From: Cristatella mucedo
Taxonomy: Eukaryota; Bryozoa; Phylactolaemata; Cristatellidae
Assembly (NCBI GenBank): GCA_009760855.2
Contig: WPIO01000013.1
Location: 1,016,001 to 1,080,000 of the forward strand
Reading direction: 5' to 3'
Length of the DNA: 64,000 nt
This document shows positions 1 through 64,000 of this stretch, piece by piece. The notes beneath the pieces were generated by a model. The model did no database searches and had not been told where the DNA came from. It saw nothing but the letters and a program-made list of their open reading frames with translations. Within the stretch, counting starts at the first letter, position 1. Every line of letters begins with the position of its first letter. Made by a program: the position numbers and the translations under genes.

Positions 1-154
1 GCTTGCGCTTGCGCCATCCACGCGCTCGACGAGTGAGCCGAGCGGCTGCTCTCGCGAGCGCTGCTTCGCTCGACAGCGGCGGTGGTGCCATGTCAATCAG
101 CTCGTGGACAGCGGCTCAACAGAGGGCTCGTCGGCGCTCAGCGCGACATTTCGG

Positions 155-250
155 CATCTTTTTTATAATTCATTTGCATAGCACCCAAAGAGAACTTAAT
201 CTCTGCTCAGGCACTTCACATGTGCCTCAGGACTGCTCGAGCCGACGACC
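155..250 (-). repeat. SINE-2 tail fragment
   Basis: This is the reverse complement of the tail shared by this window's SINEs and LINEs. It has the arm AGAGATTAAGTTCTCT and a GCGCC/GGGTGC stem, followed by TATGCAAATGAATTATA. It is inside an ASNSD1 intron. Confidence 0.75.
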
Positions 251-268
251 CTTCTTGACGTGGCTTAC

Positions 269-9702
<9,434 letters not shown>

Positions 9703-9895
9703 GTTGCAATGTCCCTATAGATTATATCGAGGACACCCGCCATGCGGCAACATGGCCGCCCCTGACCTTGGCCAGCGAATCAGAGCGCAACGTTCCTGCT
9801 GCTAGACGCGAGCCAAGACGCTAGCCTATCGGAGCGCAGCGTTCATGAACGGCGGACGACAGGAATTCCGGCACGAGTTAACGTCTGACTTGGGT
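9703..9895. promoter_or_regulatory. ASNSD1 5' flank with cDNA-adapter-like sequence
   Basis: This is GC-rich upstream sequence of ASNSD1. It contains GCCAATC-like CCAGCGAATCAGAG, ATGGCGGC-type motifs and no other frame. GAATTCCGGCACGAG is at 9863-9877. It is a promoter by position only; I see no clear TATA box. Confidence 0.35.
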
Positions 9896-10054
9896 TAATT
9901 AAGAACTACAAGTAGCTGTGTATAGCTGCGTACGAGTGTCTCGAAAACGCGATTGGTATTCCTCCGAAGTATCTTTTATCGTAAACTCTCGCCCCGTCCA
10001 GGCTCCCACCTCACGAGCTCTCTCGCCTTCCGAGCTCTTGCTCAAACTTTGCAT

Positions 10055-11635
10055 GCCCATTACGTAATGTAATGTAACGTATCTCCGTCGGTAACTCCAC
10101 GAAGCCGCTGAGACCATGTGGGTGTTACGCAAGAGGGTTTGTGTAGCGCACTCACAGCCTAAGTGGCTTTCTGTATGCATTCGGTAGCCAACAGAATTCA
10201 TCTCACGCAACAAAGAGAAAGTGGGAAGCATAGCAGCAGAGTCAGAAGAGCAGTTGAGTTAGTTGTCGTTTGGTTCGCACAGAACGCTGGCACAGGACCA
10301 ACACGAACAGTGTATTATACTACTCACAGAGCAGAGGGGAGCACGACTTACTTCGCCCCTCTCTCCCACTCGAGTCCCCTCCTCCTCGACCACGGCTGTG
10401 CATTGGCCGACCCCGATGGTGAATCCACCATCTGTTCACCAGCGGGTTACCGGCTTGTGCCCACGCCTCATTAGAGGCGGACCACAGCTGTGCACAGACC
10501 CCTCTCGATGATGCTCCCAACAGCTGTTTAGGAAAGGAGCGGTGTCGGCCTGCATATAATCAAACCACCGTAGTAAGTTAAGTGGAAGTAACTGCTCAGC
10601 ACCGCTGAAAAAGAGTATCCATAGTCGGCAGCTGGAGATTAGTTGTCGTTGCGTAAGAATTTTTGAAGCGAGTTCCAAAGTCTAGGACCTGCGGAGCTAA
10701 AGCCTCTGTCGCCAAAGGTCTTTAAGCGAAGGAATGAAACAGCTAATTGTTTGTTCATACAGGACCTGAGAGCGCGAACAGGCTGAAACTGGTGCAACAG
10801 TTCAGCTAGGTGCGAAGGAGCCAAGCCGTGGCGGGGCCTTGTCGGGCAGTGTACGAAATTTGCTCTGCATCCGTTGATCAACCGGCAGCCATCCTAGCTC
10901 TTTTTGCAAAGGAGACACGTGGTTAAACCTCTGGGACCTGAAAACCAGCCTTATATTCGTAGCCAGTTGTAGTTGGGTAGCCCAGCCGAAAAGGAATTAC
11001 AGTAATAAAGCTGAGACAGAACTAAGGAGCTAGTTTAATTTTTGCAAGCCAACGTGGAAGACAACTCCTAATCTTGGATAAGGATCGAATGCGATGGCTA
11101 GTTGTAAGAGCAGTCTTCTGGATGAAGCTTTTAAAATTCAGGCGGCTGTCGAAAACGACACCTAACTTTCGAGCACGTGGTGACGGTCGCACAACAGCAT
11201 CGTCTATTAGACGAGCAAAGCCTTTTAATCCAGCCACACGCTTAGGGTGTCCCATGAGCAGCAGCTCGGTTTTATCGTCATTTAGTTTCAAGAAGTTTTT
11301 CCGACATCCATGATCGAATGTCGGCAAGGCAAGCATTCAATTTATCAGTTGCTGCAGCAGACTACGACGGTTTGTATGACAAATGCAGCTGAGTATCGTC
11401 AGCATAAACATGACATCCTATTCCACGGGCCTTAATCACTTTTCTCAGAGGTTGAGTATAAATGGAGGACAGCAATAAACAGAGGACGGACCCTTGAGAG
11501 ACTCCACAGGTGACCCATCTCGCGTGTGAGACCTGACCCCCACATGACACGGTTTTAACACGAACAGACAAGTGCGATTTAAACCACGCCAGTGCCGCGT
11601 CTGCCAGACCGATACATTGTTTCGTAATCTAAACC
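10055..11635 (-). mobile_element. LINE-B copy, 5' truncated, with internal insertion
   Basis: On the minus strand, from 11630, there is the reverse transcriptase motif region: [20 protein letters not shown], then YADDTQLHLSY. Next comes KLNDDKTELLLMGHPKR with LGVVFDSRLNF, then [16 protein letters not shown] and the 3' UTR to about 10055. YADD is the reverse transcriptase active site. A foreign block of about 310 bp (10255-10565) splits the 3' part. Several frames are broken. It lies between ASNSD1 and DCAF15. Confidence 0.88.
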
Positions 11636-11639
11636 TGGG

Positions 11640-12648
11640 GGAATGGGCTCTCTAATGGGCCAAAAGCACAACGCTCACAGTCCGCAACGTCAATCGCGGT
11701 CGTGTTCTGGACGCCTCCACAATTGGCGGCAAATTCTATGGCACCGTTTTCCTTATACCGCACATCGCTCTCGCCTCTAAGGACGGTGACTCCCCATTCG
11801 AGTGACGAAGGCGACAAATTCCCATCCTTCGCCGAGACAATAAAACAATCGCAAGATTAGACGGTCAAATGCTTTGGAGTCTTTCTTGGGGAGGATTTTT
11901 TCCGCTCATGGGCAACTCCAGGTGGCCGCTTCACGCCGGGTCAATCATCTGGATACAATTGGCTTCTTGCTCAAGTGCTGTTCACATTCTACAGCGACAA
12001 AAAACGTAGGGTACCGACAGGTAATAGGCGTATAAATGTATGTACAGTATGCATCTCTACTACGGTTTGATTCAGCAAAGCGAGTATATAGGCTCACTCG
12101 TAGAGAGACAAGCGCGCGTACACTGCACGCCAGTGACATTACCTAGTTACCCCCCTACTTGTTTTCGCTATGCTCCCGCAAATAGCACCGCCATATTTAG
12201 TCGAGTGCAGCATATGCGCGCGAATTTTTCGCGGGTACAAGATAATCGATTTGAAAATTAAAGGCCGTGCTTATGAGAATGTAGCTGTGCAAAGGCTCAG
12301 CCGCAATGCAATGAACAGCCGCTAAGACGGACTGTTCCGTCAGGCTCTTAATTTGTATCTGTTGCTCTGGTAAATAATCTCCACTACGCTAACAGGAGTA
12401 ATTAAATAACGCCGCCTGTTCCCCAAAGCTTCTTAACTCTACGTACCTTTCTCTGTTCGATTTCCTGCGGCGTGCTCGGTCAGACAAAGAATTACTGCCG
12501 AAATATGTATTCGCGATTCATTAATTATAATGACCAGGCGCCGGCTGCTTCGTCAGCCGCGTTTAGGCGGCATGTAGCCTAGTCGTATAATATAGTCATT
12601 TCGCTACGCTCTAGGCACTGGCAGGCCAGGAGCTGTGAGCTCAAAGCT
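11640..12648. other. Intergenic DNA, no gene seen
   Basis: This is single-copy-looking, AT-richer DNA between a LINE and the DCAF15 upstream region. Only short frames occur. I recognise no repeats or genes. Confidence 0.4.
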
Positions 12649-12888
12649 ATGAGCCAGGTGAGAGTGGCGTCGTCCGAGGCTGAGAGCGGCGTCGATCAGC
12701 GGCGGCAGTGGCAGCGGCGCTCCGAGGGAGAGTTGATGTACGTCGTGGCTAATGCTGCGCGCGCCTGTAACCCCGCGTCGCCGTCGAATACGCTACTCCG
12801 CGATACGAGGGGATACGAGAAGAGTGTGCTCATTTTTTACCTGGACGGCGGCACATCCGACGCGTCAGCGCTGCTGAACATCAAGGAC
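12649..12888 (+). other. GC-rich open stretch split by a LINE
   Basis: An open frame starting MSQVRV reaches the LINE insertion at 12889. It would continue after the insertion (13549 onward) to a stop near 13624 if the LINE and one target-site copy are removed, giving about 105 codons. The composition resembles first exons or a CpG-rich promoter. It may be a short gene, a 5' exon or the promoter of DCAF15. I recognise no domain. Confidence 0.3.
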
Positions 12889-13556
12889 GCGTCTCGGTTA
12901 GGTTACTGTAATTCCTTTTCGACCGGGCTACCGAAAAAAGCAGCTAGGTCACTCACTGTAGCTGGCTGTGGATATGGCTGCAAGGCTAGTTGCAAACTCC
13001 AGAGGTTTGACCTTGCGTCTCCTTTGGGGAAAGAGCTTGAATGGCTGCCGTATGATCAACGGATACAGAGCAAAGTAATTCTCATGCTGATCGACAAGGC
13101 CCGCCACGGCTCGGCTCCTCCGTACCTAGCCGAACTGCTGAACCTGTTTCAGCCTCCTCGTGCTCTCAGGTCCTGAATGGTCAATACATTAGCTGTCCCA
13201 TTCTCCCGCTTAAAGATCGTTGGCGACAGAGGCTTTTGCTCTGCAGGACCTCGATTGTGGAACTCACATCCACAATTCTTATGCAACGGCAACTACTCTA
13301 ATGCTGCCGATTACGGCACATCCTTTCCAGCGGTGCCGAGCAGCTAGTTCCATGTTACTCATTACCTTAATTGCTTTCCTCACTCAGCTATGCTTCTCAC
13401 TTTCTCTTTGTTGCTAGAAATGAATTCCGTTGCCTAACGAATGCGTAACCAAAGCCACCTAGGCTGTGAGTACGCTATACAAAACTCTTTAGCGTAACAT
13501 CCGCATAGTTTGTGAAGTTTCGTGGAGTTACAGCCGGATATACCAATGTCAAGGAC
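12881..13556 (+). mobile_element. LINE-B 3' fragment with 8-bp target-site duplication
   Basis: The element runs from GTCTCGG, in the region coding GYCNSFSTGLPKKAAR, to GGAGTTACAGCCGGATATA. It encodes RFDLASPLGKELEWLPYDQR and [17 protein letters not shown], then a stop and the 3' UTR. TCAAGGAC stands at both ends (12881-12888 and 13549-13556), which marks the insertion site. Confidence 0.85.
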
Positions 13557-13760
13557 CTGGGAGGGTGTTCCGGCGGTCGCGCCAGTTCGTATCCGGCCGT
13601 CGCGAGTACTCGGCGTGTTATATTATAGTAATTTCTGCTTTATCTCTAATATATACTAGTTCCCAGGAAGGTCCGCTTCGTGATCTGGTTACGGCGACTC
13701 GCCAAGCCGGTCGCTGCAGCTGTATCTCCCGCCGAGCGGGAGATTCAACGTCGCGGTAGC

Positions 13761-23279
<9,519 letters not shown>

Positions 23280-24453
23280 GTAAGGCACCGAGTCATTCCC
23301 AAATGATGGCCGCTACTATCTGCAGTGATGGCCTGACTCTTTTGGTTTCCTCTTTAATGACCGCATCGACGGCGGAGTGACAGGCATCGAAGTTCCTTTA
23401 TGAGGGCATTGTGGGTGTGTAGGATCTGTAGGTGATCCAAGCAGTTGCTGTGATGAGCTGAAATGTATGTGAGATGGTCTTTGTGCCACACGTCTTCAAA
23501 CTGGCAGCATGTCAATGCATTTTTTTCTGCTTTACGGCAGACTCGGCCAGCCTGCATCTATAAGTCGAACGAAAGCTGACTGACCTTGACCAATGCCGCT
23601 TGCGGGCCTGCTCGAGAAATGTCTACCCAGTGTGCCAATAGCGCAGATGGCCGCGATGACCCAGTGGCAGTGGCCGCGTGGAAGCCGGTCGATATGATTA
23701 GTTGAGAATTAGACTGGCGGGCGTTTAAGCAGCTTCGATATTGATGTATCGCGAAGCACACACGTGGACATTTAATGTATATATGGTCTGCAACTACTTC
23801 GCATTTAGTCTTGTAAGTCTATGGTTGAAGCAGTAGGCAGCCCTCGGCTTGTGCAGCCTGCTTGGCCTTGTCGGTCATGCATGTATTAGAGAGGGATGTA
23901 ATTGTACAAATGCACAAGCCAACTAGTTTTGCTCGACCGCCGTGCACAGCTCGTGCTGCAAAACTCGACGCACGACGATCACCACATGGCCATCATGATT
24001 CTATCGGTAGTTTGCACCAGCAGCTGCCCCCCATCGTCAAACTGAAGTGTTATTAGCTTCCGTGGTGTGGATGTCTCATCTTTCGAGAAAAGCAAATCCA
24101 GTGGTCACCTATAGGAAGAAGTCAGGAGATTGATGTGTCGAGTATGTGTCGCCAGATATAGTATCTCTCTGATATTTGCTTTTTTTGGTAGCCTTTCTTA
24201 ACTCCACTCCAGTGAAAATGCTTCCTTTTCGTGTATGGGTGCATGTGTATGTGTGTGTATATGTATTTCATTTGTCTAACATTCTTAGACAATAAATCTC
24301 TATATATTGACAGAGTCACAGCATGTTTTGCCACTTCTAGCTAAGCACCTGTTGACCTGCTGCTAGTGATCATGTGTAGGATATGTATCTATAAGTCTGC
24401 AGGAATCTTACTCACTCACTACATCCATGCAATCTCACTCAATAACTTATTCA

Positions 24454-24532
<79 letters not shown>

Positions 24533-25125
24533 CTCTTATTGTGTCTGTCTATTGATGTATTGCTGGCTCTCAAATTGGCCTGTGTAAGTCAATAAGCAAA
24601 AACGAATTGAGCGACCAGCACCCCATTTTTATATTCCATGCACAGTCCTGTGTCTGGTGATAATTTTAATGACAGTGCTGCTTTCTCGGCCCATCTGTGC
24701 GGACAGTACGGCCGTGTCAGCCAATCTCAGGTCACATGACCACCAGGTGGAACCTGTGTAAGAGAAGGGTAGCTGCATGGAGGCCGATGATGACTTAGCA
24801 AACCGCAAATTGATATTGCCATGGATGAAACTGTCTCCCAGAGTGGCTCATTCCACACAGGCATCAAGCGCCTAGCAGATGCATCGAGGCGCTCATCCGC
24901 TCGCCGACCGTGCACACTGGTGTGTTTTGGCGTGCATACGAGTCGGTGTTTAATAGTCGATGCACCTTTCTAGGTTAAAGTAGGATAGTGCCACTTTCGA
25001 TCTTTCACGCGATCGTGAAGGCAGTTGCTGGGGATGGAGGCTTTAGCAGCTGCATTTGTGCTAGTCATGCACGTCGAAAATTGCCGTGACAGGCAGTAGC
25101 ATTTGCTGCGACTGCTCGATTTGAT
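23280..25125. other. Intron or intergenic DNA downstream of DCAF15 exon 8
   Basis: No exon is recognised with confidence and frames are short. A (CT)n microsatellite occupies 24456-24529. Confidence 0.4.
24456..24529. repeat. (CT)n microsatellite
   Basis: This is a pure CT run of about 37 units. Confidence 0.98.
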
Positions 25126-25157
25126 TGGCTTTTTCCTTCGTTTGCTGCCCTTGCAAG

Positions 25158-25275
25158 GTCAGGTGTTCTGTCATCGGCAAGGCTGTACTGTACAATTCTA
25201 GGTGTGCGAAGTTTCTTACAGCGTCATCGCACAAATCAACATCGTCTATCGACTTCGATCACTCGGAGCTCGCGC
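25158..25275 (+). CDS. Possible further DCAF15 exons (two pieces)
   Basis: Segments 25158-25201 and 25222-25275 have acceptor and donor signals (GCAAG..GTGTGC; CTTACAG..GTAAGT). They join to exon 8 in matching phases, reading VRCSVIGKAVLYNS and VIAQINIVYRLRSLGAR. The family has VLINIGLLLLAF here, so the match is suggestive only. A following open frame (25326-25679) could hold the C-terminus, but I could not connect it in phase. Confidence 0.3.
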
Positions 25276-25860
25276 GTAAGTGGCTCGCGCGTCGTCGCAT
25301 CGATCGGCAGTGACTTGATGCTGCCGTGCGTGTCTGCCTCGGTGCTGAGGAATCTTTTCATGCAGCAGTCGCACACACGCACGTACACAGACCAGGTCGA
25401 GCAAAAACGGCGTTCGGCCGATCCGCCAGCCGGATTTACGTATTAGCAGCGCTAAACACCCGAGGAGGTATCGCAGTGCTTGCAAGAGAGAGGAGAAGAG
25501 CCCGGCACATCGTTTCGCAAAGTATGGTTGTAGCCGTTTCATCTGGTGGTGCAGGCGCTCCTCCACACCCGGTCGGTGGGGAGCTTAGCAACGACCTGCT
25601 TGGCGCTCCTTGCACAGCGAGCGAGACGATCGATTCGCGAGTGGTCTCGAGTGGTGGCTCGGGTGCGACGGCGGCCTAGGGGGCGCGCACCACTGCCGCT
25701 CAGCGGCGGAGGCGGCCCGACAGCGATTTGCGGCGAGGATTCGCGGCTGGCGTCGCGATGTCGTCTCTCTTTGCCCTCTCTTCTTTCATCACCTCGTCTT
25801 GAGCTGGCACGACGAGTCAGAGGGCAGCTGCACCTCCGCATTCTCGATGCGCGAGGCTCG

Positions 25861-27423
25861 TTACGGTGCAGCCGACGTGCCTGTTTCCGCTGCCGTGGTG
25901 GTCTCAGCCACCGCCATTGCTGCCTCGGCAGACTTTGAGCCAGGGGATACCCCGTACTCGTCAAGTGCGTCCACGCCGGCGGCAGCATCGGCACACGGCG
26001 TGGCGAGCCGGTAGTCGGCCAGCTGCCGCAGGCCGTGCAGGTGCACGAACACGGCGGCGACGGAGAGCGCGTGCAGCCACTGATGGCTGTGCCCGACTAG
26101 GTCGAAGCGGCCCGGCAGCCAGCGCTCGGGCACGCGAGCCGCATACACGGCGGCGCCGCCGATGTACAGCGCGGCCGTGAGCAGCAGCCAGCCGAGCGAC
26201 AGGCGGCGGAACGCGAGCGCCGCGCCGTGCTCGGCGACCAGATGTGCCGCCGGCACGACGCCGCTCAGGCCGACGCCGATGAACGAGGCGGCGCGCACGG
26301 CGCGATAGCGAGGCTCGAGGAAGCGGTCGCACGTGTAGAAGGCGGGCGCGACGGCGCCGAGCGCCACCGCAGCCGACAGATAGGCAACACGTGCCGCTCC
26401 GTCGCAGTAGAAGGCGTAGTAGAGCCAGGGCACAAACGAGCCGACCGTGAGCAGGGCGATGCCGCAGTAGTCGATCTTGTTAAGCGTGCGCGCCACCCAG
26501 CGCGACCGGCAGCGGAACGTGTGGAAGACGGTCGATGCGCCGAAGCATCCGCACGCAGTCAGCAGGAAGACGGCGAACACGGCGGCGTCTCGCGCCGTGC
26601 CTGGCAACGTGGTGGCGACGGCCGCCGCGCAGGCGCCCGCCGCCACGCTGCCGAGCGCGTGCGACCAGATGTTGCCCGTCTCCGTGTGCAGGCGGAGCGC
26701 AGAGCGAAGGCAGAGGGCGTACGAGTCGAGTGCGGGCCGGTGCCAGGCGACCAGGTACTCGTTGTCGTGCAGCCAATCGGGCAGCACGCTGCCCACGTAG
26801 GTGCGCCAGCGCGCCGGCTGGTCGAGCAGCAGAGGTCGCTTAGCACCGCTTGCGGCAGCAGGCGCCGCCGCCACGGCCGCCACCTGCATTGCTGCGGCCG
26901 AAGCCGGCGGTGGCGCTTCGCTCCGACGGCGCAGCCCATCGTCGCCTGGGACCGCCTTGCCGGCGAGCTTCGCTGGCCCGGGCCGTTCAATTTCCGGGCT
27001 TTTGTGAGCGCAGTCGCGCCCCTCTGCTTCCGGCTCCGCCTTCTCGGCTCCACCGCCGGTCGACGCCATCGCTAGAGCGGCCGCCCCGGCCCCAGCGACG
27101 CTGCTGCTGCTGAACTGAGGGCCGCTTCTCCCTCGGTAGCCGCGTCCTGTGCCTTCGCCCTCGACCGGCACCATTGCAACGTTCCGCCAATGTTCCGTCG
27201 CGAGTGATTCACTGCGCAGCCGCTCGGCCGAGTTTGTCAGAAACTCGAGCCGCACCTGATCGGGGTAGCATTGCTGCTGCTGCTGCTGCCATCGCTTGTC
27301 CTCCTCATCGCTTGATGCCGTCGTGGCCCCATCGTCGGCATCGACGTACGGCTCGGCAGCTGCTTGCTCTGCCGTCTCGTCGCGACCCTCGTTGCCAGCA
27401 GCAATGGTGACACCGTCTGCCAT
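25861..27423 (-). CDS. Adiponectin-receptor-like PAQR protein, single exon, 520 aa
   Basis: This is a seven-transmembrane receptor/hydrolase of the PAQR family, AdipoR branch. Residues 208-470 match: LPDWLHDNEYL (214-224), HTETGNIWSH (246-255), STVFHTF (297-303), NKIDYCGIALLTVGSFVPWLYY (315-336), GVGLSGVVPAAHL, AARVPERWLPGRFD and HSHQWLH (445-451). The zinc-site residues Ser297, His301, Asp318, His447 and His451 keep the exact AdipoR spacing (17 and 146 residues). The N-terminal 200 residues are low-complexity (poly-Q, Ala, acidic), much longer than in vertebrate AdipoR. The C-terminus is Ala/Thr-rich. The coding DNA is intronless and much more GC-rich than its surroundings. The ATG follows GCAGC with no in-frame start upstream. 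The family acts as a membrane ceramidase-like receptor; the ligand here is unknown. Confidence 0.95.
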   Translation of the reverse strand: MADGVTIAAGNEGRDETAEQAAAEPYVDADDGATTASSDEEDKRWQQQQQQCYPDQVRLEFLTNSAERLRSESLATEHWRNVAMVPVEGEGTGRGYRGRSGPQFSSSSVAGAGAAALAMASTGGGAEKAEPEAEGRDCAHKSPEIERPGPAKLAGKAVPGDDGLRRRSEAPPPASAAAMQVAAVAAAPAAASGAKRPLLLDQPARWRTYVGSVLPDWLHDNEYLVAWHRPALDSYALCLRSALRLHTETGNIWSHALGSVAAGACAAAVATTLPGTARDAAVFAVFLLTACGCFGASTVFHTFRCRSRWVARTLNKIDYCGIALLTVGSFVPWLYYAFYCDGAARVAYLSAAVALGAVAPAFYTCDRFLEPRYRAVRAASFIGVGLSGVVPAAHLVAEHGAALAFRRLSLGWLLLTAALYIGGAAVYAARVPERWLPGRFDLVGHSHQWLHALSVAAVFVHLHGLRQLADYRLATPCADAAAGVDALDEYGVSPGSKSAEAAMAVAETTTAAETGTSAAP

Positions 27424-27765
27424 GCTGCTTACTGTTTCCTCACAGCCACCGTCGCTGCTGTTGCTGCTGCTGTCGACCCTTCTGGTCGCACTCCTTGACA
27501 GCCCAAGTTAACGCCATCGTCGCTTGGCAGCATCGTCATAGCGATTACACCATCTGCTGCATTCTTTTTGCATTTTGAGCTGATTTGGCCAATCGCAGCG
27601 AGCGGGTCGTTTCAACAATGCAGCCAGTGCCGCCGTGCCGCGGCGCACTGCGGATTGCCTTCAGCCTATGCTGACTGAGCCACTTCGTGCGGCCTCTGCT
27701 CTGTGCTGAGGTTACTGGCCACGTGTCTCTTGGAGAGATTGTCAGCGGCTGCAGCTGCTTTGCAG
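27424..27765. promoter_or_regulatory. Upstream region of the PAQR gene, possibly bidirectional
   Basis: This is GC-rich DNA between the PAQR start codon and candidate plus-strand exons. A CCAAT motif (GGCCAATCGCAG, about 27590) and a CAG/CTG-rich stretch are visible. There is no open frame of note. Its role is inferred from position. Confidence 0.35.
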
Positions 27766-28232
27766 ATTGGTGAAGAGCGAGAGGCTTGCGCAGACAAGGG
27801 CGTCCGACTTGGTCAAGAAAAGCATTAAGTTTGCATGGAGTCTTGTCAGCGGTGAGTCTGCTGTAATGAAGATGTGCATCTATTTTGTGTCAACATCTGC
27901 TGGCGATGGCACCACCTTGAGCCTCTTGGCGCCTAGGGTCGCCCTATACTTTTGGTGCCATATGAGACCATTGTCAGTGAGATGTTGTGGACAGCTGACA
28001 CACACACACACATACACACACACACACACACAGCAGACACACACACACACACACTCTCACACACACACACACACACTCTCACACACACACACACGCACAC
28101 ACGCATAAACGCATACACACATAAACACACCCACTTCACCTCACTCTTCTCTCTCTCTCCCCCTCTCTCTCTCTCTCCTACAGGTGGTATTGATTCAAGT
28201 GATTGTGAACTTCAAAATATCACTTCTATTGT
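27766..28232 (+). CDS. Two candidate exons of an unidentified plus-strand gene
   Basis: 27766-27851 (after CTTTGCAG, before GTGAGT) encodes [20 protein letters not shown] and FAWSLVS. 28184-28232 (after CTCTCCTACAG, before GTAAGT) encodes [15 protein letters not shown]. They join in the same phase. I do not recognise the product. A (CA)n/(CT)n repeat fills the intron between them. Confidence 0.3.
27997..28177. repeat. (CA)n then (CT)n microsatellites
   Basis: This is a CA tract with CT and CATA interruptions (27997-28130), then a CT tract that also serves as the polypyrimidine tract of a candidate acceptor. Confidence 0.97.
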
Positions 28233-29330
28233 GTAAGTTCCTGGGGGTGTGGCCGCCAGTAATTCCAGCAGCCTACCTCGGGAACTCGAGAGTAGGAGGC
28301 TTCCATATTTGTCGATGCCTCTCCTATTTGTCGTTCACGGTGTGGTAGGTAGTTCGGTTGATCTTTGTTTCGAAGCCGGCTGCCTTGCCTAGCCTGTGAA
28401 TCCCTATTCTCACATTGCACATCATTCGTGTAAACTGCTAGCTGCCATTTGAAGTTAAACGTGCATTTTTTGCCGTATTGCGTTTTTGTCAGCAGTTTGC
28501 CAACTTATTTTTCCTATCGTCATTGGGAAATTCAACCTTGAATCACTTATTGGCTGAAGATGTTTTCGATAGATCGAGGGCTTGTATGGGTCTTTTGCAA
28601 AATCAAGTGTGTGCAATCAAGCATGTGAAAAAGGGCATGTTGCAATCGTGCAACCGTGCAAACTTACAATGTGGCTGTCGTAGGTCGAAAAGTTATAGGC
28701 AGCCAATGTCGATGTGGTCTAGATCATTTGATGATGTTTTCTCGAAGTATGGACTTGTGTAAAGTTGGTGGTTTGCATACCATGCTCACTTCAGGCTGCT
28801 TAAATAAGATGTGAGCAGTGACTGAAATCTTTTGCCAACTTACCAGTCTTACCGTCGGGGTCCACATAAGCAGTTGCCTAACCATTTCAGCAAATGCTAA
28901 TTGTGCTGCTTATAAAGGCTGTACTGTTAGCTTTAATTTTGTTGCTTTCCTTGCTCTATTTGCCTGCACGCTCAGCTGTACAATATTTGTTCTTACCTTC
29001 GTGCAAAAGACTTGTACTGAACTACTGATAGGCGATTTGGCTGAGCGACTTAATGGCTCTGTCAAAGTAAACTTTCTTTAGTGTAATGAGAAGCATATTT
29101 TAGAAAGGCGTTGTATTGGGCCGTTTGCCGGCAAAGGAGTGTATCGTCGTTATGACCTTGAGCCATTCTGTGATTGTCAAATAAGCGTGGTACTGGGTAC
29201 CATCTAGTATGCACCAGGTTCAGCTCCGTTATGCAATCTCCCTTAGTGCCTCTATGTGTCACGGAGCACAGTTCCTTTTATTTCAGCCTTCGGAAAGCGT
29301 TTCTAGTGATCTGTGTTGCTTATTCCAACG
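28233..29330. other. Stretch without a supported gene
   Basis: One AT-rich plus-strand frame (28478-28762) lacks recognisable motifs. I see nothing else here. Confidence 0.35.
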
Positions 29331-29337
29331 ATGTAGG

Positions 29338-29535
29338 TGCCGTGACCCGCCTGAGTGAAAGCGACTTTTCCGAGACTCGCGACAGCGTGTAAGTCTCTGA
29401 ACGCAATGCTGGCTGCACACACACACACTGGCTGGACTTCTTTTGCGCAGCGATGATGAAGAGCTCATGTCTCTGCTTCGTCGATCTGCGTCGCCACGGG
29501 CGCATTCTGCACCCGTAGCGAAGCAGCAGAAATGA
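29338..29535 (+). CDS. Two further candidate exons, unidentified
   Basis: 29338-29390 (after GATGTAG, before GTAAGT) encodes AVTRLSESDFSETRDSV. 29454-29535 (after TTTGCGCAG) encodes DDEELMSLLRRSASP and stops after KQQK. The two join in phase 2. An acidic/serine-rich C-terminus would fit a regulatory tail. The link to the exons at 27.8-28.2 kb needs an intermediate exon that I cannot find. Confidence 0.3.
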
Positions 29536-29640
29536 GCTCTTGCGCGAGCTGAGCTCGTGGCTTGACAGGATGCGTTCGCCAAAAGAAAAGGGAAGACTCG
29601 CGTTGACCTCTGCTGTCGTTGACCTCTGCAGCCGTTCATC

Positions 29641-30129
29641 TTACGGTCGTGCAGCTCCCCACCTCGGAACCTTTGATCGGCTTGTGCTGCCGAACTTTGC
29701 ACTCAGGGGTTTTCGAACATTTTGGTAGTCTGGCTGCCTATGCTGCTTCCGGGTCTCTGGCCTATGTTCGGTTGCAGCGCCTGTCTTTGCCAAGGCGACG
29801 GTGCTGTGTGTGCTCTCAAGCGAGATGAAGCTTGAGGCTTCGTGTCGATAGCAGCGCCTCAGATGCCGTCTAGTTATTTTTAGCCACTGCCGAGGTGGCA
29901 GAGCCCCCTCGGCCATTTCTCTTTCGAACTTATCGTTCGAGAGACGAGTCTGCTGAAAATTTTGCAACGACTGTGCATACATTCGATTTTTCTCCTCCAT
30001 GCTGGGAAGAGGGCAGGAGACGGCCCGGAAACACTTGGTCGTTTGGCTTTCTGTAAGCCGCCGTGCATGTAGTGTCGAGGGACTGGGCACCTCCAGAATG
30101 TTCGGTGCTTCTGGAGTGCGCCATTGCAC
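29641..30129 (-). CDS. Open frame of 162 codons, unidentified
   Basis: The frame from ATG at 30129 is hydrophilic, with MEEKNRMYAQSLQNF and EREMAEGALPPRQWL in the middle, a helix-rich charged segment. It has no transmembrane segment or known motif. It could be a small gene, an exon, or chance. Confidence 0.25.
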   Translation of the reverse strand: MQWRTPEAPNILEVPSPSTLHARRLTESQTTKCFRAVSCPLPSMEEKNRMYAQSLQNFQQTRLSNDKFEREMAEGALPPRQWLKITRRHLRRCYRHEASSFISLESTHSTVALAKTGAATEHRPETRKQHRQPDYQNVRKPLSAKFGSTSRSKVPRWGAARP

Positions 30130-30499
30130 CTAGCCGAGATTTGCCTCTCTTCCGGTACATTTCTCTGTGCAGCGAGTGGGCAGCTTCTAAGTTCATTCAG
30201 CGTTGTCACATAATGCTGTGCATAGCAAGGGACCTGACTAATTCCGATAACCAATGGGTATAACACACTTACTTAATTGTCATACATACTGCGTTCGACC
30301 AATAGGACAGGAACTCGCCAATAAGAGGCCCATTACAAATTACTTTAGTAGCCAATCCGAATGCAGCATATACGTTCACCCGACGGAAGTTTGCCTTGTT
30401 TTTCTTCACTTCTGCTGATTTTGCTGAGGTCGCATGCTCGGTCTGTCTACCGCAAGGTCAGTAGTTTCTTTTTTTGATGCAGTTTAAATATTTATAAAT

Positions 30500-30760
30500 A
30501 TAAATAAATATAATTCATTTGTATAGCACCCCAAGAGAACTTAAACTCTATTCAGGTGCTTCACATATGCCTCAGGGCTCGAGCCCACGACCTCAGCTAG
30601 ACCTTAGTCGGGGCAAGCACCTGAACCGCTGGACCAACCCAGATCCGGGCCCTTCACATGTGCCACTGGGCCCGAGCTGTATGCCATATGACCCGAGACC
30701 TCGGTTGGCATGTACATTCACCTTGACCTTGGTCGAAGCAAGCACCTTAACCACTGGGCC
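30500..30760 (-). repeat. SINE-2 copy plus a second diverged head
   Basis: Read in reverse: GGTTCAGGTGCTTGCCCCGAC, GTCGTGGGCTCGAGCCC (B box), CATATGTGAAGCACCTGAA, then the AGAGTTTAAGTTCTCTTGGGGTGC hairpin and an A/T tail. A related head is repeated at 30640-30760. Confidence 0.8.
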
Positions 30761-30804
30761 CAGCCAGAGCAGTTTGATTTCTTTCATGCATACTTTTTTT
30801 GAGC

Positions 30805-31050
30805 TCTAGAACCAGGCTGTGATAGCCCAGGCGATAAGGTGCTTGCTCTTCACCACCTCGGTCGTGGTTTCGAATTCTGTAGTGGTCCCTCCTGTGACCT
30901 GTGACCCCCACCACCACCCCCTACCACTTCTGGCAGCCCTCCCACGACCCTTGCCCTCTGGCTGTGTGGAGGAGGCCCAACTGAAAGATAACCCTGTGCA
31001 CCGAAACGCCTCCTGTTTTTGTACTAAGCACAGCAGTGTTGTTATTAAAG
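30805..31050 (+). repeat. SINE-1-like tRNA-derived repeat
   Basis: GTGATAGCCCAGGCGATAAGG (A-box-like) is followed by CCTCGGTCGTGGTTTCGAATTC (B box). The body is unlike the main SINE-1 copies and C-rich, so this may be another subfamily. Confidence 0.55.
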
Positions 31051-31196
31051 CAGTAATCGCCAGTCATGCTAATCCACCACGGACGTTTAGTGCTAACCCC
31101 AATTAGTCTGTGTCTAGAATAAGTTATTAGCGAAAGCTACCCTCCCGGTCAAAGCAACCGGAAGCCGGGTTAACTCACCCTACTAACTTCTTCTAG

Positions 31197-31661
31197 GTGT
31201 GCGCTAGCAAAATTTGGATGCTGCCATGTTTTTATCCGGCAATAAATAGTTTCCCCGGAAACCACTATTATGAGATCACTTTTCGGGCCCATAGACTCGG
31301 AAGCAGAAGGTAATTCGTATTCGGGGAGCGGGCGCCGAGCGGCTCCGGCTGGCCAGCCTCCTCCCCCTTTTCTCCCCCCACGCCTTATCCCCTCTGCTTG
31401 TTCTTCCTGTGACGACGAGCAATGCACTGCAAGAAGCACTGCGAGGCTGTGACGCATGTGACTCACCTAACGGGCGAGCCTGTGCGCGGACCTGTTTTCT
31501 CTTCTCTCTCTCTCTCTCTCTTTTTTAATTGACCTCTGGCGCTTGCAGGAAAAGCTGGTCCTGTCAGCCTCAGGAGCCGCTGCTGCTGTGGAAGCGCTTT
31601 GGAGTACCGGTGTCAGCTCTGCACTCGGTCACGTGCATGTCCAACATGCCCGTACTACATG
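31197..31661 (+). CDS. Two linked candidate exons of an unidentified gene
   Basis: 31197-31309 follows a textbook branch site and acceptor (CTACTAAC..TTCTTCTAG). It encodes WMLPCFYPAINSFPGNHYYE and ITFRAHRLGSRR before GTAATT. 31549-31661 follows TTGCAG. It encodes KSWSCQPQEPLLLWKRFGVP and VSALHSVTCMSNMPVLHG before GTGAGC. The phases (2 to 2) agree. The residue pattern looks like folded protein, but I cannot name the family. Confidence 0.4.
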
Positions 31662-33930
31662 GTGAGCACGCTAGCCGGAGCGTGCAGCTCCTGCTAGGCT
31701 GCTTGCACTTCCCGCTTGGCGGCGTTCGAATTCGCTGCTGTGCAATGGTGCATGGTGCCGGACAGGTGCCCTCCCCTCCACGGCCAGGCGCCCCATGTGA
31801 TTTTGGTTTTGTTTCTCCGCCACGGGTCTGTTAGCAAATCGATTCCAGCCGAGGCAGCACAAGTGTAGAGCCGTAGTTGCTGCCTAGCTCTCCCTGCTTA
31901 CCTCCCTGGCGTTTTTCGATTCGTTCGTGGCCAGCCGCGCATAATAATTCTAAAAAAAAAAACATTAGTTTGTCGTCTGTACAGTTCCCCATACATGAAC
32001 TTAATCTCTACCCAGACGCTTGACAACTTGCTGCAATCGAGTCAGAACCCAGCTGTTGGTATCATGCATGGCAAAAAGCAAGCATCATTCTTAGGCCGGC
32101 ATGGTATAGCAAACATTAAGATACTCGTGAACATCGGTAATTAAGACCTGTTGCTAGTTCAGTTAGTTAAACATTCGGTGTATAATGCACAGGTACACGT
32201 GCAAAGTATGTGAAAGCAAAAAAAAGAAGTTTGCAAGTCCAAAAGGAATGCTCACCGGAACAGATGGGCATCGCTCGGTCGTGGTGAATGTAAGGCAATA
32301 GTTTTCCTGAAGGTGAGCAGCCTTGACCCTTGACCGAGTCCCTGGTCGGTTACAAAGCACTCGGCCGTCGGTAGAAAGAGGATCGATCACTCGCAATGCT
32401 AGTGTGAACTTGCCTGACGACTTGTGTCATACACAGTTCGTTGTAGCAGCTTTCCGCTGGGCTCAAACTCACGATCAGGTTCGTGAAGTGCGAGTGTCTC
32501 ACTCCCAGGCTAAGAGTCAGAGACCGTGCCAGAGTCAGGTTGCTGTTTAATGAGTGAAAAATCAATCGGGTGCCGGTCAAAACGTTTACCGAAAGAAAAA
32601 AAAGCAACAGTGATGCCAAACAGGGAATTATGACAAGCACCGTGTATGGCAGGGGCAGACTCTCACTTGAAGTTGATGTTGGCTATTTCATCGTCGTAAG
32701 CGTTGGTTCTCGGCTGTTTCATCGTCGTTAGTGTGGGTACTTGAAGCAGATGGGAGGAAGTAGGGGAAGAGCAGAGGTTAGTTTCTGTCAAGGCCTACAC
32801 ATTATTACTTGAAACGACGAGTGTGGCAACAGACTTTCCTGAGGCTGTTCTCGACTTCGGTCGTCATATGGATTCGTTCACGGAGTAGAGGAGCAGAAGA
32901 CAGGGGTTGCTGTCAGGGTCGCCACGGCCACGTGGGAGCTGACGTGTGCTGTGACACCAGCTTCCGGCTCCGAAGCTCGGCTCTCCGTGCAAGTCTGATC
33001 AAATGTTCGAAGCCAACGACAGAGGGTAGCAGCGAGTTGCGCAGTAGTGGATTGAGTTTCAGTGGAGGGCACACTCTACCGACCCTTAAGTTGGACAGTC
33101 CACTTCTTTGCACAACCGATTGGCAAGAACCCCCACCTCCACCCACTGGAATAGTGGTCAGGCGGCTTGGCTCGAGCGCTTTGCAAGCCTGTCTCCTCGG
33201 CGAAGTCAGTTCTGCCAATTCTTCTGCGCATGATCAGTTCTGCCGATAGTTTGAGAATCGCTCGATCGATCGATCCTTTTCCTTCCAGGTGAAAGCCTGA
33301 AGATGCTTGTGGATGCCAACAACTACGTTGCAATCGTGCTGTGACCTTTTTTTGCTTTTGGTCTTTATTGTTATTGAATCTTTTTTATAAGCATGACCAG
33401 ATTATTTTCGCTTATTGAGTTGGTGCTGTCTGCTGACGAATGAATATCTTGCCGAAGGCTGGAGCTCTCGTGCCGAAACTGTGCTGTGTGTGTTGATGCT
33501 GTTCAGGTGCTGGCTGATTCACCAAATGTCTACTGCTTTAGCGTGTCGCCGAGTGAAGACGGACTCTTTCACGCTACAGGGTCCCGGAAATAATACGGCT
33601 CTCGATTCAGAGTGTGGAGCCTGCTGCCGTTAATTTTGCAGCTTGTTCAAGTACCACTGCCTGTGCTAGTATACGAGAGAATGAGAGTATGAGGAAATGC
33701 CTGCACTAGCATCCGAAGTTCTGCCTTAAAACGATCACTTATGCCGTGCATCACCTGTCTCGTGGCTTAGGCCATCAGAGGTGCAGATATGATTCGAAGG
33801 CAGCCAGAATCGGCGTTGTAAAATATAAATGCACACTCATTCGTACACTCAGGCCCACTCAGTCACATATGCTGTTCAAATAAAACTGTTCGATCAGCTA
33901 ACCTTACTTAACGCCCACACAGGTTAATAA
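31662..33930. other. Mixed stretch, no supported gene
   Basis: A SINE-2 tail fragment lies near 31985-32030 (minus). A plus-strand frame at 32809-33249 and an alternative frame, 32885-32990 (TGVAVRVATATWELTCAV), have coding-like composition but no splice support. Confidence 0.35.
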
Positions 33931-34020
33931 TAATAATAATAATAATGCACTTGATAAAGCGCCCTCAGAGAACTTCATCTCTTTCTAGGCGCTTTACATT
34001 TGCTGCAAAGGGAAATGCAT
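33925..34020 (-). repeat. LINE-A 3' tail with (ATT)n
   Basis: In reverse it is GCAAATGTAAAGCGCCTAG, the AGAGATGAAGTTCTCTGAGGGCGC hairpin, TTTATCAAGTGCATT and (ATT)n. Only the 3' terminus of the LINE is present. Confidence 0.85.
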
Positions 34021-34574
34021 GCACCGGTACCCATACTTGTCGCCCGACAGCATGAGCAATAATGACTGGTATCTCGGCAATAGCCTCAGCCCTTGCTAGC
34101 CAGAAGGAGAACCTATTGTTAATGGCTGCCACGTTGATACAAGCCACTGTGTGATGGTAGTAGCAGATACCTGTAAATTGGTATATGGTCAGTGAGCACA
34201 CCTTAAGCAGTAAATTAAAATGCTTGTACTTGGTGTGTTATGCAAGTCATGAGCACATCTAGTATTTATGCTGCAATAACGAAGATGAAAATTGTAAGGC
34301 ATACTATAAAAGATTTAGCATTCAAGTGCGAATTGACATGTGGCTGAGCCTGGCTTTAATGTTGCAGTCAGTTCCAGTTACTCATTTCGCGAAAGACCAG
34401 ATTCCTCACCGACAAACTATCACCGACAAACTAGCTATTCAGTGCGGCAGCGAGAAACTACTACAATTATTTTTTCAAGTATGTTATTCGATTGATTAAA
34501 CCTGCTTCTTGCCTTCCAAATCAATTACTGTACTTCCAAAAATAAACAAACATGCTGCTCTTTCCTGGAGCGAA

Positions 34575-34960
34575 GCTAGTTGGATGCTTGTTTGATCTCG
34601 AGTAGAATCTTTGGTGCAAGGTTCAAGATTTCAAAAGAATACCGTGCCGACGAAAATCTGCGAATGCACGTCAAAATAATTTTAGCTCTGAGCTTCGTTC
34701 CTGTAGTAGATGTTCCTGCTGCTTTCGACGAATTGGCCTATGACTGCCTTCCTCTAATGGTGTCATTGATCAACTACTAGGAAGACATACATTGGCAGAC
34801 AGCTATGAGGTCCACGTGCAAATCTAAAGTTTAATTTGCATCTGTCGAATGTTTAGGGTCCCAAGAATAACTGGTATGCAACCGGCATTTCCACAATAAA
34901 CGTCAGAACACGGCAGTTCTGATTTCAAACTATACTGAATGGTGTTACGGGTTGACCCAC
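34575..34960 (+). mobile_element. MULE-type transposase remnant
   Basis: The frame reads MHVKIILALSFVPVVDVPAA then FDELAYDCLPLMVSLINY and a stop. Downstream, after frameshifts, comes a GPKNNWYATG-like piece. The pattern (ALAFVPV.DV..AFEEL...LP...LL.Y, then TNN..EGWH) is that of MULE transposases carried by FLYWCH/phantom-type elements. It is broken and short. Confidence 0.55.
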
Positions 34961-34984
34961 CAAATTTCATGCAATTTCGCATTC

Positions 34985-37900
34985 TTTTGCTATGGCCTCA
35001 AACGTTGATGAGCTGTCCTTGGATTTGCCACTCAAAACAGGACCTGCTTGGTGCGATGCCGCCACTCGTCAATACCTACTTCGGAGGGCCTTCTTCGGCT
35101 GGCCCGTAAGAACCTCCCTGCATCCTGCTTTCGCCTTATCAACAGCTCCTCTATCAAACCTAGGATCCTTAAGTTTAAAGCACCGATTAGCACTTGTTTC
35201 TGCAGTAGCATCGGCCGTGTGAAAAGTCGACCGGCGACCGTTACTAAGGTTTGATTGAAATTCGTAGGGGCAGCGTCTACCGGGGAGGCTACTTGACGAC
35301 GAGTGCAAACTTCGTAATCGCCGTCGCTCAGTAATTATACAGCCTCTTAAATTCCACCTGTTAAATGTCCAGTCACTAAAAACCAAGGGGTTACTTGTCC
35401 GCGATCAGGCTGTCCGAGAGATGCTAGATGTTTTTCTGCTGACCGAAACGTGGATGGTGCACTGATCTGGTAGCTGTATATTAAAGACTACCTCAACCCG
35501 GGCACTCATTCTTTCAGTCCATGCGAACTGAAAAGGTTGGTGGCGGGGTTGCTCTTGCTGTTCGTGAATCATTTGGCCAGAAGATATTTGGTTTTCACGC
35601 GGGACATCGCTGAGTCAGTTGCAAACAGGTCCTCATCAAAGACAGCGACTCTCACTGCTGCGATATATTGACCTTACGGCTGTGTAAACTTTTTTATAGA
35701 GGAGTTTTTGGAGTTCCGCACTAATATATTTGTGTGTGACAGGCCATTACTGATTGCAGGAGACTTCAGCATTCGCGTTGGCAACCCTAGTACCAGTTAG
35801 GTTCGCTCGTTTCTCGACTGTCTGGGGAACGTTAGTCTATTCCAACACGTTAACCATACCACTCACGTCGGTGGCCATATCGTGGATCTCGTTAACACTA
35901 ATAATGTCTGCCCCACTGATATTTTCGTGTGCCCGTTGACCGTCTCAGATCATTATTTTGTCTCGTTTACTGTTCCTGCTCAGTTATACGCGCAGAGTGG
36001 CGTCAAGTTTGTCCAGCGATAGAACTTAAATAGCACTGACCAAGACTAGTTTTTAAAATCAGCCTGTGAGGCAGGTCTTCTTGATCTGCACCCTGACTTG
36101 ACTGACAGCCTCGATTCCCTGACTGATGCAGTGAACATGACACTGAGGTGCCCTTAACGAGCATGCTCCTGTACATTCTGTCCGTGTACAGAGTCGTAGA
36201 GATTCCTTTCAATTTACCAAAAAACTTCAAAAGATTCCCCATCTTAATCGCAGGCTTGAACGCCACTTTAAGAAGTCTGGGTCTGATGGCGAGCTAGTCA
36301 ATTTCAAAGACCTCCGACTCAGTACCCAGAAGCTTAGAAAAGGCAGGGCTTCTTTTTCATTCGGAAACTCAAGTCCTGCCAGTCAGAACCTGAACAGATT
36401 TATAAGACGGTAAACAATTTTATGGCCAATTCTGAGAGGTCTCACTCCTCTGACTAAAACAATTGCTGAATAGGAACATGGGACTTTCCTTTGCATGCCG
36501 ACCATGTGGATGTCACCCCTAACTAGATACGTTATGCTTGTTGTTATTGAGCACACCACCACTAACCGTTGGATCGTGACTCCTTTGCAGCAAATGTAAA
36601 GTGCCTAGAAGAAGATTGAGTTCTCCGAGGGCGCTCCGTCAAATGTATCATTATTATTAAGAGATTGTCCGAGGTTTCTGTGTGGGACGTGGCTATCTTA
36701 ATAAAGTCTAGTAAGAAGAGCTCGTCTCCTCATTAAACTATATCTCAGTGGTCTTCACTGGCAAACAAACATTGCCCAGCCATACCCGGAATTTGTAATG
36801 CTTCTTTAGAAAAAGGGGTTGTACCCAAGTCCTTTAAATCGGCCATCGTCAGATCAATTTAAAAAAGCCAGGATTAGATCCCGAGGTCTTTGCAAACTAT
36901 CGCCCAGTTTCTCTTCTTTTTTGTTACAGATTCTTGAAAAATTGTCGCTAAGCAGCTGTAGGACGAAAAAGTAACACGTGGAAAAGAAACTTCGGAAAAG
37001 TTTTAATCGGGGTTCAAGCAGCAGCACTTCGCTGAAACTGCTCTCCTCCGCGTAACCAATGACATTCTATGCAGCAACGATGACGGGAATGTCTCTGCCC
37101 AATGCTAGATTGATATGATAGATTGATAGCAATGATAGATTTATCAGCTGACTTCGAAACTATTGATCGCGATATCCTACTTGAACGGTTGAGAATAACG
37201 ATCGGTCTGGCAGATGAGGCACTTTCGCGGTCCAAATCGTACTCGTCCGATCACATTCAATCAGTGCCATGTGAGAGTCAGTCTTATCCACCAAACCAGT
37301 CACCAGCGAATCCGTCAGAGGTCCGTCCTCGGTGGTCCTTCATTGACACTCTGTAGCCGAGTATCAAGCGTCAGAGGCTAATTCCCGCCAATCCCCTCCA
37401 TGCTCAGGCCACACCGCCGCTCGCCACACCGCTGAGCTAGGGTAAGACGATCGGCCGTCAGGTTAGACCTCTTTATAATATCGCATGCGCCATCAACAAC
37501 AGGGGAACTAAACAAGCCTAAAGGGGATCCTACACATAGTAAGCTATAGGTTCTCGAGACAACGAAGTAAGCGCAAGCAAACGTGTTGGTTGGTCAGTCA
37601 GCTTTCCCAGTCCCACCGTTGAACCGACTCCGTTCTATCCGTACGAGCGTACGCCGTAAAAGATTCGGCTACCTGAGTAACTGCTTGGCTAGTCGGAGTC
37701 GACGTCTACCACAGTCGAGAACTTCCGCCGAAAGACTCACGGGGGGGGGCACGAACACGCTACACGGGGAACGCGGAATATACAAGTCAAAGCAACGAGC
37801 GTGCTATCCAGCTCCGCTCGGGGCTTGGTCACTCGTTGCCTTGCGTGCGTGGCCGCACCGCCGGAGCACGCCTGCACCCATCCAGGTACATAACTCGGCG

Positions 37901-39045
37901 AGACCGGAAGCCTCCAACACCACGACTTACTCAGCCAACTTCTCCTATCCAAGAGCCCCCGGTGACCTTTCGTCACCGCACATCCAGCCATGCCCATAGG
38001 TCAGACTCAGGCCTAGCTGGTGACCCTTATCACATTACAGCAGTCCTGTCCCAGCCAAGCGAACCTAGCCCGAGTACAACTCTGCCTCTGGGATAAGTGA
38101 TTCAGGCCCATGCAATAGGCTACCACCTTTATGCTGATGATACTCAGCTATTTGTCTTTTAAGCCGTCGGATTTTGCTGCAACATCTGATAAACTGAATG
38201 CTTGCCTTGCAGACATTCGACCCTAGATGTCGGAAGATTTCCTTGAACTAAACGATGATAAAACAGAACTGCTGCTCGGAGGACACCACAAGCGTGTTAC
38301 TGGGCTGGAAGGCTTTGCTCATCTAATTGGTGCTGCTACTGTGTGACCACCACGTGCTCGGAGTTTAGGTGTCGTCTTCGACAGCTGTCTAAATTTTGGG
38401 AGCTCCGCTGAGAAAATCGCTTCCACAGCTAGCCATCACGTCCGATCCCTATCTACGATTAGGAATTGTCTTCCACGGTGGCTTTCAAAGAATTTAATTA
38501 GCTCCTTATCTCTCTGTCTCTGCTAGATTATTGTTATTTCCTTTTGGCTGGGCTATGGAAAAAAGCCACTAGACAACTGCAGCTGGTGATGGATATGGCT
38601 GCAAGGTTAATTTACAAATCGCAGAGGTTTGACCATGTGTCTCCTTTGGGGAAAGAGCTTGAATGGCTGCCGGGTGGTCGGCGGATGCAGAGCAAAGTTC
38701 TTTCGCTGACCCACAAGGCCCACCACGGCTTGGCTTCTACATACCTAGCTGAACTGATAAAAAAGTTTCAGCCTCCTCATGCCCCAGGTCCCGTATGGAA
38801 AAAATTAGATGTTTCATTCCTCCACTTAAAGATCGTTGGAGACAGAGGCTTTTGTTCTGCAGATCCCAGACTATGGAACTCACTTCCACGCTTCTTATGC
38901 AATGGCAACTATTCTCCTGCTACCAACTATGGCACATCCTTTCCAGCCATCAAGAGCTGCTACTTTCATGCTACTCTTTGCATTCAAGAGATTGAGTTCT
39001 CTGATGGCACTTTATCAAGTGCATTATTATTATTATTAACTGCTC
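34985..39045 (+). mobile_element. Near full-length but broken LINE-B (L2/CR1 group)
   Basis: The parts are in order: an N-terminal leader (34992 onward); endonuclease start FHLLNVQSLKTKGLL and FLLTETWM (35.35 kb); endonuclease HVGGHIVDLV and SDHYFVSFT (35.9 kb); a linker; reverse transcriptase MIDLSADFETIDRDILLERL (37.1 kb); YADDTQLFV (38.13 kb); thumb with LGVVFDSCLNF (38.4 kb); the C-terminal LDYC..SPLGKELEWLPGGRR tail; and a 3' end with the shared hairpin and (ATT)n. An unrelated block of about 0.7 kb lies between the palm motifs. There are many stops, so it cannot move by itself. Confidence 0.88.
37355..38075. other. Unrelated block inside the LINE-B reverse transcriptase
   Basis: LINE-B homology stops after the segment coding QSVPCESQS and resumes at LPLG*VIQAHAIGYHLYADD. 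The about 700 bp between them has no LINE or other recognisable content. The GC content is higher than in the LINE. It is either an insertion or a replacement. Confidence 0.6.
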
Positions 39046-39059
39046 TCCTGGACTGAAAA

Positions 39060-39305
39060 TCACGTACACAATGACAACTACTCTCCTGCTGCCGACTATG
39101 GCACATCCTTTTCAGCGGTCCTCAGCTGCTACTTCCATGCTACTCACTACCTTAAGTACTCTCCTGACTCAGCAATGCTTCACACTTTCTCTTTTTTTTC
39201 GCGAGATGAGTCTGTTGGCTACCGAATGCGTACCAAAAGCTGCTCAGGCTGTGAGTGCACTTGTGCAAAACTTTTCTGCGTAGCACCCACAAAGCATTTG
39301 TGGTA
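39060..39305 (+). mobile_element. LINE-B 3' UTR fragment
   Basis: It begins ACAACTACTCTCCTGCTGCC and continues through the AATGCGTACC..GCTGTGAGTG stretch typical of LINE-B 3' ends. It follows the larger LINE-B copy directly, in the same orientation. Confidence 0.8.
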
Positions 39306-39634
39306 TTGTGGAAATCCAGATGAAGATACAAAAAAAAGTCGGCCCGGGTCCGCCAGCCTATTTACTTATTCGAACGGCGATACAGCCGCCAATTCAACAA
39401 AAAGCTTCGCGAAACTACGATTTTGATTGCAACTTATAGCAAGCAATTTCCCAGTTTAGCTCGCAGAATTTCAAGCGATTTCGCTTTCGCGATTTCATTC
39501 TATGGCTTCCAACGGCATGGACCAGCGAGCCTCCCTACATATTTCAACTGCTATGCGGCTGCCATTTCCACAAAAGGAGCCCTACAACAAGGATTTTATG
39601 CCAAATTATAGATACAATTGTGTTTCGGGTTAAC

Positions 39635-39965
39635 TAGTAATAACAATAATACACTTGATAAAGCACCCTCAGAGAACTCGATCACTTTCTTGGCGCTTTA
39701 CATTGGCTGCAAAGGAAACGCGATCACATGGTGAATGGTATCATCCTTGATAAGCAACATGAATATCATGGTCAGGGGTGAAATGCACAGGGTCAGCATG
39801 CAAGTGTGGTTAGTGGCATCATGCACAATGTCAGCACTCCTAAGCACATAAAAGACGAGTCATAGGGACCCACTAAATGGTGTCATAAATAGGTGAGGTT
39901 TTAATTTCTTTTTAAATGTGGTCAAGTCGGAGGATGTCGTGACGCAAGTCGGGAGTGAGTTACTA
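39635..39965 (-). mobile_element. LINE-A 3' end fragment
   Basis: From the (ATT)n tail at 39640, the reverse strand reads the hairpin, the 3' UTR (GTCACCCCTAACCATG-like) and the end of the reading frame (TTTAAAAAGAAATTAAAA). It is cut at 39965. Confidence 0.82.
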
Positions 39966-40109
39966 ACCTAATGTCATGACATTGGTTGGACGTATTATAA
40001 TTCTATGGCCACCGATGGCCCGGACCATCAGAGGCCACAACAATATAACTCGTTAGTGAAATCACAGTTCAAAAATGCAGAATGGGCTGGGCCATTGGAG
40101 GCCATTGCA

Positions 40110-40440
40110 CGAGAGAAATTCCTCGTACAAACCTTAAATCCTTTGGAGACCGTGCATTTAGTTCATATGCTCCCAAAGCCTGGAACTCCCTCCCGACCTG
40201 CGTCAGAACATCCTCTGACCTGACCACATTTAAAGGAACTTAAAAACACACCTATTTCGGACAGCATTTAGTGAGTCCCTGTGATTCGTCCTTGATGTGC
40301 TTATGCGTGCTGACACTGTGCATGTTGCCACTAACAACATTTGCATGCTGACCCTGTGCATGTCACCCCTAACTGTATTATTCTTTTTGTTTGTTTATCA
40401 AGCATGATTTTACTTACCATTCAATTGCATTTAAAAAATG
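40110..40440 (+). mobile_element. LINE-A 3' end fragment, opposite orientation
   Basis: It encodes [18 protein letters not shown]-type sequence (frameshifted) and TTFKG, then the 3' UTR to CATTCAATTGCATTTAAAAA. The terminal hairpin is missing. It faces the previous fragment about 150 bp away. Confidence 0.8.
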
Positions 40441-40870
40441 TAACGCTCCTCCGCCAGCCAACATCAGCAGCAGCAAGCAGCACGAGCTCGCGGAGGGTGG
40501 CTGACTGGGACATTTCCAGGCGGAATTGCCATTGGCTCAAGACTGCAGATTCTGCACATTCTCGTCACTCGAAGGCCGCGGTGCTTTTCTGTGCACGCTG
40601 CAGCGAAGCTAATTGTCCCGCGCGCGGGCCTTCGCGCTTTGTTCAAAGGCTTCGGGCGTTCTCCTGCCTAGCAGTTAAGCCTTTCGCAGCGCTTTCTCGC
40701 GCTAGCCGCTTCACCACCATTCATCCGCTTCGTGGATCGGGGCGATTATCCGTCTAGCGTTCCTAGCACTCCTGTCTTGCAATGTCTAGGCCACGCTGAC
40801 GATAGGCAAAACTCGCAGTCTGCCCTCACGTCTGCCTCCCTTGCCCAGGGATGTAAAATGATATAACATA
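40441..40870. other. Unclassified DNA
   Basis: This is GC-rich and coding-like in composition, with short frames on both strands. No motif is recognised. Confidence 0.3.
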
Positions 40871-41002
40871 ATTCGCTTGCTAATAGAGTCCAAAGATAAC
40901 TTAATTTCAATTCAGGAGGCGCCCACATATTCGCGCTGCTCGAAACCGCGACCTCGCTCATCAAATAATCGAACTTGACCTTGGCCGAGGCGAGCACTGT
41001 TG
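40870..41002 (-). repeat. SINE-2 copy
   Basis: Read in reverse: GTGCTCGCCTCGGCCAAGGTC, a B-box-like GCGGTTTCGAGCAGC, then TGGGCGCCTCCTGAATTGAAATTAAGTTATCTTTGG. It is diverged. Confidence 0.65.
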
Positions 41003-41570
41003 TATTAGTGTGGCTCCGGCGACGGCAGATCTTGTGGAGTCTCGCGGAGGCACAAGCGCGGACGTGAGCGATACATGCCCGTTTATTCTCTCAAACGTCC
41101 ATATATGCGAGCTGGCTGAGTCACCGCAGTTGGTTGAATGCAGGCAACATCACTTCATATGAAAGGCCGGACGCAGAGCTGCGTCAACCGCCCAATCGTC
41201 TGCTGCAGGTGGGCATACGATTTCATTAGTGGACTGATGTTGCCCTAATTACAACATCAGCCGCAGCAGGCGCGAGCAGCAGCACCTTAACCACTCTGCT
41301 AAGCCGGCACTCTCCGCCCAGCACTCCTTCGTCACGAAATTACACCCACACGGCGATACTTTACGCAGTGCTCGCATTTCGCAATCCTGGTAGTAAGTTA
41401 TAGTCCTGCTGCGCACAATTCGTTATTACTCGCTAAGGCTCTTCAGCAGCTATGCAAATGAGGCTGTCAAATCAGCAAGCACTGGTAATCTTCTCATTTA
41501 TGCTAACTTCTGAGTCTTAGCCCAAGCTTAAGGCGCCAGTAATTTAGAGTCCTGACCGTGGGTTCAAGTC
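41003..41570. other. Unclassified DNA
   Basis: A tRNA-like region near 41280-41310 (AGCACCTTAACCACTCTGCTAAGCC, minus) may be another SINE head. Nothing else is recognised. Confidence 0.3.
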
Positions 41571-41572
41571 AA

Positions 41573-41990
41573 ATAATAACAATAAAAATAATAATAATAA
41601 TTATGTACTTGATAAAGCGCCCTCAGAGAACTCAATCTCTCTCTCTAGGCGCTTTACATTTGCTGTAAAGGGAAATGCAATTGAATGGTGATGAATATCA
41701 TGCTTGATAAACAAAATGAATAACATGGTTAGGGGTGACATGCACAGGGTCAGCATACAAATGTGGTTAGTGGCAGCATGCACAGTGTCAGCACGCATAA
41801 GCACATCAAGGACGAATCACAGGGACCCACTAAATGCAGTCCTAAATAGGTGTGTTTTTAAGTTCTCTTTAAATGTGGTCAAGTCAGGGGATGTTGTGAC
41901 GCAAGTCGGGAGTGAGTTCCAGGCTTTGGGAGCATGCGAACTAAATGCATGGTCTCCAAAGGGAATCCTGTGGTGCCCATTGCAAGCGGC
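41573..41990 (-). mobile_element. LINE-A 3' end fragment
   Basis: The minus-strand end of the reading frame ([38 protein letters not shown], stop) is followed by the standard 3' UTR, hairpin and (ATT)n tail at 41575. It lies just upstream of SNRNP48 exon 1. Confidence 0.88.
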
Positions 41991-42418
41991 GGGAATAGCC
42001 GTTAAGACTGATTTGCCGCTACACAAACGAGGCTGATCAATCAGCCGATATTGACTTGTTAATCCCCTGGCCAACCCGTGGACAGTGCAGCGCAGGGTGA
42101 TTTGAGGTAACCGTTCACGAAACATCCGCCCAAATGTGTGCAAGTGCGCCCGAAATCTCACAGCTCAGATCGTTTTTATGCCGAGCAGAATGTAGAGCTG
42201 CGCTACGCAAAGAATATAAAGTTTATTTAGGACTTGGGGGAAGTAGAATCCGCAAGACCCGCCCCACTCTACCAGCTCTACCGCAGCCTGGCGTACACGT
42301 GACATGGCAAAGCACCCCTGACCTCAAATAAAATAGGTCACTTTGTCCCGCCTTCTCCGTCAGCAACCTTCCTAGCGTGTTAATTGCGACGCCACAGCAT
42401 GGACGCTCCGTGGTTGGC

Positions 42419-42520
42419 ATGATGCTCGAGCTTCGAGAGTTTCTGAACGAGGCGGAGTCCTCCTTAGCGAGCATAGCAAATGAGCTAGGATGGACCAGCA
42501 AAGATGTCATGAAAGGACCG
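42419..42520 (+). CDS. SNRNP48: SNRNP48 exon 1
   Basis: [20 protein letters not shown] then [14 protein letters not shown], with a CCG/GTAAGC donor in phase 0. It aligns with the LNEFVESGCRTLEEVTASLGW region of the human protein. The upstream in-frame sequence has a stop at 42329 and no ATG. Confidence 0.87.
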
Positions 42521-45500
42521 GTAAGCTGTTAGCTTATGTGGGTTAAGAGCTTGTCCAGTGCTTGCGCAGTTGGCGTTAATTTACCAATCCTTTGGTATCA
42601 ATTGATATTTCGTTGTCGTGGTCCTATGGCTTATGGCTGCGATCTGGCTGTATAAAAACATTATGATTTGTTCTGGAAAGCCATTTACCATTCTTTTTTT
42701 CAAGGCAACTTTGCAGCTAAACCTCTCCAAGCCCCAGGCTACGACGTCAATTGAGCTGCGATTACAGATATCATGAACAAATTAGTGAAATTACCTTCTA
42801 GAGCTAGTAAAAAAAATATGCATCTCAAAAATCGCTGAGCCACGTTAACTAGGTAGTTACTGGTTGGATTTTTCCATTGCGTCAAGGCTGAATAACTTTT
42901 GGCACGCAGTCGATAGCGACGAGTTATCATCACACGATACAATGAAAGAACACATGCATAGCAGAATCACAAGAGCAGTTGTATATAATTATTTTTTGGA
43001 GAAATCCGATAATTTTAACACCGTAGTGGCATATCACTAGTTCTTGGAGTGCCATTTCACGTTGAATTTAACCACCCATTTAGTGCAAGTTAACTTCGTG
43101 CACTCAAAAAATGAACTAATTGGCTCATGTTATGCCATTGATTTGTGTCTTTTCATTAAATTTCATTAGCCAGCCGTGGCCACTGTTAAGCCGAGCTATT
43201 GTCATGTCCAAAACACACGCTGAAGAACGGCACGCCACACACATTAACATATATATCGAAGTAAAGCAAAAATAATACATTTGTATAACGCCTTTAGAGG
43301 ACTTAATCTCTTTCAAGGTTCTTTACATAGGCTTCAAAGGAAGCACGATCGAATGATTAGTGTTAGCATGCTCAATATCAACAAGCAAACATGGTTAGAG
43401 GTGACATGTACAGGCTCAGCTTGCAATTATGGTCAGTGGCAGCATGCACAGGCAGCATACAAAGCACGCAAAGGACGTATGTCATGGACCCCCTTAATGC
43501 TGTGATAAATAGATGCGCTTTTAGCTTCATTTTAAATGTTAAGTCAGGGACATCGTGATGCCTGTCGGAAGTGAGTTCCACACTTTGGGAGCATACGAAC
43601 TAAAGGCACGGTCTCCAAAGGATTTGTGGTTCTTCCGAGGCGTAGGTAAATGATTAGAGTAAGACAATTGGGTGGTACTTAGCCTGATGAGGGAATAGGT
43701 CTGATAGGTCGGCTTGAGCCAAAGAATGAAAGGACCTAAAAGTAAGTGAGCGAACCTTGAAGTCGATTCCCTGCTTGACTGGGAGCCAGCGCAGGTCGAT
43801 GAGAAGTGATGTGATATGGCAACTGTGAGGCTCGCGACAGATCAACCTCGCTGAAGAGTTGTGCATCAACTTAAACACCCTATTACACAGGCCGGTAGAC
43901 CAGCAACCAGTTAGTTACAGTAGTTGACTCGGGATGTCACAAACACATGGACCAATTTAGATTTGGTATCCTTGTCTAAGCATGCCCACACGAATGATAG
44001 CAATGCTATGTAGCTGAAAGTAGGCACCTAGTCGTCTAATGAAAGGTCACTTTGGATTAGGGCACCTAAATTCTGTGCAGATGAAACAGGAAATAAGCTG
44101 GCACAGCCGATTTGAGCATTTAGTTTACCCATTTCTGAATCTCACTTGGTTTGCCTATAACTGGTAAGTTAGTTTTATCATCATTCAATTTTAAGAAAGT
44201 TTGCTGCCATCCGTATGAGGATGTCATCAATATATGCAACAAGGGAGTCAAGAGAATTTAACATGCTGGAGGGATGGGAGGGATTAAAGCAAAGGTGCAA
44301 CTGAGTGTCATCTACATAGACGTGAAAGCCTAGATTGTGCTTCACAATCATATCAGCAAGTGGGAGAGTGTAAACAGTGAAAAGAAGTTGATATACCAAG
44401 CACAGAGCCCTGAGATACATTCCTAAGGTCGTTATAAAAATCTAGAGAGTGGAGAGCTGATCATGATATTGGTAAAAATAAGGGGACGGTAAAATTGCTA
44501 AAAGACGGCTGATTCGGGAGCCTCATTTACATCTCAGCAGAGAGAGGCTAGCACCTACCCAGAGCTAAGACCAATACGAGCTTGCTTGCATTTATAAATG
44601 GGTTCCTCCCAAAAAATCATCCTTGAATTTCCTCCTGGGTAAAATCCTGAAATGTCCGAAATGTTTTTAGTCTTCACACTTTGGCAAGAACTTGGACGTA
44701 TTAATAATATTGACAACAATAAGAATTTTTTATACCTCTTATAAGAGAATCAGATCTCTTTCTAGGTATTTTCTAAATGGTGGAAAGGAATCATGCCAAT
44801 TGATTAGTAATAACTTACTTTATGTTAACAAGCATAATAATAATAATAATAATAATGCACTTGATAAAGCGCCCTCAGAGAACTCAATCTCTTCCTAGGC
44901 GCTTTACATTTACTGAGCATAAACACACTGGATTATTCCCTTGGACCGACAAATGCTGTGATGAGCAGGTGTTTTTAATTCATTCTTAAATGTCATTAAA
45001 TCATGGGTAGTCCTGAAGACAGTCGGTAGTGATTTCTAGGCTCTGGATGCATGCTAACTAAAGGCAAGGTCTGCAAAGGATTTGAGGTTGCTTAGAGGAA
45101 CAGCTTAGAAACTTGAGTAAGAATTGCAGGTGGTCTGATGCAAAGCTTTCTTAAGGAGTTTTTCGGGTAGGTATGCAGGAGTAAGAGAATGAAGGCACCT
45201 GACTTGACAGAACCTTTGAAGTTGATATGCTCTTGATTGGGCACCTGTGCTGGTCGGTGAGCGATGTAGCAGTTGCGAGTTTACGTTAGATAAGCCTTTG
45301 TTGATATTGAGCATTCAAATGCTAGAACTTCACATAACTGTGAACTTGAAGAGTTTAAACTTGAGGTTTCTGTAAGAGTGGCCACTAAAGTAGCAGCTTG
45401 TAGTCTATGCATTACAACCCCCTTTGCTGTCCTCAAAGTGACGCCTGGTGCTTCCGGGACTTCCCAGCTTCCGCTTAGACCAGCTGAGTTGGCGCAGTGG

Positions 45501-48500
45501 AGAGCTGATAGAGTGGGTGGGACCGACCGGAAGTCGTGCTTCGCTTGCCTTTAACAAGTGCCCGACATGCATAAATAGCAGCTGCCTGTGATTAGTCATG
45601 TGTTTTATGTTAACAAGATGGTCAGCACTCCGTCCATTGAAACAGTCAAATCCTGTGTGGTACAAGTAGTTTTCCAGTTTCTTTTTGGATGTCATCAAGT
45701 CATGACATCCCCTGACTTGACCACATTTAAAAAGAAATTAAAAACGCACCTATTTGTGACAGCATTTAGTGGGCCCCTGTGGTTCGTCCTTTATGTGCTT
45801 ATGAGTGCTGACACTGTGCGTGCTGCTACTAACCACATATGCATGCTGGCCCTGTACATGCCACCCCTAACCATGTCATTTTCATGTTGTTTATCAAGCA
45901 TGATACCACTCACCATTCGATCTTGTTTCCTTTGCAGCAAATGTAAAGCGCCTAGAAAGAGATTGAGTTCTTTGAGGGCGCTTTATCAAATGCATTATTA
46001 TTATTAGTATAGAAAATGGCATAAAACAGTCAACCTTGGTTATAAGCCAGCCGAAAATCCTGTGTAAAAAGTGGCACCGAGGTTGCTTATAGGCGATGTT
46101 CAAGTGAAATTTTATTCAAACATTTTTTATAACACAAGTTTATCATAAAATTAACCTAAAGGAGCAAACATTGAATTGTAATTTTGCTCTGACTATTCTT
46201 CAAAAGGATTTTTTCTCAATCATATCTTCAATAAGATATAAAGAATATTCAGTGGCATTCTCTTCCAAATATCGACGGGATAGAAAGAATATTCAGTGGC
46301 ATTCTCTTCCAAATATCGACGGACTGTGGCCAGCAACTTAGGGCGTTCGAATGAGAAATCTTCTGGGAAATATTTGCAAGATCGGAATCTTCTTCATCTT
46401 CAATGCCCTCTGAGGTATTTATGCGCTTTCGTTTCACCTCGTCGCAGATCTCCCTGTTGGTCAATGTGCCAAAGTACTCGATCTCGTTGTCAATGTGTAA
46501 GTATGCATCAAAATCATTTGATTTTAAACCACAGGCTCATAATCCTCGGACCTAGATTTCTTGAGCATCAATTTCATCTTGATCGTGTGATGTAACTGCC
46601 ACAAACACATTAACAAAACACATACACAAGCAGGACATACCTAAACAATAATTACATAAATCACAAAACCACAATTTTTAATAATATTTTACGCAGGCAG
46701 GTGTTTGATCAGACGAAATCGATTCGTTTTGTTATGAGTTGCTTATAAGTGAGGGAAGAATGGTGCTGGGAACAAAAAGTGGCAGGCTTATAAGCGAGGT
46801 TTGCTTATAACCGAGGCTCTTCATGTGTTAAAGATGGGACAAGAAATCGGGACATGGCCATATATTGCTTATATTCGAGATTTGCTTGTAAGCGAGTTGC
46901 TTATAGCCGAGGTTGAATATAGTGAGTTGAGACTTACCAGCGTTAGGAGTCTAGTAGCTGAAGGTACGGCAGTCTTCGAGGGATTTTGCTCTCGAGTTTA
47001 GAAGCGCAAGTAATCGACAGAAGTAATCATCAGAAGACAAGTAATCGTCAGAAGAGTGTTGCCAGCTGGCTGCAAGCTGGTGATTGCGGCTAAGGCCATC
47101 CATCCCCACTCCATTAGTGAGGCCATTTAATCAACCGATCTTCGACAATTTTAAGACCGGGTCAGGCTGCAGCCTGGTAACACCGGTGCTGCTCGACTGG
47201 TAGGATTGAGTTTATTGAGACCTTCGAGCTTGCAGTTGACCTACTTGGACGGTCGGAGTTGTGTGCTGCAGATGTACAGCTCGGTCCGGTGTGAGTAGTG
47301 GTCTCCCTATGTGCAGATCATCAGGGCTTGCTCCTTTTCTGCTTGATTTACGTCTATGCATGCCCAAACTTTTGGAACATGTGCATGTGTGCCAAGCTTC
47401 CTCTACAGCATGTGTACTGTGCCTAGAAAGAGATTTAATTCTCTTAGAGTTCTATACATGTGCCCTAGTATTATTATCGTGTCGCATATGGCATGAATAC
47501 CAGTTTATAGGTGGCCCGATTCACCCAAGTTGCTGTAGCAGTCGAGCAGTGGACCGAATGCTGGTGGTGGTTACTGGTTTGATGCTTGGCAAGCAGGCGG
47601 TTGGGGGCTTCTGGTGACCTCACCTCATCGGCAATCAACAGCCCAGTTAAATACAGTGGTACCTCGGCTTACGAGTTTAATTCGTTTCGTGCCGGAGCTT
47701 GTAACTCAAATTACTCGTATGTCAAATCAATTTTCCCCATTGAAATGAATTGAAATGTCATTAATCCATTCCGGACCCCCAAAAAACACTGCGATTTTTT
47801 GTCACACGTTTTTAAATTAAAAAATGTACTTATAAATAACGAATATTTTTTTAGAAACAATACAATAAACGGGTTTTATTAATCCTAATGTACAGGAGTA
47901 GCTTAGAGATCAGACGATTTGCAGATGCTGATAAGAGTTAGAGGAGAAAGGCTGAAATGAATATCTGAATCTTATTTGTCGATGTTTGCCCTTTTTTCCT
48001 CGTTTTCAGGTTATTGGCTGGGCTTAGCACTGACACACCAATTATCAGTTATGCGATGAACTCTCACACGATGAGATTGCCTAAATAGAGTACAGTACGT
48101 ACGTAGCTGTTCCTGCCGTAGTCGAATGTAATGCCGGAGTCTGGCGATCTTGTGCGTCCTAGCACCACGATGGCTCGCTCGAGTCTGTCTGGGAGCGAAC
48201 CAACAGGCCTGCACTTCGCTTGGAGTCACACTCTGGTCGTAGGGTTGCACCTTGCAACAGAATATCGTAAGCTGCCCTGCCCTTATTGGCCTGAGTAACC
48301 ACACACAGGCACTGTAACATTTGCTTCGGCAACTAGTGGTGGAGTATCTGAAGCTGGCTCGTAAAATCGGCTGAGAGACAACTCGTATCTCCAAACACTC
48401 GTATGTTGAGACATTCGTAAGTCGAGATACTACTGTAGTGGTTTTTGTTGTGGTCAGCTGACTTAACCGTCTAAGGCCGCTCATGATGCCACCCTTTGGT

Positions 48501-49510
48501 ACTCTGCTTTACCAAAGATTTTGTGCTTGACTAGTTGCTGAGCACAAACATGTTTATGCACACCTCAAAAATGTGTCTTCGAATCAAGGTATGTTTTCTT
48601 CGTATGTGGCTACTGCAGAATGATGCTGTGACTGTCATACGGCTTTAGATTCTGAATACAGTTGGCAGAAAATTGATGTTGCAGGATTTTGTCGCCTGCC
48701 CGCACAACCCTGCTCACGTGATTCCAGCAACTTCATTTGAGACTCACGTTGAGAAGTGCAAGCTGCTGTCGGCTGGTGTTAGCAAAGATGAGTTGGTAAG
48801 CGTCTAACTAGTAGTTTAGCTATGACATAGCTATTTTTGTGAACTTTTTTAATTTGTAGAGCTTGTCAGCCTGCCGTGATAGCGCAGGAGGTAAAGTTCT
48901 CGCTCTTCACAACCGAGGTCGTGGTCTGCTGCTATAAAAATAAAGCTGTTAAATCAGCTAACATTCTTTTATGTATTGTGTTGCATTCATTCAGCTCCTG
49001 ACCTAGCACATAAATTGCCGCGGCTTGTAGCATTTCGAAGAACTTTGCATGTTGCATTGCGTAGCTGAGGACTTGTTCAAGAATCGAGTGAGCTGATTAT
49101 AACATTGTTCATGTTGTCGTTGATGAGCTCGTTTGTGCATGCTGCAGCTATGGGATTCTTAGTCAATCGTTACCAGCTGATACCTTTTTGTTTGCCAGGA
49201 AGCAATACCTCCTTCGTCACACTTCTGTTATGAAGGTGTCAGTGCCAAGTACCATGTTGCTATTAACCTTGGTAAGCATGTATGCTTTGTCATCCTCGCT
49301 TGTGACACGAGGCTGTAGGAAGCAGTTGAGCATAGCCCTGCTTGTGGTCTCGTCGTGTGGTCGGACGCTTTCTTAGGTTGACACTCGCCGATGCTTCTTG
49401 GTGTGAGTGGTGTCTCGAGTGGACTTGTAGCACATTGAGCGCATCAAGTTCTGTTCGTTGCTAGCAGCTGGTGGCATTCGTGCTCATTACCCTTCCTGAT
49501 GTTGTTTATG

Positions 49511-49599
<89 letters not shown>

Positions 49600-52500
49600 C
49601 GCCGTCGCACCGTTCGCAAAATAACCTGCGCCGGTTGCCACGCCTGCTACTAGCCGGGTTTGCTGCACTGCGGTATTGCTGCGCGGACGCGAGCCGGATC
49701 CTGCAGCGATTGCGGCGGTCTTCTTTTTTGTAAACTTGGTTTTCTTTCTTCTTTTTTTAAGACGACAACAACCTATCAGAAATCCTGACGAAGCATCACA
49801 GTGCAGGTAGGTTGATAAAATGTCGATGCTTGTGATCTGAGGCACCATGTGTTTACTGACATGTCTTTTTATGCTGTCATGCTGCATGGCCATCGAAAGC
49901 CAAGAAAGAAGCGCTTTGGATGATGTGTATGACTGTTAAGTGTGACGTCTGTATGGGCTATGGCAGCTTGCGATTGATTTTCTAGGCTGGAGATGGCTGT
50001 TTGTCTCGAACCAACTTTAGATGCATGCTGGGAATGCCACTCGATGGATTAAGCTTGATGCTTTGGTGTGACTGCTTTTTGAGTGAAGCTCGGCTGCTCA
50101 TTTGTGGTGCACTCTGGTGCACCAGTTGATTGGTACTTACCAAGCACAGATACCGGTTCTCAACCATTTGGACGGTGGCTATTACCTGCAGAACATGCAG
50201 CCGGCCATCATGATAGCAATTGGTTGGGTTCGTGAATGATAGGCATAGCCGTTGGTTGGGCTTTAGCTACCAGGGAATACTTCAATATCTTTCTGTTGAT
50301 TGACTAGCAACTCTCTCACACATTGTACTGGTGCAGGCTTGGCAAAACGGATACACAGCTCTGTCTTGCAGGCCCATGTTTTGTAGCTCCAGTATTGTAT
50401 AATAATACAATTAATAGTAGCAATCAATTTTACATTGCTCTCAGAGAAGTAAATCTCTTTGTAATGTAATGTAATATATCTCCCTCTGTGACTCCATAAA
50501 GCTAAAAAGACTTTTGGTTTCCTATAGTGCACTCACAGCCTAAGCGGCTTTCGGTATGCATTCAGTAGCCAACAGACTTCATCTCACGCAACAAAGAGAA
50601 AGTGAGAAGCATAGCTGAGTCAGGAGAGCAGTTGAGGTAGTGAGTAGCATGGCAGTAGCAGCTCAGGATGGCTGGAAAGGATGTGCCCTAGTCGGCAGCA
50701 GGAGTATAGATGTTGTTATGTAAGAGTTGTGTACGTGATTTCCAGTCTAGGACCTGTGGAGCAAAAACTTTTGTCGCCAACGATCTTTAAGTGGAGGGTT
50801 AGAACAGCTAATTTATTGTCCACCCAGGACCTGAGAGCACGAGGAGGCTGAAACTGGTGCAGCAGTTCTGCTAGTTATGGAGGAGCCAAGCCGTAGTGGG
50901 CCTTGTGGTTCAGTGTACGAACTTAATATCCGCAGCTAGGCTTGTTTGTCGTGAGCGTCTCAGTTGCCACATCACACCACTTCTCGCCGACCTGCACAAG
51001 CTACCAGTCAAGCAACGGATTGACTTCAAGGTTTTGTCGTTCACTTTTAGGTCACTTCATTCTTTGGCTCCACCCTATCTCTCAGATCTACTCCCCCACC
51101 AGGCCAAGGATCGTACCACCCGCTTTTCGGAATCCAACAGTCTACTAATACCTCGTACAAACCTCAAATCCTTTGGAGACCGCACATTTAGTTCGTATGC
51201 TCTCAAAGCCTGGAACTCACTCCCGACTTGTGTCAGAACATCCCCTGACTTGAGCACATTTAAAAAGAACTTAAAAACACACCTATTTAGGACAGCATTT
51301 AGTAGGTCCCTGTGATTCGTCCTTCATGTGCTTATGCATGCTGACACCGTGCATGCTCCCACAAACCACATTTGCATGCTGACCCTGTGCATGTCACCCC
51401 TAACTATGTTATTCAAGTTGTTTATCAAGCATGATATTACTCACCATTCAATCGCGCTTCCCTTTGCAGCAAATGTGAAGCACCTAGAAAGAGATTGAGT
51501 TCTCTGAGGGTGCTTTACCAAGTGCATTATTATTATTATTATCAATCGGCAGCCATCCAAGCTCTTTCAGCAAAGAAGACACGTGATCAAACCTCTGGGA
51601 TTTGTAAACTAGCCTTGCAGCTATATTCATCACCAGCTGTGGTGGCCTAGTGGCCTTTTTTGGTAACCCAGCCAAAAGGGAATTGCGATTATCTAGCCTA
51701 GACAGAACGAAGGAGCTAGTTAAATTTTGTGCAAGCCACCGTGGAAGACAGTTCCCATTCTTAGATAGGGATCGACGTGATGGCTAACTGTGGTAGCAGT
51801 CTTCTTAACGAACTTTTAAGATTTAGGCAAGGCAGCATTTACTTGATCAGATGCTGCAGAATATTCCGACGGCCTAATGACAAATACAGCTAAGTATCTT
51901 CAGCATAAAAGTGATAGCCTATTCCATGGGCTCGAATCACTTTTCCCAGAGGTTGTATATAAATGGAGAACAGCAATAGACCGAAGACAGACCCTTGTGA
52001 GACTCCACATGTGACTGGTCTGGTAGATGAGACCTGCCCATCACACGACACTGATTGAACATGATGAGACAAGTACGATTTGGATCGCGCAAGTGCCTCA
52101 TCTGCCAGACCGATCGTTGTTCTAATCGTTCAAGTAGGATATTATTATCAAGGCAGCTGATAAATCTATCATTGCCAGGGCAGTTCCATTCCTGTTATTG
52201 TTGCTGCATAGGATGTCATTGGTTACACGGAGGAGAGCAGTTTCAGTGGAGTGCTGCCGCCTAAACTCCGAATGAAATTGTTCTGACAATTTATTCTTAT
52301 CCATATGTGCTACAAGCTGCTTAGCGACAATTTTTTCAAGAATCTTTGGCAACAGAGGAAGAAGGGAAACTTGACGATAGTTAGCAAGGACCTCGGTATC
52401 TAATCCAGGCTTTTTGAGTATCGGTCAAACAATGGCTGATTTGAAGAACTTGGGTACAATCCATTTTTCCAGATAAGCATTAACAATCTTAGTTATGGCT

Positions 52501-54834
52501 GGGCTAAGTTTGTCTGCCAGTGAAGATCACAGAGGGGATGTATAGGTCCTTCAGGAGATCTTTTTACTAGTCGTTATTAAGGTAGCCACATCGAACGAAG
52601 AAACCTCGGAAAATTCCGTAAGGAAGATCACATGTTGTGATTCAACAATTGCTTTAGTCGGAGGGGCTTTGTGGAGGTATGGCTGTGCACATTTTTTTAG
52701 TGAAGAAGGCTGAAAAGTTTTCGGCTGAGCCGTTGATATCTGGGGAGTGAGACCTCTCCGAGTTGGCCAGACAATTGTTTACCGTCTTACAAATTCCTTT
52801 TTGGGTCTGACTGGCAGGACTTGAGTTTTTGAATGAAAAAAAGAAGCCCTGGCTTTTCTAAACTTCTGGTGTAGACTCGAAAGTAGTCTTTGAACTTGAC
52901 TAGTTCGTCGTCAGACCCAGACTCACTAAAGTGGCGTTCAAGCCTACAATTAAAATGGCTCATCTTTTGAAGTTTTTTTGTAAATTGAAAGGAATCTCCA
53001 CAACTGTGTACACGGACAGAATGTACAGGAGCATGCTCGTTAAGGGCACCTCATCAGTGCCACGATTCACTGCATCAGTGAGGGAATCGAGGCTGTCAGT
53101 CAAGTCTGGGTGCAGATCAAGAAGACCTGCCTCACAGACAGATTTCAAAAATTAGTCTTGGTCAATGCTTTTTAAGTTGCATCGCTGGACAAGCTCGATG
53201 CTACCCTGCGAGTACAACTGATCAGGAGCAGAATAATATAAGAAATATATAATTCATATATAGAGCCCCAAGAGAACTTAATCTCTATTCAGGCGCTTCA
53301 CATATGCCTCGGGGCTCGATCCCACGACCTCAGTCAGTCCTTGGTCGGGGCGAGCACCTTAATCGCTAGACCAGTAAATGAGACAGAGCAATGATCCGAG
53401 ATGGTCAACGGGCACACAACTAGGTTAGTCGGGCAGACATTATTAGTGATAACGAGATCCATGATATGGCCACCGACGTGAATGGTACCTGCACATGTGC
53501 ATGTACGTATAGTAACGATACTTTTACATGTAATTGCTAAGAGAAGCAGCATGGCTGCTCTCTTTCAAGTTCAAAAGGTTAAAAAACGTCAAGATTGGCT
53601 GATTTAATAGGTCTAACTCTTTAAAATAAAGTAAACTGAGATTAAATTCAGCTGACTAAACAACCTCATTTATATAATGGCTGTAGAGCCCTAGCAGCTA
53701 TCAATTCCACTTGCAGCTGGCGATACACAATTGTGTGGTGCAGAATGTGAACGTGGATGGTGAAGAGCATAGCGGCCTAATAAGCTTTGGTCATACTTGT
53801 AGCAAATAATAAGGCATTGCAAGCTGCAGGATTCAAATCCACGACACGAGTGAGTCATGAGTTGAATGCCTTATAGCTGGGCTAGTTCTGCCCCATTGTT
53901 GATCTTAGTAATATTGACATGCCTGCTCTGACATTCCAAAACCCGATACCATGTCAGGCAGTAGCCACATTGGTGAGGGTCTCTCTGGTGTTAGTAGCCA
54001 TTATCTCTTAAGGTAATCAGTAAATTTTGAACTTATTGAAAGGGACCGTTTTGACAGGTGCCTTGGTTTGGCCAGGGTTAGGTGCTAGTCTTTAACGACC
54101 AAAGTCGTGGGCTCGAATCCAGTGGCATATGTAAAGCGCCTGGATAGAGATAAGGTTCTTTAAGGCCGACATAAGAATGATTTATACTTATACTTTGAAA
54201 TTATAAGGTTCTTTAAGGCCGACATAAGAATGAATTATACTTATACTTTGAAATTAATGTCCAGCTTGGTAAGGCAGAATTCAGCCCCTAGCAAATGGTC
54301 ATCAGCTGATTTCCGGCAAGGGGATCGATCCTGCTGGGGCTGAATTCTGCCTTACCAAGCTGGGCGTTAATTTCAAAGTATAAGTATAAATCATTCTTAT
54401 GTCGGCCTTAAAGAACCTTATCTCTATCCAGGCGCTTTACATATGCCACTGGATTCGAGCCCACGACTTTGGTCGTTAAAGACTAGCACCTAATCCTGGC
54501 CAAACCAAGGCACCTGTCAAAACGATCCCTTTCAATAAGTTCAAAATTTACTGATTACCTTAAGAGATAATGGCTACTAACAACAGAGAGACCCTCACCA
54601 ATGTGGCTACTGACTGACATGGTATCGGGTTTTGGAATGTCAGAGCAGGCATGTCAATATTACTAAGATCAACAATGGGGCAGAACTAGCCCAGCTATAA
54701 GGCATTCAACTCATGACTCACTCGTGTCGTGGATTTGAATCCTGCAGCTTGCAATGCCTTATTACCTGCTACAAGTAGGACTAAAGCTTATAGGCTGCTA
54801 TGCTCTTCACCATCCACGTGAGTACACAAACACA

Positions 54835-54881
<47 letters not shown>

Positions 54882-54910
54882 TGAAATATATATATATATA
54901 TATATATATA

Positions 54911-54945
<35 letters not shown>

Positions 54946-55029
54946 TGAAATATATATATATACTGAAATATATATATATATATATATAAATATAAGTGTA
55001 TATACAAATACACGCACACACACTATATA

Positions 55030-55064
<35 letters not shown>

Positions 55065-58000
55065 ATATATATATATATATATATATAAAGTGTCTCACTT
55101 GAGGGATACTGACGATCGTTACTTTTTCTGAGCTGGGTAAAGCCTTACTAAGTCGCTTATGAAAAAGGGCAGCATTGGCAGCAGGTCGCAGGGGGCACGG
55201 TGGCCAGTTGATCGTTTAGGGTGTTGTTTGATCGCCCAGGTGTCGAACGTCGGTCAATGTCCATTGGTACAGTAAAAATGCAGCTGCCTTACAGTGTTGC
55301 ACTTTCGCATCCATATTTTAAGTGTAATTGCTCTTGGCAACTATTTGACCCTTTGTTCACCTCTGCTGTCGATATGCACTTGTCTAATCGATTCTGCGCT
55401 GACACCCTGGAGTGGCTCCTGCAGTATTAAGATTTCTAGTCGTACGACGTCACTGCGAAGCCTCAATGTTCTTTACGTTGCTTGTAGTCGCTTTGCCTCA
55501 GCGGGACTGACGGCTGCTGCGTGCCGGCAGGCGGTAGCAGCACCGGTGCTCTGGGATACCATGTACCCGATATCCTTTGCTGCTGAATGCAGCTGCCCTC
55601 AGCTTTTGTATCCTTGATGAGATTGGTCAGCTTACTGGCATACGAGCTGGTGCGTGCCACCTGTGCCTGTTTTCTATCTATTTTTCTATCTATTACCGAC
55701 TATTGGAGATCGTGGTCGTTTTTATTTTTTGTCTTTTTTTAGCACCGTCGTAGCTTGATTGAGCGTCCATGTGCATGCCCCGGCTGCTGCATCCTGCTTG
55801 GAAAAATGCAAGCGTCCCGCTCCTAGTCGTAGCCTTAACGTGACCGCCGAGATTGCAAGCTCATGCCATCGCCACGCCTCATCACACTCAGCCCCCCAAG
55901 CTGCGATCTAATGCGTGGTCGTCATCTCACCACCGCGCTGCAGGTCACGGAAGCCTGAGAGTGAAGAAAGCGCTGCCACTGACCAACGACCGGGCCGTTT
56001 CGGAGCTCACACAGAATGAGCGGCTCGCCATTTACGAGCATTGCATTGGAGAGGCCAAGCGACAGCACCAGCTCACCTCCATACCGAAGGAGGAGCTACT
56101 TCTGCTCGATCCCGGCGACGGCGATCGAAAAGGTGGCCGCTCGCGCGCGGCCCAGAGCTTACTCGCTGCTGCGGGGTGTGCATGTTGGTGCTTTTGCAGC
56201 TGCTGCTGCTCACTGGCTGACCTTTGCGGTTGGCGTGCGCAGCCAGCCAGTCAATCAGCTATCGGAAGTCTCCCACGATTCCAGTAAGGTGAGCCGTGAT
56301 GGCACACTAGGTATGGCGGTTGCTTTCACGACCTCGGTCCCGAGGTCGTGGGTTTGATTCCTGCGGTGGACGATTCTTTATCGTTACTGCAAGCGGTGGT
56401 GATAGCCGTAAAGGCTCTTCTGTCGCAATACAAAAAGAGGCTGTTAAAACAGCTAGGATTTATTTAAGCTGCTGTCACATCGTGTTGACTCATCGGATGC
56501 GACCCGCCGAATCCACGTGCTATTCGGCAGCAGTGCTAGCATACATGCTGCCAGCTGTGCGAAGGCCTCTGCTTTGCACTGAAGTAGCAGTGCTTGCTCT
56601 GCCAGGGCAACACGTCACGGCTTGACTGTTATTATTTTTTTGGCCATCATCTGGCATTGTTTGTAAACCTTAAGTCTGCCTACTTTCAGCTACATAACAT
56701 TGCTATCTTCTCTGTCGTGAGTGTCGCAGTTGCCACATCACACCACTTCTTGCAGACCTGCACTGGCTACCAGTCAAGCAACGGATTGACTTCAAGGTTT
56801 TGTCGCTCACTTTTAGGTCACTTCATTCTTTGGCTCCAGCCTATCTCTCAGATAAACTCCCCCATCAGGCCAAGCACCGTACCACCCGCTTTTCGGAATC
56901 CAGCAGTGTACAAATACCCCGTACAAACCTCAAATCTTTTTGGGACCGTGCATTTAGTTTGTATGCTCCCAAAGCCTGGAACTCCCTCCCGACCTACGCC
57001 AGAACATCCCCTGACCTGACCACATTTAAAAAGAACTTAAAAATACACCTATTTAGGACAGCATTTAGTGGGTCCCTGTGATTCGTCCTTGATGTGCTTA
57101 TGTGTGCTGACACTGTGCATGCTGCCACTAACCACATTTACATGCTGACCCTGTGCATGTAAATGTGGTTAGTGGCAAACCTAACCATGTTATTTATTTT
57201 GTTTGTTTATTAAGCATGATTTTACTCACCATTTCAATTGCATTTCCCTTTGCAGCAAATGTAAAGCGCCCAGAGAGAGATTAAGTTCACTGAGGGCGCT
57301 TTATCAAGTGCATTATTATTATTATAAGCCTAGCTGCAGAGTTTTGCACAAGCTGTAAGCACCTGAGAGCACAAGGCGGTAGACCAGCAAGCAGTGCCTG
57401 CGCACAGTGCTGCTCTACTCATTTTTGGCAAAGCACAAAACTGAGGCTGCAGTGTGGACAACCAAGTGGCTGCCAGCTGCAGTCGTGTGCCTGACTGAGT
57501 AGAGAATAGCTAGCTATGTCTGTAAATGCTGCCGCGCTGTTAAGTTGGTGTGCACATTTTAGATGGCACCGAGAAATCGCAGTTGGAGAAACTAGCAGAG
57601 CTTCGAGATTACAAAAGGCGCCGGCAGACATACAGAGCAAAGAATGTTCATACCACTAAGAAATCGTACACCGAGGTAGGTTGTAAGCCTGCTGTGCAGC
57701 TTCGCCTGGACATCAGTCTGGGAGAGTGTAACTTGGCAGTGCACTCGATTGGCGTAGCAGAGCCAGGTGAGTCGGGTAAGATGGAATGGGGGTCCGTAGT
57801 TCATGTTAGTGGCAATTCTTCTGTCCATTATCAGCCTTCAGACAGTCAAGACGAACGGAATGCATGTCCATTTTTAGATCATACGGGACGTTATCCTTAA
57901 TCAAATGTCGATGCTGACTTCATCAGCGCCCGTCTCTGGCAAAGGCGGCGATTCGGTACGTGCTGGCACGGCTGCTGCAAGCAAGGGCCAGGCCGATCTC

Positions 58001-60651
58001 TCGGCAGAATCGACTGCAGCTGCCAACGGCCGGTCGGATACCTCAAAGCTGATAGATAGCGATGTCACGTGAGTAGCTGACTCTGCCGTAACATATGCTC
58101 GTGAATTTTCTCATCGACCGTTCTCAAGAGATGCCAGTGCTATATATATAGCCGTAGGGAGAAGCTATGGATGAGAGGGGGTATAGTAGCAACCACCCTC
58201 CTGCCTCTCGACTCCTGACCCCGAATTGTGAGGCCTCACTCACCCAGTGCAGCCTTTTAATAAGGGTGTGCACTGCCAGTTGGTAATTATAATTTAATTT
58301 TGTTGTAATATATTTAATTTCATTTAATATATCAATTACTTTTGACTTCTTTGCATAGCTAAGATTATGTATTACCCCTGTTTGACCTAAGGCACTCACC
58401 CCCTGAGTTTTATCAGGTAAACAAGGCATGATTGGGAAAAAGGATTAAAATCAGATTGAAAGTATCTGCTCTTTGAAAGGGTCGGAAAATGTGGCCAAAT
58501 GATGCTGCATGTAGTCGCACCTACTTGGCATCAAGGTTTGACCCTGCTTTGCAAAGATCTTGGATGTGACAAGTAGTTTTCAGACATACACTCAAACGCA
58601 AAAGTATTTACGCTGGTGAATAGGTACCACCACGAAGCCGCTGTCCCTTCAGTTTATTGACTTTCTCTTCGTCGAACAGCACTGAAAACATGTGCACGAG
58701 GCGGTTTAATATTTTTTATTATCACAACTAAGGTTACACATGCATGACTGGGTACTCACTTCAATAGGAGGTCGGACCACCTCTGTTCTTTATGACTTTA
58801 TGTATTCGCCAGGGCATTGACTCAATCAGCTTTCGGCAAACATCCGAACTATTGCAGTCCCACAGATGCTTAAGCCGACCAAACAGCTGCTGGGGGGGGG
58901 AAGACAAGACGCTGTTCTCAGCTCTAAGCGACTGCTCCAACCTCAATCCCACAGATGCTCAATAGGGTTGAGACTGGGAGATTGGCTTGGCCAACTAAGG
59001 ACTCGGACACCTGAATCGCCGAAGAATTGCTTCATTGCACTTTCAGTATGCTTGGGATCAATATCCATTTGCCAAACGTAGTCCTCCCCCACAAGAGCTC
59101 TGGCACAGGGCATGCCAACATTTTTGCCGATGTCCATGAACACGTTCCTGTACATGATCCCATTGATTCTGTGTGTAGAGCCCCTTTGCTGGAAGTCGGC
59201 AGTCTCCAGTCGGCAGCTGTAGGACGCTTGCTGAAAGGCGCGTGTTTGTGTGACCTAACCTGACTGGCAAGCTATCGCGACGCGAGTGGGACCGCTCTGT
59301 TAAATGCCGCGTCTCGTGTACGCTCGTCACGTGGTCTCTTCGTATCGTCGATAAGCATGCCAATATGACTCATTTTGCAGTTACCACCCTGTCCTATCTG
59401 CCAACGACACCCGGCCAACGAAGCATACAGCAGCCGAGTATGACGTCGAATCGAGCCGAGGGACAGCAGCAGCCCTGCCCAAGCAGGCCACTGTCGACGA
59501 TGGCTCGTATGCAGACGTGCACGATGCTGCTGACATCCCCAGTACGAGTAGGGGTCACAAACGCCACAAACGCCGCAGCAGCGCTGGCAGCAGCCGGTCC
59601 CGGTCACGTACTCGTAGCAGGTGAGCAGGATACTTGGCACGTATGCCATGTTCACAATCTTGCTGGTTCTCATACATAATAAGGCAGCGATACTTGTCTG
59701 TCAGCACACAGTTTGCCTTTGGGGTGATGCATGCAGTTTTCTCCATGAAATCATGTTAGGTCTAACGCAGAATCAAGTTTTGTCAGTTAATTATTGGATA
59801 CCCAAGGACAAATTGCACAGGCAGTGAAGCATGTTTGGACTATACGCCTACAAGTAGCCAAAAGTCCGTTAAATGCTTTTAAAAATGATGGGGGTTTTCC
59901 CCTAGACTGGGCCTGTGAGCTGTAAAGTGAATGAGAATATTCTCCACATGCTATCTCGTTGCACTACAATAATGAAGTGCATCCAGATGGTTCGCCACAC
60001 TTTAGGTTTATATTTAACCTAGTTGCCGTAGAATGCTGGCTATGAATGCCGACTTTCTTGTCAGATTTGAGTGCTCGCAAGATCCCGGTCGCAGTTCGCC
60101 ATCAAAGAGTGAGGCCTTGCATTTACTTACCTGCTGCCCGCTGCTAGTCATCGCTCCCCACCTAGTTACCCCAGCACCCTGGGGTCGCTTGCAAGGAGGC
60201 AACCTTTACAATAGCACGAGGAATCCTGCAAGTATGCACCCGCTACATTTAGCAGTATTGGCCATTTGCCAGTTGCTTGCGCAGCAGCACACTGCTCGCA
60301 CCGACTGCTAGGGCCGATGCTTCCAGCTTGTGGGTAATTCGACTTCTTCGTTTCTCCATCGGTGCACTGTTTAAGCTCCGTGACGACGGCTCGTTAACTC
60401 GTCGGCAGCGTGCATGGTCGTTCGCTATCAGTTTTTTCTAGTGTGCCACGCTTTTGGTGCGTATTGTCCTGTCCGCTGAATGGGAGCTCATCGTGCTCAT
60501 GATCAGCGTTTTTTGCCCGACCGTCGTGACTTTATTGCTGTGCTGTAGGTCAAAAAGCCATAAGAAGCACAAGCACAAGCACAAGCGAAAGAAGGCACGA
60601 CGATCGTCACGAGATGAGGCGGCCGGCTCGGTCGAAGCTCGGCAAACCTAG
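42419..60651 (+). CDS. SNRNP48: U11/U12 snRNP 48 kDa protein homologue, 9 exons, complete
   Basis: The exons are 42419-42520, 48685-48795, 49199-49271, 49762-49806, 55944-56132, 57563-57675, 57878-58068, 59381-59620 and 60549-60651. Every phase agrees, giving 388 codons and a stop. In the family this protein sits in the U11/U12 di-snRNP and recognises U12-type 5' splice sites. Exon 1 has [10 protein letters not shown]. Exon 2 has the CHHC zinc finger: Cys39, His45, His55 and Cys59, spaced C-x5-H-x9-H-x3-C as in human U11-48K. Exon 5 has [12 protein letters not shown]. Exon 6 has [17 protein letters not shown] and TKKSYTE. Exon 7 has [10 protein letters not shown]. Exons 8-9 end in an Arg/Ser and Lys/His-rich tail. 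Human SNRNP48 is 339 residues; the extra length is a low-complexity insert in exons 7-8. The start is the first ATG pair of an open exon. AATAAA signals follow the stop. Confidence 0.94.
43265..44485 (-). mobile_element. LINE-A copy with YVDD reverse transcriptase
   Basis: The minus strand from 44.4 kb has [20 protein letters not shown] then DDTQLHLCF, next [20 protein letters not shown]. Later come [20 protein letters not shown] then [11 protein letters not shown], and the 3' UTR with the tail at 43270. It is broken by frameshifts. It lies in SNRNP48 intron 1, antisense to the gene. Confidence 0.85.
44825..45345 (-). mobile_element. LINE-A 3' fragment
   Basis: An (ATT)n tail at 44836, the hairpin, and a degenerate C-terminal frame ([20 protein letters not shown]) on the minus strand. 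It lies in SNRNP48 intron 1. Confidence 0.8.
45695..46015 (+). mobile_element. LINE-A 3' fragment
   Basis: [20 protein letters not shown] and a stop are followed by the 3' UTR, hairpin and (ATT)n at 46000. It lies in SNRNP48 intron 1. Confidence 0.85.
46026..46917 (-). mobile_element. Pogo/Tigger-type DNA transposon remnant
   Basis: The ends are inverted: CAACCTTGGTTATAAGC at 46030 and its complement GCTTATAGCCGAGGTTGAA at 46896. The minus strand, 46464-46249, encodes [20 protein letters not shown] then [20 protein letters not shown], the acidic C-terminal pattern of pogo/Tigger DDE transposases (EEDE..P.ISH.EAL). An internal 44-bp segment is duplicated (46241-46324). It is nonfunctional. 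Confidence 0.7.
47395..47480 (+). repeat. SINE-2 tail fragment
   Basis: TACTGTGCCTAGAAAGAGAT and TTAATTCTCTTAGAGTTCTATACATG, the shared hairpin with a diverged second arm. A short TTATTAT follows. Confidence 0.6.
47655..48437. mobile_element. Terminal-inverted-repeat element, probably a nonautonomous pogo-type MITE
   Basis: The left end CAGTGGTACCTCGGCTTACG and right end CGTAAGTCGAGATACTACTG are inverted repeats flanked by TA. A second inner repeat (CTCGTATGTCAAA / ACTCGTATGTTGAGAC) follows. No transposase frame is seen. It lies in SNRNP48 intron 1. Confidence 0.8.
48685..48795 (+). CDS. SNRNP48: SNRNP48 exon 2 (CHHC zinc finger)
   Basis: This is 37 codons: [20 protein letters not shown] then [17 protein letters not shown]. 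The complete CHHC finger is in this one exon. In human U11-48K this finger binds the U12-type 5' splice site. The acceptor is TTGCAG and the donor GTAAGC. Confidence 0.95.
48870..48965 (+). repeat. SINE-1 partial copy
   Basis: CCGTGATAGCGCAGGAGGTAA and ACCGAGGTCGTGG, then directly the end ATAAAGCTGTTAAATCAGC. The middle is deleted. It lies in SNRNP48 intron 2. Confidence 0.65.
49199..49271 (+). CDS. SNRNP48: SNRNP48 exon 3
   Basis: [20 protein letters not shown] then AINL, matching NPEFFYENVKIPSITLN in human. The acceptor is TTTGCCAG and the donor G/GTAAGC, phase 1. Confidence 0.85.
49513..49595. repeat. (GA)n microsatellite
   Basis: This is a pure GA run of about 41 units in SNRNP48 intron 3. 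Confidence 0.98.
49762..49806 (+). CDS. SNRNP48: SNRNP48 exon 4 (45 nt)
   Basis: [15 protein letters not shown] between CTTTTTTTAAG and G/GTAGGT. It was found because its phases bridge exons 3 and 5 exactly. The 6.1-kb intron after it carries the inverted repeat and the U12-site pair. Confidence 0.78.
50455..50935 (-). mobile_element. LINE-B 3' end
   Basis: Read in reverse, the C-terminal region and 3' UTR end GAGTTACAGAGGGAGATA(TATTAC)n at 50460. It lies in SNRNP48 intron 4. Confidence 0.82.
50896..51540 (+). mobile_element. LINE-A 3' end with intact C-terminal frame
   Basis: The frame reads [20 protein letters not shown] then [20 protein letters not shown], running open to [20 protein letters not shown] and a stop. 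The full 3' UTR, hairpin and (ATT)n tail follow. This is one of the least decayed copies here. It lies in SNRNP48 intron 4. Confidence 0.92.
51540..53560 (-). mobile_element. LINE-B copy, antisense in SNRNP48 intron 4, interrupted by a SINE
   Basis: From 53.5 kb in reverse: endonuclease ([25 protein letters not shown]), the linker, then reverse transcriptase with [20 protein letters not shown] then [47 protein letters not shown], and FYAEDT in place of YADDT. It ends [25 protein letters not shown]-2 copy (53245-53372) sits in the endonuclease. It is inactive: the catalytic YADD is changed and frames are broken. Confidence 0.88.
53245..53372 (-). repeat. SINE-2 inserted in a LINE-B
   Basis: In reverse: TGGTCTAGCGATTAAGGTGC, GAGGTCGTGGGATCGAGCCC, CATATGTGAAGCGCCTGAAT, the hairpin, and an A/T tail. 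Confidence 0.85.
53751..54819. repeat. Large inverted repeat, arms of about 0.5 kb
   Basis: The left arm (53751-54288) and right arm (54336-54819) are near-perfect reverse complements around a 47-nt loop. Both begin or end with ACGTGGATGGTGAAGAGCAT. The left arm also has a roughly 55-nt tandem duplication (54150-54255) absent from the right. Each arm contains a SINE-2 copy. It lies in SNRNP48 intron 4, sense orientation irrelevant; a transcript would fold into a long hairpin. Confidence 0.93.
54837..55087. repeat. (AT)n and (AAAT)n compound microsatellite
   Basis: AT runs with CTGAA interruptions are followed by an AAAT run (55028-55065) and more AT. It abuts the outer end of the inverted repeat. 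Confidence 0.98.
55570..55615 (+). promoter_or_regulatory. Paired U12-type 5' splice-site motifs, candidate U11 snRNP splicing enhancer (USSE)
   Basis: ATATCCTTT at 55570 and GTATCCTTG at 55608 both fit the U12-type donor consensus RTATCCTT. They lie 38 nt apart in SNRNP48 intron 4, 330-370 nt before exon 5. In mammals, insects and plants a tandem pair of such motifs in the 48K gene binds U11 and activates an upstream 3' splice site, giving a nonproductive mRNA and thus feedback control. Candidate upstream acceptors here are TTTGCCTCAG (55501) and TGCCGGCAG (55526). No U12-type intron starts here. Confidence 0.7.
55944..56132 (+). CDS. SNRNP48: SNRNP48 exon 5
   Basis: [20 protein letters not shown] then [20 protein letters not shown], continuing to DPGDGDRK. 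The acceptor is GCTGCAG. The donor G/GTGGCC is weak but is the only one in phase with exon 6. Confidence 0.9.
56285..56465 (+). repeat. SINE-1 copy
   Basis: GAGCCGTGATGGCACACTAG, GAGGTCGTGGGTTTGATTCC, the GTGGTGATAGCCGTAAAGGC body and an AAAAAGAGGCTGTTAAAACA end. It lies in SNRNP48 intron 5. Confidence 0.85.
56715..57330 (+). mobile_element. LINE-A 3' end
   Basis: The frame runs from [20 protein letters not shown] to [20 protein letters not shown] and a stop. The 3' UTR follows, with a small inverted duplication of ACATGCACAGGGTCAG-like sequence at 57130-57170, then the hairpin and (ATT)n. It lies in SNRNP48 intron 5. Confidence 0.9.
57563..57675 (+). CDS. SNRNP48: SNRNP48 exon 6 (most conserved block)
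   Basis: [20 protein letters not shown] then [11 protein letters not shown] is nearly identical to the human block. The acceptor is CATTTTAG and the donor GTAGGT, phase 0. Confidence 0.96.
57878..58068 (+). CDS. SNRNP48: SNRNP48 exon 7
   Basis: [10 protein letters not shown] continues the conserved block. A Ser/Ala/Gly-rich stretch then ends [10 protein letters not shown] before AC/GTGAGT, phase 2. The acceptor is CATTTTTAG. Confidence 0.88.
58585..59225 (-). mobile_element. Tc1/mariner-type transposase fragment
   Basis: The minus strand has [38 protein letters not shown] and, after a frame change, [13 protein letters not shown]. This is the DD34E catalytic end of Tc1-like transposases (Asp in D.DPKHT, Glu in NPIEHLW). 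The N-terminal DNA-binding part is missing. An end sequence, AAACGCAAAAGTATTTACGC, is at 58600. It lies in SNRNP48 intron 7. Confidence 0.88.
59381..59620 (+). CDS. SNRNP48: SNRNP48 exon 8 (RS-rich)
   Basis: The acceptor CATTTTGCAG is followed by 79 codons ending [20 protein letters not shown], a short RS domain as in human. The donor AG/GTGAGC is in phase 2. Confidence 0.88.
60549..60651 (+). CDS. SNRNP48: SNRNP48 exon 9 (C-terminus)
   Basis: The acceptor GCTGTAG is followed by [20 protein letters not shown] then [13 protein letters not shown] and TAG. The Lys/His/Arg-rich end fits the family. Confidence 0.9.
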
Positions 60652-60659
60652 CTTCACAG

Positions 60660-60710
60660 CTAATAAACAACACTCGAATGAACAAAATAAAATGTCTAAT
60701 AAATACTCCA
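60660..60710 (+). terminator. SNRNP48 polyadenylation signals
   Basis: AATAAA occurs at 60662, with further AATAAA at about 60685 and 60698, within 60 nt of the stop codon. A TG-rich element downstream is not obvious. Confidence 0.7.
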
Positions 60711-61387
60711 GTAAAACCAGGAGTAAACAATGGCAGCAGCAATAGCTGCTTCGGTAGCAGCAGTAGCGTGGTGGCAGCAGTTGCACATAGCTATCAAGGT
60801 GCTTGGCAGCATTCAGCAGGGGGGGGGACACCACACGCCTACGGCTGCTGCAGCACGCCTGATTGGTGATGACAGCCCTTTCCGGTTCCGGCAAGAACCG
60901 TCTGATGCCTAGACCCGCTGCCGACGGTCGCCGTGCTAGGGCAGGCGTGGCTGCTTGGCAACGACCCAGATGCTGCCGAGGCAGCGGCACTCCCGCCAGG
61001 CAGCACTTGACAGACTGGCCTTTCGCTCGGCGAATCGGTAGAGGATGAAGGCGTCTGCAGGCCACCTATGGAATGAGGCTGAACGCATGTGACTGCAGCC
61101 AGCCTGCCCGCAGGATGACAAGGCACGCACGCTTGCGTGCGCGGTGCTAAAGCTGTGCAAATGCAAAACGTGTATGGCGCGCGCCAAGGACCAGTGGCCG
61201 CCGTCGCTAGGGTTCATTCGAATATTGCCCAGATGGCGCTGTGGGTTTTCGCAATAACCTACGGTACAGGGTGCGCCAGCGAAGCAATGAACAGGATTCC
61301 ATGTTCTAACGACGCAAGCCACGCACAGGAACAGGGCCAGGAGGTTGAGGTGAGGGCTGAATCTTCCGAGGAAAAAACCCACTTGAA
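60711..61387. other. GC-rich flank downstream of SNRNP48
   Basis: This has CAG/GCA-rich stretches and overlapping frames on both strands. None has recognisable motifs or splice signals. It may be the start of a neighbouring gene's regulatory region. Confidence 0.3.
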
Positions 61388-61389
61388 AA

Positions 61390-61535
61390 AAATATAATTC
61401 ATTTATATAGCGCCCCAAGAGAACTTAATCTCCATTCAGACGCTTCACATATGCCTCGGGGCTCGAGCCCACGACCTCAGCCAGACCTTGGTCGGGGCGA
61501 GCACCTTAACCGCTGGACCAAACCAGCTCGCCCGA
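61390..61535 (-). repeat. SINE-2, well preserved
   Basis: In reverse: TGGTCCAGCGGTTAAGGTGC (A-box region), GAGGTCGTGGGCTCGAGCCC (B box), CATATGTGAAGCGTCTGAAT, GGAGATTAAGTTCTCTTGGG, and GCGCTATATAAATGAATTAT. This is the best copy for defining the family. Confidence 0.9.
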
Positions 61536-61619
61536 ATCATGAGAGCTCCCTTTGTGCCAGCCTCGAATGGGGAGGAGGCGGCGGTGGTCTGCTGCTGCAG
61601 CAGCAGTCTGTCAAACCAT

Positions 61620-61652
61620 ACGGGGGGGGGGGGGAGGGGGGGGGGGGGGGCT
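61620..61652. repeat. Poly-G tract
   Basis: This is a G run of about 30 bases with one A. Shorter G9 runs occur at about 3265, 37741, 58892 and 60822. Confidence 0.95.
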
Positions 61653-61799
61653 ACCAGGCTAGGTGTGGGGGGAATCGTCATCGTAGCGCGGTGGAGGTCC
61701 CGATGTCGCACGATATACAGGTTCACATGCAACTGTGCCAAAGTGCGGTCGGTACTTTGCCGAGCTTGACCAGTCTGTTGGCTAGCGAACGTGAACCCA

Positions 61800-62050
61800 A
61801 AGATGCTTAAGCCTTGCTGCCCCAAATAATTCTTACCAGTGAATGCCGCTTAGTCTTTCTGAAGTTAACTGTTAGGAGATGCAGACCCTTCGCACACTCC
61901 CTTCGCTTTGCCAGGGAAGCAGCTAATAGCAAAGCCCATGACGATTAAACGAATATCAAAAAGGCTGCATGCCCACATGTACAGGCTGGGGGGGAGGCTT
62001 GCAAATTTTATATGAGCCGAGCCATCCGTGGTGCAGCTGCACAGGCTCTT
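61800..62050. other. Unclassified DNA
   Basis: I see nothing here. A SINE-2/LINE tail fragment (minus) follows at 62055-62125. Confidence 0.3.
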
Positions 62051-62164
62051 TTTAAGAATAATAATACATTTATATAGCACACTCAGAGAACTTAATGCTT
62101 TTCTAAGCACTTATCATATGCTGTAAACATGTTTTATTATTATTATTGTTGCTGTAAAAGGTTC

Positions 62165-62585
62165 TGCAGCTGCATAACAGACTGGCCATACATCTTCAGT
62201 GACAATACATTAGCTGTCCCATTCCTCCGCTTAAAGACAGTTGGCGACAGAAGCTTTAGCTCTGCAGATCCAAGACTGTGGAACTCGCTTCCACAATTCT
62301 TATGCAACGACAACTACTCTCCTACTGCCGACTATGGCTCATCCTTTTCAGCGGTCCTGAGCTGCTACTTCTATGCTACTCACTACCTCAACTGTTCTTC
62401 TGACTCTGCTATGCTTCCCACTTTCTCTTTGTTGCGTGAGACGAAGTCTGTTGGCTACCGAATGCGTACCGAAAGCCGCTTAGGCTGTGAGTGCGCTATA
62501 AAAAACTCATGCGTAACACCCACATGGTCTTTATGACTTTGTGGAGTTACAGACAGAGATACATTACATTACATTATATAACTGG
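62165..62585 (+). mobile_element. LINE-B 3' end
   Basis: AVPFLRLKTVGDRSFSSADP then RLWNSLPQFLCNDNYS, followed by the 3' UTR to GAGTTACAGACAGAGATACA and (TTACA)n at 62560. Confidence 0.87.
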
Positions 62586-62589
62586 GGTG

Positions 62590-62590
<1 letters not shown>

Positions 62591-62650
<60 letters not shown>
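62591..62650. repeat. (GA)n microsatellite
   Basis: This is a pure GA run of about 30 units directly after a LINE-B tail. Confidence 0.98.
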
Positions 62651-62652
<2 letters not shown>

Positions 62653-63640
62653 GCAGAACAAAGCACGAGTAACATGCACTTGAGAGCACGTGCAGTTAAC
62701 CACGGTACTTACTAGCAAAAGTAGATCCGAGCCTCTCAAAGGCATCAGTTAGATTTTGCGTGCCGCAGGTGGCATGTGCTTCAAGGAAAATGCTTGGTAG
62801 TGCGTTTCTTCGGCCTGTACGCCCCTCGCGAGCAAACTCGGGTGTACAGTCCATGTGCTGAACTTCGGCCATTTTCTCATTAGCTATAAACCTACAGTGC
62901 CCATTCAAAAGAACAGTGTACACACTCATCGCTCAAAGGAATTTCGAGTATTTTGGCGCTAGTTTCATTTCGGCTATTACCAGAGTTAATCCTAGCACAA
63001 AGAGAAAGGGGACGCATATCGGAACACGTCGGATAAGATGGGGTCAAAATGGATATTGAAGTAAGAAAAGTCAGAGGTGAAGCTCGGATTGCTGCCTAGT
63101 GGGCGATAAATTACCAGTATCATCGGCACCTTACCACTAGCTGGACAGAGAACCGATCAGTTCTGCACTAGTTTAGTAGGAGTCTAGAGAGGCTTAAAAT
63201 TGAATGAGGCGCAGGCGACATCGGCTACTCCACCCTGCCAGTTTTCAGTGATCTCGGGAGTATGGAACAAGGATAAACCTTTGGGTAGCATCGATTTCAG
63301 ACGAGCTGTGTTTTGACTTCAGCCATTTCTCAAAAGGTTCGCCAAGTATTAAGCTGCTGGCAAGGCAACTAACGGTCTATTGCACAAAGAATGCACAAAT
63401 TATAACCTGCCTTCACAACAACAGGGTTACAGATATCAGCTGCAGTTCTAACAGGAGGGCGAGAGTGCTCGGAAGTCCTTAGTAAAATTAGCACTCGTTC
63501 TGAAGGAAGAACAGGTGTTGGTTGTGCATCGTAACAACAGTACAGATGCTAGTTGGCACGGGAAGCTCCCTCTAATACTTTCCTGTGTTCAATGGGTGGC
63601 TTCTAACTTTCGAAATTTGGTGGAAACATGTGCTGAACGT
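62651..63640. other. Unclassified DNA
   Basis: A minus-strand frame at 62929-62696 and broken frames up to 63600 might be an old LINE endonuclease region, but no motif is clear. Confidence 0.3.
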
Positions 63641-64000
63641 GTAGTAATACTAATACTAATACATTTGTATAGCATCCTCAGAGAACTTTAATCTCTTTCT
63701 AGGCGCTTCACATATGGAAGCATAGCCGTTAACGGTAACATGCGCAGTGTCAACATGCACACTCGCCTTTAATATGGGAAGCACCTGAATAGAGACTAAG
63801 TTCTCTTAGGGCGCTAAGCAAATGCATATGCATACGAAGTGTAAACATGCATTAGTGGTATGCACAGTGTAAGCAAGCAAAAGCATGCAAAGAACAAATC
63901 ACAAGGAAGGACCCACCAAAATGCTGAGACCAACAGGTGTATGTTAGGGTAAGTTGGTTTTTATAGTCGTTTAATTTGAGAAAGTGTGCTGCCATCCATG
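63640..64000 (-). mobile_element. LINE-A fragment reaching the right edge
   Basis: The tail hairpin is at 63665-63715 in reverse, a second tail-like unit at 63775-63825 (plus), and LINE-A 3' sequence follows. The last 50 bases match the region upstream of KLNDDKT in LINE-A (compare 44165-44215). Confidence 0.65.

What the first reader, a model, noticed from the sequence alone, without database searches (positions are those of the whole stretch)
55570..55615. Candidate U11-binding autoregulatory element (USSE) in the SNRNP48 intron
Seen: two RTATCCTT motifs, 38 nt apart, in the intron that follows the exon matching human exon 4 of a U11/U12-48K gene. Known: the 48K gene of vertebrates, insects and plants carries a tandem pair of U12-type donor motifs that bind U11 and switch on a nonproductive exon (exon 4i in human). 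A seven-base-fixed motif occurring twice within 40 nt is rare by chance. Inferred: this lineage keeps the same feedback loop. The 30-nt gap between motifs seems long for this element and needs comparison.
Basis: partly seen in the sequence, partly recalled or inferred. Interest (0 to 1): 0.9.

Follow-up and report, generated by a model that had tools for sequence, protein, structure and literature searches.

The report
Paired U11-site motifs in SNRNP48 intron
An unnamed animal, probably near the molluscs, carries two copies of the minor-spliceosome docking sequence in an intron of its SNRNP48 gene where other animals keep a self-limiting splicing switch, so it probably has a version of that known switch, although nothing here shows that it works.

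Summary
ATATCCTT (55570-55577) and GTATCCTT (55608-55615) are the two best U12-type donor matches in intron 4 of a nine-exon SNRNP48 (U11-48K) gene, which I rebuilt, including its 45-nt exon 4 at 49762-49806. They lie 374 and 336 nt before exon 5, in the intron reported to carry a U11-binding splicing enhancer (USSE) in other species. A pair within 60 nt arises in 9 of 20000 shuffles of this intron. The pair is not unique: the 572-Mb genome has 177 with gaps of 20-50 nt, so about 0.001 is expected per such intron.

Best reading: a USSE-type feedback element. U11 snRNP on the pair would promote an upstream U2-type acceptor (AG ending at 55487, 55501 or 55530); all 9 exon forms modelled from these without U12 splicing carry a premature stop.

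Open points: the 30-nt gap could not be compared with known USSEs; no relative's DNA or RNA-seq was available; the acceptor at the best distance is the weakest; a strong acceptor at 55743 is unexplained. A U12-type branch site with an AG 13 nt on (55831-55851) might let the second motif act as a real donor.

The parts
55570..55577 (+). Motif 1, ATATCCTT (followed by T), U12-type 5' splice site consensus
   Evidence: 14.6 bits, best in intron 4
55608..55615 (+). Motif 2, GTATCCTT (followed by G), U12-type 5' splice site consensus
   Evidence: 13.7 bits, second best in intron 4
55578..55607 (+). 30-nt spacer; a GCUGC/GCAGC hairpin is possible but not more stable than shuffles (z -0.61)
   Evidence: longer stretch (z -0.56)
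55529..55530 (+). Candidate target U2-type acceptor AG, exon would start at 55531, 39 nt before motif 1; weak (2.4 bits)
55500..55501 (+). Candidate target acceptor AG, exon would start at 55502, 68 nt before motif 1; 6.1 bits
55486..55487 (+). Candidate target acceptor AG, exon would start at 55488, 82 nt before motif 1; 7.4 bits
55650..55655 (+). Candidate U2-type donor CTG|GTGCGT closing a poison exon; 6.8 bits
55831..55851 (+). Possible U12-type branch site AGCCTTAAC (55831-55839) and acceptor AG (55850-55851), 13 nt from the branch A
   Evidence: chance 92 of 5000 shuffles, with in-frame join 14 of 5000
49762..49806 (+). SNRNP48 exon 4, 45 nt
   Evidence: best of 482 candidate acceptors, 15.7 against 5.2 bits
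49807..55943 (+). SNRNP48 intron 4, GT-AG, 6137 nt
55944..56132 (+). SNRNP48 exon 5 ([23 protein letters not shown]...)
42419..60651 (+). SNRNP48 gene model: exons 42419-42520, 48685-48795, 49199-49271, 49762-49806, 55944-56132, 57563-57675, 57878-58068, 59381-59620, 60549-60651; 388 codons open. Exons 8 and 9 rest on frame and splice sites, not on homology

Best explanation
[quoted passage not shown] When U11/U12 di-snRNP is plentiful it binds both motifs and, through exon-definition contacts, recruits the major spliceosome to a U2-type acceptor just upstream (AG ending at 55530, 55501 or 55487). The exon so defined ends at a U2-type donor at 55650 or runs on into exon 5; it carries an in-frame stop, so the mRNA is unproductive and U11-48K falls. 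Shown here: gene, intron, motifs, rarity, and a stop in all 9 modelled exon forms that start at those acceptors and use no U12 donor. Inferred: U11 binding, use of the acceptor, loss of the mRNA, and the feedback.
For: Right gene and right intron, with exon 4 found and matched to the vertebrate exon. Two full consensus matches that are the best two sites of the intron. A pair this close in 9 of 20000 shuffles and about 0.001 expected from the genome's own count. Candidate acceptors 39-82 nt upstream and a donor downstream. Premature stops in 9 of 9 modelled forms, 765-1166 exon nt before the last junction. Reviews place a tandem U12 5'ss element with this role in SNRNP48 of animals and plants and mention an extended exon 5 form that holds it.
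Against: The 30-nt gap is not shown to occur in any known USSE. The acceptor at the recalled 25-50 nt distance is the weakest (2.4 bits). The strongest acceptor (55743, 13.1 bits) lies after the pair and is not explained. A U12-type branch site and AG follow the pair, whereas a USSE is not used as a donor. No conservation or RNA evidence. The genome holds 176 other such pairs.
Confidence: 0.7

Rival explanations
1. Motif 2 is a real U12-type donor. An exon 55502-55607 is joined to 55852 through a U12-type intron (branch site 55831-55839), in frame with exon 5, adding 66 residues; motif 1 is a decoy or a second U11 site. Without minor splicing the same exon carries a stop.
For: Branch-site score 9.8 bits and AG 13 nt away. 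Such a site occurs in 92 of 5000 shuffles, with an in-frame open join in 14 of 5000. The join gives an open frame of 454 residues.
Against: The test was devised after the site was seen. Of the 28 homologues aligned, only P0098 and P0102 have long inserts near there, and these were not compared with this one. Exon 4 to exon 5 directly gives a complete protein with bivalve-like spacing. An exon starting at 55502 scores -7.1 bits as an exon 4.
Confidence: 0.1
2. Chance: two unrelated matches in a long intron.
For: The genome has 177 such pairs, many in repeats; single motifs are common, and 49 of 100 window shuffles have 3 or more.
Against: 9 of 20000 shuffles of this intron; about 0.001 expected by the genome's own count; the one intron where a pair was predicted beforehand.
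Confidence: 0.1
3. Motif 2 is part of a coding cassette exon 55593-55649 (57 nt) and motif 1 is only its polypyrimidine stretch.
For: Acceptor 6.3 bits and donor 6.8 bits; the exon keeps the frame and is open, 407 residues in all.
Against: Its translation scores -3.6 bits against the orthologous segment, exon 4 scores 15.7; the protein is complete without it.
Confidence: 0.05

Closest known systems
USSE of SNRNP48/U11-48K (Verbeeren 2010 and Niemela 2015 recalled, not held; reviewed in PMC3584512 and PMC8329584, passages read)
   Same: Same gene and, by exon matching, same intron as recalled for human exon 4i; two U12 5'ss motifs in non-coding sequence; acceptors upstream; stops in the modelled exons.
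   Different: Gap of 30 nt between motifs (range in known cases not seen); acceptor at the recalled distance is weak; a possible U12 acceptor downstream; function untested.
USSE of RNPC3/U11-U12-65K (PMC5473595, passages read)
   Same: U11 bound at a tandem U12 5'ss activates an upstream U2-type acceptor.
   Different: Lies in the 3'UTR part and gives a nuclear-retained long-3'UTR mRNA; RNPC3 of this genome was not found, as the searches did not complete.
Srsf10 autoregulated minor intron (PMC7244321, passages read)
   Same: Minor and major splice sites compete, and one outcome is not protein-coding; resembles the U12-donor rival.
   Different: Another gene, no tandem U11 enhancer, and the minor donor there is shown to be used.

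Membership tests
SNRNP48 USSE | Host gene encodes U11-48K | tested here: met
   Match to human U11-48K chain 8r7n_F, E 9.8e-25; 22 homologues
SNRNP48 USSE | Lies between exon 4 and exon 5 (position recalled; extended exon 5 form seen) | tested here: met
   Exon 4 at 49762-49806, exon 5 at 55944; numbering agrees with a bird gene model and two rodent isoforms
SNRNP48 USSE | Two U12-type 5' splice site consensus motifs in tandem | tested here: met
SNRNP48 USSE | Spacing between the two motifs as in known elements | not testable with these tools
   30-nt gap here; primary papers not held
SNRNP48 USSE | U2-type acceptor 25-50 nt upstream (recalled) | tested here: inconclusive
   AG at 55529-55530, 39 nt, but 2.4 bits; stronger ones at 68 and 82 nt
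SNRNP48 USSE | Resulting exon makes the mRNA unproductive | tested here: met
   In-frame stop in 9 of 9 modelled forms, sequence only
SNRNP48 USSE | Motifs are not used as splice donors | tested here: inconclusive
   Possible U12 branch site and AG downstream; no RNA data
SNRNP48 USSE | Conserved between related species | not testable with these tools
   No relative's DNA: none in genome contigs or viral contigs; own genome has no relatives held
SNRNP48 USSE | Binds U11 snRNP and responds to its level | not testable with these tools
   Needs experiment; U11 RNA of this genome not found because the search did not complete
U12-type intron | U12 5'ss, U12 branch site and AG at suitable distance | tested here: met
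   55608, 55831-55839, 55850-55851
U12-type intron | Flanking stretches code for conserved protein | tested here: not met
   Exon from 55502 scores -7.1 bits as exon 4; no equal insert seen in homologues, two long inserts not compared

The most novel reading that the evidence does not exclude
A USSE whose second motif can also serve as a true U12-type donor, with its own branch site and acceptor at 55831-55851. The poison exon would then gauge minor-spliceosome activity directly: U11 binding defines the exon, and completed U12 splicing turns a stop-containing exon into an in-frame one.
Probability: 0.07. Interest if true: 0.75.

Novelty: new member of a known kind. Interest (0 to 1): 0.42.

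Why it matters
If real, it adds a probable lophotrochozoan to the SNRNP48 feedback loop and shows that the two U11 sites may stand 30 nt apart, which bears on whether two bound di-snRNPs must touch. The possible U12 acceptor would make a test case for an enhancer that can become a splice site. If it is only an ordinary orthologue, it is a modest confirmation of a known conserved loop.

Tried and rejected
A constitutive U12-type intron before exon 5 was dropped as the main reading once exon 4 was found at 49762-49806 with fitting phases. The idea that 55502-55607 is exon 4 (it shares the tripeptide LWD with scallops) failed: -7.1 bits, rank 135 of 292 stop-free candidates. Cassette 55593-55649 as another exon 4: -3.6 bits. 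A first search for exon 4 with a profile over open frames gave no significant hit; the true place was its top hit at E 0.52. A spacer hairpin bringing the motifs together: 63 of 200 shuffles fold as well. RNA families in the window: 0 at gathering score. Related DNA: pattern matches but no confirmed relative in genome contigs or viral contigs. A tree of 30 homologues and the first 225 residues of this protein puts it beside two unnamed metagenome proteins (support 0.91), next to bivalves and gastropods (0.84), with the chiton elsewhere; the 12 highest identities are 37-43% across several phyla, so the phylum is a guess.

Full report
What was claimed.

The gene. Translations from the window match the solved human U11-48K chain (8r7n_F, E 9.8e-25) and 22 proteins of the large protein set, best the scallop Mizuhopecten at 34% identity. 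Profile searches over open frames found exons 1, 2, 5 and 6, and exons 3 and 7 below the inclusion threshold; exons 8 and 9 rest on frame and splice sites. Exon 4 was missing at first: a profile gave no significant hit, its top one (E 0.52) being the right place. Joining exon 3 in silico to each of 482 AG sites and scoring against 24 orthologues settled it: 292 gave a stop-free segment, and 49762 scored 15.7 bits, the next 5.2. The nine-exon model has GT-AG introns with fitting phases and one open frame of 388 residues. From the HH pair of exon 4 to the LT of exon 5 it has 18 residues, as in Pinctada (counted by eye). A partial bird gene model (P0100) begins at the residue matching the start of exon 4, and rodent isoforms (P0018, P0020) lack about the zinc-finger exon 2, so the numbering agrees with vertebrates as far as this goes. 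Intron 4 is 49807-55943, and the motifs stand 374 and 336 nt before exon 5.

The motifs. Both are present as described. With a U12 donor matrix from memory they are the two best sites of intron 4 (14.6 and 13.7 bits; the next is 7.6). A pair within 60 nt arose in 9 of 20000 dinucleotide shuffles of the intron, in 19 of 20000 Markov introns trained on it and in 2 of 19340 trained on the window. The genome has 177 pairs with gaps of 20-50 nt on both strands, against 58 for the reversed control; many of those listed are copies of one repeat. So the pair alone is not diagnostic; its place is. Around it the sequence has only short matches elsewhere in the window. The spacer hairpin is ordinary.

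Splice sites around it. With matrices from memory, upstream acceptors would start exons at 55488 (7.4 bits), 55502 (6.1) and 55531 (2.4); the eight acceptors of the gene model score 0.1 to 14.2 on the same scale, its eight donors 4.1 to 10.5. A U2-type donor lies at 55650 (6.8 bits). Nine exon forms from those three acceptors that use no U12 donor (cassette to 55649, the same with 55743, and run-on into exon 5) all stop, at 55508, 55584 or 55615, with 765-1166 exon nt left before the last junction. This fits an unproductive isoform. Against a simple story: the acceptor within the recalled 25-50 nt distance is the weakest; the strongest acceptor (55743, 13.1 bits) lies after the pair, and an exon from it alone also stops; an acceptor inside the spacer (55593) with the 55650 donor gives a 57-nt in-frame exon and 407 residues.

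A possible U12 acceptor. AGCCTTAAC at 55831-55839 (9.8 bits) with an AG whose G is 13 nt from the branch A fits a U12-type 3' end; two other branch-like sites above 9 bits exist in intron 4. In shuffles of 55616-55943 a site of at least 9.5 bits with an AG at 9-16 nt came up in 92 of 5000, and with an in-frame open join in 14 of 5000. The test was devised after seeing the site, which flatters it. The join 55502-55607 to 55852 gives 454 residues; among 28 homologues only P0098 and P0102 have long inserts in that area, and I did not compare them. It is kept as a rival and as the most novel reading.

What is known. Reviews describe the USSE as a tandem repeat of the U12 5'ss in non-coding parts of SNRNP48 and RNPC3, bound by U11, not used as a donor, and activating an upstream U2-type acceptor; the SNRNP48 product is degraded (PMC8329584 passages; PMC3584512 passages; PMC5473595 passages; PMC6865273 passages). 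The loop is reported for plants and animals and as absent in Diptera. PMC5473595 also mentions an extended exon 5 form of 48K that holds the USSE, which agrees with an element upstream of exon 5. Verbeeren 2010, Niemela 2015 and Turunen 2013 (RNA) were not seen; I tried the last two by id without success, and what I say of them, including the 25-50 nt distance and human exon 4i in intron 4, is recalled. Four literature searches listed no title or opening abstract about this element in a mollusc-like animal, which says little, since most journals are not held.

Verdict. A USSE-type element is the best reading (0.7). Its wide gap, the weak near acceptor, the strong acceptor at 55743 and the possible U12 acceptor are open. 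Comparison with relatives and RNA-seq would decide.

Noticed in passing
55718-55743: A strong U2-type acceptor (long T-rich tract, exon would start at 55743, 13.1 bits) stands 200 nt before the exon 5 acceptor, which scores only 5.6; an exon from it hits a stop at once.
   Followed up: partly
53780-54791: Large inverted repeat inside intron 4: arms 53780-54203 and 54368-54791, 424 nt, 98% complementary, with a nested pair 54203-54288 / 54336-54421.
   Followed up: partly
43966-43973: A third, single GTATCCTT on the + strand, in intron 1 of the same gene.
   Followed up: no
own genome G000, many contigs: A dispersed repeat that reads about GTATCCTTCCTT...GGTATC...AGAATATCCTT supplies many of the listed motif pairs.
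   Followed up: no
50875-51312 and 56698-57078: Two similar open frames ([24 protein letters not shown]...), by look the end of a reverse-transcriptase element, lie in introns 4 and 5; the identification is recalled.
   Followed up: no
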